Below are positions 1 to 64,000 of a stretch of 64,000 bases of DNA, piece after piece. Source of the DNA: Biomaibacter acetigenes (GTDB lineage: Bacteria; Bacillota; Thermosediminibacteria; Thermosediminibacterales; Tepidanaerobacteraceae). Position numbers and translations under genes: made by a program. The DNA lies in NCBI RefSeq assembly GCF_003691585.1, contig NZ_CP033169.1, positions 1,178,001-1,242,000 of the forward strand, in the 5' to 3' direction. The notes beneath the pieces were generated by a model. It did no database searches. It saw nothing but the letters and a program-made list of their open reading frames with translations, and was not told where the DNA came from. Position 1 is the stretch's first letter. Each line of letters starts with the position of its first letter.

Positions 1-2
1 TG

Positions 3-257
3 GCCAGCTGCGGAGCTTTGATGACAGTCATGGCCAATGCGGGGTTTGAAGCCTTCAGAAGCCAGAAGCGGCTGGAAACGGTGCCCGATAGTTTTACGGT
101 ATATTTTTCAAAACCCGTAGAACTGGAAGAAGAGATAGAAGTGACAGCGGATATAATAGACATGGGTAGAAAATCCGGCAAGGCTGAGGTAAATGTATAC
201 CATAGGGGCAAACTGGTGGCAAAATCTCTAGTTTCCGTGAAGGTTATCGACAGGTAG
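3..257 (+). CDS. C-terminal HotDog domain of a YtoI/SpxR-like regulator (partial)
   Basis: The reading frame enters from the left edge with no start, so only the last 84 or so residues are present. They contain a HotDog-fold segment with the pattern ALMTVMANAGFEAFRS followed by RLETVPDSFTVYFSKPVELE. In the YtoI/SpxR family this domain follows an N-terminal helix-turn-helix, a DRTGG domain and a CBS pair, which would lie outside the window. Bacillus ytoI is a near neighbour of dnaE, and dnaE starts 10 bases downstream here, which supports the call. The family is thought to act as a ligand-sensing transcription factor; the ligand is unknown. A stand-alone thioesterase is the alternative. Confidence 0.65.
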   Translation, partial: ASCGALMTVMANAGFEAFRSQKRLETVPDSFTVYFSKPVELEEEIEVTADIIDMGRKSGKAEVNVYHRGKLVAKSLVSVKVIDR

Positions 258-267
258 GTGGTTATAA

Positions 268-3200
268 ATGGCCGATTTTGTTCATCTACATGTTCATACA
301 AATTACAGCCTGCTCGATGGCGCATGTAAAATAGAAAGATTAGCAAAACGCCTGGCGGAAATTGGTGCCAGGAGCGCTGCCATTACTGATCACGGTGTGA
401 TGTACGGAGTTGTGGATTTTTATAAGGTCATGAAATCCCATGGTATAAAGCCGATAATTGGCTGTGAGGTATATATGGCAAAACGTACCATGACCGACAC
501 TCAGGCCGGAATAGATGACGACCAGTATCACCTTGTGCTGCTGGCCAGGGATAGTGAAGGCTATAGAAATTTGATGAAGCTTGTTTCTCTGGGGTTCATC
601 CAGGGCTTTTATTATAAACCCAGGGTGGACATGCATGTGCTCAGGCAGTACAGCGAGGGATTGATAGCGCTGAGCGCCTGCCTGGCCGGAGAGATTCCAA
701 CCCTTCTTTTAAACGGAGAATATAAAAAAGCCCGGGAGAAAGCACTGGAATACCAGGAAATCTTTGGTGAAAATAATTTTTACCTGGAAATACAGGACCA
801 TGGCATACTGGACCAGAAAAAAGTAAACAGCGATTTAGTAACACTCAGCAGGGAAACGGGTATTCCCCTTGTGGCCACCAACGATGTCCACTACATTTTA
901 AAAGAGGATGCGCCGGTGCATGATGCCCTGTTGTGCATCCAGACCGGCAAGACTCTGGAAGACGAAACAAGACTTAAATTTCCCACCGATGAGTTTTACC
1001 TGAAATCATCAGAGGAAATGCAAGATTTGTTTTCATACATACCTGAGGCTGTGGAAAATACCTGTAAAATCGCTGAAATGTGCAATGTGGAACTGGACTT
1101 TAATACCATGCACCTGCCAGCATACCGGGTGCCCGAAGGTTATACCCAGGATGAATATCTTGAAAAATTATGCTATGAAGGCCTGGCGGAGCGTTATACG
1201 GATATTACTCCGGAAATCAAGCAGAGGCTGGAATACGAATTGGATGTAATCAAAAAGATGGGATATTCCAGTTACTTCCTTATTGTATGGGATTTCATAA
1301 ACTTTGCCCGGAAAAATCAAATCATGGTGGGGCCGGGCAGGGGGTCCGCCGCGGGAAGCCTTGTGGCGTACTGCCTTCACATTACCAACATAGACCCGCT
1401 GAAATATAACCTTCTGTTTGAACGTTTTTTAAACCCCGAGAGAGTTACCATGCCCGATATCGATGTGGATTTTTGCTACGAAAGGCGGCAGGAAGTAATC
1501 GATTATGTGGTAAAAAAATACGGCAAGGATAAAGTGGCACAAATCGTAACCTTCGGGACCATGGCCGCCCGGGCAGCTATACGGGACGTGGGCAGGGTCC
1601 TGGGGTACCCCTACGGAGAAGTGGATGCCATAGCCAAGATGGTTCCCGTGGAGCTCGGGATAACCATCGACAATGCTCTGGCATTGAACCCAGAGCTTAA
1701 AAAACTTTATGATGAAAAAGACAGGGTCCGAAAACTTCTGGACCATAGCAAGAGCGTTGGAAGGCTTCCCCAGACACGCATCCACCCACGCCGCAGGTGT
1801 GGTTATATCAAAAGACCCCCTGGTGGAACATGTGCCGCTGCACAAAATGGGTGATTCAAATGTTGCCACCCAGTATACCATGACCACCCTGGAAGAATTG
1901 GGCCTTTTAAAAATGGATTTTCTGGGGCTGAGGACCCTCACGGTTATAAGAGATGCCCTCAATATTATCCGCCACACCCGCCATATGGAGATAGACCTTG
2001 ACAGGTTGCCCCTCGATGACAAAAAAGTATACGAGATGTTGAGCCAGGGCAACACTGCGGGAGTTTTTCAACTGGAAAGCAGCGGAATGCAAAATCTGTT
2101 GAAGGAACTGAAACCCGAGGTGTTCGAGGATATCATAGCCATTATAGGCCTGTACAGGCCCGGTCCCCTTGGCAGCGGAGCAGCGGAAGATTTTATTAGA
2201 AGCAAAAATGGCGTAAAATCCATATCTTATCTTCATCCCCTTCTAAAACCCATTCTGTCTGAAACCTATGGTATAATATTGTACCAGGAGCAGGCCATGA
2301 AAATAGCCCAGGAACTCGCCGGATTTTCGCTGGCCCAGGCAGATATCCTCAGAAAAGCCATGGGCAAGAAAAAACAGGATGTCATGGCAGCTCAGAGGGC
2401 ATCCTTCATTGAAGGATGCGTAAGAAATAATATCGATAGGGAAACAGCGGCAAAAATCTTCGATGATATCTCCTATTTCGCAGGTTACGGTTTCAACAAA
2501 GCCCATACCGCAGCCTATGCTGTCATTGCCTATCAAACAGCATACCTTAAAACCCACTTTCCGGTAGAATTCATGGCAGCTCTTTTGAACAGCGTTATGG
2601 ACAACAGTGATAAAATCGCTTTTTATGTGAATGAATGCCGCCATATGGGCATTAAGGTTCTGCCGCCGGATATTAACGAGAGCTTTGACACTTTTACGGT
2701 CATTGGCGATAAAATAAGGTTTGGGCTTACCGCCGTAAAAAATGTAGGCCATGGAGTGGCCAGGGCCATTATCGATGAAAGGAAACACAGGGGGAAATAT
2801 TCGACACTTCGGGATTTTGCCGGGAGAGTTTCTGGAGAGCTAAATAAAAAGGTTGTGGAGAGTCTTATAAAAAGCGGAGCCATGGACTCACTGGGAGCCC
2901 GGCGGTCGCAACTGCTGAAAGTATATGAGGAAGTTTTAAGCCGGGTTCAGAAACAGGAAAAACAGATGAAAGACCAGATTTCCCTTTTCGAAATTGTAGA
3001 TGGCCCCGCTCCTGTGGATGATATTTTGCCCGATATCCCCGAATACCCCAGGAGCGAACTGCTGGCCATGGAAAAGGAAATGCTGGGTCTTTATATCAGC
3101 GGTCATCCCCTTCGGGAATTTGAAAAACAACTCTTGAACGCTACAACTTTTTGTAGTAAAAATTTATATGAGGAGGACAACAAAGATAATCTTCAGGTGG

Positions 3201-3706
3201 TGGTAGGAGGTATTATAACGGGAGTCAAGACAAAAACTACAAAAAGTGAAAAAATAATGGCTTTTATAACTCTGGAGGATCTCACAGGGTCCATGGAAAT
3301 CATAGTGTTCCCTCAGACCTATGACAAATACCGTGTCCTGCTTCAGCAAGACTCAAAGGTTATAATAAAGGGAAGAGTAAATTTCAAAGAAGATGAACTG
3401 CCCAAGATAATCGCCGAAGAAATCACCTCTTTTGAAAATATATCTTCCAGTGGAAATCAAAAAGATATAATGGTAATATCTATTCCCCAAAATGAGGTTA
3501 ATTTACAGGAATTAAAAGATTTTATCCAGTCTCACCCGGGCAAGACCAGGGTTGTACTGTACTTTCAAGAGCAAAACAGAAGTTTTTTACTGCAAACCGG
3601 TATAGACTGCTCTAAAGAGAATCTCGGACTTTTGCATGATCGGTGGGGTACCAACTGTATTTGTGGTGATGAAAAATTAATACAAATTAATACAAAGGAG
3701 GCCTGA
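268..3706 (+). CDS. dnaE: DNA polymerase III subunit alpha, DnaE type (single-base frameshift near 1743)
   Basis: Replicative DNA polymerase alpha subunit, about 1145 residues once one base is discounted, normal for DnaE. The N-terminal PHP domain begins with HLHVHTNYS at residues 6-14. The polymerase core has GPGRGSAAGS and the catalytic PDIDVDF motif near residues 395-401, followed by the conserved EGFPRHASTHAAGVV block. An OB-fold lies near residues 975-1025 (VVVGGIITGV, then MAFITLEDLTGSMEIIVF). The frame changes by +1 just before the ARALEG block. Removing one C of the CC pair at 1743-1744 restores LLDIARALEG. As the gene is essential, an assembly or base-calling error is likelier than a real mutation. 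It starts at ATG 268 after an AGGTAGG-like site and is followed closely by a small gene and pfkA. Confidence 0.93.
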
Positions 3707-3710
3707 ATTC

Positions 3711-3905
3711 GTGTGGACTGTAATTTATATGGCCACTGATAAAGATACGGCTCAAAAAGTGGAGCAGGTTTTAAAGTCTGAAGGGATTCTTGTTAAGACC
3801 AGGGAAGCCATGAGAAGTAAAAAACACGGATGCTGTATTGAGATACTGGTGCCGGAGTCCGAAGCCCAGGAAGCTCAAAAAGTAATCCTGGAAAAAAATC
3901 TATAA
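3711..3905 (+). CDS. Small DUF2007-like hypothetical protein
   Basis: A 64-residue protein starting at GTG 3711, with a GGAGGCC ribosome site inside the end of dnaE. The pattern is an N-terminal beta strand, a helix (ATDKDTAQKVEQVLKSEG) and a strand with a hydrophobic core ending LVPESEAQEAQKVI. This resembles the ferredoxin-like fold of DUF2007 'putative signal transducing' proteins, though the match is by eye and weak. It sits 4 bases after dnaE and 18 before pfkA, so it is probably co-transcribed with both. Similar genes are often mislabelled as glutamate decarboxylase in clostridial genomes; nothing here supports that activity. Confidence 0.6.
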   Translation: MWTVIYMATDKDTAQKVEQVLKSEGILVKTREAMRSKKHGCCIEILVPESEAQEAQKVILEKNL

Positions 3906-4883
<978 letters not shown>

Positions 4884-4898
4884 GGGAGTGATACTTTA

Positions 4899-6642
4899 AT
4901 GCTCAAGACTAAGATTATATGCACTCTTGGTCCAGCCAGCGAAAATAAAGAGGTAATTTCCCGGCTGATATCAGCCGGGATGAATATAGCAAGACTGAAT
5001 TTTTCCCATGGGACCCATGAAGAGCACAGGGCAAGAATAAACAACCTGAGAGAAGCTGCACGGGAGATGGGAGCCAATATAGCCCTAATGCTGGACACAA
5101 GGGGGCCGGAGATAAGACTTGGCACCTTCAAAAATGGAAAAGCGTATTTGAAGGAAGGCCAGGAATTTGCACTCTCACTGGAGCCTATAGAAGGAAATGA
5201 AAATAGGGTTTATGTCACCTATGATGGTCTAAACAAACTCGTAACCAGGTATGATAAGATACTGCTGGCCGATGGCCTTATAGAATTGGAAGTCAAGGAA
5301 ATAAATTCAAAAGAGGTATTATGCACCGTTATAAACGGTGGAGAAATCAGCGATAAAAAGGGTGTAAACGTTCCAAACAAATCCCTTCCCCTACCTGCAA
5401 TAACACAGAAAGATGTGGAAGACCTCTTATTTGGCATAAGTATGGGCATAGACTTTGTGGCGGCTTCCTTTGTGAGAAAAGCTTCGGATGTGCTTGAAAT
5501 AAGAAAGATTTTGGAAGAAAACGGTGCCAGTGATGTCCACATAATAGCCAAGGTGGAAAACCGCGAAGGGGTCAACAACATCGATGAAATCATCCGTGTT
5601 GCTGATGGTGTGATGGTGGCCCGGGGAGACCTGGGAGTAGAGATACCCGTTGAGGAAGTGCCCCTGGTCCAGAAATACATCATTGAAAAATGCAATAAAG
5701 CGGGAAAACCCGTAGTCACGGCAACCCAGATGCTGGAATCAATGATGCGGAATCCAAGGCCTACCAGGGCGGAAACCACCGATGTGGCCAATGCCATTTT
5801 TGACGGAACCGATGCCATTATGCTCTCTGGTGAAACAGCCGCAGGCCATTATCCGGTGGAAGCGGTTAAAATGATGGCCAAAATAGCAAGAAAAGCCGAA
5901 GATTCCATGAGTTTAAAAAAAGGAAAAGGAACCCTCCGTGATAAAAACCATAACTGACGCCATCAGCCATGCTACATGCTCTATCGCCCGAGACCTGGGA
6001 GTCAAGGCCATTATAACATCCACCAAATCCGGGTATACTGCCCGGGCTGTAGCCAAATTCCGGCCGGAAGTCCCCATCATTGCAGTGACACCGAGGGAAA
6101 AGGTCACCAGGACGCTGCAGATTGTGCGGGGGGTATGGCCGCTGCAAGTTGAGGATACCCGGTCCACTGACGAGATGTTCAAAGAAGCGGTGGAAGGGGC
6201 TCTGAAATCAGGACTGGTGCAAAAGGGAGACATGGTGGTAATTACTGCGGGCGCGCCCGTAAATGTGACGGGTACTACCAATTTAATAAGAGTGCATATT
6301 GTAGGCGATGTGCTCTTAAGAGGTACCGGTATTGGCAGCAGGCCCGTGAGCGGGACGGTATTTGTAGCCAGGAATGCAAAGGAAGCCATGATAATGCCCG
6401 AAGGTTCCATCCTGGTAGTGTCCGGTACAGACAGGGATATAATACAGGTTTTACGACGCTCTTCGGCGGTCATAGCCGAAGAAGGTGGCCTAACATCCCA
6501 TGCCGCCATAATAGGTCTTGAGATGAATATACCCGTCATTGTTGGAGCCAAGGGGGCTACCGAACTGCTGGCCACCGGTGATGAAATCACCATGGACACC
6601 CAGCGGGGCCTTATTTACAGGGGAAAAGTCGATGTGAAATGA
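4899..6642 (+). CDS. pyk: Pyruvate kinase with C-terminal PEP-utilising domain (frameshift at an A7 run)
   Basis: Transfers phosphate from phosphoenolpyruvate to ADP. About 580 residues after repair. The N-terminal barrel has [29 protein letters not shown], the [12 protein letters not shown] site and TATQMLESM. The C domain follows from [17 protein letters not shown]. The last ~85 residues are the extra PEP-utilising (phosphohistidine-type) domain, with [21 protein letters not shown], typical of Firmicutes pyruvate kinases. The frame breaks at the A7 run 5916-5922; one A fewer gives [16 protein letters not shown] and rejoins the two halves. The start ATG 4899 lies 15 bases after pfkA. Confidence 0.95.
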
Positions 6643-6652
6643 GGGATTTTCT

Positions 6653-7069
6653 ATGGATACTATAGATACTACCGTTTCGGTTCGGTATGCCGAAACCGAC
6701 CAGATGGGTGTGGTTTACTATGCCAATTACCTGGTTTTTTTTGAAGTGGGGAGAAATGTGTATTTCAACAGTATAGGCTCATCCTATGTGGATATGGAAA
6801 GAGAAGGGGTATATTTTCCGGTGATTGAATCCCACTGCGTTTACAGGCATCCTGCCCGTTATGGGGATAATATTGTGATAAAAACTGCAGTCGCCGGAAT
6901 GAAACCAACAAGGGTGAAAATAGTTTACGAGATTTTACGGTCAAAAGATAACCTTCTCCTGGCCCAAGGATACACAGAGCATGCCTTTATGTCAAAAGAA
7001 GGAAGGCCTTTAAACATAAGCAAAACTCACCCCCATGTATGGGAAAAACTCAAAAAGGTTGTAAGTTAA
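6653..7069 (+). CDS. YbgC/FadM-type acyl-CoA thioesterase
   Basis: A 138-residue single HotDog-domain protein of the 4-hydroxybenzoyl-CoA thioesterase family. The signature RYAETDQMGVVYYANYLVFFE lies at residues 11-31, with the catalytic Asp in TDQMGVVYYANY. It probably hydrolyses short or medium acyl-CoA; the substrate cannot be read from sequence. It starts 10 bases after pyk with a GAGGGA ribosome site and is likely the last gene of the glycolytic transcription unit, since a T-box leader with its own promoter begins within 30 bases of its stop. Confidence 0.85.
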   Translation: MDTIDTTVSVRYAETDQMGVVYYANYLVFFEVGRNVYFNSIGSSYVDMEREGVYFPVIESHCVYRHPARYGDNIVIKTAVAGMKPTRVKIVYEILRSKDNLLLAQGYTEHAFMSKEGRPLNISKTHPHVWEKLKKVVS

Positions 7070-7091
7070 CAAAAAATTAACATATGAAGTA

Positions 7092-7121
7092 TTGACATAA
7101 TTAGAAAGCTGATGATAAAAT
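7092..7121 (+). promoter_or_regulatory. Promoter of the ilv-leu T-box leader
   Basis: TTGACA at 7092-7097 and TAAAAT at 7116-7121, separated by 18 bases. This is a good sigma-A promoter immediately upstream of the first T-box leader. Confidence 0.7.
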
Positions 7122-7139
7122 ACATATCAATATCCAAAA

Positions 7140-7411
7140 ATGTAATGATGGAGAGGAAAATGGGAAACCCGAGAAAAGAGAGCCGGGGAAGGTGAAAGCC
7201 GGCCGAAGGTTACCGTTTTATGCTCGCTCCTGAACAGCCCGGGCGAAATAGTAGTAGTCCGGAGCCGCTACTAGCGTTAAAAAGAGAAGTAGCCTTTCTA
7301 CTTCCTGAGGCCTATAGCCGCAAGGCAAGGCAAAGCAGGGTGGTACCACGGGGTAAACTCCCCCCTCGTCCCTGGGAAATTAATTTTCTCGGGGCGAGGG
7401 GGTTATTTTTT
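7140..7411 (+). promoter_or_regulatory. T-box riboswitch leader of the ilvBNC-leuACDB operon
   Basis: A tRNA-sensing leader. The conserved T-box sequence AGCAGGGTGGTACCACGGG lies at about 7334-7352. It is followed by a GC-rich terminator whose arms CCCCCTCG and CGAGGGGG flank a short loop, ending in TTATTTTT near 7410. Stem I is recognisable from the GGTGAAAGCCGG distal loop near 7190-7202. In the specifier region the 3' strand reads CTC-G at 7223-7226, next to the base stem GGAG/CTCC, suggesting a leucine CUC specifier. Uncharged tRNA would favour antitermination and expression of the operon. The specifier assignment is inferred by eye. Confidence 0.9.
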
Positions 7412-7439
7412 ACAAAAAAAGGGCGAGGTGGTGTACAAA

Positions 7440-9105
7440 ATGAAAATTACTGCCGCAGAAGCATTAATCAGGTCCCTGGAAATGGAAGGCGTAGAGGTGG
7501 TATTTGGATATCCCGGAGGAGCCATACTTCCAGTATATGATTCTCTTTTCCATACCAAAAAGCTAAAACATATCCTTACCCGCTCCGAACAGGCTGCAGC
7601 CCATGCTGCTAGCGGTTATGCAAGAGTGTCAGGCAAAGTGGGCGTATGCATGGCCACATCGGGACCGGGAGCCACAAATCTTGTAACGGGCATTGCAACA
7701 GCCTATATGGATTCCGTACCCGTGGTCGCTATTACAGGCCAGGTAGCCACCAGTCTGATAGGGCGGGATGTATTTCAGGAAGTGGATATTACCGGTGCCA
7801 CGGCACCTTTTACAAAACACAATTATCTGGTGAAAAGAGCAGAAGACATCCCGCGCATTGTAAAAGAAGCCTTTTATATTGCTTCTACCGGAAGACCCGG
7901 GCCAGTGCTCATTGATTTACCTAAAGACGTAGCCGAAACCAAAATAGAATTCAAATACCCTGAACAGATTACGCTGAGGGGATATAAACCAAAAATCGAC
8001 GGCCATCCGCTTCAAATTTCCAGGGCAGCGGATGCCATCAATAAAGCCCTTCGTCCCGTCATATGCGCGGGAGGGGGAGTCAATTCTGCCGGTGCGGAAG
8101 AAGAACTCATGGAACTTGCCGAAAAAGCCCATATTCCTGTAGCTACCACGCTGATGGGAATCGGCGCTTTCCCGGGAGATCATCCCCTTTCTCTCGGCAT
8201 GATGGGCATGCATGGCACGCCCTATGCAAACAGGGCTGTGACGGAATCTGACCTGGTTATAGCAACCGGGGCGAGATTCGGAGACCGCCTGACAGGCCGG
8301 GTAGCAGGGTTTGCACCAAGGGCAAAAATAATACACATAGACATAGACCCGGCAGAAATAGGAAAAAACGTGAAGGCAGATATCCCCATCGTGGGTGATG
8401 TAAAACGGGTCCTCGCAGAGATATTGAAGGAAGTTCAGCCAAAGCAGCCCACCGAATGGAACCACCGTATTGCCGAACTTAAGAAAAAAACCCTTTTCCT
8501 ACAGCAAAACAAACAAATTATGCCCCCAGGAAATTATAGAAGAACTTTCCCGGAGGACCGCCGGCAATGCCATAATAACCACGGAAGTGGGTTCTCATCA
8601 GATGTGGGTGGCACAGTATTACAAATTTACGAAACCCCGTACTTTTATCAGTTCAGGAGGACTCGGGACCATGGGTTACGGTTTGCCTGCTGCCATAGGG
8701 GCCAAATTTGCAAAACCCGACCAGACCGTAATCAACATATGCGGTGACGGCAGTTTCCAGATGAACCTGGCGGAGATGGCCACTGCTGTTGAAAACGGCC
8801 TTTCTCTGAAAATGATTCTTTTCAACAATCAGGGGCTAGGCCTGGTCAGGCAGCTCCAGGAATTTTACTGTAAAAAGCGTTACAGTCAGGTGAATTTCAG
8901 CTTCGTGCCCGACTTTGTAAAACTGGCCGAAAGTTACAGAATAGCAGGAATGAGAATAGGGAACCGCGATGAACTGCCCGGGGCTCTGGACCGGCTTATT
9001 TCAGAAAAGGGATGCTTTTTGCTGGAATGTATGGTGGACATAAATGAAAATGTTTATCCTATGGTATTGAATGGCTCGCCCATCAATGAAATGATAGGAG
9101 GATGA
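7440..9105 (+). CDS. ilvB: Acetolactate synthase, large (catalytic) subunit 1 (frameshift at an A7 run)
   Basis: ThDP-dependent enzyme making 2-acetolactate or 2-aceto-2-hydroxybutyrate, the first common step of valine, leucine and isoleucine synthesis. About 554 residues after repair. [12 protein letters not shown] and the ThDP-activating Glu in [14 protein letters not shown] are near the N terminus. The ThDP-binding GDGSFQMN...FNNQGLGL motif is in the C-terminal third. The frame breaks in the A7 run 8484-8490; with six A the protein reads [24 protein letters not shown] 7440 is chosen over GTG 7428 because the GAGGTGG ribosome site at 7425-7431 is correctly spaced only for the former. It overlaps the ilvN region at its stop. 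Confidence 0.93.
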
Positions 9106-9110
9106 AGCCC

Positions 9111-10612
<1,502 letters not shown>

Positions 10613-10668
10613 GAAGTGAGAGGTCGGAAGTGGGATCGGTGGGAAAATGAGGAAAGGAGGCAAGAAAA

Positions 10669-12189
10669 ATGGCCAGTAAAATAGAGATCTTCGATACTAC
10701 TCTCCGAGATGGAGAACAATCACCAGGAGTGTCGCTGAATTCCTATGAAAAACTGGAGATTGCAAAACAGCTGGCAAAATTGCAGGTGGATGTCATAGAA
10801 GCCGGGTTTCCTATAGCATCCAATGGGGACTTTAATGCTGTCAAAACCATAGCGGAAAATGTCAAGGGCCCCGTCATAGCGGGCCTTGCCAGAGCAAACT
10901 TTAAAGATATAGACAGGGCCGCCGAAGCCGTAAAAGCGGCGGAACGGCCCCGCATTCATACTTTTATTGCGTCCTCTCCCATTCACATGAAATATAAGCT
11001 AAAGATGACACCGGAACAGGTGCTGGAAGCGGCGGTAGAAGCCGTTAAAAGGGCAAAATCCTACGTAGAGGATGTGGAATTTTCGGCAGAAGATGCATCA
11101 AGGTCCGAAGTGGAGTTTCTCTGTAAGCTGTTTTCTGCTGCCATAAATGCAGGGGCTACGGTCATAAACATCCCCGATACTGTGGGATACGCCACACCGG
11201 AGGAGTTTGGCAGTCTGGTGAAAACCCTGCGGGAAAGGGTCCCCGAGATGGATAAGGTAAAAATCAGCGTCCACTGCCACAACGACCTGGGTATGGCGGT
11301 AGCCAATTCTCTGGCGGCGGTACAAAACGGCGCCACCCAGATAGAATGTGCCGTCAACGGTCTGGGGGAGCGGGCGGGAAATGCGGCCCTGGAAGAGGTG
11401 GTAATGGCCCTTGTAACTCGAAAAGATTTATACAATGTTGACCTCAACATAGATACAAAGCACATATACCGCACCAGCAAGCTGGTAAGCACCCTTTCGG
11501 GTATATATGTGCAACCCAACAAGGCCATCGTAGGAGCCAATGCCTTTGCCCATGAATCGGGCATACACCAGCACGGAGTACTATCGGAAAAGTCTACTTA
11601 TGAGATCATGACACCGGAGTCTATCGGTCTTTCATCCAACAGGTTGGTGCTGGGGAAGCTCTCCGGTCGCCACGCCTTTGCCCAGAGGTTGAAAAAAATG
11701 GGATATGAACTAGACGATGAGGAATTGAATAAAGCTTTTGAGAGGTTTAAGGACCTGGCGGATAAGAAAAAGGAAATCACCGATAAGGATATTGAAGCCC
11801 TGGTGGAAGACCAGGTTTTGAAGATACCTCAACTTATAGTGCTGGAATACTTTCAGACTTCCAGCGGAAATCAGACCATATCCACAGCCACCGTAAAGGT
11901 AAAAATAGGAGAAAAAAGCGTGGAGGAGGCCTCTACCGGTGACGGACCTATTGATGCCACCTACAGGGCTCTGGAGCGGGCCTGCAATATAGACTGTAAA
12001 CTGGTGGATTATTCCATTAAATCGGTATCCGGAGGAAAGGATGCCATGGGAGAAGTCATAGTTAAGATAGAAAAAGATGGTAAATTATTCACCGGAAGAG
12101 GGCTGAGCACCGATATCATAGAGGCCAGTGCCCTGGCTTATACCAATGCACTGAACAAAACCCTTTGGAACAACGGCAACGGAAGGTGA
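10669..12189 (+). CDS. leuA: 2-isopropylmalate synthase
   Basis: Condenses acetyl-CoA with 2-ketoisovalerate, the committed step of leucine synthesis. 506 residues, matching the bacterial LeuA1 form. The catalytic barrel starts with [18 protein letters not shown] and contains the [14 protein letters not shown] metal-binding motif and [15 protein letters not shown]. The C-terminal ~120 residues form the LeuA dimer/allosteric domain that usually binds leucine ([15 protein letters not shown]). The ribosome site is AGGAGGC, 10 bases ahead. Regulation is through the upstream T-box plus probable feedback by leucine. Confidence 0.96.
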
Positions 12190-12195
12190 AAACCT

Positions 12196-13464
12196 ATGGG
12201 CATGACCATAACTCAAAAGATACTCGCTAGACACTGCCATAAGGAATTTGTAGAGCCTGGAGAACTCATCATGGCCGACGTGGACCTGGCCTTGGCCAAT
12301 GATATAACCGGCCCGGTTTCTATAGAAGAGTTCAAAAAAGCCGGCGGCAAAAAGGTGTTTGATCGGGGAAAAATAGCTTTAATTCCCGACCATTTCGCCC
12401 CCAATAAGGACATAAAATCCGCCGAGCTCTGCAAAACCCTGAGGGATTTTGCCAGGGAACAACAAATTGTACATTACTATGAAGTTGGAAGAATGGGTGT
12501 GGAACATGCCCTGCTTCCGGAGCAGGGCATAGTCCTGCCCGGCGACCTGGTAGTGGGTGCCGATTCCCACACTTGCACTTACGGGGCTCTGGGGGCTTTT
12601 TCCACCGGTGTGGGCAGCACTGATTTAGCTTTTGCCATGATGACGGGGAAATGCTGGTTCAAGGTTCCCGAAACCATAAAGTTCATCTATCACGGCAAAC
12701 TTAATCCCTGGGTTACGGGCAAAGACCTCATATTATACACCATAGGGGATATAGGAGTGGATGGAGCCCTGTATAAAGCCATGGAATTTACAGGAGATGC
12801 CTTAAAAAGCCTTACCATGGATGAAAGGTTTACCATGAGCAACATGGCCATTGAGGCCGGTGGCAAAAACGGCATAATGGAAGCCGACAATATTACCATT
12901 GAATATGTAAAGGCAAGGGCGAAAAGGGATTATGAGATATTCAAAAGCGATGATGACGCAAAATACTGCCAGGTCATCGACTACGATGTATCAAAAATAG
13001 AGCCCCAGATAGCCCTGCCGCACCTGCCGGAAAACACCGTCGGTGTTTCCAAAGTGGGGGATATATCCATCGACCAGGTGGTGATAGGTTCCTGCACCAA
13101 CGGCAGGCTCGAGGATATGCGTACCGCTGCGAAGGTTATAAAAGGCCATAGGGTACATCCCGATGTGAGATTGATAGTGATTCCGGCCACCCAGGAAGTT
13201 TACCGGCAGATGATAATTGAGGGGATCATGGAGATTTTCTTAGAATCCGGCGCAGCCGTAAGCACTCCCACCTGTGGCCCATGCCTGGGAGGATATATGG
13301 GGATTCTTGCAAAAGGAGAAAGAGCGGTGTCCACCACCAACCGAAATTTTGTGGGGCGTATGGGCCATCCCGAAAGCGAGATTTATCTTGCAAGCCCCGC
13401 AGTGGCTGCGGCTTCTGCCATTAAGGGCAGGATAGCCCATCCTGAGGAGGTGGCAAAAATATGA
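12196..13464 (+). CDS. leuC: 3-isopropylmalate dehydratase, large subunit
   Basis: [4Fe-4S] aconitase-family subunit isomerising 2- to 3-isopropylmalate together with LeuD. 422 residues, the shorter archaeal/clostridial type rather than the ~470-residue enterobacterial type. Cluster ligands are visible in [11 protein letters not shown] and in [13 protein letters not shown], and the conserved [20 protein letters not shown] block is present. It starts 6 bases after leuA; ATG 12202 is an alternative start. Its end overlaps leuD by four bases. Confidence 0.95.
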
Positions 13465-13961
13465 TATATAAAGGTAAGGCATGGATTTTCGGTGACAATA
13501 TCGACACCGATGTCATCATTCCCGCCCGTTATCTGAATACCACCAATCCGGAAGAACTGGCATCCCACTGCATGGAAGATATAGATTCTGGATTTTCTAA
13601 AAAAGTAAATACCGGTGACATAATAATCGCCGGCAAGAATTTTGGATGCGGCAGTTCCCGCGAACATGCTCCACTGGCCATAAAGACCTGCGGTGTAAGT
13701 TGCGTCATTGCCAGGTCCTTTGCCAGGATTTTTTACAGGAATTCCATAAATATAGGACTGCCCATCCTGGAATGCGATGAAGCTGTGGATTCTATTAAGG
13801 CCGGGGATGAACTGGAAATTGATACCGACACCGGGGTCATAAAAAATTTGACGGCAGGCAGGTCATATACCGCCAGGCCCTTCCCCGGCTTTATAAAAGG
13901 CATCATTCAGGCGGGAGGCCTGCTAAACTATGCGCGAAAGGCGGAAAACTACGATGTATAA
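13461..13961 (+). CDS. leuD: 3-isopropylmalate dehydratase, small subunit
   Basis: Swivelling small subunit of isopropylmalate isomerase, 166 residues, paired in length with the short LeuC type. Conserved features are [15 protein letters not shown] near residues 12-26 and the [17 protein letters not shown] substrate-specificity loop near residues 54-70. Its ATG overlaps the leuC stop (ATGA) and its 3' end overlaps leuB, so the three genes are translationally coupled. Confidence 0.95.
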
Positions 13962-15021
13962 GATAGCTTTCCTGGCAGGAGATGGCATAGGTCCGGAGGT
14001 CATGGCCGAGGCCAAAAAAGTTCTCAAGACGGTAGAAAAAAAATTCGGCTTCAAGTTTGATTTCCATGAAGGCCTGGTAGGCGGTGCCGCCATAGATGCT
14101 TACGGCGTTCCACTGCCTGAATCCACCGTAAAGCTGTGCGAGGACTGTGATGCCATTTTGTTCGGAGCGGTGGGAGGTCAGAAATGGGATGCATTGAGCA
14201 GCCAGCTGCGGCCTGAAAAGGCCATCCTGGGCTTGAGGAAACATTTTGGTCTATACGCAAACCTTCGCCCGGCTATTTTATTCCCGCCCCTTGTAAGCGC
14301 ATCCCCCATAAAGCAGGAAATCATCGGAAACCTTGACCTCCTGATAGTCAGAGAACTCACCGGGGGATTATATTTCGGCACTCCCAAGGGCAGGGAGGAA
14401 ACGGGGGGAGTGGTCCGGGCCTTTGATACAATGATATACACCGAGGAAGAAATAAAGAGAGTGGCCCATATAGCCTTTAAAGCCGCTCAAAACAGGAAAA
14501 AGCGCGTCACTTCCGTGGATAAAGCCAATGTGCTGGCAACTTCCAGGCTCTGGCGGGAAGTGGTGGAAAGAATAGCGAAAGAATACCCCGATGTAGAGCT
14601 TTCCCACATGTATGTGGACAATTGCTCCATGCAGCTGGTGGTAAACCCCGGACAGTTTGATGTAATCCTCACCGAAAACACCTTTGGAGACATACTCAGC
14701 GACGAGTCCGCGGTGCTGACAGGTTCCATAGGCATGCTGCCATCGGCCAGCCTGGGAGATAAAAAGCCTTACCTATACGAGCCCACTCACGGCTCCGCCC
14801 CGGACATTGCAGGTACCGGCAGGGCAAACCCCATCGCCTGTATATTGTCCGCTGCCATGATGCTGGAGTATTCCTTTGGAGCTTCGGAAGCATCGAATGC
14901 CGTAAAACAGGCGGTGACCAGGGCTCTGGATGAAGGTTACAGGACTTCCGACATAAAAACTGGTGCCGGAAAAGTTGTTTCCACCACTGAAATGGGAGAT
15001 GTTATTGTAAATTTTATTTGA
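13954..15021 (+). CDS. leuB: 3-isopropylmalate dehydrogenase
   Basis: NAD-dependent oxidative decarboxylation of 3-isopropylmalate in leucine synthesis. About 355 residues. It starts [19 protein letters not shown] 13954 is chosen because family members begin there, and the longer 13930 start adds an unrelated Arg-rich tail within leuD. Substrate and metal residues lie in [33 protein letters not shown], and [14 protein letters not shown]-like [14 protein letters not shown]. The NAD-binding [12 protein letters not shown] is near the end. It is the last gene of this operon; the second T-box promoter begins 17 bases after the stop. Confidence 0.96.
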
Positions 15022-15037
15022 ATATTTAATTACAGGG

Positions 15038-15066
15038 TTGTATTTAGTGGCATTTGATGTTATAAT
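15038..15066 (+). promoter_or_regulatory. Promoter of the second T-box leader
   Basis: TTGTAT at 15038-15043 and a perfect TATAAT at 15061-15066 with a 17-base spacer, just upstream of the second T-box leader. Confidence 0.7.
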
Positions 15067-15084
15067 TTTTTTTAATAACACTAA

Positions 15085-15368
15085 AAAGCCATGAAGAGAA
15101 GAGTAGCTAGATCTTTGCGGCCAAAGAGAGTCGGGGCAGGTGAAAGCCGATGCCGGAAGATTTTCGTGAAAATCATCTCGGAGCTGCCAGGGTGAAGAGA
15201 AAGTAATCCTGGCCGGGTCCCATCAGGGAATTGGCCACCGTTAGAACGGCCGGGTATCGGGCCAAAAGCCCCGTACCTGCTGAGGTTCATACCGCAAGGT
15301 ATGGATGAATCAGGGTGGTAACGCGAAACCCTTCGCCCCTTCATATGGAGGCGAAGGGTTTTTTTATT
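15085..15368 (+). promoter_or_regulatory. T-box riboswitch leader of the second ilvB
   Basis: A second tRNA-responsive leader. The T-box core CAGGGTGGTAACGCG is at about 15311-15325, followed by a terminator with arms AACCCTTCGCC and GGCGAAGGGTT and a T7 run near 15361-15367. The Stem I distal loop appears as AGGTGAAAGCCGA near 15139-15150. A base stem GTAGCT/AGCTGC (15103-15108 with 15183-15188) places CTC-G at 15177-15180 in the specifier region, again fitting a leucine CUC specifier. The specifier call is an inference; ATC at 15175-15177 (Ile) is the alternative. Confidence 0.9.
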
Positions 15369-15393
15369 AACCATTTTTAAAGAGGTGAGGATC

Positions 15394-17073
15394 TTGACCG
15401 GTGCAGAGCTTTTGATAAAGACTTTGGAAGAAATAGGCGTGGACACCATATTTGGTTTCCCCGGAGGCTCCGCCCTGCCAATCTATGATGCCCTCTACGG
15501 TAACAAAAAAATACGGCATATCAAGACGGTCCATGAACAGGGAGCAGCCCATGCCGCCGACGGCTATGCCAGAGCTACCGGCAAGGTGGGAGTGGCTTTG
15601 AGCACATCAGGGCCTGGAGCCACCAACCTGGTTACGGGTATTGCCAACGCCTATATGGACTCGATACCAATGGTGGCCTTTACCGGGCAGGTGCCTTTGA
15701 GCCTTTTAGGGAAGGATTCCTTTCAGGAAGTGGATATCACCGGGGTTACCCTTCCCATAACCAAGCACAGCTTTATATTGAGAGATAAAAACGATATAGT
15801 GAAAAAGGTCAAGGAAGCCTTTTTGATAGCCACTACCGGAAGACCCGGGCCGGTGGTGGTGGATTTGCCCAAAGATGTCATGGCAGGAGAAGTAAATGAA
15901 AAGACCGTAAAAAAAGACGTTAACGGCTTTGTGGCTTCATATACTTCGAAACAGGCAATTCCTGAAAGTCAGCAAAAACAGCTGCAAAAGGCCGCCGAGA
16001 TGATAAATGAAGCCCAAAGGCCGGTTATTTACGCTGGTGGTGGGGTAATAACTTCAGGAGCAAATCATGAGTTGTTAAAGTTTGCGGAAAAAATTGAAGC
16101 GCCCGTTACCACTACCTTGATGGGGATCACGGGGTTCCCTTCGGAACATCCCCTCTGCCTGGGGATGCTGGGAATGCACGGCACAGCTTACGCCAACATG
16201 GCGGTAACTGAATGTGATCTGCTCATCGCCGTAGGAGCCCGCTTTGATGACAGGGTTACCGGCAAGGTGGAGGCTTTTGCACCAAAAGCGAAAATAATCC
16301 ATATGGACATAGATCCGGCGGAGTTGGGTAAAAATGTGGATATCGACCTGGCGCTCAAGGGTGATGTAAAAACCCTGCTGGAAAGGATAATCGAGCTTGT
16401 ATCCTGCAAAAAGCGGGGACTGTGGCTTGAAACAGTCAACGGTTGGAAGCAAACTTATCCCCTTAAATATTGTAATAAAGGGCTGAAACCTCAGTTTGTA
16501 ATTGAGGAAATATGCCGAATAACTTCCGGCGATGCAATCATAGCCACCGAAGTGGGGCAGCATCAGATGTGGGCGGCACAGTTTTACAAATTTAAAAATC
16601 CAAGAAGTTTCATATCATCGGGAGGCCTGGGGACCATGGGGTTTGGCCTTCCTGCAGCCCTTGGAGCAAAACTTGGAAGGCCGGATAAAGTAGTGTTCAA
16701 TATAGCCGGTGACGGCAGCTTTGAAATGAACTGTCACGAGCTAATTACTGCCGCAAGTTATAACATCCCCGTGATAACCGTAATTTTCAACAACCGTACC
16801 CTGGGAATGGTACATCAGTGGCAGGAAATGTTTTATGACGGAAGGTTTTCCCACTCGGAACTGGGCGAAGGCACCGACTACGTGAAGCTTGCTGAAGCCT
16901 GCGGAGCAGCAGGATTTAGAATAACGGAAAAGGAACAGGTGGAACAGACCATAAGTAAAGCCATAGACCTGAATAAACCGGTGGTGATTGATGTCAGGAT
17001 AGATCCCAAAGAGATGGTAATGCCCATGGTGCCCCCTGGAATGCCCATAAGCCGGATGCTCGGATTAGATTGA
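15394..17073 (+). CDS. ilvB: Acetolactate synthase, large subunit 2 (stand-alone)
   Basis: Second acetolactate synthase catalytic subunit, intact, about 559 residues. FGFPGGSALPIYDAL and the ThDP Glu in HEQGAAHAADGYARATG are near the N terminus; the C-terminal ThDP motif is GDGSFEMNCHELITAA...FNNRTLGM. The likely start is TTG 15394, spaced six bases from the AGAGGTG at 15381-15387; GTG 15385 lies inside that ribosome site. No ilvN follows, so it either shares the upstream IlvN or works unregulated. It has its own promoter and T-box. Confidence 0.94.
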   Translation: MTGAELLIKTLEEIGVDTIFGFPGGSALPIYDALYGNKKIRHIKTVHEQGAAHAADGYARATGKVGVALSTSGPGATNLVTGIANAYMDSIPMVAFTGQVPLSLLGKDSFQEVDITGVTLPITKHSFILRDKNDIVKKVKEAFLIATTGRPGPVVVDLPKDVMAGEVNEKTVKKDVNGFVASYTSKQAIPESQQKQLQKAAEMINEAQRPVIYAGGGVITSGANHELLKFAEKIEAPVTTTLMGITGFPSEHPLCLGMLGMHGTAYANMAVTECDLLIAVGARFDDRVTGKVEAFAPKAKIIHMDIDPAELGKNVDIDLALKGDVKTLLERIIELVSCKKRGLWLETVNGWKQTYPLKYCNKGLKPQFVIEEICRITSGDAIIATEVGQHQMWAAQFYKFKNPRSFISSGGLGTMGFGLPAALGAKLGRPDKVVFNIAGDGSFEMNCHELITAASYNIPVITVIFNNRTLGMVHQWQEMFYDGRFSHSELGEGTDYVKLAEACGAAGFRITEKEQVEQTISKAIDLNKPVVIDVRIDPKEMVMPMVPPGMPISRMLGLD

Positions 17074-17075
17074 TA

Positions 17076-17104
17076 TTGACATGCCGTTAAAAAAGTATTA
17101 TGTT
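17076..17104 (+). promoter_or_regulatory. Possible promoter of ilvE
   Basis: TTGACA at 17076-17081 and TATGTT at 17099-17104 with a 17-base spacer, directly after the second ilvB stop. The -10 is imperfect, so ilvE may be partly independent of the T-box. Confidence 0.45.
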
Positions 17105-17183
17105 AAATCTAACAACTTTTTCGGAAGGTGGAAAGGTCAAGTATTAACATTATAAATTTTAAAACAAAAGAGGAGGTCTTCAG

Positions 17184-18068
17184 ATGAGTATACAGGTTTA
17201 CGTGAACGGGGAGTATTTTCCGAAGGAAGAAGCCAGGATTTCGGTATTCGACCATGGTTTCTTATACGGAGACGGTGTATTTGAAGGAATAAGAGCCTAT
17301 GACGGCAGGGTGTTCAGACTGAAAGAACATATTGATAGACTGTATAACGGCGCAAGAGCGATAATGCTTGACATCCCCCTTACGAAGCAGCAGATGATTG
17401 AAGTGGTACTTGAAACATTAAGAAGAAATCAATTAAGAGATGCCTATATCAGACTGGTAGTATCCCGAGGTGAGGGAGACCTGGGGCTTGACCCCAGAAA
17501 ATGCCACAAACCTACCATCGTTTGCATTACTGACAAAATAGTGCTATACCCGGATAAAATGTATGAGGAAGGCCTTGAGATAATAACAGCTGCCACCCGC
17601 CGGAATCCTCCAGAAGCAGTGAACCCCCAGATGAAATCTCTGAATTACCTCAACAACATCATGGCAAAAATCGAAGCAAACCTGGCCGGTGTCCCTGAAG
17701 CTTTGATATTGAATGTAGATAACTATGTGGCAGAGTGCACGGGAGATAATATATTTATAGTTAAAAACGGAGTAATCATCACTCCCCCGACCTATGCAGG
17801 TTTATTGATAGGAATTACACGAAATGCCATTATTGAGGCTGCCCAAAATCTCGGAATAAAAGTGGAAGAGAAGTTGTTTACCCGCTACGAGGTATACACC
17901 GCCGATGAATGTTTCCTGTCAGGGACTGCCGCTGAAGCCATCCCTGTGGTAAAGGTGGACGGCAGGGTGATAGGTGAAGGCAAGCCCGGCCCCGTCACAA
18001 AACAGATTCTTAAAGCTTTCAAAGAACTCATAAAGAACGATGGCGAAAAGATATATCTGGAGGAATAA
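17184..18068 (+). CDS. ilvE: Branched-chain amino acid aminotransferase
   Basis: PLP-dependent fold-type IV aminotransferase performing the final transamination of valine, leucine and isoleucine synthesis. 294 residues. Hallmarks are VFDHGFLYGDGVFEGIRAY near residues 21-39, RLVVSRGEGDLGLDP, the PLP-lysine region NPQMKSLNYLNN near residue 155, and FLSGTAAEAIPVVKVDGR near the C terminus. A strong AGGAGG site precedes ATG 17184. D-amino-acid aminotransferase is a related alternative, but the operon context favours IlvE. A terminator follows. Confidence 0.94.
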   Translation: MSIQVYVNGEYFPKEEARISVFDHGFLYGDGVFEGIRAYDGRVFRLKEHIDRLYNGARAIMLDIPLTKQQMIEVVLETLRRNQLRDAYIRLVVSRGEGDLGLDPRKCHKPTIVCITDKIVLYPDKMYEEGLEIITAATRRNPPEAVNPQMKSLNYLNNIMAKIEANLAGVPEALILNVDNYVAECTGDNIFIVKNGVIITPPTYAGLLIGITRNAIIEAAQNLGIKVEEKLFTRYEVYTADECFLSGTAAEAIPVVKVDGRVIGEGKPGPVTKQILKAFKELIKNDGEKIYLEE

Positions 18069-18123
18069 GAATCGTAAAATGATCCGTCTGCAATATATAA
18101 GCTTTGTTAGAATAGAGAAAAAG

Positions 18124-18164
18124 AAAGGGCCTTGATATATATATTCAAGACCCTTTTAATTTTT
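18124..18164 (+). terminator. Rho-independent terminator after ilvE
   Basis: Near-complementary arms AAAGGGCCTTGA and TCAAGACCCTTT flank a short AT loop, followed by TAATTTTT. Confidence 0.75.
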
Positions 18165-18235
18165 AGCGATATTTGTATGACAGTATTAAGTATTCTTCAC
18201 ATAATAAAATATTTCTCTTTAAAAACCGAAAATGG

Positions 18236-18964
18236 TTAATCCAAAAACATAGAACTTGTGAGTTTTATCATCTCAACTTTAGAATCCGGTTGAATCTTGC
18301 CGTTTACCAGCGAACCGTCGTCTTTATCAAAATCAAATATGATGAGCAGGGTATCTCCCAAATCAAACCATCCCTCAAGCTTTTCATTTGTATGAATGCT
18401 GGTAGGTTCCTTATATTTGGCCCTGTATTTTTCCAGTATATCCTTAGCGGTATCCCCTACCTTATCTCCCATATTTGTGCTTAATTCCACGCCGGTTAAT
18501 TCTATTTCCAGGACTTTCCCCGAATCCTTGCCTATAATGAAGGTGATTCCTTTGTTACTATAATCCCATACATAATATGCTTCACCGAAATATCCCCCTT
18601 CCTCTTGATAAGTTTCTTTGTAATCATCACCTAAATACTCTTTCACCTTATCTTTGGGGTCTCCCAGGGATATCCCGGCTATGCCTATTTTTGAAGTATC
18701 AATTTCTTTTTCCTGCTGTTCACCGGGAGATTGTCCATTGCTTGCCTTGCTCTCATCCGGTTTTTGACCATCCTGTTCATTTTTGGAAGGAGTATTATCT
18801 TTATTTTCCTGCCCATTTTTAGCCGGGACTTGCGACTCCACATCGGTGGATTTTTTGATGCCGGAAGGAATTAATGAAGGATAAGTCCACAATACCACGG
18901 CAAGCCCTATTGCACATAATACCAGTGTAACCGTAACTACAGTAAGCGCTATCGATTTTTTCAC
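18236..18964 (-). CDS. Membrane-anchored hypothetical protein
   Basis: 242 residues on the minus strand. An N-terminal hydrophobic segment (about residues 7-30) looks like a signal anchor. It is followed by a charged, low-complexity linker rich in Lys, Glu, Asn, Ser and Pro (about 35-85). A compact C-terminal domain begins IGIAGISLGDPKDKVKEYLG. This pattern (short first strand, 'GISLGDPKDKV', then a YVWDY strand) resembles extracytoplasmic domains of unknown function in Firmicutes. It is probably an extracellular anchored protein. No partner gene is evident; it is convergent with ilvE. Confidence 0.7.
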   Translation of the reverse strand: MKKSIALTVVTVTLVLCAIGLAVVLWTYPSLIPSGIKKSTDVESQVPAKNGQENKDNTPSKNEQDGQKPDESKASNGQSPGEQQEKEIDTSKIGIAGISLGDPKDKVKEYLGDDYKETYQEEGGYFGEAYYVWDYSNKGITFIIGKDSGKVLEIELTGVELSTNMGDKVGDTAKDILEKYRAKYKEPTSIHTNEKLEGWFDLGDTLLIIFDFDKDDGSLVNGKIQPDSKVEMIKLTSSMFLD

Positions 18965-19144
18965 AGAAGATCACTTCCCTTTCCGGTTTTTTATACTATT
19001 TTTTCCCATATATATAGACGAAAAAAACCCAAAAAAGTTCCATGTTTTTTTAAAAAAAAGATAGAACTTGCCGTTTGAGATAAAAAAAGAAGGGATGTTG
19101 AGCAGCTAAAACACTTGAGCCTTGCAAATGTTTTACCACCATAA

Positions 19145-19350
19145 TGGGCAACAAGGATATAAAATTGAGTAAAGAGCAGGAAAAATACCTTGCAGCCAGG
19201 GTGAAATACGAAACGTCCAAGCAAGTTGAAAAAGCTTAAAGAACAGTTAAACTCGATGAATTCCCAGATGGAATCATTGGAACAAGCCGAAAAGAGTATC
19301 AAATGCTACTGGAAGAAAAAGAAGAAATAATAAAAGCTCTATTAAGTTAA
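19145..19350 (+). pseudogene. Decayed small coding fragment
   Basis: From ATG 19145 the frame reads about 28 residues (starting NKDIKLSKEQEKYLAAR, ending VEKA), stops, and then continues in the same frame as LDEFPDGIIGTSRKEYQMLLEEKEEIIKALLS. The second half is an acidic, helical C-terminus. It looks like a gene remnant with an internal stop. The parent gene is not recognised. The stretch from 18965 to 19467 holds nothing else I can support. Confidence 0.25.
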
Positions 19351-19467
19351 AGATTAAGAGTAATATACATTATCAGAATGTAGCAAAAAAGCATATTTAG
19401 GGATATGGTGGAAGGTTGTGGACAGGATAACGGGCAATAAAGTGGGTGTGGAACTGATGATTAAGAA

Positions 19468-20040
19468 TTATCTTTTCCGGTGGTGTTTATCTATGTGTGA
19501 ATACGATTTATAATAAACAGATCGGGGCGGATCAAAATCGAATGTTTTTTTCCAATTAATCATATTCCTTCTTTTGGCTTTAACATAGTAAAATAAGCTT
19601 CTAAAAAATAAAAGTATAAAGAGCTGAGCATATGTGAAGTATAAAATAAAACCAATGAATATATTTAATGGTGAAATGGTTTTTTCTGCCGTCTGGGCAC
19701 TAAATAACCGAATGGTATAGACCAAATAGGAAACATACCAGATCAGTAGCTGGTAGAGACGGCTGAAACAACACCCGCTACGGTAGGTGCCGTGGGTTAT
19801 GTAAGTTCTCCTTCAGGAATCCTGATATGATATATATTTTTAAACTTTTCTGCAAAGGCTTCCACAATTTCTCCCGTGTGTCCTGGGAATTATCATTTAA
19901 TACATATATTTGTAAATTCCCGGGATATTGCAGTTTCAGCATAGCCTCCAAAGTTTTCCGGATGACTTTTCCTTCATTATAGGCAGGAATCAAAATATCA
20001 ATACTCGGGTAATGATGTAAAGCTATCGTTCTGAGAGTCG
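19468..20040 (-). pseudogene. Glycosyltransferase family 2 remnant with internal deletion
   Basis: Reading right to left, the first part gives YPSIDILIPAYNEGKVIRKT and QIYVLNDNSQD, the nucleotide-sugar-binding start of a GT2 enzyme. A frameshift near 19870-19880 switches to TGEIVEAFAEKFKNIYHIRIPEGE, which is also GT2-like, and then stops. The next part (19468-19740) encodes only the membrane-spanning C-terminal end (FIGFILYFTYAQLFILLFF). The central catalytic domain with its DxD and QxxRW motifs is missing. This is a broken cell-envelope polysaccharide synthase-type gene, not a functional protein. Confidence 0.7.
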
Positions 20041-20238
20041 GGATATGTCACCCGGCTTTGACAGTTGCAGCCTCAAAATCCATTTTCCCCCCTTCAAACC
20101 CGCGTAAATTCAGCATCGATATTCAATAGCAGCCAAAAAAGTGGAGGCAAAAATATTAACATAAATAATTATGAAAAGCATAATCAAAAATCATAAAAAT
20201 CATCTGATTTTAGCTTTATTATAGTGGTATAATTAAGT

Positions 20239-20670
20239 CATGTTCACTTATATTACCCGCTCCGGAAAATATGAATATGTACAAATTGTAAAATCTAAAA
20301 AGGTCAATGGTGTTACAAGGCATGAAGTCCTCTTAAATCTTGGAAGATAAGGATGAAATCGAAAACAATCAGATATATCAAAGGTCTTGCCTAAAAGCTT
20401 TTGGAAATATCCGGATTGCATGAAGTCAAAAATAATACAATAATATTGAGGACTCATCCGAAACAACAATCAGAAACTGGGGATACATGGTATACAAGAG
20501 GTTGTGGGATGCATTTGAACTATCTTCCTGTCTTGAAGATATTCAAAAGTATGATGCAAAAGCAACATTCGATCTTTGTGGTAGGTTGAGTTATATCACG
20601 GAATTTATCTTGTCATCTTTAAATATAGAGGCAGAATTAACAAGTGCCTCTATATTTTATTTTGGATAAG
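20239..20670 (+). pseudogene. IS1634-family transposase remnant
   Basis: ATG 20239 opens FTYITRSGKYEYVQIVKSKK, then HEVLLNLGR and a stop. This is the characteristic N-terminus of IS1634/IS4-type transposases. After stops and frame changes, a further block reads WGYMVYKRLWDAFELSSCLEDIQ, matching the next conserved part of that family. The DDE catalytic domain is absent, so the copy is dead. The stretch 20671-20850 after it shows no gene I can support. Confidence 0.65.
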
Positions 20671-20849
20671 GTGGTTTCTATACTTATTCTATTATTAACG
20701 GATAATAATGAAGGGTTTCAATGTTCATTAACTGATACTAAAGGTTTGAATTATACAAATACCGAAAGTAATTAATAAAATAAATATTCGTTATGCTCGA
20801 AAGGAGGATTAGCTTGAAAAATAACACAACATAAGGTAAAAAAGGGCGC

Positions 20850-22330
20850 ACTAAACTAAGGCCTTTGAAGGCCACAAAAAATTAAGCTTTGGTTATTGAG
20901 TTTAGGTTTACGCCACAGAAATGTCAGCAGCTTTTATTACACCATTGGAAATGAGAAGTTTTACAGCTTGTTTAATTGCTTTCTCCTTCTGTTTTTCCAG
21001 CATTTCCTGTGGCATGTCAATCTTATACAAATCGCTTGGATTCCACTCTTCGCCAGTAACAAACATATTGTAAATAGCGGTGAGTATCATCCTTGCGATA
21101 GCGATTATGGCTCTTTTCTTGCCTCTTCGTTTACAAATGCGTTCGTACTTGATTCTGTAATAAGAAGATTTATCCGATTTCACGGCTGCATGGGCAACTT
21201 GTACCAATGCAGGTTTGAGGTAGACACCGGCACGTGTAATTCGGACAGATTTCTTCTTACCGGCAGATTCATTATTGCCTGGCGTTAGACCCGCCCAGCA
21301 GCACAAACGCTTGGAGTTGGCAAATTGAGACATATCGGTACCAATCTCGGAGATGATAGTGATGGCAGATGTCCTATCAACTCCGGGAAGGGTACAAAGA
21401 AGTCTGATGGCACTTTCATAAGATTCGACCATGTTATCAAGCTTTAAATCCAGTTCAACAATACATTTGGTTACGTATTCAAGATGGGAACGAATCATTA
21501 CCATGCGCTCTTTTTGTTCCTGAGTCATCTGATATCCTTCGATGGATTCAACCACAGCATCCGCTTTTTTCTTTAAGGATTTCTGGAGAAGAGAAGTACA
21601 GTATCCCGGGTTGAAGGTATCAGAAGAAATCAAGTAGTCCGTGATTGAAGAGGCAGATTTGCCAAACATGTCGGAAACGACAGCATCAAGGGCTACATTA
21701 CAGACAGTAAAAGCATTCTGGAAACGGTTCTTCTCACTGGTTCTACAAGAAACAAGTTTAGATCGATAGCGAGTGTATTCACGAAGAATACGAATTGGTT
21801 TTTCAGGGATATAACTTCCCGGGACTAAACCAAGACGGAAAAGATCGCCAATCCACTTGGAATCCTTTGTATCATCCTTGTTTCCTTTTACAGCCTTCAC
21901 CCATTTAGGATTGGCGACGGTGATATGGACGGTATCTTCCAAAAGGTTAAAGATTGGGACCCAATACTTTCCGGTGGATTCCATACACACATCATAGCAG
22001 TTGTTATCAATCAGCCACTGCTTGAACTTGAGAATGGAATTGTTGAAGGTTGAAAACCTCTTTTTAGAGTAATGGGGAATTATCCCCTGAGAAGTAATGA
22101 GTGTGGCGACGAGAAAAGACTTATGCACATCGACGCCACAGCAGATAGGATAAACAACTTTCATTGCACGACCTTCTTTGCTAATTTTGTAGCTGAGGAG
22201 GAAGACATTGACTGAACCATCACACATTTAACAAAGAGCTAAAACAATGATTAGCTTACGGTCTTATAGAACCACTTATTTGTGCTTGAAAGATGGTTCT
22301 TACACTGGTTAGTATACTGATTTAAGCTAA
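20850..22330 (-). mobile_element. IS110-family insertion sequence (ends approximate)
   Basis: The element comprises the transposase gene at 20908-22164 plus flanking non-coding DNA. IS110 elements lack the long terminal inverted repeats of DDE elements, so the ends cannot be placed exactly from one copy. The upstream flank (22165 to about 22330) has stem-forming sequence, for example AGAACCA at 22269 pairing with TGGTTCT at about 22294. Members of this family encode a guide RNA in a non-coding end. Confidence 0.6.
20908..22164 (-). CDS. IS110-family transposase
   Basis: 418 residues, apparently intact. The N-terminal RuvC-like DEDD domain shows CCGVDVHKSFLVATLI (first Asp), VCMESTGKYWVP (Glu) and KGNKDDTKDSKWIGDLF (Asp pair). 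The C-terminal Transposase_20 domain begins LLCTLPGVDRTSAITIISEIG and contains the NNESAGKKKSVRI block with the conserved Ser. These are the two catalytic halves of IS110 recombinases, which insert using a bridge RNA. The start at 22164 (MKVVYPICCGVDVH) has an AAGAAGG ribosome site; a longer start at 22227 adds 21 unconserved residues. Confidence 0.93.
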   Translation of the reverse strand: MKVVYPICCGVDVHKSFLVATLITSQGIIPHYSKKRFSTFNNSILKFKQWLIDNNCYDVCMESTGKYWVPIFNLLEDTVHITVANPKWVKAVKGNKDDTKDSKWIGDLFRLGLVPGSYIPEKPIRILREYTRYRSKLVSCRTSEKNRFQNAFTVCNVALDAVVSDMFGKSASSITDYLISSDTFNPGYCTSLLQKSLKKKADAVVESIEGYQMTQEQKERMVMIRSHLEYVTKCIVELDLKLDNMVESYESAIRLLCTLPGVDRTSAITIISEIGTDMSQFANSKRLCCWAGLTPGNNESAGKKKSVRITRAGVYLKPALVQVAHAAVKSDKSSYYRIKYERICKRRGKKRAIIAIARMILTAIYNMFVTGEEWNPSDLYKIDMPQEMLEKQKEKAIKQAVKLLISNGVIKAADISVA

Positions 22331-22472
22331 GAAGAGCAGTCTACGACTCACCTCAACGTGCTTTGTAGTGTATCTTCCCCTCAGTTTAATAATAACAAAG
22401 TGGTGAAAACCGCGCACCATTTTTTTCATTACTATTTGTGCCGCCAGCGGTAGCGGCGGAATGGAGGTTAGT
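22165..22472. other. Non-coding stretch between IS110 transposase and nitroreductase
   Basis: 308 bases without a convincing gene. The part next to the transposase is likely the IS110 non-coding end, candidate for its guide RNA on the minus strand. It contains the hairpin 22268-22300. The part next to the nitroreductase includes a GC-rich CCGC/GCGG hairpin at 22441-22459 just ahead of the ribosome site. Confidence 0.45.
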
Positions 22473-23163
22473 GTGAATAATCTTTTAGATGTGTTAAAAA
22501 ACAGGCGAAGCATCCGGTCATATAAATCTGATCCGATTCCTGAAAATATTTTAGAAAATGTGCTGGAAGCTTTTCGATGGGCTCCGTCGGGAGCAAATGC
22601 GCAGCCCTGGGAACTAGTTGTAGTCAGGGATAAATCAAAAATAGAAGCAATTGCGGACATTTTCATTGAATTGGTAGAACGTCAGAAAAAACTCGATCCC
22701 GATTTTCCCGGAAACAGCCGCAAGTATTTAAAAGATGTTCCTATCATCATCGTAGTCTGCGGGGATCCAAGATTTAAACTAGCTTACCCTCAAACATTAA
22801 GTGAAAGAGAAAAAGATAACATTTACTTTTTTAGCATAGGTGCAGCAATACAAACTCTTATGCTGGCCGCCGCCGAACAAAAGTTGGGAAGCGTTTGGCT
22901 GACGCCTGAAAAGATCGAAGAACAAAAACTAAAAGATATGCTCGGGATTCCTGATGTTCTGGAGGTTTTGGCTTGCATTCCATTAGGTTTACCGAAAAAA
23001 AAATATATCAGGTAGAGTGCGCAGGTCAATAAATGAATTTGTCCATTTTGATAGTTTTGATAACAGCAAATTTCGTTCAACGGAACAAGTAAATAACTTT
23101 ATCAAAAAGTCAAGAATCAAGGCTATGTACGGGCAAGTAAAAAACGAGGAGGAGAAATCATGA
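22473..23163 (+). CDS. Nitroreductase-family flavoprotein (frameshift at an A9 run)
   Basis: FMN-dependent oxidoreductase of the nitroreductase fold. It starts NNLLDVLKNRRSIRSYKSDP, with RWAPSGANAQPWELVVVRD as the FMN-binding region and SVWLTPEKIEEQKLKDMLGIP later. The frame stops at 23015, but discounting one A of the A9 run 22995-23003 extends it through ISGRVRRSINEFVHFDSFDN to a stop at 23161-23163, about 229 residues, which is a recognisable family C-terminus. GTG 22473 is preferred over ATG 22461 because GGAGG at 22463-22467 is correctly spaced only for it. Its end overlaps the FdrA start (ATGA). The substrate is unknown; coupling to fdrA suggests a redox step in that pathway. Confidence 0.8.
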
Positions 23164-24716
23164 TTATAAAAACGCTGATTAGAAACGGAGAGTATTACGA
23201 TTCGGTCAAATTGATGACTGTCTCAAAAAAAATATCCGAAAAGGAAGGTATAGATAATGCCGCCGTTTTGATGGGAACAGACCTAAATAAAGATGTGCTG
23301 AAAAGAACGGGCTTGTTATCCCCTGAAGCCGAAAATGCTTCTCCCGATGATTTGATCATAAGCGTTAGGGGTTCAAATGAGGCTGTTGTTGATAAAGCCA
23401 TATCTCAGGTAGACACGCTGTTAAATCAGCGCAGGGACGGAGACGAAGAATCGGATTACAGGCCGAAAAGCTTTGATTCGGCATTGAAAATAATGCCTGA
23501 TATGAATTTCTGCATTATTTCAGTCCCGGGCCGATACGCCAGGAGAGAAGCCATGAAAGCTTTACAGAATGGTTTACATGTGTTGCTTTTCAGCGACAAT
23601 GTAACACTTGATGAGGAAATTAAGCTTAAGAAATATGCGATGGAAAATAATTTACTGCTAATGGGGCCCGATTGCGGTACCGCGATGATTAACAATGTAC
23701 CTCTGGGTTTTGCAAACAAGGTCAGGAAAGGGAATATAGGCATTGTAGGGGCTGCCGGCACCGGCATGCAGGAAGTTATGAGCCTTATTCATAAGCAAGG
23801 GGCAGGGATTTCTCAAGCTATCGGAACAGGTGGCAGAGACCTTTCCGCAGAAGTTGGAGGAATTACCATGCTGCAGGGGTTAAGTGCACTTAAAGAAGAC
23901 GATGATACAGAAATTATTGTAATTATTTCAAAACCTCCGGCCCCGGGAATAGCAGAAAAGATTTTAGATTACGTAACAAATATTAAAAAGCCCACTGTTG
24001 TCAACTTTATTGGCGGGGATCCGGAAAGAATAGCCAAAGCCGGAGCAGTACCGGCATTTACGCTGGAAGAGGCTGCTTTGAAAGCCGTATCTATTTCAAA
24101 GGGGATAGAAAATCGAGAAATCGATGGTCTCATTTCTGAAGAAGAGATGAAAAAATTAGCCCGGCAGGAAGCGATTCTTTTAAATGAAGACCAGAAATAC
24201 ATCAGAGGACTCTACAGCGGCGGCACCCTGTGCTACGAAAGCATGTTGGTTCTAAAAGACTTTGTGGGTGATGTGCACTCAAATACGCCTCTTAATAAAA
24301 AAATGAAATTATCCGATGCATATAAATCGGTGGAACATACCTGTATTGATTTGGGCGATGATGCTTTTACGGTTGGAAGAGCTCACCCCATGATTGATAC
24401 TGCACTAAGAGAGGAGATGTTTGAAACCGAAGCGCAAAATCCAGAAGTTGCGGTAATTCTTTTGGATATCGTCATAGGCTACGGCACTCACCCGAATCCG
24501 GCAGAAGTTTTTGCTAAAAAAATCAAAAAATACAAAGACGCGGCACTACAGCAAGGCCGGCATTTAATAGTTATATCTTCGGTTTGCGGCACAGAAGAAG
24601 ATCCGCAGAATTTATTGTCCCAGCAAAAAATCTTAAGAAAAGCCGGGGCTATAGTGATGCCCAGCAATGCCGCTGCGGCAAGATTAGCTGGTATGATTGT
24701 CTCTAATAAAAAATAA
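23160..24716 (+). CDS. fdrA: FdrA/AllF-type protein (carbamoyltransferase component)
   Basis: 518 residues related to the succinyl-CoA synthetase alpha/beta architecture. A CoA/nucleotide-binding Rossmann segment shows IGIVGAAGTGMQEVMSLIHK and GTGGRDLSAEVGG; a C-terminal block has LDIVIGYGTHPNPAEVF. In Escherichia coli FdrA (AllF) acts with YlbE (AllG) and YlbF (AllH) in oxamate carbamoyltransfer during anaerobic allantoin use, giving carbamoyl phosphate. The neighbours here, an AllG homologue and carbamate kinase, support the same type of chemistry. The substrate is not necessarily oxalurate. It overlaps the nitroreductase by four bases. Confidence 0.85.
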   Translation: MIIKTLIRNGEYYDSVKLMTVSKKISEKEGIDNAAVLMGTDLNKDVLKRTGLLSPEAENASPDDLIISVRGSNEAVVDKAISQVDTLLNQRRDGDEESDYRPKSFDSALKIMPDMNFCIISVPGRYARREAMKALQNGLHVLLFSDNVTLDEEIKLKKYAMENNLLLMGPDCGTAMINNVPLGFANKVRKGNIGIVGAAGTGMQEVMSLIHKQGAGISQAIGTGGRDLSAEVGGITMLQGLSALKEDDDTEIIVIISKPPAPGIAEKILDYVTNIKKPTVVNFIGGDPERIAKAGAVPAFTLEEAALKAVSISKGIENREIDGLISEEEMKKLARQEAILLNEDQKYIRGLYSGGTLCYESMLVLKDFVGDVHSNTPLNKKMKLSDAYKSVEHTCIDLGDDAFTVGRAHPMIDTALREEMFETEAQNPEVAVILLDIVIGYGTHPNPAEVFAKKIKKYKDAALQQGRHLIVISSVCGTEEDPQNLLSQQKILRKAGAIVMPSNAAAARLAGMIVSNKK

Positions 24717-24732
24717 TTGGGAGTGATTCCAA

Positions 24733-24906
24733 ATGAAATCCATAAATTATATCTTTGGAAAAGAACTTAGGGTTTTAAACATAGGATTGGAACAATTTTA
24801 TTTGGATTTAAAAGGGCAGGGTATAAAGTGCGTTCAATTGGATTGGAGACCGCCAGCCAGCGGCGATCAGGAAACCTTAGACCTGCTTTCGAAGCTCTTA
24901 GGTTAA
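24733..24906 (+). CDS. Small FdrA/AllG-associated domain protein (split N-terminus of AllG)
   Basis: A 57-residue gene too short for most callers, beginning MKSINYIFGKELRVLNIG and containing LDLKGQGIKCVQLDWRPPASGD. The 'VLNIGLE-F--DLK-QG--CVQLDWRPPA' pattern matches the segment that precedes the DUF1116 domain in fused AllG/YlbE-type proteins, as I remember the family. It starts 16 bases after fdrA with a GGGAGTGA ribosome site and ends 56 bases before allG. It is most simply a separately encoded piece of the carbamoyltransferase complex. Confidence 0.7.
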   Translation: MKSINYIFGKELRVLNIGLEQFYLDLKGQGIKCVQLDWRPPASGDQETLDLLSKLLG

Positions 24907-24962
24907 ATTCCCGTTTTGATGACGGAATTTAATAAAATAACAAATTCAAGGAGGAATTTAAA

Positions 24963-26201
24963 ATGGATAGAAGGCAAGCCAATGAAGAAGCTTTAAAGCG
25001 CATGCAGGACTCAGAACCTTTTTTAGTAGGAATGGGACAGGCCAAAGATGTAATTCCCGGTATGAAAAAAAATCTAATAACACATGCCGGACCGCCCATT
25101 GAATGGGAAAGAATGTGCGGGCCCATGAAAGGCGCGGTAATAGGCGCCCTGATTTATGAGGGATTGGCCAAGGATGAAGAAGAAGCAAAGAAATTAGCCG
25201 CCAGCGGCGAAATAGAGTTTGAACCAAATCATCATCATCAGGCCGTGGGTCCCATGGCCGGGGTAACTTCTGCATCCATGCCGGTATATATTATTCAAAA
25301 CAGAAAATATGGTAATTATGCCTATGTTAACATGAATGAAGGTCTTGGCCGCTGTTTAAGATTTGGGGCTTATTCCGACGATGTTATAAACAGATTGAAA
25401 TGGATGGAAAAAGTTCTTTATCCAATCTTAAAAGAAGCCATAGAGTTATCCGGTGGAATTGATATGAAATCTATTGTTATTCAGGCTTTGCAGATGGGAG
25501 ACGACTGTCACAACAGAAATAAAGCCGCAACAGCCATATTTACCAAACAAATAGCTCCTTATATAGCTAAAACCGGCGCCAGCAAAGAAGAAATATCGGA
25601 AGTATTCAAATTTATCAATGGCAATGATCATTTCACAATAAATATAACAATGGCCATGTGCAAGTCCATAGCTGATGCAGCTCACAATATAAAAGGCAGC
25701 ACAATCGTCACCGCTATGGCGAGGAACGGTGTGGAATTCGGCATAAGGGTCAGTGGGCTTGGCGACAAATGGTTTACAGCTCCCGCAAATACACCTAAAG
25801 GGTTATTCTTCCCGGGTTTCACCCAGGAAGATGCAAATCCGGATATTGGTGACAGTACCATAACGGAAACCGTGGGTATAGGCGGTTTTGCCATGGCGGG
25901 TGCACCCGCAATTGTGCAGTTTGTGGGAGGAACCCCCAAGGATGCCATTAACTTCACGCTGGAAATGTATGAAATAACTTCCGCAGAGAATAAAAACTTC
26001 AAAATCCCAACTTTGGATTTCAGAGGAACGCCTACAGGTATAGATTTGCTCAAAGTTTTGGAGACAGGTATTGTGCCTAGAATTAATACAGGAATGGCGC
26101 ATAAAGATCCCGGCGTGGGCCAGGTAGGAGCAGGTTTGGTTACGGCACCTATGGATTGCTTTAAGAAAGCCGCCAGATATATGGTTGAAAATCGTCTATA
26201 A
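24963..26201 (+). CDS. AllG/YlbE-type DUF1116 protein
   Basis: 412 residues of the DUF1116 family. Conserved segments include PGMKKNLITHAGPPIEWERMCGP-type sequence near residues 32-53, FEPNHHHQAVGPMAGVTSASMP near 83-104, MGDDCHNRNKAATAIF near 179-194 and ARNGVEFGIRVSGLGD. It partners FdrA in the E. coli oxamate carbamoyltransferase. The AllH (DUF2877) subunit of that system is not encoded anywhere in the window. A strong AAGGAGGAA site precedes ATG 24963. Likely cytoplasmic. Confidence 0.85.
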   Translation: MDRRQANEEALKRMQDSEPFLVGMGQAKDVIPGMKKNLITHAGPPIEWERMCGPMKGAVIGALIYEGLAKDEEEAKKLAASGEIEFEPNHHHQAVGPMAGVTSASMPVYIIQNRKYGNYAYVNMNEGLGRCLRFGAYSDDVINRLKWMEKVLYPILKEAIELSGGIDMKSIVIQALQMGDDCHNRNKAATAIFTKQIAPYIAKTGASKEEISEVFKFINGNDHFTINITMAMCKSIADAAHNIKGSTIVTAMARNGVEFGIRVSGLGDKWFTAPANTPKGLFFPGFTQEDANPDIGDSTITETVGIGGFAMAGAPAIVQFVGGTPKDAINFTLEMYEITSAENKNFKIPTLDFRGTPTGIDLLKVLETGIVPRINTGMAHKDPGVGQVGAGLVTAPMDCFKKAARYMVENRL

Positions 26202-26290
26202 TTAAAAGAAAATGTTCGGGAAGCGCATATAGAAATCTCTGTATGTGCTTCCTAAAATAATAAAAACTTTATGAGGAGGGGTTGAAGGCG

Positions 26291-27229
26291 TTGTCAAGGA
26301 CCGTTGTAGTAGCTTTAGGTGGAAATGCGATTTTAAGTCATGGGCAAAAGGGTTTCTGGGAAGAACAATTGCATAATGTCAATAAAACGGCTCAGCAAAT
26401 TATTTCCTTGATATCTAAAGGATATCATGTTGTAGTATCGCACGGTAACGGCCCCCAGGTGGGTAATATATATTTGCAGAACCAAATTTCCAAAGAAGTG
26501 GTTCCCCCGCTGCCACTGTATGCATGTGGTGCCGAAAGTCAGGGGTATATTGGTTTTATGCTGCAGCAATCGATAAAGAATATGTTAGCGAAAAACGGTA
26601 TCGACAAACAAGTCGTAACCCTGGTTACCCAGGTATTGGTGGATAAAAACGATGAAGCTTTCAAGAAACCGACAAAACCTATAGGTCCATTTTACAACCG
26701 GGAAGAAGCAATGCAGATTAAAAAAACGCAAAATATAGAAATGATAGAGGATGGCGGAAGAGGATGGCGGCGGGTTGTTCCTTCACCAAAACCGCTTGAA
26801 ATTATTGAAAAAGATGTTATCAAAAATCTTGTTTCTGACGGGGTTATCGTAATCGCTTCGGGCGGTGGAGGCATACCAGTGATAAAAGATGAAGAAGGAA
26901 ACTTAAAAGGTATAGATGCAGTTATAGACAAAGATTTAGCCAGTGCACTTTTGGCCTCGGAGTTAGATGCTGAAATTCTTTTAATACTTACGGATGTAGA
27001 AAAAGTGTGTATTAACTACAATAAACCCGATCAAAGAGAAATTGACAAAATCAGTACTCAGCATGCCAAGCAATATCTGCTGGAAGGGCATTTTGGAACG
27101 GGGAGCATGAAACCCAAAGTAGAGGCTGCCATCAGTTTTGTCGAAAATAGCAGAAGAAAAGCTATTATAGCAAAATTGGATAAATTGGTTGACGCTATTT
27201 GCGGAAATACCGGGACCTGCGTCTGTTAA
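26291..27229 (+). CDS. arcC: Carbamate kinase
   Basis: Catalyses carbamoyl phosphate + ADP to carbamate + ATP, giving substrate-level ATP. About 312 residues of the amino-acid-kinase fold: VVVALGGNAILSHGQKGFWE at the N terminus, VVSHGNGPQVGNIYLQN, IASGGGGIPVI and the ILLILTDVEKV segment. TTG 26291 is preferred over TTG 26282 because GAGGAGG (26274-26280) is only one base from the latter. Its position right after fdrA-allG mirrors the E. coli allantoin cluster (allK) and indicates that carbamoyl phosphate is the product of the upstream enzymes. No arginine deiminase or ornithine carbamoyltransferase is near. Confidence 0.93.
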   Translation: MSRTVVVALGGNAILSHGQKGFWEEQLHNVNKTAQQIISLISKGYHVVVSHGNGPQVGNIYLQNQISKEVVPPLPLYACGAESQGYIGFMLQQSIKNMLAKNGIDKQVVTLVTQVLVDKNDEAFKKPTKPIGPFYNREEAMQIKKTQNIEMIEDGGRGWRRVVPSPKPLEIIEKDVIKNLVSDGVIVIASGGGGIPVIKDEEGNLKGIDAVIDKDLASALLASELDAEILLILTDVEKVCINYNKPDQREIDKISTQHAKQYLLEGHFGTGSMKPKVEAAISFVENSRRKAIIAKLDKLVDAICGNTGTCVC

Positions 27230-27419
27230 TATAAGTTGCTTTTTCACTGTTGTTCGATAACAAAAACCCAATATTGGCCCAACTAATAATTATTAACGAA
27301 AAACAAAGGTTTTAATTGAATAATAATAGAAAATTACTTGTGAAAAAAAGAGATAAGTATTTACTGGAAAGTTCTGTGAAAATGACAAAATAGTTTATTA
27401 GTTTTTTTAGGAGGTGAGA

Positions 27420-27452
27420 ATGGACAACGTAAAACGTTCTAAAAATAAATAG
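27420..27452 (+). CDS. Ten-codon mini-ORF with strong ribosome site
   Basis: ATG 27420 follows a near-perfect TAGGAGGTGAGA site and encodes MDNVKRSKNK. It contains the palindrome AACGTAAAACGTT. It could be a leader peptide or the residue of a deleted gene start. The region 27230-27491 holds nothing else recognisable. Confidence 0.25.
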   Translation: MDNVKRSKNK

Positions 27453-27491
27453 TTAAAACATTATTAAAAACTTAGGGAGGTATCACAAATT

Positions 27492-28277
27492 ATGAAATTG
27501 TATGACCTTTCTCAGCCTTTGAATGCCGATGTGCAGTTCTGGCCTTACTATCCCCCATTTGAGGCTAAATACTTCAAACGGAAACCCGAGCATGGTGTCA
27601 ACGCTCAATACATTCAAACTTCAAATCACATCGGAACGCATCTCGATGCTCCGCGTCACTTTATTACGGATGCTATGACTATTGATGAAATACCACTCGA
27701 ATGGCTCTATGGTCCCGGTGTAATTGTTGACCTTACAGATGAAATGGACGACCTCGCCGTATATACGCCGGAAATGATTGAAAAGCGTGCAGAAATCCGC
27801 GAAGGAGATATCCTCGTTCTTCATACAGGCTGGTATAAATACGCTACATTCGGATCAGAACCCGATGAAGAACGTTATATCCATCGCCATCCCGGGGCTC
27901 ACCCGTCAATGGTACCGTGGTTGATAGAAAAGAAAATTAAGCTGTGGTGTGTTGACGCAGTTTCCACAGATCATCCGATGAACCTGCCCATAGGCAGATT
28001 TTTAGGAAAGGGGACCTTCGGACAATGCGATAGGGTTCGTGCCCTGGCCGAGAAAAAATTTGGCAAGGAAAACCTTGCAAAGCTATTCCCTGACGAAGAT
28101 TACCAGTTGACACACAATGCGTTGTTCAAACATAATTGTATTCATGCTGAGAATTTAGGTGGTGATATCGGCGCACCTGAACTTCAGAATAGACGACTTA
28201 CAATTGGTTGCTTCCCCTGGAAATTCAAAGGCGGAGAAGCTGCATTTGCCAGAGTCGTCGCTTTTGTTGAAGATTAA
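27492..28277 (+). CDS. Cyclase-family (PF04199-type) metal-dependent hydrolase
   Basis: 261 residues of the putative-cyclase/kynurenine formamidase/isatin hydrolase family. The metal-binding motif is SNHIGTHLDAPRHF at about residues 43-56, with a second conserved region WCVDAVSTDHPMN. The family cleaves amide bonds, often in rings, with Mn or Zn. Next to FdrA/AllG, carbamate kinase and an NCS2 permease it is a plausible ring-opening enzyme for a cyclic ureide; that assignment is inference. It has its own GGGAGG ribosome site and is followed by a terminator-like hairpin, so it is separable from the nitrilase gene. Confidence 0.8.
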   Translation: MKLYDLSQPLNADVQFWPYYPPFEAKYFKRKPEHGVNAQYIQTSNHIGTHLDAPRHFITDAMTIDEIPLEWLYGPGVIVDLTDEMDDLAVYTPEMIEKRAEIREGDILVLHTGWYKYATFGSEPDEERYIHRHPGAHPSMVPWLIEKKIKLWCVDAVSTDHPMNLPIGRFLGKGTFGQCDRVRALAEKKFGKENLAKLFPDEDYQLTHNALFKHNCIHAENLGGDIGAPELQNRRLTIGCFPWKFKGGEAAFARVVAFVED

Positions 28278-28305
28278 ACATAAATTATTGAACCTTCAAG
28301 TTAAA

Positions 28306-28345
28306 AAGCCCCTTTTGAATTTACTTTTGAAAGGGGCTTATTTAA
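28306..28345 (+). terminator. Terminator-like hairpin between cyclase and nitrilase genes
   Basis: Arms AAGCCCCTTT (28306-28315) and AAAGGGGCTT (28330-28339), followed by a weak ATTTA tail. Possibly an attenuating terminator within the cluster. Confidence 0.5.
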
Positions 28346-28374
28346 AGATATTGCTTGCCATAGGGGGATTATAC

Positions 28375-29244
28375 ATGAAAGAGACGGTCGTAGCCGGTGT
28401 TCAAATTGCCATAGAACCCAACAACCCGGAAAAAAATATGCAAAAAATTATAAAATGGTTGAGAAATGCAGTGAAAGAAAACAATCCTGATCTGGTAGTT
28501 TTTCCGGAAACGATTACTACGGGTTTTGCTACAGGCCTAACAAAGGAAAAGCTATGGGATTTAGTGGACACCGTACCGGGTAGATTTACAGAACAAATTT
28601 CCAGAGAAGCCCAGGATTTGAAAGTATATGTCGTGTTTCCCACTTATGAAAGAGGAAAAAACAGGGGAGATATATATAATTCCAGTGTTTTAATAGGACC
28701 TAACGGTGATATCATTGGCGTTTACCGTAAAACTCATGTCTATCCCACGGAAAGACAATGGGTTATACCGGGAGATAAAGCGGAGGTTTATGAAACATCC
28801 TTTGGAAAAATAGGAATGATAATTTGCTATGATGGAGATTATCCTGAATTAAGTCGGGCCCTTGCCATAAAAGGGGCGGAAATCATAGTAAGGCCTTCGG
28901 CGCTCCTAAGGAGTTTTGAAATTTGGAACCTCACTAATTGTGCCCGAGCTTATGATAATCATGTTTATCTGATCGGGGTAAATGCAACAGGTCCTGATGC
29001 GGACGGAAATTACTATTTTGGAAACAGTATGATAGTAAGTCCAATTGCCCAGCGCCTCGCTTTAGCCACCGCCGGTGAAAATGTTATTTGTGCCAAATTG
29101 GATCCCGATCCTTTAAAATATATGAGTTACGGTATTAAAAAGCCTATGATATTCAACCATCTTGAAGATAGAAATGTCAAGGTTTACGAAGGAATCCTAA
29201 AAGAAAGTAAAAGTCAGTTTCCTGTTAGTGGTCGGTATTTATAG
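28375..29244 (+). CDS. Nitrilase-superfamily carbon-nitrogen hydrolase
   Basis: 289 residues. The Glu-Lys-Cys catalytic triad is visible as Glu45 (VVFPETITTGF), Lys119 (GVYRKTHVYPTERQW) and Cys151 (GMIICYDGDYPELSRAL). This branch of the superfamily contains aliphatic amidases and N-carbamoyl amidohydrolases rather than true nitrilases. In this setting it may remove ammonia from an amide or carbamoyl intermediate; the substrate is unproven. ATG 28375 follows TAGGGGGATT and the gene is 21 bases from the permease gene, so the two are probably one operon. Confidence 0.85.
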   Translation: MKETVVAGVQIAIEPNNPEKNMQKIIKWLRNAVKENNPDLVVFPETITTGFATGLTKEKLWDLVDTVPGRFTEQISREAQDLKVYVVFPTYERGKNRGDIYNSSVLIGPNGDIIGVYRKTHVYPTERQWVIPGDKAEVYETSFGKIGMIICYDGDYPELSRALAIKGAEIIVRPSALLRSFEIWNLTNCARAYDNHVYLIGVNATGPDADGNYYFGNSMIVSPIAQRLALATAGENVICAKLDPDPLKYMSYGIKKPMIFNHLEDRNVKVYEGILKESKSQFPVSGRYL

Positions 29245-29265
29245 AAGAATTAAAGGAGGTATAAT

Positions 29266-30687
29266 ATGGTAAATAAAGAAATGGCGGTAAATTCAACAGT
29301 GGATAAAAATTTAGACCCTCAAGAACAGCCCGTATGGGATGAAAATCCCAGAATAGTTAAACCACTTCTAAAAATAGACGAAAAGCCGAAGACGTGGTGG
29401 GAGTGTTTACTTTACGGATGGCAGCATACATTGGTTGATATATCGCCCTTCGTATTGCCTTTAGTAGTAGCGGGGGCAGCAGGGCTTTCTGAGGCTGACG
29501 GTGCGGTATGGGTCAGCCGCAGCCTGTTTGCGATGGGACTAGCCACACTGATTATGACCATCTTTGGCAATAGATTGCCGATTATTCAGGGGCCATCCGC
29601 CACTCTAACCGGAGCCCTTTCTTCCGTCGTAGGTTTATTTGGGATGCAAGCTATGTGGGGTGGGGTTTTTGCCGGTGGTATAGTCGAGGCATTAGTAGGT
29701 TTTTCACGGGTTTTGGGAATTTTACGCAAAGTATTTCCGGTGGCTGTATCGGGTACCGTTGTTATAACAATAGGTTTTTCCCTTGGCAGGACGGCAGTTG
29801 GCTGGATGGTGGGAAATGGTGATCCTTCCAACTTTATACTGGCCGCAGCGGTAATTTTAATGATATTTATTCTTCAGTTTACCACAAAGAACATTGCCGG
29901 TGGAATAATTTCAAGAGGATCCATATTTTTCTCTATATGGATTGTAGGAGTTGGTCTAGCAGGTCTTATGGGAAAGGTGAATTGGAATATAGTCGCTGCA
30001 AAACCGTGGTTTGCCTTGCCGACATTTTTCCCGTATGGTGGTCCTGGATTCGGATGGAAATTCGCCGTGGGAGCTATCATCGGAGCTTTAGTAGGATATC
30101 TTGGCTCGATAGTAGAATCTATTGGCGATTATGCTGCCACCTGCGCTGTTAGCGGAGAAGTTTACAGGGTAAAGCATATGAACAAAGGAATAATGGCAGA
30201 AGGATTGGGGTGTGTTATGGCAAGTTTATTCGGTGGGCTTCCCTGCACCAGTTATACCCAAAATATTGGCATTATTGCAACAACCAAAATTGCCTCCCGT
30301 TTTGTGGTACAGGTAGCAGCAGGGATTTTAATGCTTTACGGCCTGAGTCCGAAATTCGGTGCTTTATTGGTGGCCATTCCTCGTTCAGTTATTGGTGCAG
30401 TATTTGTAGTAGTTTGCGGTTCGATAGCCATGTCTGGTATAAAACTGGTAGCTTCGGCCAAACCCACAACAGCCAATACTTTTATGGTTGGAACGACATT
30501 AATACTTGCAATAGGCCTTCCGATCTATACAACATATGTTGTAGGACAGTGGACAAAATCCCTTTCTCCATTGGTTCAATTATTTTTGACCAATACCGTA
30601 GTTATTGCTGTTTTAACAGGCATTGTGTTAAATATCATATTGAATATTATATTAAAAGGTAACCAAGAGGAAATAGAAGACGTATAA
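29266..30687 (+). CDS. NCS2-family nucleobase/ureide permease
   Basis: 473-residue multi-pass membrane protein of the nucleobase:cation symporter-2 family. The signature QGPSATLTGALSSVVGLFG (about residues 106-124) and the long hydrophobic segments fit. The later helix region has ESIGDYAATCAVSGE, carrying the conserved acidic residue of helix 8. The ~50-residue hydrophilic N-terminus ends in KTWWECLLYGWQHTLVDISP. NCS2 members carry uracil, xanthine, uric acid or related heterocycles; which one cannot be told here. It is probably the uptake system for the cluster's substrate. Confidence 0.9.
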   Translation: MVNKEMAVNSTVDKNLDPQEQPVWDENPRIVKPLLKIDEKPKTWWECLLYGWQHTLVDISPFVLPLVVAGAAGLSEADGAVWVSRSLFAMGLATLIMTIFGNRLPIIQGPSATLTGALSSVVGLFGMQAMWGGVFAGGIVEALVGFSRVLGILRKVFPVAVSGTVVITIGFSLGRTAVGWMVGNGDPSNFILAAAVILMIFILQFTTKNIAGGIISRGSIFFSIWIVGVGLAGLMGKVNWNIVAAKPWFALPTFFPYGGPGFGWKFAVGAIIGALVGYLGSIVESIGDYAATCAVSGEVYRVKHMNKGIMAEGLGCVMASLFGGLPCTSYTQNIGIIATTKIASRFVVQVAAGILMLYGLSPKFGALLVAIPRSVIGAVFVVVCGSIAMSGIKLVASAKPTTANTFMVGTTLILAIGLPIYTTYVVGQWTKSLSPLVQLFLTNTVVIAVLTGIVLNIILNIILKGNQEEIEDV

Positions 30688-30731
30688 TATTTAAGTAGGA
30701 TTTAGAGTATTTAAAAATTAAAATTATTTTT

Positions 30732-30770
30732 GGGGAAAAGAAAAAGTTAATTATTCTTTTCCCCTATTTT
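30732..30770 (+). terminator. Terminator after the NCS2 permease gene
   Basis: Stem GGGGAAAAGAA (30732-30742) with TTCTTTTCCCC (30754-30764), then TATTTT. Confidence 0.75.
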
Positions 30771-30853
30771 CGCATATTGAATGCAATGTAAGCGGTATTG
30801 TATAATTAAAGCAGATATTAAACGAAAAAGTAAAATTCCAAGAGGGGATTATT

Positions 30854-32449
30854 GTGAACGGAGTTATGCTAAAAGACATCCTGAGTTTACAAGAAATGAA
30901 GGATGTTAAAGTAATTGCCGGTGAAAAAGGGTTAAATCGGGTGGTAAAAAATGTAAATATTATGGAAGTGCCGGATATAGGAGATTGGATAAAAGAAGGA
31001 GAATTGCTGCTTACTACGGGTTTTGCCATAAAAGATGATTTGAATGCGCAGCAAAAATTAATTCCGCTGTTAAATTCAAAAAATTTAGCGGGCCTTGCCA
31101 TAAAACCAAAAAGATATATAAACGATATTAACAAGACAATAATCGATATTGCTAATGCCCTTGATTTTCCCCTGATGGAATTCCCCTTTTATATGTCTTA
31201 TTCGGATTTAATTTTACCTATCCTTAATACAATTATAAATCACCAGGCAATGGTGTTAAATAAAATTGAGTACGCCCATAATAAAATAATGGATATACTT
31301 GTCAATAATGGAGATATACCCCAGATAGCGGAAACAATGCGAAAGTTAGTAGGTAACCCAGTAATAATCAAAGATATTTGCGGAAATATACTGGCATCAA
31401 CTTTAAACGAAGAGGAAAACAAAGAAATTAACAGAAGAGAAACGGCCCAAGAAGAGGAAAGTATAAAGATAACAAAACTGCCTATAATAGCGCAAAATGA
31501 GATTTTAGGGCATATATACTGTTATGAGATGTATCATGGTCTTACAAAAGTTGATTTAATGTCTCTTCACAGGGCTGCCGCTCTTGTAACTTTGGAACTG
31601 GTGAACAGGGAAAAGATAAAAGTAATAGCGAAACGTTATAAAAATGAATTTTTAATGGAACTTTTAAATGGCAATATGGTGGATGAACAATATATAATAA
31701 AACGCGGTCTGCAGCTGGAATGGGATTTGAATCAGGAAATGAGCGTAATGTTGATAGATATTAACTTCTTGAAAAAATACCCTAACGAGACATCGCAAAT
31801 AGAAAGTATTATAAATAAGGTATATAGCATGGTACAAACCATTGTTGAAGGATTTAATAAAAATCCAATAATTGGAACATTAGGTTCAACTATAATTTTA
31901 CTAATCCCGGTAAAGAAAGTCTACTTGTTTTTTTCGGATATTTCTTCCAACGCTTTAATAAAACTCGGACATTATATTAAAAAATTACTGCTTCAGCAAC
32001 TTTCTCAAATTGAAATAAATATTGGCATAGGAAAAACTTATAGTTCATGTGCGGATTTTTCGAAGAGTTATGAAGAAGCGAAAAAATCCTTGCAGATATT
32101 GAAAGCGATGTATTGTGACAACAAAGTCATATACTATGAAAATTTAGGCATGTATAAGTTGTTCCATAACTTGAGTCATGAAGGAATAAATTTTGTAAAG
32201 GAAATACTTTTTCCTATAATGGAATATGATGAAAAAAGAGAAGGCAATTTAATGGAAACCCTTGAGGCGTATTTTAAATATAATGGAAATATAAAGCTGG
32301 TTGCACAACAGCTATATATACATTACAATACCGCAATATACAGGATGGAACAAATTCAAAAGCTTTTAAAGCTTGACTTTAATAACCCTGATGATAGGTT
32401 GAACATTGAAATGGCATTAAAATTGAAGAATTTTATTAGTGCTAAATAA
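30854..32449 (+). CDS. PucR-family transcriptional regulator
   Basis: 531 residues with the PucR layout. The N-terminal purine-catabolism-regulator domain (about residues 7-125) begins LKDILSLQEMKDVKVIAGEKG and contains WIKEGELLLTTGFAI. A CdaR/GGDEF-like middle follows. The C-terminal HTH_30 (about 465-525) shows TLEAYFKYNGNIKLVAQQLYI and YRMEQIQKLLKLDF. PucR proteins activate purine, allantoin and related catabolic genes in response to pathway intermediates. Flanked by terminators on both sides, it is a single-gene unit and the obvious candidate regulator for the neighbouring operons. It starts at GTG 30854 after GAGGGG. Confidence 0.9.
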   Translation: MNGVMLKDILSLQEMKDVKVIAGEKGLNRVVKNVNIMEVPDIGDWIKEGELLLTTGFAIKDDLNAQQKLIPLLNSKNLAGLAIKPKRYINDINKTIIDIANALDFPLMEFPFYMSYSDLILPILNTIINHQAMVLNKIEYAHNKIMDILVNNGDIPQIAETMRKLVGNPVIIKDICGNILASTLNEEENKEINRRETAQEEESIKITKLPIIAQNEILGHIYCYEMYHGLTKVDLMSLHRAAALVTLELVNREKIKVIAKRYKNEFLMELLNGNMVDEQYIIKRGLQLEWDLNQEMSVMLIDINFLKKYPNETSQIESIINKVYSMVQTIVEGFNKNPIIGTLGSTIILLIPVKKVYLFFSDISSNALIKLGHYIKKLLLQQLSQIEINIGIGKTYSSCADFSKSYEEAKKSLQILKAMYCDNKVIYYENLGMYKLFHNLSHEGINFVKEILFPIMEYDEKREGNLMETLEAYFKYNGNIKLVAQQLYIHYNTAIYRMEQIQKLLKLDFNNPDDRLNIEMALKLKNFISAK

Positions 32450-32450
32450 T

Positions 32451-32476
32451 CTCCGAATTTTTTCGGAGATTTTTTT
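32451..32476 (+). terminator. Terminator after pucR
   Basis: CTCCGA (32451-32456) pairs with TCGGAG (32463-32468), followed by ATTTTTTTG. It separates pucR from the CoA-transferase operon. Confidence 0.8.
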
Positions 32477-32555
32477 GTTATAAGCTAACAAAGGAGTATA
32501 CAGTTCAAAAGTTAAAATATTAATAAAACATAAAATCAATTGAGGAGGTTTAATT

Positions 32556-33737
32556 ATGTTACCATTATCTGAAGTTAAAGTTCTGGATTTAAGCAGAGTT
32601 CTTGCGGGCCCATATTGTAGCATGATTCTTGCCGATTTGGGAGCTGATGTAGTAAAAGTGGAAATGCCGAAAAAAGGGGATGATTCCAGAGCTTTCGGAC
32701 CTTTTGTAAACGGTGAAAGCGCTTACTTTATGAGCATTAATCGCAATAAGAAAAGTATAACTTTGAATTTAAAAGCCCCCAAAGGAAAAGAGATTTTTAA
32801 AAATCTTGTCAAAAAATTTGACGTAGTTTTGGAGAATTTTAGACCGGGGACTATGGAACGTTTAGGGTTAGGGTATGATGTGTTAAAAAAAATAAATCCT
32901 GGGTTGATTTATGCCGCTTGTTCCGGTTACGGCCAAACCGGACCTTATACGGATAGACCTGCTTATGATGCAGTGATACAGGCTATGGGAGGATTGATGA
33001 GCATTACCGGTTTTCCCGAGGGAAGACCTACCAGAGTAGGAGCTTCCATTGCAGATATTACAGCGGGTTTATTCACTACAATCGGAATTATGGCGGCACT
33101 GGTAAAAAGAAAATCTACCGGCGAAGGAGATATGGTTGATATTGCCATGCTCGATAGTATAGTTGCTGTTTTGGAAAATGCCATTGCCCGGTATGAGATA
33201 ACAGGCAAGGTCCCCGGCCCTATTGGAAACCGCCACCCATCAATTACACCTTTCGAGTCCTTTAGAGTTTCCGACGGGGAAATAATGGTAGCTGTAGGAA
33301 ATGATGACCTATGGGCAAAATTTTGTCAGGCAATAGATAAGCCCGAGCTAATAGACGAACCTAAATTTAAGATAAACCCGCAAAGGGTTGAAAATTATGA
33401 TGCTCTCAAACCCATTTTACAGTCGGTGATGGCCCAAAAAAGCGTGGATGAGTGGATATTGATTCTTGAAAAAGCCGGTGTTCCCTGTTCTCCAATAAAT
33501 ACTATTGATAGAGTCGTAAATCACCCACAGGTAATGGCCAGGGATATGATAGTAAAAATCCATCATCCCACAGCCGGAGAAATTAAAATTCCGGGCAGTC
33601 CATTAAAATTTAACAATGCAAAAGTAATTTTTAACCCGGCTCCAATATTAGGTCAGCATACTGATGAAATTTTAAAAGAATTATTAAACATGAATGAAAA
33701 CGAAATTAACATGCTCCGGAATAATGAAATCATTTAG
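32556..33737 (+). CDS. Class III (CaiB/BaiF-type) CoA-transferase
   Basis: 393 residues. Family landmarks are [28 protein letters not shown] at the N terminus, [20 protein letters not shown], and the catalytic Asp in the [11 protein letters not shown] segment (Asp137). Class III enzymes swap CoA between carboxylic acids through a mixed-anhydride intermediate. The next gene, 15 bases away, is the carboxyltransferase of a biotin-dependent decarboxylase. It therefore likely activates a dicarboxylate using the CoA of the decarboxylation product. Substrates such as malonate, methylmalonate or succinate are guesses. A GAGGAGG site precedes the ATG. Confidence 0.9.
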
Positions 33738-33751
33738 ACAAGGAGGAAATC

Positions 33752-35306
33752 ATGTCTACACTGAAAATTAAACTTGACACCCTAAATCAAAAGCGAAAAG
33801 CCATCCAGCAGGCTGGAGGTGAAAAGCGCATAGCAAAACAGCACGAAAGCGGCAAGCTCACCGCCCGGGAAAGAATCCAAAAACTCCTTGACGAAGGAAG
33901 CTTCGTCGAAATCGACGCCTTTGTAGAACACCGCTGCATCCAGTTTGACATGGCAGAAACTAAAGCCCCGGGTGAAGGCGTAGTCACCGGCTACGGCACC
34001 ATAAACGGCAGGCTGGTCTTCATATTTTCCCAGGACTTTACCGTCATCGGCGGGTCCCTGGGAGAAATGCACGCCGCCAAAATAGTAAAAGTCATGGACA
34101 TGGCTATGAAAATGGGAGCTCCTTTAATAGGATTAAATGATTCCGGCGGCGCCAGAATCCAGGAAGGCGTGGATGCGCTGAAAGGCTATGGAGAAATCTT
34201 TTACAGGAACACCCTCGCATCCGGAGTAATACCTCAAATTTCGGTCATCCTGGGCCCCTGCGCCGGAGGAGCCGTATATTCCCCAGCGCTCACCGACTTT
34301 GTATTCATGGTCTCCGGCACAAGCAAAATGTTCATCACCGGCCCACAGGTAATCAAAGCCGTAACCGGAGAGGAAGTCAGCCCCGAAGACCTGGGCGGGG
34401 CAAAAGCCCACAACCAGAAAAGCGGTGTCGCCCACTTCATGAGCCAAAACGAAGAAGAGTGCTTTGACCAGATAAAAAAACTGCTGTCATACATACCATC
34501 CAACAACCTGGAAGATGCACCCTTCAAAGAAACGGGAGACAGCCCTGTAAAGATACTACCGGAACTTGACAATATAGTGCCCGTCGACCCAAACAAACCC
34601 TATGACATGAAAGAAATAATCAAAATGGTGGTGGATGAAGGCGATTTCTTCGAAGTACAGCCCCTTTATGCCCAAAACATGATAACGGGCTTTGCGAGAC
34701 TATCCGGCCACAGCGTCGGAATCCTGGCAAATCAACCCAGAGCTCTGGCAGGTTGCCTTGACATAAATGCCTCCGACAAAGCAGCAAGATTCATCCGATT
34801 CTGCGATGCCTTCAACATACCCCTGATAACCTTCACCGACACCCCCCGGCTACCTTCCCGGAGTAGCCCAGGAACATGGAGGAATAATCCGCCACGGGGC
34901 AAAGCTGCTCTATGCCTATTCCGAAGCCACCGTCCCGAAGATAACCGTCATCACCCGCAAAGCATACGGAGGAGCATATATAGCCATGTGCTCAAGGCAC
35001 CTCGGAGCAGACCAGGTCTTTGCATGGCCCACAGCAGAAATAGCAGTCATGGGCCCCGAAGGAGCGGCCAATATCATATTCAGAAAAGAAATAGAAGAAT
35101 CCAGCGACCCGATAGCCACGAGAAATGAAAAAATAGAAGAATACAGGGATAAATTCGCCAACCCCTATCAAGCCGCAGCAAGAGGCTACGTGGACGATGT
35201 AATAGAACCATCCGCCACCAGAGTAAAACTCATTTCCGCCCTGGAAATGCTGATGTCAAAACGCGAAACAAGACCTGCCAAAAAGCATGGCAACATTCCG
35301 GTATAA
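33752..35306 (+). CDS. Acyl-CoA (methylmalonyl/malonyl-CoA type) decarboxylase alpha subunit, carboxyltransferase (frameshift at a C6 run)
   Basis: About 517 residues after repair, the usual length of MmdA/propionyl-CoA carboxylase beta subunits. It transfers the carboxyl group of an acyl-CoA to biotin. N-terminal crotonase-like half: [51 protein letters not shown]-terminal half: [16 protein letters not shown] and [13 protein letters not shown]. The frame is broken in the C6 run 34842-34847; five C restore [19 protein letters not shown], a hallmark of the family. Codon choice (many CCC, ATA, GGC) differs visibly from the AT-rich genes just upstream. With OadG, biotin carrier and OadB it forms a complete membrane decarboxylase. 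Confidence 0.9.
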
Positions 35307-35321
35307 AAGAGGTGAACCAGA

Positions 35322-35703
35322 TTGAATAGTATTGCACAGGACCTCATGGAATCACTAAAAAACAGGATTACTGGGCATGGGCATAGTAATGGTAGCCCTG
35401 TATAGTCTCTCTTTAATTCTGGATCTTATGAGATATATATTTTATCCCCAGGCAAGACAGGTAAAAAAAAATGAAAAAACTGGAGAACCAGTAGAAGAAA
35501 TAAAACAACCGGAACCACCCCATGAACAGGATAACCGGGAACTGGTAGCAGTAATTACTGCAGCATTGAGTGAATACCTGCAAAAACCCATAACACATAT
35601 CAGAATAGGTTCCATACGCCAGATTCACAAAACTACTCCCGAATGGGGAAGGGCAGCAAGATACGAAAAAGCACATTTCAAAAAAGCTACCGCTGTCAAT
35701 TAA
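35322..35703 (+). CDS. OadG-type delta/gamma subunit of the sodium-pumping decarboxylase (frameshift at an A6 run)
   Basis: About 126 residues after repair. A single N-terminal membrane helix reads GLLGMGIVMVALYSLSLILD, followed by a hydrophilic Lys/Glu/Pro-rich linker and a short C-terminal domain ending near RIGSIRQIHKTTPEWGRAARYE. OadG/MmdD proteins anchor the carboxyltransferase to the membrane beta subunit. The A6 run 35357-35362 puts the start and the helix in different frames; five A gives MNSIAQDLMESLKTGLLGMG. TTG 35322 is preceded by AGAGGTGA. Confidence 0.8.
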
Positions 35704-35745
35704 AATATAATAATGAAAGCTTTTTTATGAAAGGAGATAAAAACT

Positions 35746-36156
35746 ATGAAGAAATATAAAATAACCGTAAATGGCCAGACTTATGAAGTAGAAGTTGAAG
35801 AGATAGGTGGTACCGGGCTGGTTAAAGAGGAGACACCTGCGCCTGTGGCCACAACAGAAAAGCCAAAAGAAGCGCCGAAACAGGAAACTCCAAAGCCAGC
35901 ACCTGCTACCGCACCGGCACCCAAAAAAGCTGCACCTGCCGGTAAGGCAACAATCACTGCCCCAATGCCCGGAACCATACTTTCCGTAAAAGTAAAAGAA
36001 GGCTCAAAAGTATCAAAAGGCGATGTAATAATGATATTGGAAGCCATGAAAATGGAAAACGAAATCCTTGCTCCCCAGGATGGAATTATATCTTCCATAG
36101 ACGTATCCGAAGGAGCATCCGTAAATACCGGCGATATACTGGCTACCATGGAATAA
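35746..36156 (+). CDS. Biotin carrier subunit of the decarboxylase
   Basis: 136 residues: a short N-terminal segment (KITVNGQTYEVEVEEI), an Ala/Pro/Lys-rich flexible linker (about residues 30-68), and a C-terminal biotinyl domain. The biotin acceptor is Lys102 in EAMKMEN. The domain begins ITAPMPGTILSVKVKEG, as in methylmalonyl-CoA decarboxylase gamma subunits and oxaloacetate decarboxylase. It carries the carboxyl group from the alpha to the beta subunit. BirA encoded at 51658 could biotinylate it. Confidence 0.94.
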   Translation: MKKYKITVNGQTYEVEVEEIGGTGLVKEETPAPVATTEKPKEAPKQETPKPAPATAPAPKKAAPAGKATITAPMPGTILSVKVKEGSKVSKGDVIMILEAMKMENEILAPQDGIISSIDVSEGASVNTGDILATME

Positions 36157-36180
36157 ATAATTAAACGGGAGTGGAGAGCC

Positions 36181-37296
36181 TTGCTAGACCAAATAATAAA
36201 TTTCATTAAAACCACCGGATTTGTAAATATAACCATCCAACAATCAATAATGCTATTAATATCCTGTATCCTGCTTTACCTTGCCATAGTAAAAAAATAT
36301 GAACCGCTGCTGCTGGTGCCCATAAGCTTCGGCATGCTCCTGGCCAACATCCCTCTGGCCAACCTCATGCAAAAAGGAGGATTTCTGTACTGGATATACC
36401 AGGGCGTAGAACTTGATATTTACCCACCCCTCATCTTTTTGGGAGTAGGTGCCATGACCGATTTCGGCCCCCTCATCGCCTACCCCAAGAGCCTGCTTCT
36501 TGGAGCCGCCGCCCAGTTTGGCGTATTTACCACATTCCTGGGAGCAACACTATTGGGGTTTAACTTCAAAGAGGCAGCATCCATAGGAATAATAGGCGGA
36601 GCCGATGGCCCTACCGCCATATTCCTTTCAAGCAAACTTGCCCCCCACCTGCTGGGAGCCATAGCCGTATCGGCATATTCATACATGGCCCTGGTACCCA
36701 TAATACAGCCTCCCATCATGCGCCTTTTAACCACCAAAAAAGAGCGCATGGTAACCATGGAACAATTAAGACCCGTTTCCAAAACCGAAAAGATAATATT
36801 CCCCATAATAGTTACAATTCTTGCCAGCTTCCTGGTCCCGCCGGCTACCGCACTAATAGGCTGCCTCATGCTGGGAAATCTCTTTAGAGAATGTGGAGTC
36901 GTTGAGAGACTCTCAAAGACTGCCCAGAATGAGCTTATCAACATCATCACCATATTCCTGGGCACTACCGTCGGAGCTACAGCCAGTGCCGAAAACTTCC
37001 TGAGAATACAAACCATTGAAATACTGCTCTTAGGTCTTGCAGCCTTTGCCATGGGGACGGCAGGCGGAGTGCTTCTGGGAAAACTCATGTATGTATTATC
37101 CGGAGGGAAAGTAAACCCCTTGATCGGTTCTGCCGGAGTTTCGGCAGTGCCTATGGCTGCCCGGGTTTCCCAGGTTGTAGCCCAGAAAGATAAGCCCGGC
37201 AACTTCATACTGATGCACGCCATGGGTCCCAATGTGGCGGGGGTTATAGGGACTGCTATAGTGGCAGGAGTTTTGCTGTCGCTGTACGGTGGTTGA
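36181..37296 (+). CDS. Sodium-pumping decarboxylase beta subunit (OadB/MmdB)
   Basis: 371-residue, strongly hydrophobic membrane protein. It decarboxylates carboxybiotin and exports sodium ions. Landmarks are [19 protein letters not shown] (conserved Asp region), [21 protein letters not shown] (the GGADGPT signature) and a C-terminal region with [12 protein letters not shown] and [15 protein letters not shown]. The start is TTG 36181 behind a GGGAGTGGAGAG site. It completes the alpha-delta-gamma-beta set, giving an energy-conserving primary sodium pump. Confidence 0.94.
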
Positions 37297-37352
37297 TAAA
37301 AAGAATGGTATAACAATCCACGATAATCAAATCTAAGAAAGGAGAATCAGCT

Positions 37353-37384
37353 ATAGTAGCCCGCCATTAATGGAGGGCTACTAT
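37353..37384 (+). repeat. Near-perfect 32-base palindrome (terminator-like, no T tract)
   Basis: ATAGTAGCCC (37353-37362) and GGGCTACTAT (37375-37384) pair perfectly and enclose CCATTAATGG, itself a palindrome. It ends the decarboxylase operon, but the following TACTATTAC has no T run. The rest of 37297-37489 shows no gene. Confidence 0.6.
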
Positions 37385-37489
37385 TACTATTACTTGCTGA
37401 CATTGTGGGTAAAAAACGGACAGATTGACCCATCTACCTGTAATTTCACAGTGGAACGGGCATACATCAAGACCATATTTCCTTTTTAT

Positions 37490-38879
37490 TTAATACTATA
37501 GATGAGAAAATTTAATTACAGATATTGGTAATTCATTGCCACAATAACTATGCAATATTTAACTGTTCAAAAATAACCTCAATAGGAACCTTATTTTGAG
37601 CACTTTGATAAATCCATTCCACACGGTGCCTCTTGGTTTCTTTCCTGATAGAGATGAGACTTTCACCAAGATAGCAGAAAGAACCTGTTCTCATAGTACA
37701 GAACAAATACGTTAGCGCTATTAGAAGCAGAATCCTGTCGATTGACTTGGAAGATCGTACCCGGTAAGTATTCAAGCCAAGGTTATTCTTCGTCTGCCTG
37801 AAGAAAATCTCAATCGGCCAGCGTTTGCTATAGTATTCAAGGATCGTCTGGGTATCCAACTCAGTATCGGTGCACAAAAATGCGTGTAAGGCACCAGGTT
37901 TTTTAAATGCGCTTTTATGCCAGCATCGTAAAACTACAGCATTATCTATATCATTTAAGGCCCCTTCGTATCGATATACCAGATATGTAGAACCGTTCAC
38001 TGTAACGGGGTGAACATTGTTCTTTTCAATATATTTTGCAGCAAAATCTTTTATCTGGATACGAATGCCTTGTGGATAAATAATACGGTTGTTTTTAGTG
38101 CACCAATGAGATGATATCCCCTTTTAAAGTAAGCGTTAATTACTTTTTCATTAGTATACCAAGAGTCGCAAAGACCATAAGCTGGTCCTTTAGGTATTGG
38201 ATAGGTAGCTACAATTTCGCAAATTCTTTCTATCTTGGTTTTGTAACCTTTGATGTAACGCTCAATACAATAAGGCAGTACTCTTTCACCACAGGAGAGA
38301 ACCACAGCAATAAGCTGATACCCCCAAACCTTTTTTCTTTTAAGATGAGACTGATGATAACCTGTTGCTTGAATTGGAGACTTTGCCCGTGACGAAGGCT
38401 TGGTCTTTTCAGCAATAGTATAATCAAAAATTGCAAATATAGGGGTAGATTGATGTTGGGAGTAGCGGTAAATAACACTAACAACTTCTCTCCTAATGGC
38501 TCTCCATGCATATTCTATATTCCAAACGCCCTGGCTTAAGAATTTACCAAAAGTAGTTCTATGGCAATTTGTTAAACTTAAGGTGACAATATCTTTAACG
38601 GTTCCATTATAGCCTTTTTGTACAGATGCAGACACGAATTCTACTATATGGCGTAAAACAGGAATAGTGAAGTAAAGTGTAAAATTTAATTTCAAAAGGT
38701 ACTGGAAAATTGGTGAGTTTTCTGATATGATTCTTTTATGAGACATTTGCTTCACTCCTGTTTTAGTGTTGTGTTGATAACATTATTAAAACACGAAAGT
38801 GAGCATTTGTCTCTAATTTTTTGTAATAAGGTTGTTTATGGTAAATTATGGAACCGATTTTTCTCATCTATAGTTTAAT
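37490..38879 (-). mobile_element. IS4/IS701-like insertion sequence with terminal repeats and 5-bp target duplication
   Basis: Inverted terminal repeats ACTATAGATGAGAAAA at 37495-37510 and its exact complement at 38859-38874 bound a 1380-bp element. TTAAT directly flanks both ends (37490-37494 and 38875-38879), consistent with a 5-bp target duplication and a fairly recent insertion. The element encodes one transposase on the minus strand. Confidence 0.85.
37548..38746 (-). CDS. IS4/IS701-type DDE transposase (single-base frameshift near 38090)
   Basis: About 399 residues when repaired. The N-terminal part has IFAIFDYTIAEKTKPSSRAK, with a likely first catalytic Asp in IFDYT, and GLCDSWYTNEKVINAYFKRG with the second Asp. 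The C-terminal part has YSKRWPIEIFFRQTKNNLGLNTY, the catalytic Glu region (Y-(2)-R-(3)-E-(6)-K type). The two parts are joined if the A5 run on the coding strand (T5 at about 38092-38096) is read as A6, giving LIGALKNNRIIYPQG. ATG 38746 is eight bases from AGGAG. The break is either a decayed copy or a base-calling error. Confidence 0.85.
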
Positions 38880-39110
38880 ATAATAGACCGATGGTGGCTT
38901 CGCCGCCGGAACGCTATCGTATTAGCAACTTGGTTACAGATAATAAGACCTTCTTCCGACTCTGCCAGTACTATTTTTCTGCCAAATTCTCCGTTAGCCC
39001 TTGATTTACCTTTTAGTTTCTCATCTCCGATGTCCCCTTATTGAATAATTCGGGCATCAGCTCAATAGCCTCCACTTTCCATCTATTCAAGAGATACGAT
39101 TCTCTTTTTT
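38880..39110 (-). pseudogene. Possible transposase fragment
   Basis: On the minus strand an open stretch reads EKLKGKSRANGEFGRKIVLA followed by ESEEGLIICNQVANTI, without a start and ended by the IS insertion. The GEFGRK-V-L---EEG-I pattern resembles the central part of IS1182/IS5-type transposases. It is too short for a firm call. Between here and 39176 I see nothing else. Confidence 0.25.
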
Positions 39111-39176
39111 CAATAAATATATTCTATCTTATTTTATCCTTTTTTGTCTCCAACTTTATGGTACCATTATAGTTGG

Positions 39177-39293
39177 ATGGGGAATTTACCTAATCCTGAA
39201 TTTGAAGAAGAACTCAAAAAGATACCTGAATCCGTGACAAATAATAACAAAAAACAGTTGTACAAAGAAGAAAAATATAGTAAAATAGAGTAA
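39177..39293 (+). CDS. 38-residue hypothetical ORF upstream of the GGDEF gene
   Basis: ATG 39177 opens a short hydrophilic peptide starting MGNLPNPEFEEELKKIPES and ending EEKYSKIE. No clear ribosome site precedes it. Its last ~25 bases form one copy of a 37-base direct repeat whose other copy covers the end of the GGDEF gene. It may be a remnant of a duplicated 3' end rather than a real gene. Confidence 0.25.
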   Translation: MGNLPNPEFEEELKKIPESVTNNNKKQLYKEEKYSKIE

Positions 39294-39304
39294 GGATAAA
39301 AAAA
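39268..39304 (+). repeat. Direct repeat copy 1 flanking the GGDEF gene
   Basis: 37 bases (core AATATAGTAAAATAGAGTAA) matching 40138-40174 at 33 of 37 positions. Confidence 0.6.
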
Positions 39305-39394
39305 TACACCTACAAGATCGAAATTTGAACAGCTATTCAAAAACCTACTGGGCAAAGCCTCTTTATGGAATATTGAGAAAGGAGTGATAAACAA

Positions 39395-40150
39395 GTGCAA
39401 AATAGGGTAATGATTGGACTGCTTTTATATATGCTAATGATAGGGATAGCGTATGGTGTAATATTCCATGCGATAGTTATGCCTTTATTTAACGGACAAT
39501 TATTACACTGCATATTTATGGGAATTATTTTTAGTTTTATTAATTATGCTATTGCGCATAAGTACTATAAAAGATATTCTTCGTTAAAAGAAGAAAATAT
39601 TATTTTGAGGGATAATATTAAAGTTGATAAACTAACAGGTCTATTAAATAGAAGAGCATTTGATAGTGATATCAAAAGAATTGAAAAAAGTGAATTATAT
39701 TCAGTAGTTTTTGTAGACATAGATAATTTTAGAGAATTTAACAATAAGTTTGGTCACCAAGTCGGTGATGCTGTTTTGCAAAATGTTTGTAAAGTTATAA
39801 AGTCCAATATAAGAAGTAAAGATAAGGTGTATAGATATGGAGGAGAAGAAATAGTAATTATATTAAGAGATTGTAATAAAAATAATGCTATAAGTATTAG
39901 CGAGAAGATTCGACACAGTATAAGCATTTTAGATAATTCGCCTTTTCCTAATATTACTGTTTCAATGGGAGTAGCAAGCAATATTGAGGATGGCTACACT
40001 ATTAACGACATAATTAGAGCGGCGGATTTTGCTTTGTTGGCTGCAAAGAATAAAGGGAAGAATTGTGTAGTAGGATATACTAAACAAAGTATAACCCGGA
40101 TCAGTAATAAAAAATATATAAAAACTGATGAAAAAACAAGAATAATATAG
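39395..40150 (+). CDS. Membrane-bound GGDEF-domain protein (putative diguanylate cyclase)
   Basis: 251 residues. Two N-terminal hydrophobic segments (about 6-28 and 35-53) are followed by a coiled region and a GGDEF domain beginning KVDKLTGLLNRRAFDSDIKR. The metal site FVDIDNFREFNNKFGHQVGD is intact. The signature is GGEEI instead of GGDEF/GGEEF, so the first four positions are conserved and the Phe is Ile. An RSKD inhibitory-site motif lies exactly five residues upstream. It probably makes cyclic di-GMP with product inhibition, though activity should not be taken for granted. GTG 39395 follows AAAGGAGTG. Confidence 0.85.
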   Translation: MQNRVMIGLLLYMLMIGIAYGVIFHAIVMPLFNGQLLHCIFMGIIFSFINYAIAHKYYKRYSSLKEENIILRDNIKVDKLTGLLNRRAFDSDIKRIEKSELYSVVFVDIDNFREFNNKFGHQVGDAVLQNVCKVIKSNIRSKDKVYRYGGEEIVIILRDCNKNNAISISEKIRHSISILDNSPFPNITVSMGVASNIEDGYTINDIIRAADFALLAAKNKGKNCVVGYTKQSITRISNKKYIKTDEKTRII

Positions 40151-40174
40151 TAAAATGGAGTAAGGACAAGAAAA
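40138..40174 (+). repeat. Direct repeat copy 2 flanking the GGDEF gene
   Basis: Second copy of the 37-base repeat (core AATATAGTAAAATGGAGTAA), overlapping the GGDEF stop codon. The rest of 40175-40379 is non-coding; it has a CGGCAGG/CCTGTCG hairpin at about 40311-40346 ahead of folD. Confidence 0.6.
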
Positions 40175-40379
40175 ACTTGCCAAAATAAATTCAACTCGGT
40201 GGTGCAACCATCAAATTTGAATTGATATAAACAAATGAACTTCTTACTCCTGCAAGTGGTCTTTCCTGTGCAGAAGGACTTTTATCCAACATGTCGGATA
40301 ATATTTGTAGCGGCAGGCAGCGCGTAATAAAATTCTACCTGTCGGTTTTACATGTAATTTTAAAATAAAGGGTGATTCT

Positions 40380-41219
40380 ATGGTGCAAATTCTGAGCGGC
40401 AAGGCTGTGGCACAAAAACTGAAGCAGGATATAACGGTTGAAATTGATATATTAAAATCAAAGGGTGTTATTCCCACCCTGGGTATCGTGCTGGTGGGGG
40501 ACGAGGAAGATTCTCTTTCCTACGCCAATAGTGCAAAAAAGCGCTGCGAGACTCTGGGAGCGGGCTGCAATATCTTTAAATTTCCGGCGGGCATAAACCA
40601 AGATGACTTAGAAAAAAAGATACTGGAATTAAATGAAAACAGGGATATTCACGGGTACATCATCATGAAGCCCCTGCCTTCTCAGATTAATGAAAAGCGG
40701 ATTGCAGAAATTATTGACCCTGCAAAAGACATAGACTGTATGACCCCTAAAAACATAGCTAAAGTCTTTGCTGGCGATAATACCGGTTTTTCGCCATGTA
40801 CCGCCCGGGCAGTTATGGAAATATTGAATTTTTATCAAATACCCATTGAAGGAAAGCGGGCGGTCATCATCGGCAGGAGCATGGTGGTAGGAAGGCCGCT
40901 TTCCATGATGCTTCTAAAACAAAATGCCACAGTCACCATATGCCATACCAGGACCAGAGATCTTGCAAAAGAGGCAAAGCGGGCGGATATCTTGATAGCC
41001 GCCGCCGGAAAAGCCGAAATGGTGACAAAGGATATGGTTAGCCCCGGGACTGTAGTAATAGACGTGGGCATAAACTTCAAAGATGGCAGGATGGTAGGAG
41101 ACGTCCTGTATGAAGAAGTGGAGAAACTGGCCTCTGCCATAACACCCGTTCCAGGGGGAGTCGGTTCTGTCACCACCATGGTACTTTTAAAGCAGCTCGT
41201 GGAAACCTGCCGGAAGTAA
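40380..41219 (+). CDS. folD: Bifunctional methylenetetrahydrofolate dehydrogenase/cyclohydrolase
   Basis: Interconverts 5,10-methylene-, methenyl- and 10-formyl-tetrahydrofolate, part of one-carbon metabolism and the methyl branch of the acetyl-CoA pathway in acetogens. 279 residues, typical. Substrate-domain blocks are present, including the PLPSQIN segment; the cofactor domain has VIIGRSMVVGRPLSMMLL; the C-terminal PVPGGVGSVTTMVLLKQLVE is diagnostic. The usual catalytic Tyr-x-x-x-Lys pair appears as YANSAKKRC. It starts at ATG 40380 and is convergent with the LysE gene two bases after its stop. Confidence 0.96.
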   Translation: MVQILSGKAVAQKLKQDITVEIDILKSKGVIPTLGIVLVGDEEDSLSYANSAKKRCETLGAGCNIFKFPAGINQDDLEKKILELNENRDIHGYIIMKPLPSQINEKRIAEIIDPAKDIDCMTPKNIAKVFAGDNTGFSPCTARAVMEILNFYQIPIEGKRAVIIGRSMVVGRPLSMMLLKQNATVTICHTRTRDLAKEAKRADILIAAAGKAEMVTKDMVSPGTVVIDVGINFKDGRMVGDVLYEEVEKLASAITPVPGGVGSVTTMVLLKQLVETCRK

Positions 41220-41221
41220 AG

Positions 41222-41863
41222 TCAGGACAGGAATTTTATCCCTGAGTACAGGAAATACATTGACAATATCCCCAAAAAGACGCCCATTATTAATATCAGA
41301 CTACGGTATACCGTATCGCTTATGAATTTTTTTCCGGTAACTACCATTATGCCGACTATGAAAAGCCAGGAGAAGTCCGAGAGGATATGGCCGAAATAAA
41401 AAGATAAAATTCCGGCCATGCCATTTTTTAATGAGAGAGCCACATAATTTGACCCGATGGTCACCCACCACAGAAACCAGTAAGGGTTGGAGATGGTGGC
41501 AAAAATCCCCGAAAGGCCAGGGCCGAAGTTGCGGGATGAACCGGGGGATGCTTTCATATCAAGGCTTATTTTACCCAGGTGTACATCCCGGATCATATCA
41601 AAGGTCATTTTGAAAAGAAAAAGGGAGCCTATGATGCCAATAAATCCCATAATAAAAGGTTGGTTAAGCATACTTCCTAGGCCTAAAGCCAGCACCAGTA
41701 CCAGAAGGGCTTCCATGAGGGCGTGGCCTGATGACACCAGTAGATTGGCTCCAAGGCCACTTTTTAGCGACTCATTGAGGGCTATGGTGACTAGAGGTCC
41801 TGGCATCATGGCTCCGGATAATCCTACAAGAAAGGCGGTAATAAAAATTGATGAAAGATTCAC
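41222..41863 (-). CDS. LysE/RhtB-family amino acid exporter
   Basis: 213-residue membrane protein with about six hydrophobic segments. The N-terminal FLVGLSGAMMPGPLVTIALN segment (G-x-x-PGP motif) and the central NPYWFLWWVTIGSNY are typical of the LysE superfamily. Such proteins export amino acids or analogues; the substrate is unknown. GTG 41863 has a GGAGGG site seven bases upstream. The gap 41864-42118 on its 5' side is AT-rich and holds the divergent promoters, with no further gene seen. Confidence 0.88.
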   Translation of the reverse strand: MNLSSIFITAFLVGLSGAMMPGPLVTIALNESLKSGLGANLLVSSGHALMEALLVLVLALGLGSMLNQPFIMGFIGIIGSLFLFKMTFDMIRDVHLGKISLDMKASPGSSRNFGPGLSGIFATISNPYWFLWWVTIGSNYVALSLKNGMAGILSFYFGHILSDFSWLFIVGIMVVTGKKFISDTVYRSLILIMGVFLGILSMYFLYSGIKFLS

Positions 41864-42118
41864 GGCAGACCCTCCAATTGAACAAGTTTGATATATACCC
41901 CAAGGATGATAGATATATTATATTACATATAAACTTTTTTGGATATATAAGACCAAAATAATTATAAAAATACAACCTAGGCGGGCAGCTTACAAGGACT
42001 CCTGGAAGCCCTGGGATACAAATGATTTCATAATTGAAACTGATGTTTTAGACATAATCCCCAGAAACCGGGCATAAGTAATTAAGTGTAATACAAACCG
42101 GGCGGAGGGGATTTTTTT

Positions 42119-44755
42119 ATGGAATACTTTGGCACGGACCTTCATAAAGGATTGTCCAGCCGGGAAATACCTTTGAAGAAAAAGCTCTTCGGAGAAAACC
42201 AGATTCAGGAAGTCAAAAAGATATCACCCCTTTCAATTTTCATAGCTCAGTTTACGGATTTCATAACCCTTGTCCTCATAGGGGCCATGGCTATATCCGC
42301 GTATCTCGGAGAGGTGGCGGATGCCATAGCCATCACCGCCATCGTCATCATTAATGGCTTCCTGGGTTTTATCCAGGAATACAGGACCGAAAAATCCCTT
42401 CAGGCCTTAAGGGAACTGGCAGCACCTACGGCAAAGGTTTTGAGGGATGGGGAAATCAAAGTGGTTCCGGCTAAGGATGTTGTTCCGGGGGATATAGTAC
42501 TCCTGGAAAGCGGGGATCGGGTGCCTGCCGATGGAGAGCTCATTGAAGCTGAGGGGTTTTCTATAGATGAATCCATTCTCACAGGAGAATCGGTGCCGGT
42601 GGAAAAGTCCACAAAGCCAGGGGAAGAAGCCGAGATGAAGATACACAGGAGAAACCTTGCATTTATGGGCACCCTGGTGGTCTCAGGCCGCGGCAGGATG
42701 CTGGTGACCGAAACCGGCATGGGCACCGAGATGGGCAAGATTGCTGGCATGATGGGCAAGATAGAAGATGAAGAGACACCACTGCAGCAGCGCCTGGATG
42801 TACTGGGAAAGCAGCTGGTGACCGCCAGCCTTTTCATATGCGCCACGGTATCTATCCTCGGCATCATCCGGGGGGAAAAGGCCTATGATATGTTCCTTTT
42901 CGGGGTCAGCCTTGCCGTGGCTGCCATCCCCGAAGGCCTTCCGGCCATTGTAACGGTCGTCTTGACCCTTGGAGTCCAGAGAATGATAAGAAAAAATGCC
43001 GTTATAAGAAAACTTCCGGCGGTAGAGACCCTGGGGTGTGCCACGGTCATCTGCAGCGACAAAACCGGCACTTTAACGGAGAACCGGATGACCGTAAGGA
43101 AAATCTATATAAACGGCAAGACTTTAATGGTTACCGGCACTGGCTATAATTCCGAAGGGGATTTCATTTCTTCCGAGGGCAGGCTTTTCAAAAAACCTGA
43201 GGGTGAACTCAAACGCTTGCTGGAAATCGGAGCCTCCTGTAACAATGCGGTGATTTCACGTCAAAAAGGCGGGCTCTTTGGCGATTTTATTAAAACCAGA
43301 GAGCTTGCGCCCTCCGGAGACCCCACGGAAGTGGCCATACTTGTAGCCGCCTTAAAAGGCGGGGTACAAAAAGAAAATGTAGACAGCACTTACCGGAGGA
43401 TTAGGGAAATACCCTTCGACTCCAATAGAAAAAGAATGTCGGTGGTGGTTAAGAACCACAGGGGTGAGATCTTTCTATTCTCAAAGGGTGCGCCGGATGT
43501 TGTTTTATCTCTGTGCACCCGGATAGAAAAAGATGGTCAGGTGCGGCAATTATTTAAAAAAGATGAGGATGAAATACTCACCATCAATGAGGATATGGGA
43601 AGGGAAGCCCTCAGGGTGCTGGCCTTTGCATATAAAAAATTAACCATACAGGAGATGGATGATAAAGACCCGGAGCATGGCCTCGTTTTTTTAGGGCTCA
43701 TGGGCATGATAGACCCGCCGAGGCCTGAAGCAATAGAGGCTGTGCAGAAGTGTTTTTCCGCTGGTATCCGTCCGGTGATGATAACCGGTGACCATAAGGC
43801 TACGGCCTGGGCTGTTGCCAGGGAACTCAAGATGATAACAAAGGACAGTAAAATTCTCACCGGTCGGGAACTGGATGACATGAGCGAGCCGGAATTTACA
43901 AAATGCGTGGATGATGTAGCCGTATATGCGCGGGTGACCCCCCGGCACAAGCTTAAGATAGTAAAAGCTTTGAAGAAAAAAGGTCATGTGGTGGCCATGA
44001 CAGGGGATGGGGTAAACGACGCTCCTGCTGTCAAGGAGGCCGATATTGGTGTATCTATGGGCATAAGCGGCACCGATGTAACAAAAGAGGCATCTTCCAT
44101 GATTCTATTGGATGACAATTTTGCCAGCATAGTGGCAGCGGTGGAAGAGGGCAGAATTATATATGATAATATAAGGAAATTCATCCGCTATCTCCTATCC
44201 TGCAACATAGGAGAGGTTCTTACCATGATATGGACATCGGCTCTGGGCTTACCCCTGCCGTTATTGCCCATACAGATCCTGTGGATGAACCTGGTGACCG
44301 ACGGGCTCCCGGCCATGGCCCTGGGTATGGACCCTCCCGAAAGGGATGTAATGAACCGAAAGCCCAGGAGCAAGGGTGAAAATGTATTTTCCGGTGGCCT
44401 TGCAAAAAGAATAATATACAGGGGGGTATTAATAAGTGTTGCCACGGTAGCTGCTTTCATTCTGACAGGACTTTACAGCAAGGGGGATCTCATCCTGTCA
44501 AGGACAGCATCTTTCAGCACCCTGGTACTGGCGCAGCTCATTTTTGTGTTCGAGTGCAGGACCGAAAGGCGCGGGATATGGGAGCAGAACCCCTTTTCAA
44601 ACATATATCTAACCCTGGCAGCATTACTTTCCGCAGGAATGCTCCTTATGGTAATATATGTGCCCTTTTTCCAGCCCATTTTCCATACAATCCCTCCGGA
44701 CAGAAACCTATGGATGCTCATAGTAGCCCTGGCAGGCCTCAGCGCGGTGGTATAA
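42119..44755 (+). CDS. P-type cation-transporting ATPase, calcium (SERCA/PMR1-like) type
   Basis: 878 residues. The N-terminal cation-ATPase domain is followed by the actuator motif LTGESVPVEKS, the ion-site helix IPEGLPAIVTVVLTLG, the phosphorylation motif CSDKTGTLTENRM (catalytic Asp), the hinge MTGDGVNDAPAVKEADIGVSMG and a C-terminal cation-ATPase domain with about four helices. PEGLP and the NxxTD-like NLVTDGLPA segment are those of P2A calcium pumps. It likely exports calcium (or manganese) from the cytoplasm. It starts at ATG 42119 behind GGAGGGG. Confidence 0.94.
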   Translation: MEYFGTDLHKGLSSREIPLKKKLFGENQIQEVKKISPLSIFIAQFTDFITLVLIGAMAISAYLGEVADAIAITAIVIINGFLGFIQEYRTEKSLQALRELAAPTAKVLRDGEIKVVPAKDVVPGDIVLLESGDRVPADGELIEAEGFSIDESILTGESVPVEKSTKPGEEAEMKIHRRNLAFMGTLVVSGRGRMLVTETGMGTEMGKIAGMMGKIEDEETPLQQRLDVLGKQLVTASLFICATVSILGIIRGEKAYDMFLFGVSLAVAAIPEGLPAIVTVVLTLGVQRMIRKNAVIRKLPAVETLGCATVICSDKTGTLTENRMTVRKIYINGKTLMVTGTGYNSEGDFISSEGRLFKKPEGELKRLLEIGASCNNAVISRQKGGLFGDFIKTRELAPSGDPTEVAILVAALKGGVQKENVDSTYRRIREIPFDSNRKRMSVVVKNHRGEIFLFSKGAPDVVLSLCTRIEKDGQVRQLFKKDEDEILTINEDMGREALRVLAFAYKKLTIQEMDDKDPEHGLVFLGLMGMIDPPRPEAIEAVQKCFSAGIRPVMITGDHKATAWAVARELKMITKDSKILTGRELDDMSEPEFTKCVDDVAVYARVTPRHKLKIVKALKKKGHVVAMTGDGVNDAPAVKEADIGVSMGISGTDVTKEASSMILLDDNFASIVAAVEEGRIIYDNIRKFIRYLLSCNIGEVLTMIWTSALGLPLPLLPIQILWMNLVTDGLPAMALGMDPPERDVMNRKPRSKGENVFSGGLAKRIIYRGVLISVATVAAFILTGLYSKGDLILSRTASFSTLVLAQLIFVFECRTERRGIWEQNPFSNIYLTLAALLSAGMLLMVIYVPFFQPIFHTIPPDRNLWMLIVALAGLSAVV

Positions 44756-44844
44756 ACTCACTTCCTGGTTTTTGACGACCCGGGCAGGAATTTTCAATCT
44801 TTTGTGGAATTATTAAATATATCACATGCCGGGGGGTTATAAAA

Positions 44845-45165
44845 ATGTTCGGGAATCTAGAATTTAGCATCAACCTTTACACCGAAGGCGAGAAGTTTTT
44901 CGACATGTTAAAAGCCGTTATAAGGGACTCCAAAAAATCTCAATGGCCCCATGAGAAGGAAAGAGCTGTCTTTGCAGAACAATTATTCAAAAAAGCCCTC
45001 GACACATTTGAAGAAGGGATCAAGACCGCCGAAAGCAAGGTGGAAGAAGGATTTCATACCGAACAGGATTTAAGGCTTGTAAAAGATATGAGGGAGAAAT
45101 GTGACTACTGGAAGAAAAAACTCTACGAAGCGGTGAGCGGAAAGACGGGCAGTTGCTGCAGTTAG
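44845..45165 (+). CDS. Hypothetical helical protein
   Basis: 106 residues, highly charged and predicted mostly helical, beginning MFGNLEFSINLYTEGEKFFD and ending in a Cys-Cys pair (GSCCS). It starts 90 bases after the P-type ATPase with a GGGGGG site. It belongs to no family I recognise. Co-transcription with the pump is possible. Confidence 0.6.
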   Translation: MFGNLEFSINLYTEGEKFFDMLKAVIRDSKKSQWPHEKERAVFAEQLFKKALDTFEEGIKTAESKVEEGFHTEQDLRLVKDMREKCDYWKKKLYEAVSGKTGSCCS

Positions 45166-45233
45166 ATTTACGTGCATGGCGGATGCTCGGATAAAATTAT
45201 GATTCGGGTGTAAACTTTTGGAGGTAAGAAACA

Positions 45234-45332
45234 TGGAAGCTATTGCTGGCGATATAACCGCGGCTCAAGCCGAACGTCGAAATTACGGTCATGGATAAAA
45301 ATAAGGATTTCATCGAATGGTACAAAATCTGA
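45234..45332 (+). pseudogene. Short gene remnant
   Basis: ATG 45234 follows TTTTGGAGG and reads MEAIAGDITAAQAE. With one base of the following CGTC removed it continues VEITVMDKNKDFIEWYKI to a stop at 45332. This looks like the two ends of a reading frame separated by one extra base. The parent family is not recognised. Confidence 0.3.
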
Positions 45333-45340
45333 TAATAAGT

Positions 45341-45388
45341 CACTACCCTGAAAAATGTAGCAATTTATAGGGTAGTGAATTTTTATTT
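45341..45388 (+). terminator. Rho-independent terminator
   Basis: CACTACCC (45341-45348) pairs with GGGTAGTG (45370-45377), followed by AATTTTTATTT. Confidence 0.75.
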
Positions 45389-45442
45389 ATTAAAATTCAT
45401 CCACATCTTGACTTAACTTCTTATCAATATTATTGTCATTGA

Positions 45443-45472
45443 TTGATTTTTTTTGTACAATTTTTGTATAAT
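45443..45472 (+). promoter_or_regulatory. Promoter of the metallo-hydrolase gene
   Basis: TTGATT at 45443-45448 and TATAAT at 45467-45472 with an 18-base spacer. A second candidate, TTGACT about 35 bases upstream with TATTGT, is weaker. Confidence 0.55.
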
Positions 45473-45528
45473 AGATGAGTAAATTTCTAAACAAGCTTAA
45501 TACAAAACCAATTCCGGAGGAATCCACT

Positions 45529-46419
45529 ATGGAACTAATAAAACTCAGAGGTCATACCAATTATATTCCCGGCGCCACCAATGTAGGAGTTTACAGATAT
45601 AAAAACGGGTTTTGCACCCTCATAGATACCGGTATAGACAATACGGTGGGCAAAAAGATCCTGGAGACGCTGGATAAAGAAAAATTAAAGGTTAAATATA
45701 TAGTAAACACCCATGCACATCCCGACCATTTCGGCGCCGACGATTATATAAAGGAAAATCACACAGGGACCCTCATAGCCGCTTCCAGGGTTGAAAAACT
45801 CTTTATGGAAAACAACTCTCTGGAAGGTACAGTTTTTTACGGTGCAAGCCCCATGCAGGGCCTATCGGCAAAAGTTGTAAAAGCCAGAGAAACTCCGGTA
45901 GATATAGAGCTTTCGGCAGGGACGGTAGAGCTGGGGGATAAGAAGTTTGAAATAGTTCCTCTCAAAGGCCATACTCTGGATCAAATAGGTGTCGTTACGG
46001 AAGATAATGTAATCTTTTGCGGAGATGCCTTTTTCAGTGAGGAAAAGCTTGAAAAATACCCGTTTCCGTTTCTGTTTGACATTCTGGAACAGTTCAAGAC
46101 CCTTGAATTTTTGATGGCTTCAAACTACGATTATTATATTATTTCCCACAGCGAAAAACTCATAGATGACCCGAAAGCCCTTATACAAAAAAATATCGAC
46201 AACTTAAACGACAACATCAACATGATCCTGGAATATTTGGCCCAGCCTCTGACACGGGAGGACCTGGCAGAACTCGTAATAAAGCGGTATAATATAATAA
46301 TGAATGTGCCTCAATATTTTATCACCCTGACTTCGGTGAGCGCATTTTTGACATATCTTTTGGAAAAACAATCCATAAACACCGACATAATAGACGGAAA
46401 ACTTTATTTTTACGTTTAG
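45529..46419 (+). CDS. Metallo-beta-lactamase-fold hydrolase
   Basis: 296 residues. The zinc-binding motif [17 protein letters not shown] (HxHxDH) is at about residues 62-78; later ligands include His in [11 protein letters not shown] and Asp in [10 protein letters not shown]. It likely belongs to the glyoxalase II-like part of the superfamily; the substrate is unknown. ATG 45529 is chosen because GGAGG at 45516-45520 is eight bases ahead, while an upstream start at 45475 overlaps the promoter. It lies 21 bases before typA. Confidence 0.88.
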
Positions 46420-46440
46420 AATAAGCTAGGAGAGGTATTA

Positions 46441-48264
46441 ATGATATCCAAGAGAGACGATATAAGAAACGTCGCCATCATAGCCCACGTGGACCATGGC
46501 AAGACTACTCTGGTAGACGGCATGTTAAAACAGAGCGGAATTTTTCGACAGAACCAAAAGGTGGAAGAAAGGGTTCTGGATTCCAACGCCCTGGAAAGGG
46601 AGCGGGGCATTACTATCCTGGCCAAAAACACTGCCATTACCTATAACGGCATAAAGATAAACATCGTGGATACTCCAGGCCACGCTGATTTTGGCGGTGA
46701 AGTGGAGCGGGTATTGAAGATGGTGGACGGTGTTCTCTTGCTGGTAGATGCCTTTGAAGGCCCCATGCCCCAGACCCGCTTTGTGCTGAAAAAGGCCCTG
46801 GCACTGGATTTACCGGCCATAGTGGTCATAAATAAAATCGACCGCCCCGATGCCCGGGTGAAACAGGTAGAAGACGAAGTTCTGGAACTCTTCATAGAAC
46901 TGGGGGCCGACGATTCCCAGATAGATTTTCCGGTGGTTTATGCATCGGCCAAAGACGGCATTGCCAAATATTCTATGGACGAGCCCTCGGATAATTTAAA
47001 GCCCCTATTCGACACCATAGTCAACCACATCCCGGCTCCAGCGGGAGACCCGGAGGCTCCAGTGCAGGTACTTATCACCACTCTGGATTACGATGATTAC
47101 GTGGGAAGGATTGCCATAGGAAGGGTGTTCCGGGGCACCATTGTTTCGGGAAAGGAATATGCCATCTGCAAAAAAGACGGCAGTATTTCAATGACAAAAG
47201 TGAGCAATCTTTATGAATTCATGGGCTTGAAAAGGGAGGAAGCCAGAGAAGCTACCATAGGCGATATTGTAGCAGTGACGGGCATCCAGGATATAGACAT
47301 AGGTGAAACTATAGCCGATGCGGAAAATCCCGAGCCGGTGCCATATGTTAATATAGATGAGCCGACCCTTTCCATGATATTCAGTGTCAACAACAGCCCC
47401 TTCGCAGGCCAGGAAGGGCAGTATGTCACTTCCAGGCATTTAAGGGAAAGGCTGTTCAAGGAGGCCAAAAGTAATGTGAGCCTTCGCGTGGAAGAAACGG
47501 ACAGCCCTGACAGCTTCAAGGTTTCCGGCCGCGGTGAACTGCACCTTTCAGTGCTGATAGAGACCATGCGCCGGGAAGGATATGAATTTCAGGTATCCAG
47601 GCCCATGGTTATTATAAAAGAGGTAAACGGCAAAAAGATGGAACCTATGGAATCGGTGGTCATAGATATTCCGGAAGAGTATATGGGTGTGGTTATGGAA
47701 AAAATGGGCGCCCGCCGGGGACAGCTCACAAATATGGAGAACATGGGTAACGGCGCATTGAGGTTGGAATTTGAGATACCCACCCGTGGGCTTCTGGGCT
47801 ACCGCTCGGAATTCATGACAGATACCAAGGGAGAAGGTATATTAAACGCCGTTTTTTCAGGTTATACTCCTTATAAAGGAGAAATCCCTACCAGAAGCCG
47901 TGGAGCACTGGTAGCTTTTGAAAGCGGAGAATCCAACACTTACGGCCTATATAATGCACAGGACCGGGGGACCTTATTTATCGGGCCCGGAGTGAGAGTA
48001 TATGAAGGAATGATAGTGGGAGAAAATTCCCGGCCCGGCGACCTTGACATAAATGTATGCAAGAAAAAGCATGTGACAAATCTGCGATCATCCACCGCTG
48101 ATGAGGCCTTGAGGCTTACTCCGCCCAGGGAAATGACCCTGGAAAAATGCCTGGAATTCATAAAGGATGACGAACTGGTGGAAGTGACTCCGAAAAACAT
48201 CCGAATGCGCAAAACCATTCTTTCCAGGCAGGAAAGAGCAAGGGCAAGGGCGAGGGGCGCGTAA
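46441..48264 (+). CDS. typA: Ribosome-associated translational GTPase TypA/BipA
   Basis: 607 residues. GTPase motifs are [15 protein letters not shown] (P loop), RGITI (switch I), [14 protein letters not shown] (G3) and NKIDRPDAR (G4). EF-G-like domains II, III and V follow, then the BipA-specific C-terminal domain with [20 protein letters not shown]. It binds the 70S ribosome and aids 50S assembly and stress adaptation. AGGAGAGG precedes ATG 46441; a terminator follows. Confidence 0.96.
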
Positions 48265-48298
48265 ACCCGCATATAATTATATTAATTATGTTAATAAA

Positions 48299-48328
48299 AA
48301 GTCCTCATGACCGTGAGGGCTTTTTTAA
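48299..48328 (+). terminator. Terminator after typA
   Basis: AAGTCCTCA and TGAGGGCTT form a stem with one wobble pair, followed by TTTTT. Confidence 0.75.
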
Positions 48329-48448
48329 TAGCCTTGTTGCGAGGCTACTTTAACGGCATTTACATTCCATACTGTGTTTTCAAGGTTCGGGTGTATGATC
48401 AAATAGAGTGTATCTATAACCGCAAAAGTACAAGTCAGGCATTTTGAC

Positions 48449-48488
48449 ATCTACTTTTGCAGGATTATCTCTACTTTTGTAGAATTAT
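48449..48488 (+). repeat. Tandem 20-base repeat
   Basis: ATCTACTTTTGCAGGATTAT is directly followed by CTCTACTTTTGTAGAATTAT (17 of 20 identical), and GCAAAAGTA occurs inverted 20 bases upstream. Such iterated CTACTTTTG motifs are reminiscent of IS21-type element ends, so this may be an IS scar. The rest of 48329-48557 has no gene I can support. Confidence 0.4.
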
Positions 48489-48557
48489 AAGACTCGAAGT
48501 GGTGGATTTATTTTTCCTTTTTTTCGGATTTCATTGATAATAGCAACAAGATTATCA

Positions 48558-48797
48558 CTATCGAATATAGGTATCAGGGTTAGGATCACTATATCTTCTA
48601 CCATAATTACTGGCCCAAACTTCCAAACTTGATACATGTACTTGTGAATCATCTATCTGTACAACTTTCCCACCCGATTTAATTATATCATAAAAATCAT
48701 ATTCAATATCACCATCCCAATAATAATGATCATAATTAACTGTTATTGCAGATTTTACACTTAGTGAGGAGTCGTAATCCTCATCAAATTTTTTCAT
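48558..48797 (-). CDS. Hypothetical acidic small protein
   Basis: 79 residues, rich in Asp and Tyr, with YDHYYWDGDIEYDFYDIIKS near residues 22-41 and VVQIDDSQVHVSSLEVWAS later. AGGAGG lies nine bases ahead of ATG 48797, a strong ribosome site. I do not recognise the family. Neighbouring DNA is decayed, so it may be an orphan of an accessory element. Confidence 0.55.
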   Translation of the reverse strand: MKKFDEDYDSSLSVKSAITVNYDHYYWDGDIEYDFYDIIKSGGKVVQIDDSQVHVSSLEVWASNYGRRYSDPNPDTYIR

Positions 48798-48877
48798 TAT
48801 CAATGACCTCCTTTTATTTTTACTTTACAAAGTTACTGTCCTGGCATATAATCTCTACTGTAGTTACTTTTCTTTTT

Positions 48878-48912
48878 GAAGAAAGGTTATACAAAACCTT
48901 TCTTCTTTTTAA
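48878..48912 (+). terminator. Strong terminator-like hairpin
   Basis: GAAGAAAGGTT (48878-48888) pairs with AACCTTTCTTC (48895-48905), followed by TTTTTAATT. It sits upstream of the truncated sigma factor. Confidence 0.65.
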
Positions 48913-48978
48913 TTGGCCCTTTCAAGATTTCCGGGACCACGGGGCGGTAAAACCACCCCATGCACATAGGTTTAATAG

Positions 48979-49437
48979 CAGCGACCGTACAACGATTCCA
49001 TCACCGAAGATGCCGTCCAGGAAGCTTTTATTGCGGCATTCAATAACTTTGACAGATTAAAAGATATAAAAAAATTTCATGCCTGGGTTGCCGTTATAGC
49101 TTCGAATAAAGCTATCGATATGATAAGAAAAAATTCCAGAATATATCCCTCGGACCAAATAGATAATTTACAGCAAAAATATTCTTTTGAAGATCCGTTA
49201 GACTTAATTCTTGATAAAGAAAATAAGCTGAAGATAATCAATGCTTTAAATAAGCTGAATTTATCCTACCGTCAAGTTGTAATATTAAGATACTATTATG
49301 ACCTCCCATTTAAAGACATAGGAGAAGTTTTGGGTATTTCTGCAGCGGCAGTTAAAAGCAGATTTCATAGAGCAAAAAACACATTAAAGAAATTGTTGGA
49401 ATCCCAAAAATCACAGGAGGGGCGCGAAGTTATATGA
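48979..49437 (+). pseudogene. 5'-truncated ECF-type sigma-70 factor
   Basis: The frame opens right after a TAG at 48976-48978 and has no plausible start before ATG 49120. It still encodes most of region 2 (YNDSITEDAVQEAFIAAFNN, then KKFHAWVAVIASNKAIDMIR) and a complete region 4 (LNLSYRQVVILRYYYDLPFK, then IGEVLGISAAAVKSRFHRAK). The first ~25 residues of region 2 are missing, replaced by unrelated sequence. It is probably a non-functional ECF sigma factor. Its stop overlaps the following anti-sigma-like start (ATGA). Confidence 0.75.
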
Positions 49438-49517
49438 AGGAATATAAAGATGAATTTGATATGTATTTTTCCGAACAGATAAAAATAAAATCAAGACCGG
49501 TTTTTAGCCGGTCTTAA
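49434..49517 (+). pseudogene. Truncated anti-sigma-factor start
   Basis: 27 codons beginning MKEYKDEFDMYFSEQIKIK and overlapping the sigma stop by four bases, the usual sigma/anti-sigma coupling, with a GGAGG site upstream. The frame ends in the hairpin AAGACCGG-(loop)-CCGGTCTT at about 49492-49515. The rest of the gene is deleted. Confidence 0.5.
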
Positions 49518-49536
49518 CCGTTTTATTCAGGAGATA

Positions 49537-49755
49537 TTAGAGAATGAAGCTGACAACATCGATAGTTTTTTCAATTATTTTATCGATAGAGTTCATTTCG
49601 ATTATTTTTCCATCGATAATGATTTTCTCTGGAATATCAATAGTATATGGTATCAAAATGGATTCTTTTAGATCTTTCCGAGTTGCATAAAATACTATAC
49701 CCGTACCTTCTCTGCCGCCTTCAAAAAGGTTAAAAGCACTAGAAAGATTAACCAA
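49537..49755 (-). CDS. Hypothetical protein
   Basis: 72 residues from TTG 49755, containing AFNLFEGGREGTGIVFYATR and ending SIDKIIEKTIDVVSFIL. The frame stays open upstream without a clear start (preceding residues RIRCRDRL), so it may be the end of a longer, broken gene. I do not recognise it. Confidence 0.35.
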   Translation of the reverse strand: MVNLSSAFNLFEGGREGTGIVFYATRKDLKESILIPYTIDIPEKIIIDGKIIEMNSIDKIIEKTIDVVSFIL

Positions 49756-49769
49756 TCTGTCTCGACATC

Positions 49770-49925
49770 TTATTCTTCTGCTAGAACTTCTGATGCTACT
49801 TCAGCAGCTTTTTGCCCTTCCACTGTTGAAAAAAGAACTGATTTTGGAGTTTTTACGTAGAGCAGAGCGTTGAACAAAATGAGGAAAGATATTCTTTTGG
49901 AGTTTAACGCCAGAACTATAACCAT
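49770..49925 (-). CDS. Possible small ORF, hydrophobic N-terminus
   Basis: 51 codons starting MVIVLALNSKRISFLILFNALLYV (described: one hydrophobic stretch) and ending QKAAEVASEVLAEE. No good ribosome site. Possibly a fragment of an older gene in this decayed stretch; 49926-50028 holds no gene. Confidence 0.2.
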   Translation of the reverse strand: MVIVLALNSKRISFLILFNALLYVKTPKSVLFSTVEGQKAAEVASEVLAEE

Positions 49926-50028
49926 AAAGAGTTCAGATTTAATTATTTTAAATTAATCCGATATATTTTAAATTATTTAAGTTAGGGAAATAATACTCCT
50001 GAAAATAAAATGTCAGGAGGAATATGTC

Positions 50029-50232
50029 ATGACCAAAATAAGAATGCCGAGGGGAAGGGAGAAAAACAAGCTCATTCCTCAAATGCAGAAGATGAGATTC
50101 AAAGGTGACCTGGTGGATGATGAGCGTCCGGAAAACTACGAGTTATCCGAAGAATTTGCCAGAAAAAATCCTCTTAAAACACCTCCCAACAACCTGACCG
50201 GCAAGGGAAAAGAAACCGAGGAAAAAGGTTGA
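50029..50232 (+). CDS. Small basic hypothetical protein
   Basis: 67 residues, Lys/Arg/Glu-rich and probably disordered (MTKIRMPRGREKNKLIPQMQ; ends GKGKETEEKG). A strong CAGGAGGAA site precedes ATG 50029, so translation is likely. It is followed 21 bases later by another small gene, suggesting a two-gene operon. Function unknown. Confidence 0.55.
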   Translation: MTKIRMPRGREKNKLIPQMQKMRFKGDLVDDERPENYELSEEFARKNPLKTPPNNLTGKGKETEEKG

Positions 50233-50253
50233 AAAATAAAAGGCGGGGATAAT

Positions 50254-50547
50254 ATGCTCAATTCCATTCGGGAAACCCGTAGTGTAAAAGGGGGGCTCCA
50301 CAATATAATACTGGAAATACCTGAAGAGACATATGAGACATTCTATGAAAATATCAGTGAAGACAATGCAATGGACATACTGAAGCAGTATCTTAACTAC
50401 CATCAGGATGATGGTATACCGCAGAATGTGAAAATACAGCACAACAGAAATGCCCACACCATAAACATATATGCCAGCCTTCACTATCTGGGCAATGAAA
50501 AAAGTTCGCCGAGGTATTATGGCGATGATGTAATCGAAGGTAAATAA
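50254..50547 (+). CDS. Hypothetical protein
   Basis: 97 residues, acidic, with NIILEIPEETYETFYENISE in the first half and NRNAHTINIYASLHYLGNE in the second, an alternating helix/strand pattern. Ribosome site AGGCGGGG. It pairs with the preceding 67-residue gene. No family recognised. Confidence 0.55.
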   Translation: MLNSIRETRSVKGGLHNIILEIPEETYETFYENISEDNAMDILKQYLNYHQDDGIPQNVKIQHNRNAHTINIYASLHYLGNEKSSPRYYGDDVIEGK

Positions 50548-50564
50548 ATAATCAACATTTTTTT

Positions 50565-50601
50565 GGCGCGTGGTTCCCTCGCTTGCAAATAGCCACGCGC
50601 C
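50565..50601. terminator. GC-rich hairpin between converging genes
   Basis: GGCGCGTGG (50565-50573) and CCACGCGCC (50593-50601) pair perfectly; GTTTTG follows on the plus strand. Confidence 0.55.
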
Positions 50602-50630
50602 GTTTTGATACAGATACTATTTTATTTTTA

Positions 50631-51482
50631 CTATCTTGCTTCTGGTATCTCAATAATGTTGTCTATCTTGTAGTTGCCGTAATTGTCCTTTTCAGGTACC
50701 GGAACGAATTTGAAGACCCGGCTTTGGTTCCACCGATCTTTCATGACGACTACCACCCAGTCGCCGCGTTGAGATTCGAAAATATCCACAGCGCTAACCC
50801 ATCCGTAAGGTATTACAGACGCTATACCGTCATTCCCGAGTTTTTCCCTATAGGACTTGGAAAGATATTTTTCAGCCAGGTCATAGTTGCCATTCATTCT
50901 TGCCGAAAGTAGTGCTTTTACTGTGACTATCCTCTCATCATCATATACCGATTTGTCATAATCTCCACTTTTAATGTAAGTCCTGGCATAGCCAATCCTC
51001 AAGAATTTCCAGTAAACCTTCGACCACTGATAGGTATATGTTTCGTGGTAGTAGCGACCATCATAACCTATATTGGTAATATCAAAGGAATACTTGTTTA
51101 TCTTTATGAATTTTCCCTTGCCGGAGAAAATACGGTAAGCATTGTTGCCGTAAAATGTGTAAATGTCCAGATACTTTTGTCCCCTGTCATTGTTAGAGAT
51201 GATGCCGACATCGATTTTTCCGTCGCCGGTAAAATCTTTGACAATTACATCATAGTCAACGATATAGTCCGACTGCAGGCGGTTTTTTGAATAATCTGCA
51301 AACATTGAACTCAATTGTTTCCATGTGATAAAATCCGTCTTGTCGTTGTCTTTCAGGATGTCCGTCATGATTCGGGATTTGATGCTATTCTGTGTATCTT
51401 TCTGGGAAGCAGCGGCAAATCCCGAAAAAACAACACCTAAAACAATTACTAAGACCAATATTAAACTTAACTTTTTAAACAA
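50631..51482 (-). CDS. Secreted hypothetical protein with VCBS/FG-GAP-like segment
   Basis: 283 residues. A clear Sec signal peptide (KKLSLILVLVIVLGVVFSGF, cleavage probably after AAAS) is followed by a domain with VIVKDFTGDGKIDVGIISNN, an Asp-rich FG-GAP/VCBS-like loop that may bind calcium. The C-terminal part (ALLSARMNGNYDLAEKYLSK) resembles DUF4829-like helical modules. The TTG at 51482 is chosen because GGGAGGG six bases ahead is a good ribosome site; ATG 51497 lies inside that region. Function unknown, extracellular. Confidence 0.7.
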   Translation of the reverse strand: MFKKLSLILVLVIVLGVVFSGFAAASQKDTQNSIKSRIMTDILKDNDKTDFITWKQLSSMFADYSKNRLQSDYIVDYDVIVKDFTGDGKIDVGIISNNDRGQKYLDIYTFYGNNAYRIFSGKGKFIKINKYSFDITNIGYDGRYYHETYTYQWSKVYWKFLRIGYARTYIKSGDYDKSVYDDERIVTVKALLSARMNGNYDLAEKYLSKSYREKLGNDGIASVIPYGWVSAVDIFESQRGDWVVVVMKDRWNQSRVFKFVPVPEKDNYGNYKIDNIIEIPEAR

Positions 51483-51657
51483 CTTTAACCCTCCCATAAA
51501 TGGAATAATAGTTTACATAACATATGTTAACATAGATAGTAGTTGCAAGCGACGGACAATTTGTGGAAACGGAGGTAAATGATTCATTGGTTGTGCCTTG
51601 CCCCCTATCAAAGAAAGCATTATAATAATGATGATATAAAATCAACGGAGGATGATC

Positions 51658-52671
51658 ATGTCTGCAGACAAAAGCATTGCAATAGTCCGTGATAAGAAAA
51701 ACCCTGACAGGCTCCTCATGATGATGCTGGCTGCCAGAGGTGGTTATATTTCCGGAGAAGAGATAAGCCGGAAATTCGGTGTGAGCCGTTCGGCTATTTG
51801 GAAACAGGTAAACCATCTGCGGGAGATGGGATATGAGATGGAATCGTCTACGCGTCTAGGATACCGCATTTTTAAATCGCCGGACCTGCTGTTTCCCGAG
51901 GAAATCTGGTCAAAAGCGGAACTTTCATTTCTGGGCGACAGGATCTATTATTATTCCACCATCGGTTCCACTAACAGCGAAGCAAAAAGACTCGCTCAGG
52001 AAGGTGCTTCGCATGGCACTCTCATCATCGCCGAGGAACAAACAAGAGGCAAGGGGCGCATGGGGAGGGTATGGACATCACCCAGGGGGACAGGAATATG
52101 GGTTTCCATTGTATTGAAACCACAAATAATGCCCTCGGAAGCCCCGAAACTTACAATGCTCACGGCAGTAGCGGTAACCGAAGCCATAACTGAAAAAATC
52201 GGTATATCTGCCGGCATAAAATGGCCCAATGATGTGCTTATCGATGGCAAAAAGGTCTGCGGCATCCTCACCGAAATGAGTGCCGAAACTGATGTAGTAA
52301 ATTATGTGGTCATAGGGACGGGAATTAATGTAAATAACGATATTTTCCCCGACGAGATAAAAGATACCGCTATCTCCTTAAAAATTGCAGCAGGAAATGC
52401 CGTTGATCGTATCCAGATTCTGGCGGGTTTTCTGGAAAGGCTGGAATATCATTATAAGACCGCCATGGCCCGGGGGTTTGAACCTGTTCTTAATGAATGG
52501 AGGAAACTTTGCTGCAATCTTGGAAAGCCGGTGGAGATCGTCACAAGGGACGGGAGCTTTACCGGAATCGCAGAAGACATAGATGAACAGGGAGCACTTA
52601 TAGTAAAAAAGACCGATGGCAAGTTTGAGAGGGTCTTGAGCGGTGATGTGTCGCTTAAATACAGGAGGTAA
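51658..52671 (+). CDS. birA: Biotin--[acetyl-CoA-carboxylase] ligase/biotin repressor
   Basis: About 337 residues. An N-terminal winged helix (ISGEEISRKFGVSRSAIWKQ) is followed by the ligase domain with GSTNSEAKRLAQEGASHG, EEQTRGKGRMGRVWTSPRGT (biotin-binding) and IKWPNDVLIDGKKVCGILTE, then the C-terminal SH3-like domain. It activates biotin as biotinyl-AMP, loads it onto carriers and can repress biotin genes. The encoded decarboxylase biotin carrier at 35746 is a likely client. ATG 51658 is six bases from GGAGG (51647-51651); ATG 51652 abuts it. Confidence 0.95.
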   Translation: MSADKSIAIVRDKKNPDRLLMMMLAARGGYISGEEISRKFGVSRSAIWKQVNHLREMGYEMESSTRLGYRIFKSPDLLFPEEIWSKAELSFLGDRIYYYSTIGSTNSEAKRLAQEGASHGTLIIAEEQTRGKGRMGRVWTSPRGTGIWVSIVLKPQIMPSEAPKLTMLTAVAVTEAITEKIGISAGIKWPNDVLIDGKKVCGILTEMSAETDVVNYVVIGTGINVNNDIFPDEIKDTAISLKIAAGNAVDRIQILAGFLERLEYHYKTAMARGFEPVLNEWRKLCCNLGKPVEIVTRDGSFTGIAEDIDEQGALIVKKTDGKFERVLSGDVSLKYRR

Positions 52672-52777
52672 GGCACGAGAAGACGCCGGAGAATCAATAT
52701 GGATTAATTGACGTGCGTGTCGCAGAATTACAAAAAAGTGTTGTAGAATAAAAAACTTTCCCGGAGCGAAAAATAAA

Positions 52778-52801
52778 GAGGAAGGATACAAAACCTTCCT
52801 C
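52778..52801 (+). terminator. Hairpin after birA
   Basis: GAGGAAGG (52778-52785) pairs with CCTTCCTC (52794-52801); no clear T run follows. Confidence 0.4.
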
Positions 52802-52824
52802 ACGCTATTTTAGGAGGTGTTTTT

Positions 52825-53025
52825 TTGGAAAGGGAAAAGCAAATCCAGGAAATCCTAGATTTTGTTAGCCGTCACAAGAGTTCCCATGCCAGCCGCACCG
52901 TCTGTGCCAGAATACTGGGTGATAGTTTCATGGGTATAAACGATGAAGCCATAGATGAGTTAAGGGTAAGACTTCCAAAAGCCGATAACGATGAACTGGA
53001 AGCGTGTTACTATATAATAAAGTAG
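52825..53025 (+). CDS. Hypothetical small helical protein
   Basis: 66 residues from TTG 52825 with a TAGGAGGTG site: EREKQIQEILDFVSRHKSSH, then SRTVCARILGDSFMGINDEAI and RLPKADNDELEACYYIIK. All-helical pattern; no family recognised. Converges with the decayed gene at 53029. Confidence 0.5.
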   Translation: MEREKQIQEILDFVSRHKSSHASRTVCARILGDSFMGINDEAIDELRVRLPKADNDELEACYYIIK

Positions 53026-53028
53026 TAA

Positions 53029-53287
53029 TTAATAAAGGGATTTTAAGATTTCACTTTCCAGGGCCAGCATCTTTTTCCTGTCCTGGAGGCTCAACTTTTC
53101 CAGTATTTTTTTCTATGAATATTTGAAACTTGAATTTTAGTAAAACCGCGCGTATCTTTATCCAGTAACTGTGGCCAATCCACCTTTTCATCTTTCCATA
53201 TAAGGTCCAAATCTACGATCCTGGTCCCGTCATCCAAGTATTCAAGACCTGCCAGGATCTTTTTATATCTACAGGATTTAGTGTCAT
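53029..53287 (-). pseudogene. Small hypothetical gene with two single-base deletions
   Basis: On the minus strand three pieces join into an 86-residue protein if two A runs on the coding strand are each lengthened by one: MTLNPVDIKK / ILAGLEYLDDGTRIVDLDLI ... VSNIHRKK / ILEKLSLQDRKKMLALESEI. The breaks are at the T5 run near 53257 and the T7 run near 53106. The regularity of the rejoined sequence suggests a real former (or mis-called) gene. Function unknown. The region 53288-53367 holds the dapB promoter only. Confidence 0.5.
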
Positions 53288-53367
53288 GTTAAAAATTTTT
53301 GTGTAAAGAGGAACACTTAATTTTTTATAGAATAATATATGTTTAAATAGTTTTTGGAGGGGTACAT

Positions 53368-54123
53368 ATGCTGGAAATAATCCTTAGCGGGGCAAAAGGT
53401 AAAATGGGAAGGACTATCGCAGAGATGGCCGGAGGATATAATGATTTAAAAATTGTAGCAGGGGTTGACATTACCGGAGGAGAAGGAGACTTTCTCATTT
53501 ATGATAGTGTTTTCAACATTACAGAAAAAGCAGATGTTATCGTGGATTTTTCCAACCCTAAAGCACTGAATGATCTTTTAAGATTTGCATCGGAAAAGAA
53601 AACCCCTATAGTGGTCGGCACTACAGGGCTAACCGAAGAACACAAGAGGATGCTTGAAAATGCCTCTGAAAGTATTCCCGTATTTGTTTCCCACAACATG
53701 TCCCTGGGGGTATTTCTTCTTATTACCCTGGCCCGCCAGGCGGCAAAAGTGCTTACCGACAGCGACATAGAGATAGTGGAAAGACACCACAACCAGAAGA
53801 TCGATGCACCCAGCGGCACATCTTTGATGATTGCCGATGCTATTAAAGAAGTAAGAAAAGATGCTGAATTTATACTGGGACGGGCAGATAAGAGCAAAAA
53901 GCGGGAGAAAAACGAGATAGGCATTCATTCCATCAGGGCAGGAAATCTGGTAGGAGAACACCGCGTGATATTCGGCGGCGAAGATGAGACCATAGAGCTT
54001 TCTCATACCGTCACGTCGCGAAAAGTCCTGGCAGCGGGAGCATTGCGAGCCGCAAGGTTTATCGTCACACAATCTCCCGGATACTATACCATGGCCGACC
54101 TGGTGAAAAGCCTTGGGCTATGA
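53368..54123 (+). CDS. dapB: 4-hydroxy-tetrahydrodipicolinate reductase
   Basis: NAD(P)H-dependent step of lysine and diaminopimelate synthesis. 251 residues. The dinucleotide site is LSGAKGKMGRTIAEMAG (residues 5-21). The catalytic HHNQKIDAPSGTSLMIADAI block carries the conserved His and Lys, and the substrate region is AGNLVGEHRVIFGGEDETIELSHTV (given as key residues G, H, E). Ribosome site GGAGGGG. It stands alone, with no other dap genes in the window. Confidence 0.95.
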   Translation: MLEIILSGAKGKMGRTIAEMAGGYNDLKIVAGVDITGGEGDFLIYDSVFNITEKADVIVDFSNPKALNDLLRFASEKKTPIVVGTTGLTEEHKRMLENASESIPVFVSHNMSLGVFLLITLARQAAKVLTDSDIEIVERHHNQKIDAPSGTSLMIADAIKEVRKDAEFILGRADKSKKREKNEIGIHSIRAGNLVGEHRVIFGGEDETIELSHTVTSRKVLAAGALRAARFIVTQSPGYYTMADLVKSLGL

Positions 54124-54130
54124 CGACTGC

Positions 54131-54163
54131 GAAAGAACTTGCCCTCAGCGGGCAAGTTCTTTC
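54131..54163. terminator. Perfect 13-bp hairpin between converging genes
   Basis: GAAAGAACTTGCC (54131-54143) and GGCAAGTTCTTTC (54151-54163), loop CTCAGCG. Probably a bidirectional terminator; no long T run. Confidence 0.6.
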
Positions 54164-54174
54164 CTGAGATTTCG

Positions 54175-54534
54175 CTATAATTTTGTGCCACAGTGAGGGC
54201 AAAAATTAAATCCCGGATGGACATAGGCTCCGCAATTAGGACAAAAACCACCGGCAGCGCCCAGCTTTTTCAATCTAGTAAAGTCAACTGCATCGGTGCG
54301 CTTAAGTTCATCGGCATATTCCTTCTCAACTTCATAGATGCTCCCACAGCATCGGAGCCTGAGAAAATACTTGTATCCCCATCTAAAGAGCGGTATAAAG
54401 AAGAAATGAAAATATGTATAGGATTCGACGAGTTCAGCCCTGGATAGCCTGCCACAGCTGGGACACACCACATTCTCGAACTCTCGAATCATTTTTTCTT
54501 TATTTTGAATGCCGAAGATTCCGATGAAGAACAT
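54175..54534 (-). CDS. Zinc-ribbon protein
   Basis: 119 residues with two zinc knuckles: VVCPSCGRLSRAEL near residues 23-36, and the C-terminal GGFCPNCGAYVHPGFNFCPHCG. Between them a hydrophobic/aromatic stretch (YTYFHFFFIPLFRWGYKYFL) suggests membrane association. ATG 54534 follows CGGGGGGATAAGG; an upstream in-frame start at 54597 lacks a ribosome site. Function unknown; such proteins are common clostridial housekeeping orphans. The gap 54535-54814 has no gene. Confidence 0.75.
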   Translation of the reverse strand: MFFIGIFGIQNKEKMIREFENVVCPSCGRLSRAELVESYTYFHFFFIPLFRWGYKYFLRLRCCGSIYEVEKEYADELKRTDAVDFTRLKKLGAAGGFCPNCGAYVHPGFNFCPHCGTKL

Positions 54535-54814
54535 CCTTATCCCCCCGAAAATCTCGTGATTAAAATTATTATATATCATAATATATTTTAAAAGCAATAT
54601 ATGATTGAATCTGGTGTGACAATTTACGACGGCTTCGCTAAACGGTGCTTTTGGCTATCTCCGGCAGCGGACTTAGTTTCTACATTACAATCATGCTTTA
54701 TTTGAAAAATTTTTTTTTGAATCTAACGGATGTCTCTGGTAAAATATAAAAGGATTCTAAAATCAAAATTGAACCGGCCTTTTCATCTCTATCTACATCC
54801 TTTGGAGGATAAAT

Positions 54815-55945
54815 ATGTCAAAAGTTGTATTGATGAAGTGCGCTGATTATGATCCTGAAGAAATACGGGAAAAGATAGAACATGCCTTAAGGATTTTAAA
54901 GGTGGATTTTGCGGATAAGAAAAAGATCCTTTTAAAACCAAACCTCCTCATGCGAAAAAAGCCCGAAGATGCCGTTACTACTCATCCAACAGTGGTACAG
55001 GCCATGATCGAAATACTAAAAGGATTCAGCGTGGAAGCAGTGGTGGCCGAAAGCCCCGGAGGACCCTATACCAAAAGAAGGCTTGAAGGAATATATGAGG
55101 CAACCGGTATAAAGGGGATATGTGACAATACCGGAGCCTTTTTAAATTATGATACATCATGGTTTGAAAAAAATTTTGAAGAAGGATACATGCTCAAAAA
55201 GATACCCTTTATATCACCGCTAAAAGATTGTGATGGCCTCATATCCCTGGCCAAGCTCAAGACTCACGGCATGGCTGTCTATACCGGGGCGGTAAAGAAC
55301 CTTTACGGCCTTATACCGGGGGGCCAAAAGGTGGAACTCCACTTTAAAATGCAGCAAATGGATCGGTTTATGGACATGCTCCTAGACATATATCTAGCAT
55401 CAAGGCCCATGCTTTCGGTCATAGATGGAATTGTTGCCATGGAGGGCAGCGGACCATCGGCCGGAGTACCCAGGAAACTGGGCGTGCTTATAGTATCGCA
55501 AGATGGAATTGCGGCTGATTTTGTGGCTTCAAAAATTATTGGCTTAAATATAAACGATTTTCCACTTTTGAAGTGTGCCATAAAGAGGGGGCTTTTCCGG
55601 GAAGACGGAGTAGAAGTTGTTGGAGATAGGCTAGAAGAAATAAATGTAAAAGATTTTAAATTTCCTAAGAAAAAAGATGTTTTGTTTTTGAAAGGGCTGC
55701 TGCCAGTTTGGCTTGAAAACTATTTTAAAGCATGGCTTACACCCAAACCGGTATTTATACATAAAAAATGCATTGGATGCAAAGAGTGTTTCAATACCTG
55801 CCCTGCAAAGGCCATAATGATGGTGAATAAAAGACCAGTAGTGGATTTAGACAAATGCATAAGATGCTACTGCTGCCATGAACTCTGCCCGGAAAAAGCT
55901 ATAAATATCGATAGAGCTTTTATTTTTAAAACCATTCTAAAATAA
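54815..55945 (+). CDS. DUF362 protein with C-terminal 2[4Fe-4S] ferredoxin domain
   Basis: 376 residues. The N-terminal DUF362 domain (about 1-300) contains KKILLKPNLLMRKKPEDAVT, ESPGGPYTKRR and AKLKTHGMAVYTGAVKNLYG. The C-terminal ferredoxin has two CxxCxxCxxxC(P) clusters: CIGCKECFNTCPAKAI and CIRCYCCHELCPEKAI. It is likely a cytoplasmic iron-sulfur redox protein; the reaction of the DUF362 family is not established. ATG 54815 follows TTTGGAGGA. It is 37 bases from the ClC gene and may be co-transcribed. Confidence 0.88.
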   Translation: MSKVVLMKCADYDPEEIREKIEHALRILKVDFADKKKILLKPNLLMRKKPEDAVTTHPTVVQAMIEILKGFSVEAVVAESPGGPYTKRRLEGIYEATGIKGICDNTGAFLNYDTSWFEKNFEEGYMLKKIPFISPLKDCDGLISLAKLKTHGMAVYTGAVKNLYGLIPGGQKVELHFKMQQMDRFMDMLLDIYLASRPMLSVIDGIVAMEGSGPSAGVPRKLGVLIVSQDGIAADFVASKIIGLNINDFPLLKCAIKRGLFREDGVEVVGDRLEEINVKDFKFPKKKDVLFLKGLLPVWLENYFKAWLTPKPVFIHKKCIGCKECFNTCPAKAIMMVNKRPVVDLDKCIRCYCCHELCPEKAINIDRAFIFKTILK

Positions 55946-55982
55946 TAAATCGACTTTTTACAGATAAAGGGGGTTTAAAAAG

Positions 55983-57563
55983 TTGAGAGTCAAAAAAAGT
56001 GGAATTTATAATACTTTGATAAATTGGAGGGATTTTAGACAGAAAATCATAGCCGAAGGCCTTGTCGTTGGCATTTTTGCGGGAGCCATTGCCGCCCTGT
56101 ATAGGTTTATTATAAAAGAAGCCGATCTTTTTCGGGAACAAATATACCATATATTACGGTCCAGCGGTTATGCCGTAATTCTTGTCTGGTTTGTATTTCT
56201 GCTGGTGGCGGCCTACATTCTCGGCATGATGGTTAAAAAAGAACCATTGGTGAGCGGCAGCGGAATTCCTCAGGTAAAGGGTGTATTATCCGGCCAGATG
56301 CACATGAAATGGCTCAGGGTCATCATATATAAATTTGTAGGCGGCATCATCGCTCTGGGCGCGGGTCTTTCCCTGGGCCGGGAGGGACCGTCGGTCCAGT
56401 TGGGAGCTGCAGCGGGGCAGGGCGTAAGCAGGATGCTTGGAAGACTTAAAGTAGAAGAAAAGTACCTTATTACCTGCGGTGCCAGCGCGGGGCTATCTGC
56501 AGCTTTTAGCGCCCCTCTGGCAGGAGCCATGTTTGCCCTGGAGGAACTGCACAAGAACTTCTCACCGCTGGTACTGGTGCCTGCTATGGTAGCATCAATG
56601 ATCGCAGGTTTCATCTCCCATCAGTTTTTTGGACAGGTACCGGTATTTAATTTTGGGAGGCTCAATCCACTACCGTTAAAATATTACTTTTATGTGCTCA
56701 TATTGGGAATAATAACCGGGGCCTTCGGGGTGGCCTTTAACCTGGCCCTGGTAAAAACTCAGGAAGGTTTTAAAAAACTCCAGTTCGTAATGCCCGAATT
56801 AAAACCGGCCATTCCTATAACCGTGGCAGGTATACTGGGGTTTATCCTGCCGCAGGTGCTTGGCGGAGGCAATGCCCTGATAAATTCCCTGGATAGAATG
56901 AAATACTCCGTGGGTTTTATAATGATATTGTTGGCTGTGAAATTTTTATTCACGATGGTAAGTTACGGTTCGGGCGTTCCCGGGGGTATATTTTTACCTC
57001 TATTGGTCATAGGAGCATTGACCGGTAATCTCTATGGCTCCTTAATAGTAAATGTATTGCACCTAAACCCCGCCTATGTAAATAATTTTATTGTCCTGGC
57101 CATGGCAGGTTATTTTTCCGCCATAGTAAAGGCCCCTATCACCGGCGGCATACTCATAACCGAAATGACCGGGTCTTTTGTCCACCTGCTGGCATTGACC
57201 CTTATTTCCATAACATCATATCTTACGGCGGACCTGTTAAAAGGTGAGCCCGTTTATGATATTTTGCTGGAAAGGATGCTGGCCGGGAACAAATCCGAAA
57301 AAAATATCCCAGGTGCGGGGAGGAAAATTCTTATGGAGATACCGGTTTGCGTGGGTTCCGAACTGGACGGGAAAAAGATTAAGGATGTGGAATGGGACCC
57401 TCACTGTCTGCTGGTAGGCATAAACAGGGGGACTTCAGAGATCATACCAAGGGGCAATACCAGGATATATCCGGGAGATTATCTTGTGGTGCTTGCCGAT
57501 GAGGGAAGGGCTGTAACCATAAGGAAAAAATTGTTAGATATGACTGAAATTACCGAAAAGTAA
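55983..57563 (+). CDS. ClC-family chloride transporter with C-terminal RCK/TrkA-C domain
   Basis: 526 residues. The ClC selectivity motifs are SGSGIPQVKGVL, the GREGPSVQLGAAAGQG block whose Glu is the gating glutamate of the family, and YGSGVPGGIFLPLLVIGA. About ten hydrophobic helices. The last ~75 residues (GSELDGKKIKDVEWDPHCLL, then GDYLVVLADEG) form a TrkA-C/RCK-C domain, a common regulatory add-on in prokaryotic ClC proteins. Likely a H+/Cl- exchanger (or fluoride-unrelated anion antiporter). TTG 55983 is preceded by AAAGGGGG. Confidence 0.92.
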   Translation: MRVKKSGIYNTLINWRDFRQKIIAEGLVVGIFAGAIAALYRFIIKEADLFREQIYHILRSSGYAVILVWFVFLLVAAYILGMMVKKEPLVSGSGIPQVKGVLSGQMHMKWLRVIIYKFVGGIIALGAGLSLGREGPSVQLGAAAGQGVSRMLGRLKVEEKYLITCGASAGLSAAFSAPLAGAMFALEELHKNFSPLVLVPAMVASMIAGFISHQFFGQVPVFNFGRLNPLPLKYYFYVLILGIITGAFGVAFNLALVKTQEGFKKLQFVMPELKPAIPITVAGILGFILPQVLGGGNALINSLDRMKYSVGFIMILLAVKFLFTMVSYGSGVPGGIFLPLLVIGALTGNLYGSLIVNVLHLNPAYVNNFIVLAMAGYFSAIVKAPITGGILITEMTGSFVHLLALTLISITSYLTADLLKGEPVYDILLERMLAGNKSEKNIPGAGRKILMEIPVCVGSELDGKKIKDVEWDPHCLLVGINRGTSEIIPRGNTRIYPGDYLVVLADEGRAVTIRKKLLDMTEITEK

Positions 57564-57699
57564 CACCGGAACCGGATTTCGGCGGTTGTGTAAAAACCTG
57601 ATGGAAGGGTATCGGATAATACGGGGAAGCACTTAAATTTGCCAGAGAGCTGGGCTAAGGCTGGCGGAATGAAATAAGGTTTTGTAAAGGGGTGTACAT

Positions 57700-58245
57700 A
57701 TGTACCGCCCATTTCTTTTTGCAGCTGTATTTTTTTTGTCCGGGGTCGGGGCAGGGAGTTTTATAAGAAATCTGTGGGTTTTTCTATCTTTAGCTTTGCT
57801 TTGCCTGATAATCTTATTTTTAATAAAGAAAAAGAGGATAAGGGCCGCTTTTGTTGGGCTATTGATCTTTTTTACCGGTGCCCTTTATTATAATTTAAGG
57901 GCCGATGGTATAGCCGGCACCATTGTAAAGTATGCTGGAAAACAGCGGTCCGTAATAGGGATGGTCAATGATTCCCCTACCATTGAATCCGACAGGGTAA
58001 GATATGATATAAAGGCTTTATACATAATAGAAAACAATACATACCAAAAGGTCTCGGGAAGAATATTTTTGTCCGTGCCCCGGGATGAAAAAAACCGCAG
58101 GGTGTTCCGATACGGGGATGTGGTGAAATTTTCAGGCAGACTCAAGCTGCCGCAGGAAAAACGCAACCCTGGAGGCATGGATTACAGGGCCAGCCTGCTG
58201 CAAAAGGGTATTTCCACCACTATGTTTTCCCGGGAAATAGAGTAA
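57700..58245 (+). pseudogene. comEC: comEC 5' fragment, interrupted by an integrated element
   Basis: 181 codons covering the N-terminal membrane helices (YRPFLFAAVFFLSGVGAGSF and a second pair near residues 25-65) and the DUF4131 OB-like domain, up to PQEKRNPGGMDYRASLLQKG. In ComEC this RNPGGFDYR-like block is followed by the competence channel domain and a metallo-beta-lactamase domain, giving 700-800 residues. Here the frame ends at 58245, where a phage-type integrase region begins. ComEC imports transforming DNA, so natural transformation would be blocked while the element is present. Confidence 0.8.
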
Positions 58246-58255
58246 ATTGCTATTA

Positions 58256-58283
58256 ATCCTTGATAAATCAAGGGTATTTTTTA
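58256..58283 (+). terminator. Hairpin with T tract at the element's left edge
   Basis: CCTTGAT and ATCAAGG around an AA loop, followed by GTATTTTTTATTT on the plus strand, just after the comEC stop. Confidence 0.6.
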
Positions 58284-58284
58284 T

Positions 58285-58317
58285 TTCGTCAAAAATTCGT
58301 CAAAAATTAGTTAAAAA
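58285..58317 (+). repeat. Three tandem 11-base repeats at the integrase 3' end
   Basis: TTCGTCAAAAA, TTCGTCAAAAA and TTAGTTAAAAA lie head to tail at exact 11-base spacing (about one helical turn), running from the attachment side into the integrase stop codon. They fit arm-type integrase binding sites. Confidence 0.6.
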
Positions 58318-59386
58318 TTTTGTTAACAATTTTTTTAACCCGATTCATCATATCGCTGGTGACGTGAGAGTATGTACGTATTGTTTGCTCCACATCATGG
58401 CCCAGAAGTTTGGCGACGGTCTCAAAATCAACTCCCTCTGAAAGGAGTAAAGTGGCAAATGTATGCCGCAGATCGTGGATAGATATATTGAAGCCAGCTT
58501 TTTTGTAATGGGCCCTTAACAAATTCGCTATAGATTGTGTATCTGCGTATGGAATAATGCGGCCATCAATGCTCGCAGGTGTATTTTTTATATATTCTTT
58601 TAGAGCTTCGAGCAGACTTGGTGGAGCAGGGACTTCTCTGTTTGATTTTTTCCTTTTTACTGGGCCGAATCCCCATGTACCGTCTTTTCGTATTTTCCAT
58701 TGTTTATTAATACGAATAATGCCTTTCTTAAAATTTATATCTTTTCTGGTTAGCCCGAGGATTTCTCCGATCCTTAATCCGGCTTTTGCTGCAATTAGTG
58801 ATACTATATAATGTTTTGGATTTTTAATACTGTCAAGCAGATTATCTAATTGGGATTTGGTCAAGGCTTTAACTTTTTCATTGTCTTTGTTTTCAGGAAT
58901 TGTAATGCCGGTAACAGGATTTTCAGTAATAATCTTATGCGGCTTTATAGCATTGCTAAAAAGAGTGGAAAGTTTTTTTGTATACACTTTTATGGTTGAT
59001 GGTTTAATGCCTTCTTTTACCATTTTATCAATACAATTTTGAACGTGCAGGCTTGTAATTTTAGCAAGTTCAATGTCGTTTAAATCTTTAAATTTCCTAA
59101 AAGCCGTTCGATATCCTATTGCTGTATTACCTTCTTTATATAAGGCCACATGATTTAAGAACATCTTTGAAAATTCCCCGAATGTAATACTCTCGTATTC
59201 AGTGCTGAGACTCATCTCGAACTGCTTTTTCAATTCCTCCAGCCGTTTATCCGCTGCTCGTTTTGCTTCTCTTTGCCCCTTAAATCCTTGTTTTGATTTC
59301 TGCCGCCACTTTCCATTTTGATCTTTATAGCTGATAATGTATTGCCAGCCGCCGTCTTTTTGACGATATGTGATGTTGTAATCCAT
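58307..59386 (-). CDS. int: Site-specific tyrosine recombinase (phage integrase)
   Basis: 359 residues. An AP2-like/arm-binding N-terminus (YNITYRQKDGGWQYIISYKD), a core-binding SAM-like domain (about 60-160), and a catalytic domain with LIAAKAGLRIGEILGLTR (first Arg), HDLRHTFATLLLSEGV (His-x-x-Arg), LLGHD (His) and the nucleophile Tyr339 in IRTYSHVTSDMM. All catalytic residues are present. ATG 59386 has an AAGGAGG site. It integrates and excises the element, presumably at a site in comEC. Confidence 0.95.
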   Translation of the reverse strand: MDYNITYRQKDGGWQYIISYKDQNGKWRQKSKQGFKGQREAKRAADKRLEELKKQFEMSLSTEYESITFGEFSKMFLNHVALYKEGNTAIGYRTAFRKFKDLNDIELAKITSLHVQNCIDKMVKEGIKPSTIKVYTKKLSTLFSNAIKPHKIITENPVTGITIPENKDNEKVKALTKSQLDNLLDSIKNPKHYIVSLIAAKAGLRIGEILGLTRKDINFKKGIIRINKQWKIRKDGTWGFGPVKRKKSNREVPAPPSLLEALKEYIKNTPASIDGRIIPYADTQSIANLLRAHYKKAGFNISIHDLRHTFATLLLSEGVDFETVAKLLGHDVEQTIRTYSHVTSDMMNRVKKIVNKIFN

Positions 59387-59402
59387 GCTTGTACCTCCTT
59401 CC

Positions 59403-60215
59403 TTAATAAGTTTTTAGGGCCATTATAACACGGCCTTGAATTCTTACATCATCTTTTTCAATATTATACATTGCAGGTTGATGTATAGGGTTAGTAGACA
59501 TCGGGATTAGGGTTATCATGTTATGATTTAATACTACTTTTTTAACTGTAGCCTCATATCCATTTATTAAAACCACACCTATTTGTCCACTTTCTAAATA
59601 ATTCGTCTTTTCAACAAGAACCCAAGTTCCGTCCTGAAATTCTAAGTTCATGCTATCCCCTTTAACTCTAAGAAGAAAATATTGCTTGTCTTGTTCTAAG
59701 AAATAAGTATCGATAGGCATATAGCCTTCCAAATTTTCTTCTGCTAGAATAGGTTGTCCTGCTGCAATTTTCCCGACTTTAGGAACATACCTAACTTGTC
59801 CAAGGGGACGGTACGAGGAAGGATCTATATTTTGATCAATATGCTTGTGTGGTTTTTCATGTTTTATCGTATTTATTATATGCTTTATGAGTTTTTCGGA
59901 AATTCTGTTTTGGGCTTCTTGCCCCAGCTTGTCTAGAAGTTCAGGATCATTTAGATCTATATTTTGCAAACCGATTTTTTTAGCTTCTTCCAAAATATTA
60001 TCATCGATAATTTTATTTAAATCATCTTCAATTAATGCTGCTATTGAAACCTCTAAAGCATCAGCAATTTTGTTCAATGTTTCAATGCTAGGATTTCTGT
60101 AACCTTTTTCAATATTAGTTAGACTTCCTGGATGTATGCGTGCTTTAGCGGCTAAATCTTGTAAGGCTATTCCTTTCTCTGTTCTTATTTTTCTTATATT
60201 TTCTCCTATTGTCAT
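59403..60215 (-). CDS. CI/LexA-like phage repressor with S24 protease domain
   Basis: 270 residues. An N-terminal XRE helix-turn-helix (IRKIRTEKGIALQDLAAKAR, then GSLTNIEKGYRNPSIETLNK) is joined by a charged linker to a C-terminal S24 peptidase-like domain. This has the likely self-cleavage Ala-Gly in KIAAGQPILAEE, the Ser in RVKGDSMNLEFQDG and the Lys in GYEATVKKV. Such repressors maintain lysogeny and are inactivated by RecA-stimulated cleavage. The gene faces the integrase and diverges from the Cro-like gene across an operator-rich gap. Confidence 0.92.
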   Translation of the reverse strand: MTIGENIRKIRTEKGIALQDLAAKARIHPGSLTNIEKGYRNPSIETLNKIADALEVSIAALIEDDLNKIIDDNILEEAKKIGLQNIDLNDPELLDKLGQEAQNRISEKLIKHIINTIKHEKPHKHIDQNIDPSSYRPLGQVRYVPKVGKIAAGQPILAEENLEGYMPIDTYFLEQDKQYFLLRVKGDSMNLEFQDGTWVLVEKTNYLESGQIGVVLINGYEATVKKVVLNHNMITLIPMSTNPIHQPAMYNIEKDDVRIQGRVIMALKTY

Positions 60216-60334
60216 TTCTCACACCTCTTTTATATTTTTTTCTGTCAGACAAAAATATTATATAACATCATTTTATTTTTGTCTATAAGAAAATAAAAGA
60301 ATTATTAAGATAATTAAAGTAAGATTGTAATAAA

Positions 60335-60403
60335 TTCGTCTCTATGACAAAATACGAGTTTGAATATACTCTTTATATAGATTAAAATTGTCATAGAGAC
60401 GAA
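60335..60403. promoter_or_regulatory. Operator region: perfect 16-bp inverted repeat
   Basis: TTCGTCTCTATGACAA at 60335-60350 and its exact complement at 60388-60403 flank 37 bases that include a promoter. Further GACAAAA/TTTTGTC half sites occur at about 60248-60255 and 60275-60282 next to the repressor start. The arrangement suggests repressor or Cro binding sites. Confidence 0.65.
60360..60388 (+). promoter_or_regulatory. Rightward early promoter
   Basis: TTGAAT at 60360-60365 and TAAAAT at 60383-60388, 17-base spacer. The -10 element abuts the right arm of the inverted repeat, so bound protein would block it. Confidence 0.55.
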
Positions 60404-60416
60404 CGGAGGGGTCTAA

Positions 60417-60632
60417 ATGAACAAAATAAAGATTTTGAGAGCAAAAAATAAAATATCTCTTAAACAGCTTGCTGAAAAAACAGGATTATCAATAGGATAT
60501 TTAAGTCATCTTGAAAATGGTTCAAGAAATAATCCCTCCAAAGAGACAATGGAGCGAATTGCAAAAGCTCTAGGGGAAACAGTACATGAAACCTTTTTCC
60601 CAGAAGAGAGGAAGGGATATATGAATGAATGA
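60417..60632 (+). CDS. Cro-like XRE-family regulator
   Basis: 71 residues, essentially one XRE helix-turn-helix: ILRAKNKISLKQLAEKTGLS, GYLSHLENGSRNNPSKETME, ending ETFFPEERKGYMNE. First gene of the rightward operon, behind a CGGAGGGG site and the candidate early promoter. By position it is the Cro counterpart of the S24 repressor. Confidence 0.88.
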   Translation: MNKIKILRAKNKISLKQLAEKTGLSIGYLSHLENGSRNNPSKETMERIAKALGETVHETFFPEERKGYMNE

Positions 60633-60674
60633 AATTCAACAGTCTTCGATCTAAATAATTGGGGGGTAGGATGA

Positions 60675-60989
60675 ATGATTCAAAAAGACTTAAGTTTGTT
60701 AACCAGACGAAAGATGTATTCAATTCTTACGCATTTACAGACAAAAACGGAATTTCCGCGAGCAAGACAGATATTCACTAACACACTCAAATTTTTCGAT
60801 GACAAATGCCCTGGATGTGGTGCAGAAAGCGAAAAGAGTAGGCTGGTGCGGATATTCAGAGAAGACTCCGATTTCGATATCGCCACCTACATCTGCCCCA
60901 AATGTGGCACAATTTACCGCAAATATGAAGACAAAAGAAAACCCATCCAAGGGGACCTCTTGGAGGCGGTATCATGGATAGACTCCTGA
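60675..60989 (+). CDS. Zinc-ribbon phage protein
   Basis: 104 residues with CPGCGAESEKSRLVRIF near residues 45-61 and ICPKCGTIYRKYEDKRK near 73-89, forming a four-Cys zinc ribbon. Its 3' end overlaps the next gene by 16 bases. Function unknown; small zinc-ribbon proteins are common in phage early regions. Confidence 0.65.
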   Translation: MIQKDLSLLTRRKMYSILTHLQTKTEFPRARQIFTNTLKFFDDKCPGCGAESEKSRLVRIFREDSDFDIATYICPKCGTIYRKYEDKRKPIQGDLLEAVSWIDS

Positions 60990-61264
60990 CTCAACAAGAC
61001 CTCGCCAAACGGTGGCAAGTTTCCGTCAGAGCAATAGAAAAATGGCGAGCCGAAGGAATTCTTCAACCCGCTAAAGGTATACCGGCCATACGGTTTACTC
61101 CGGAATATATAGCAGAGCTTGAAGGTGTTGAACTGGCAAAGACATCACCATTGCAGGTCAAACGGTTAGAGCGGGAGATAGAGGATCTTAGGCGAGAGAA
61201 TGAAGAGTTAAAGGGGATTATTGCTAAAGTGCTGGCAGAAACATCAAAAGTGATTAACTTATAA
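60974..61264 (+). CDS. MerR/excisionase-like helix-turn-helix protein with coiled coil
   Basis: 96 residues. The N-terminal helix-turn-helix LLTQQDLAKRWQVSVRAIEKWRAEGI with a winged RFTPEYIAELEG is of the AlpA/excisionase type. The C-terminal half (VKRLEREIEDLRRENEELKG) is a leucine-zipper coiled coil. It may be the element's excisionase or a small regulator. It overlaps the preceding gene. Confidence 0.7.
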   Translation: MDRLLTQQDLAKRWQVSVRAIEKWRAEGILQPAKGIPAIRFTPEYIAELEGVELAKTSPLQVKRLEREIEDLRRENEELKGIIAKVLAETSKVINL

Positions 61265-61319
61265 GTTTGACATACCAATAAAGATTGTTGGATGCCAATC
61301 AAAGGGGAGGATGATGATA

Positions 61320-61820
61320 ATGAAACAAAGGCAGATAACTAAAAATCAGTTTGAAAAATTTCTCAAGGCCAATAACCTCACTATAAAAATTATCCCGGTC
61401 TGGGAAGGTGCCACAGACAGATACAAAATGGAAGTCTATTACAAAGGGCACCTGATCGCCGATGGTAACGAGTTTTACAAAAAAGAACCGAATTATACTT
61501 GGGCCTATGAATACATCATGGATCTCACCGGTAGCTATGAATGGGAAAAATATGTTGATGTTGAAAGGTTCAAGACAATTGAGGAAATCGAAGAAATTGA
61601 GGAAGATATGAGAAGGATGGAAGAAATAAAAGTTAATCTTACAAAGGACGAAGTACTTAACTTATTAACTGCTGCACAATGTTTAAGCGAACGCAAGCAA
61701 AAAACATTAAAGTTATATCAAGATATCAACCTTAGTGAAAATTTTCAAAATTCAACTATAGAAGAAATAAAATTGCTTGACTCCGCATATAAAAAGCTGT
61801 TTCAGGCACTACTTTACTAA
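61320..61820 (+). CDS. Hypothetical phage protein
   Basis: About 166 residues. Aromatic-rich N-terminal half (IIPVWEGATDRYKMEVYYKG, YTWAYEYIMDLTGSYEWEKY) and an acidic helical C-terminal half. ATG 61320 is nine bases from GGGGAGG (61304-61310), whereas the ATGs at 61311 and 61314 sit on it. No family recognised. Confidence 0.6.
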   Translation: MKQRQITKNQFEKFLKANNLTIKIIPVWEGATDRYKMEVYYKGHLIADGNEFYKKEPNYTWAYEYIMDLTGSYEWEKYVDVERFKTIEEIEEIEEDMRRMEEIKVNLTKDEVLNLLTAAQCLSERKQKTLKLYQDINLSENFQNSTIEEIKLLDSAYKKLFQALLY

Positions 61821-61867
61821 TACCCAAAATTTTTGAATAAAAAGTGGACAAGGGGGAGGTGAGGAGA

Positions 61868-62032
61868 GTGGAAAAATATCAAGTTGAATTTAAGCAACAA
61901 ATAAAAATAGCGGAAAAGATTATACGACTACTGGAAGATGAAAATGTTAAAATTGCTGATGTGCCTAAAATATGTGAAAAAGTAATTTCACTTTCTGGTA
62001 AATCGCCAGTTAAATGGACTGAAATAGATTAA
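61868..62032 (+). CDS. Small hypothetical phage protein
   Basis: 54 residues from GTG 61868, helical: EKYQVEFKQQIKIAEKIIRL, ending SGKSPVKWTEID. GGGGGAGG (61852-61859) is the ribosome site, which excludes the upstream GTG 61844. Function unknown. Confidence 0.5.
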   Translation: MEKYQVEFKQQIKIAEKIIRLLEDENVKIADVPKICEKVISLSGKSPVKWTEID

Positions 62033-62052
62033 TTATAGGGGAGGTGAGAAGG

Positions 62053-62124
62053 ATGGAAGAAGAAATGATACGGTTTAGGTACATTACTGATGACGAAAGA
62101 AAAGAGATAAATTCCGTAAGCTAG
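62053..62124 (+). CDS. Short ORF with strong ribosome site
   Basis: 23 codons, MEEEMIRFRYITDDERKEIN then SVS, behind GGGGAGGTGAGAAGG. Possibly a truncated or frameshifted gene; nothing recognisable follows in the other frames. Confidence 0.3.
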   Translation: MEEEMIRFRYITDDERKEINSVS

Positions 62125-62175
62125 TAGCTTCAAAGAATTTATCTCGGGAGGATCTAGTTTTAATATTAACATCCA

Positions 62176-62472
62176 TTAGTTTGAATTACGATATTTTTCC
62201 ACAAGGCTTGTTAGAGAAGACTCTAGGAATTCGAAAGTTGTAACATTTTCAATAACTTCTAAATTCACTTTGCCTGGTTTTAACTGCCAAAGATATATAA
62301 CAGCTTTCATCTTTTTACGACTGTTATTTAGCCCGGATACTTCTAATTCATAGTTATCATTAATTTTACGATAAATGACTTGTTCAGCATCTATAACTTT
62401 AATAGAGTAATCGGGACCTAATTTTGAACATATTTCTTTTAACTTTTTAGTTGGGCTTTTCACTTTAAACAA
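62176..62472 (-). CDS. Hypothetical protein on the opposite strand within the early region
   Basis: 98 residues from TTG 62472 (GGGAGG eight bases ahead; GTG 62481 overlaps the site). Contains KKLKEICSKLGPDYSIKVID, VIYRKINDNYELEVSGLN and VEVIENV-like VNLEVIENVTTFEFLE. Alternating strands suggest a small alpha/beta domain. It is the only leftward gene in the early operon, a typical position for an accessory (moron) gene; function unknown. Confidence 0.5.
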   Translation of the reverse strand: MFKVKSPTKKLKEICSKLGPDYSIKVIDAEQVIYRKINDNYELEVSGLNNSRKKMKAVIYLWQLKPGKVNLEVIENVTTFEFLESSLTSLVEKYRNSN

Positions 62473-62532
62473 ATCAAACACCTCCCTTCAGAGAAATTTT
62501 ACCATAATTCAGGAGAAAGGAGGGCAGTGATT

Positions 62533-62799
62533 ATGCTAAAGGAAGAACTCGAAAGAGAAATCAATAGCATCACTCAACAGCTTAATGAATGTAACCGAAT
62601 TATCGCCTTAGCTGTAGAAGCCGCCCAAAAAGCAGACAAGCTCCGAATAGAATTAAAAAAGCTTATGATTGAATACCTAAAAATTGATACAGCAAAAGCC
62701 GAAATAAAGCCGCTTTTTATCTTTCAAGGCAAAACAAAAGACCTTCTCAAAGAGCTTGAGAAGGCACAAAACCACTCACCCTCATTTTACCACTGGTAA
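62533..62799 (+). CDS. Hypothetical coiled-coil phage protein
   Basis: 88 residues, largely helical: LKEELEREINSITQQLNECN, LAVEAAQKADKLRIELKKLM. AAGGAGGG at 62517-62524 supports ATG 62533 rather than GTG 62527. Function unknown. Confidence 0.55.
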   Translation: MLKEELEREINSITQQLNECNRIIALAVEAAQKADKLRIELKKLMIEYLKIDTAKAEIKPLFIFQGKTKDLLKELEKAQNHSPSFYHW

Positions 62800-62824
62800 A
62801 TGAGGGAATCAAGGGAGAGATAAT

Positions 62825-63043
62825 ATGTTAACAAAATGTCCCCTGAAACCAAGAAAAACTATAGTCGGCAAAGATAGAAGAGATAATGAAGTGCCTCTTA
62901 ATGAAGCAAGCTACAAAGAAGAAGAGGTATATGACTTTGGTGAATGTATCCATAAAGAATGCGCTTTCTGGAGCACCGATGCTGAGTGTTGCGGCATTCT
63001 GTTATTATCAGATACCGGCATGTATTTTAGTATGCGAATATAA
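62825..63043 (+). CDS. Small cysteine-containing phage protein
   Basis: 72 residues with CPLKPRKT near the start and a Cys cluster FGECIHKECAFWSTDAECCG, arranged like a small metal-binding knuckle. Ribosome site GGGAGAGA. Similar short Cys proteins occur in Firmicutes phages; function unknown. Confidence 0.5.
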   Translation: MLTKCPLKPRKTIVGKDRRDNEVPLNEASYKEEEVYDFGECIHKECAFWSTDAECCGILLLSDTGMYFSMRI

Positions 63044-63061
63044 AAAGGAGGCCGAAACATA

Positions 63062-63286
63062 ATGCCAGACAAAGAAATAAAGTTTGAAATCATACAAAAT
63101 CTTGGGATCCTCTCTACATCTCCAAAGGGATGGAGAAAAGAAATCAATTTGATCAGCTGGGATGGCCGAGAACCAAAATACGATATCCGGGATTGGGACC
63201 CTGAACATAAAAGAATGAGTAAAGGTATTACGTTGACAACTGAAGAGCTGAAAAAGCTGAAGGAGGTCCTAAATAAGTGGAATTAA
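63062..63286 (+). CDS. YdbC/PC4-family ssDNA-binding protein
   Basis: 74 residues. NLGILSTSPKGWRKEINLIS and WDGREPKYDIRDWDPEHKRM match the strand pattern of the YdbC (transcriptional coactivator p15/PC4-like) family, which binds single-stranded DNA as a dimer. Ribosome site AGGAGGCC. It overlaps the next gene by ten bases. A role in element replication or transcription is likely. Confidence 0.85.
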   Translation: MPDKEIKFEIIQNLGILSTSPKGWRKEINLISWDGREPKYDIRDWDPEHKRMSKGITLTTEELKKLKEVLNKWN

Positions 63287-63732
63287 AACAAGTGACTATC
63301 AAAAAAGCTGTACCACCAGATCTGCCTGGCGCAAAAATTACGGTGTTCGGAAAAAACTACATAGGCACCAAGCACTATTTAATCAGAGAAGATATAGCAC
63401 CAAAGGCCTTTATCTCCGCAGTAAACGGCCTAAGTGAAATTAGAGTTCTCAACGCACCAAGTCTTGAAGGCTATTTCAAGGATGATTTTTATCACTGCTC
63501 TGATATAGATGCAGAAACTGGGCTTATTAAAGATAAAGTCATAGATGGTAAAAAGCTTTTAATTATTATGATCAAAACAGAAGCAGGCCCTGTTTATGTA
63601 AATTACAACTATTATTGCTATCTTAAAAGATTAAAATTGGAATTTCGATTTAACACACCTACATTGCCCATAGGTTTATTCAAAAATAACGAACTTGTCG
63701 GGATTTTATGCCCGATAGAATTAAAAAAGTAA
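63277..63732 (+). CDS. Hypothetical phage protein
   Basis: 151 residues from GTG 63277, inside the end of the PC4-like gene, with AAGGAGG upstream. Strand-rich: KQVTIKKAVPPDLPGAKITV, KLLIIMIKTEAGPVYVNYNY and LKLEFRFNTPTLPIGLF, ending ELVGILCPIELKK. This could be a sliding-clamp-like or beta-barrel domain, but I cannot assign it. Confidence 0.55.
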   Translation: MELKQVTIKKAVPPDLPGAKITVFGKNYIGTKHYLIREDIAPKAFISAVNGLSEIRVLNAPSLEGYFKDDFYHCSDIDAETGLIKDKVIDGKKLLIIMIKTEAGPVYVNYNYYCYLKRLKLEFRFNTPTLPIGLFKNNELVGILCPIELKK

Positions 63733-63752
63733 ATCAAAAGGAGAGAGAAACC

Positions 63753-64000
63753 GTGGATATGAACATCAGTATAAAAATCGACGCACCTGAATTGGCAGGT
63801 GCCATTCAAGCCCTGGCCGCAGCTTTGCTTGAAATGTCCAAACCTGTATCTGAATCCATGCCAACACCTGAACCAGAACCGACACCAATAGCACAATTTA
63901 AACCATCACCAACAGCTGTCCCGACTACCCCTATATCAACATCACAACCGATACCGGAACCGGTAATAACACCCGCACCCCCGACAACTGTTCCAACTAC
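63753..64000 (+). CDS. Pro/Thr-rich protein, 3' end outside window (partial)
   Basis: GTG 63753 follows AAAGGAGAGAG and opens a frame with no stop before the window ends, at least 82 codons. A short helical N-terminus (NISIKIDAPELAGAIQALAA) is followed by a long low-complexity Pro/Thr/Glu/Ser tract (TPEPEPTPIAQFKPSPTAVP and on). The tract looks like a linker between the N-terminal module and a C-terminal domain that lies outside. Function unknown. Confidence 0.6.
   Translation, partial: MDMNISIKIDAPELAGAIQALAAALLEMSKPVSESMPTPEPEPTPIAQFKPSPTAVPTTPISTSQPIPEPVITPAPPTTVPT

Follow-up and report, generated by a model that had tools for sequence, protein, structure and literature searches.

Prophages that reside in competence genes are already known, and they include examples in the comEC genes of streptococci. 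Phi1207.3 and Phi10394.4 of Streptococcus pyogenes are prophages in comEC (PMC4260502, PMC12587576, PMC4288039), and they resemble the element described here in that a site-specific prophage insertion interrupts the gene. However, they use serine recombinases and a GA dinucleotide where the present element has a tyrosine integrase and a 17-bp core, and they carry macrolide-resistance genes, whereas no resistance gene was found among the prophage proteins that were checked; the hosts are also distant from each other. Phages of the phi10403S/A118 type in comK of Listeria (PMC6872733) are similar in another respect, wherein insertion into a competence gene is paired with exact restoration of that gene on excision. 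In Listeria, comK encodes a regulator and its restoration during infection was measured, whereas comEC encodes the uptake channel and its restoration is predicted from sequence. The genes comYC and comFA also harbour prophages, comM harbours mobile elements (PMC4774983), and SpST71A is located in comGA (PMC7029219). These insertions likewise break the uptake machinery, which has been read as protection against transformation-mediated removal, but they involve other genes and integrases and none is reported at a Noc-binding site (PMC4774983, PMC7029219). The ComEC proteins of certain P. larvae prophages have been annotated as cargo (PMC9341999).

A second point of comparison is provided by the Noc-binding sites of Bacillus subtilis, which share with this locus the palindrome ATTTCCCGGGAAAT, a Noc protein with the residues QKKR and a distribution across the chromosome (PMC7383237, PMC8429893, PMC4331003). 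The Bacillus sites are host sites only, whereas the site predicted here doubles as a phage att core. What seems to be new, therefore, is a tyrosine-integrase phage in a comEC gene outside the streptococci, with an att core that appears to lie on a likely Noc site conserved at the level of DNA. No paper combining nucleoid occlusion, Noc, a prophage and an integration site was found in the literature searched, which was mainly open-access. We consider it very probable that a temperate phage has integrated by its own tyrosine integrase into the sole comEC gene of this host, that uptake would thereby be blocked and that the core sits on a likely Noc site kept constant by the host.

The host genome is a single contig of 3,398,311 bp, and the window, by which we mean the whole stretch of 64,000 nucleotides that was analysed, corresponds to genome positions 1178001-1242000. 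The 5′ part of comEC (window 57700..58245, plus strand) encodes residues 1-181 and a DUF4131 domain (Pfam, 1e-31), and no Pfam domain beyond DUF4131 is found in window 57700-58245. The adjacent gene (window 58307..59386, minus strand) is oriented toward the break and encodes a tyrosine integrase of 359 amino acids with Pfam arm-binding, SAM-like and catalytic domains. These domain assignments bear out a preliminary description of the locus, in which comEC was said to be cut after DUF4131 with an integrase lying head-on at the break. That description proposed a search for the rest of comEC at the far end of the element, and a 3′ part encoding the channel and nuclease-like domains is indeed present there, with the same orientation and at a distance of 42.8 kb downstream (genome 1279052-1280862, plus). 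In a search of the whole genome, the Competence domain PF03772 has a single location (genome 1279187-1279969), on the same strand as the 5′ part.

The two parts of comEC are joined to the element through a perfect direct repeat of 17 bp, TTTTCCCGGGAAATAGA. The attL core (window 58225..58241, plus strand) falls within comEC codons 175-181, and the identical attR core is located at genome 1279052-1279068, as anticipated when a repeat of the sequence near 58200-58260 was proposed. There are only two occurrences of TTTTCCCGGGAAATAGA in the 60 kb region, namely attL and attR. By a rough count, about 2e-4 perfect repeats of this length would be expected by chance between the compared stretches, an estimate that ignores the exact placement of this one at the homology break. 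The positions of the repeats give the element a length of 42,827 bp, of which the left 5.8 kb (window 58242..64000) are within the window and the remainder continues to genome 1279051.

In the integrated state, the comEC reading frame ends at a TAA stop contributed by the element just past the core. When the flanks are fused at the 17-bp repeat, precisely core to core, they form a single ComEC frame of 778 codons, such that excision would, on paper, restore the gene exactly. The gene without the element, which the preliminary description had singled out for comparison, is uninterrupted in a species of the same genus, and the fused flanks align with this intact comEC along 2,740 bp at 88.9% identity, without a gap across the junction. 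Neither of the two contrary outcomes named in that description, a missing 3′ part or a second intact comEC with the present fragment as an old relic, is borne out by the genome searches. There is no second comEC in the whole genome according to both a domain search and a full-length ComEC query, the only other partial match being a metallo-beta-lactamase-domain fragment at genome 1122298, and this rules out the relic beside another copy. The insertion is located inside a transformation gene of which no intact copy is left.

Across 398 genomes of the phylum, a survey confounded by contig ends, the matches listed include only two DUF4131 frames shorter than 200 amino acids, which are this comEC and a 192-amino-acid frame elsewhere in the phylum that contains an in-frame TGA (G134:C11:27821-28291). 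When IMG/VR was searched for further comEC-borne prophages, the one other match was confined to the metallo-beta-lactamase domain. The prophage itself is represented in IMG/VR by contig 2893925626_000001, whose 9,687-bp left end, the part compared, is 100% identical.

Inside each end of the element there is a 20-bp tandem repeat, CGTCAAAAATTCGTCAAAAA, which looks like the arm-type sites of integrases. The left copy (window 58287..58306, plus strand, a direct repeat) adjoins a terminator-like hairpin with an 8-bp stem and a predicted energy of -8.7 kcal/mol (window 58256..58288, plus strand), and the right-end copy is at genome 1278918-1278937. The same repeat is found at both ends of a Dethiobacter phage discussed below and in 33 IMG/VR stretches. 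It was rejected as a marker of comEC phages because it is common to the whole integrase group.

As judged from its gene content, the element is a contractile-tail temperate prophage. The integrase retains the residues R204, H303, R306, H329 and Y338, as placed by alignment with a 59%-identical relative and by motif position. Next to it is a gene for a CI/LexA-like repressor with helix-turn-helix and S24 peptidase domains (Pfam; window 59403..60215, minus strand), and the presence of Ala-Gly, Ser and Lys motifs suggests that this repressor is probably SOS-inducible. A Cro-like helix-turn-helix protein (Pfam HTH_3; window 60417..60632, plus strand) is encoded divergently from the repressor. A candidate excisionase, Xis (window 60974..61264, plus strand), is assigned by family match only (PHROG 7735 'excisionase', 7.6e-22) and has an 85% identical counterpart in the Dethiobacter phage. 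Other proteins include an exonuclease, a ssDNA-binding protein, a DNA polymerase and VapE-like and SNF2-like proteins. The packaging and structural set comprises small and large terminase, portal, head, protease, decoration, neck, sheath, tape measure, baseplate and fibre proteins, and lysis is represented by an endolysin and holins.

Two additional features of the prophage were observed. A HicA/HicB toxin-antitoxin pair is encoded at L004:1269-1911 (genome 1255269-1255911), and a XerC-like second tyrosine recombinase is encoded between the fibre and lysis genes at L005:1320-2464 (genome 1275320-1276464). The latter is preceded by a strong-promoter-like sequence and a leader some 100 bases long, and a similar additional recombinase is found near the attachment region of IMG/VR locus L104.

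The portal gene consists of two overlapping frames, L004:4656-5558 and 5516-6208 (genome 1258656-1260208), which correspond to successive portions of a single portal family. This frameshift may be a real mutation in a defective phage or an error of base calling, and it makes the production of virions doubtful. It is also the observation that might lead one to regard the element as an old, dead relic that is unable to leave, with comEC lost for good. We consider such a fate unlikely, since the att repeat is perfect, the integrase is intact, a candidate excisionase, arm sites and the other structural genes checked are present, and neither comEC part has acquired a stop codon.

The condition of the two comEC parts is also relevant to the age of the insertion. 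Relative to the sister species, the 5′ part has a dN/dS of 0.18 and the 3′ part, over 499 of its 597 codons, one of 0.15. These low ratios, together with the absence of stops, suggest that the insertion is young relative to the species split. They do not demonstrate repeated restoration of the gene, because they mostly reflect time before the insertion. The left flank also contains a tract (about 55900-58400, the chloride-channel gene and the 5′ part of comEC) that is 94-98% identical to the sister contig G001:C22 amid surroundings of about 86%. This tract fades gradually and is perhaps the product of homologous exchange. An apparent step in divergence from the sister at the att site (96% to the left, 83% to the right) was discarded because the change is gradual at finer scale, and it therefore gives no evidence of transfer together with the prophage.

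One possibility is that the phage operates in active lysogeny, wherein reversible, non-lytic excision restores comEC and turns DNA uptake on, in the manner of phi10403S and comK. The comparison with Listeria comK made in the preliminary description is fair as regards anatomy, given that the insertion is reversible, the target is a competence gene and the frame is restored in sequence. It is possible, then, that comEC serves as a reversible on/off switch. Consistent with active lysogeny are the exact restoration of the frame, the candidate excisionase and intact integrase, the stop-free comEC parts with their low dN/dS, the Listeria precedent itself (PMC6872733) and the portal frameshift, which, if real, would permit excision without virions. 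However, the dN/dS values speak mostly of the period that preceded the insertion, no feature of the element indicates a competence or growth-phase signal, and repressors of the S24 type usually respond to DNA damage, with lysis as the outcome. Ordinary prophage induction kills the cell. For prophages in competence genes more generally, the published data are better explained by a simple loss of transformation from which the phage profits (PMC4774983). Active lysogeny is an improbable account of this locus, and we favour simple integration by a temperate phage into comEC.

The position of the att core within comEC suggests why this particular spot might be used. The first 14 bp of attL (window 58225..58238), TTTTCCCGGGAAAT, match the palindromic Noc-binding consensus ATTTCCCGGGAAAT at 13 of 14 positions (PMC7383237; PMC8429893), and the inner 12 bp match it exactly. 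The core therefore likely contains a Noc-binding site, a feature that the preliminary description did not mention. Of 12 related genomes checked for the 17-bp core, ten retain it with no more than two mismatches, even though the ComEC proteins are only 35-95% identical. The compared comEC region was aligned codon by codon across 20 genomes from two families, and the fraction of identical codons given an identical residue reaches 0.91 over codons 175-180 and 0.89 over codons 176-181. These windows within codons 175-181 rank highest of 413 (mean 0.47, sd 0.105). The conserved letters are those of TTTTCCCGGGAAAT, and the final bases of the att core vary. Since conservation stops at the end of the palindrome and not at the end of the att core, the constraint fits the 14-bp palindrome and not the att core. 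Among the genomes checked from further afield in the class and phylum, comEC lacks the palindrome.

The host also encodes a protein suited to such a site. Its Noc scores 352 bits against TIGR04285, for which the curated cut-off is 315, and a separate ParB scores below this cut-off. The gene noc is located near the contig end, as are parB and a parS-like site that adjoins parB. At the specificity positions of the helix-turn-helix region, placed by eye after PMC7383237, Noc has Q, K, K and R, against R, T, N and G in this ParB. The sampled part of the chromosome (473 kb, prophage excluded; 473-504 kb were sampled for sites overall) contains three copies of TTTCCCGGGAAA, one in comEC, one inside noc (genome 3391300) and one at genome 3017180. 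By comparison, 1,280 palindromes of equal GC content occur there 0.02 times on average and none other reaches two occurrences, which makes this palindrome strongly over-represented in the sample.

These observations raise a different reading of the insertion, namely that the phage targets conserved Noc-binding DNA and not competence, such that the loss of ComEC is a tolerated by-product, much as with phages at tRNA genes. In its favour, synonymous conservation at the core is the highest in the comEC region compared, the core persists nearly unchanged in most of the related genomes and relatives of the integrase use unrelated genes. On the other hand, there are other near-consensus sites in the genome, and yet the insertion struck where the loss of a gene protects the prophage. 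Moreover, the closest relative of the integrase interrupts a pilus ATPase gene where the palindrome is lacking, and IMG/VR reveals no general link between palindrome and integrase. We regard this reading as a serious contender that falls somewhat short of an even chance.

The closest relative is found in a metagenome-assembled genome (MAG) of Dethiobacter alkaliphilus, and its 59% identity makes it the nearest integrase found. The corresponding phage interrupts a gene for a PilB/GspE-type ATPase; its two ends share a 19-bp core, ATATGGGCGTAAAACCTTA, and the insertion site lacks the Noc palindrome. The same pilB-like gene, which lies after a prepilin peptidase gene, is also split at its Walker A motif by a different phage, which encodes a large serine recombinase, and it is therefore in three pieces (G101:C21:20389-95203 and G101:C4:48759-49301). 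Uninterrupted homologues with 71-74% identity are found in related genomes. At the right end of the serine-recombinase phage there is a near-consensus Noc palindrome, ATTTCCCGGGCAAG (G101:C21:19936-19951; L041:9987-9998).

It is suggestive that each of the two nearest members of the integrase group disrupts a gene for DNA uptake or pili, through unrelated cores, a pattern that comprises two cases and draws on MAG contigs. A preference for competence genes in the group as a whole was rejected, because relatives at 37-52% identity adjoin guaB, pepT, an AIM24-like gene and others. A scan of IMG/VR for the Noc palindrome yielded 93 stretches with no consistent link to integrases. A general role for the palindrome as a phage attB was also rejected, given that two close cases appear to involve unrelated phages, one of them apparently at a tRNA gene.

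The consequences for the host can be judged from its other uptake genes, which include comEA, genes for pilB- and pilT-type ATPases and dprA. With these genes present, comEC is the component lacking from what is otherwise a plausible apparatus for uptake, and from the known role of ComEC we predict that the lysogen is not transformable. If DNA is no longer imported through ComEC, then the prophage should not be removable by transformation and homologous replacement. The insertion also affects the gene that follows comEC, which we take from its sequence to be holA. Only six bases separate the end of comEC from the start of this gene (L005:6855-6880), and this spacing indicates that the insertion also parts it from the comEC promoter. 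The holA-like gene is probably essential, and a promoter inside or after attR is implied. A promoter scan gave scores near chance and identified none.

The reading that we prefer can be put as a series of steps. The tyrosine integrase would insert the 42,827-bp phage genome at the 17-bp core in comEC codons 175-181, which would split comEC, abolish uptake through ComEC and so protect the integrated phage from replacement by recombination. Induction by way of the S24-type repressor would presumably excise the element. Each att junction appears to retain a copy of the Noc site, and there is good support in these comparisons for the proposal that the phage adopted a conserved host Noc site as its attachment core. 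Because the host holds this site constant at the DNA level, the attB of the phage would not be expected to drift.

The attP site would carry the palindrome too, and one might speculate that excised or replicating phage circles load Noc. Such circles might then move to the membrane and delay division of the cell. Multicopy plasmids with Noc-binding sites in B. subtilis recruit Noc, go to the membrane and block division (PMC4331003). That the phage both took the Noc site as its core and uses Noc on attP circles to delay division is nevertheless a tentative idea that we consider doubtful. It raises the question of whether phage DNA with a Noc-type site disturbs cell division. The overlap between the att core and the likely Noc site offers a reason for the constancy of the spot in comEC on which the phage depends. 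The locus represents an extra case, far from the streptococci, of a phage that would break DNA uptake to resist removal by transformation, and its clean attB, attL and attR sites are available for testing that idea.
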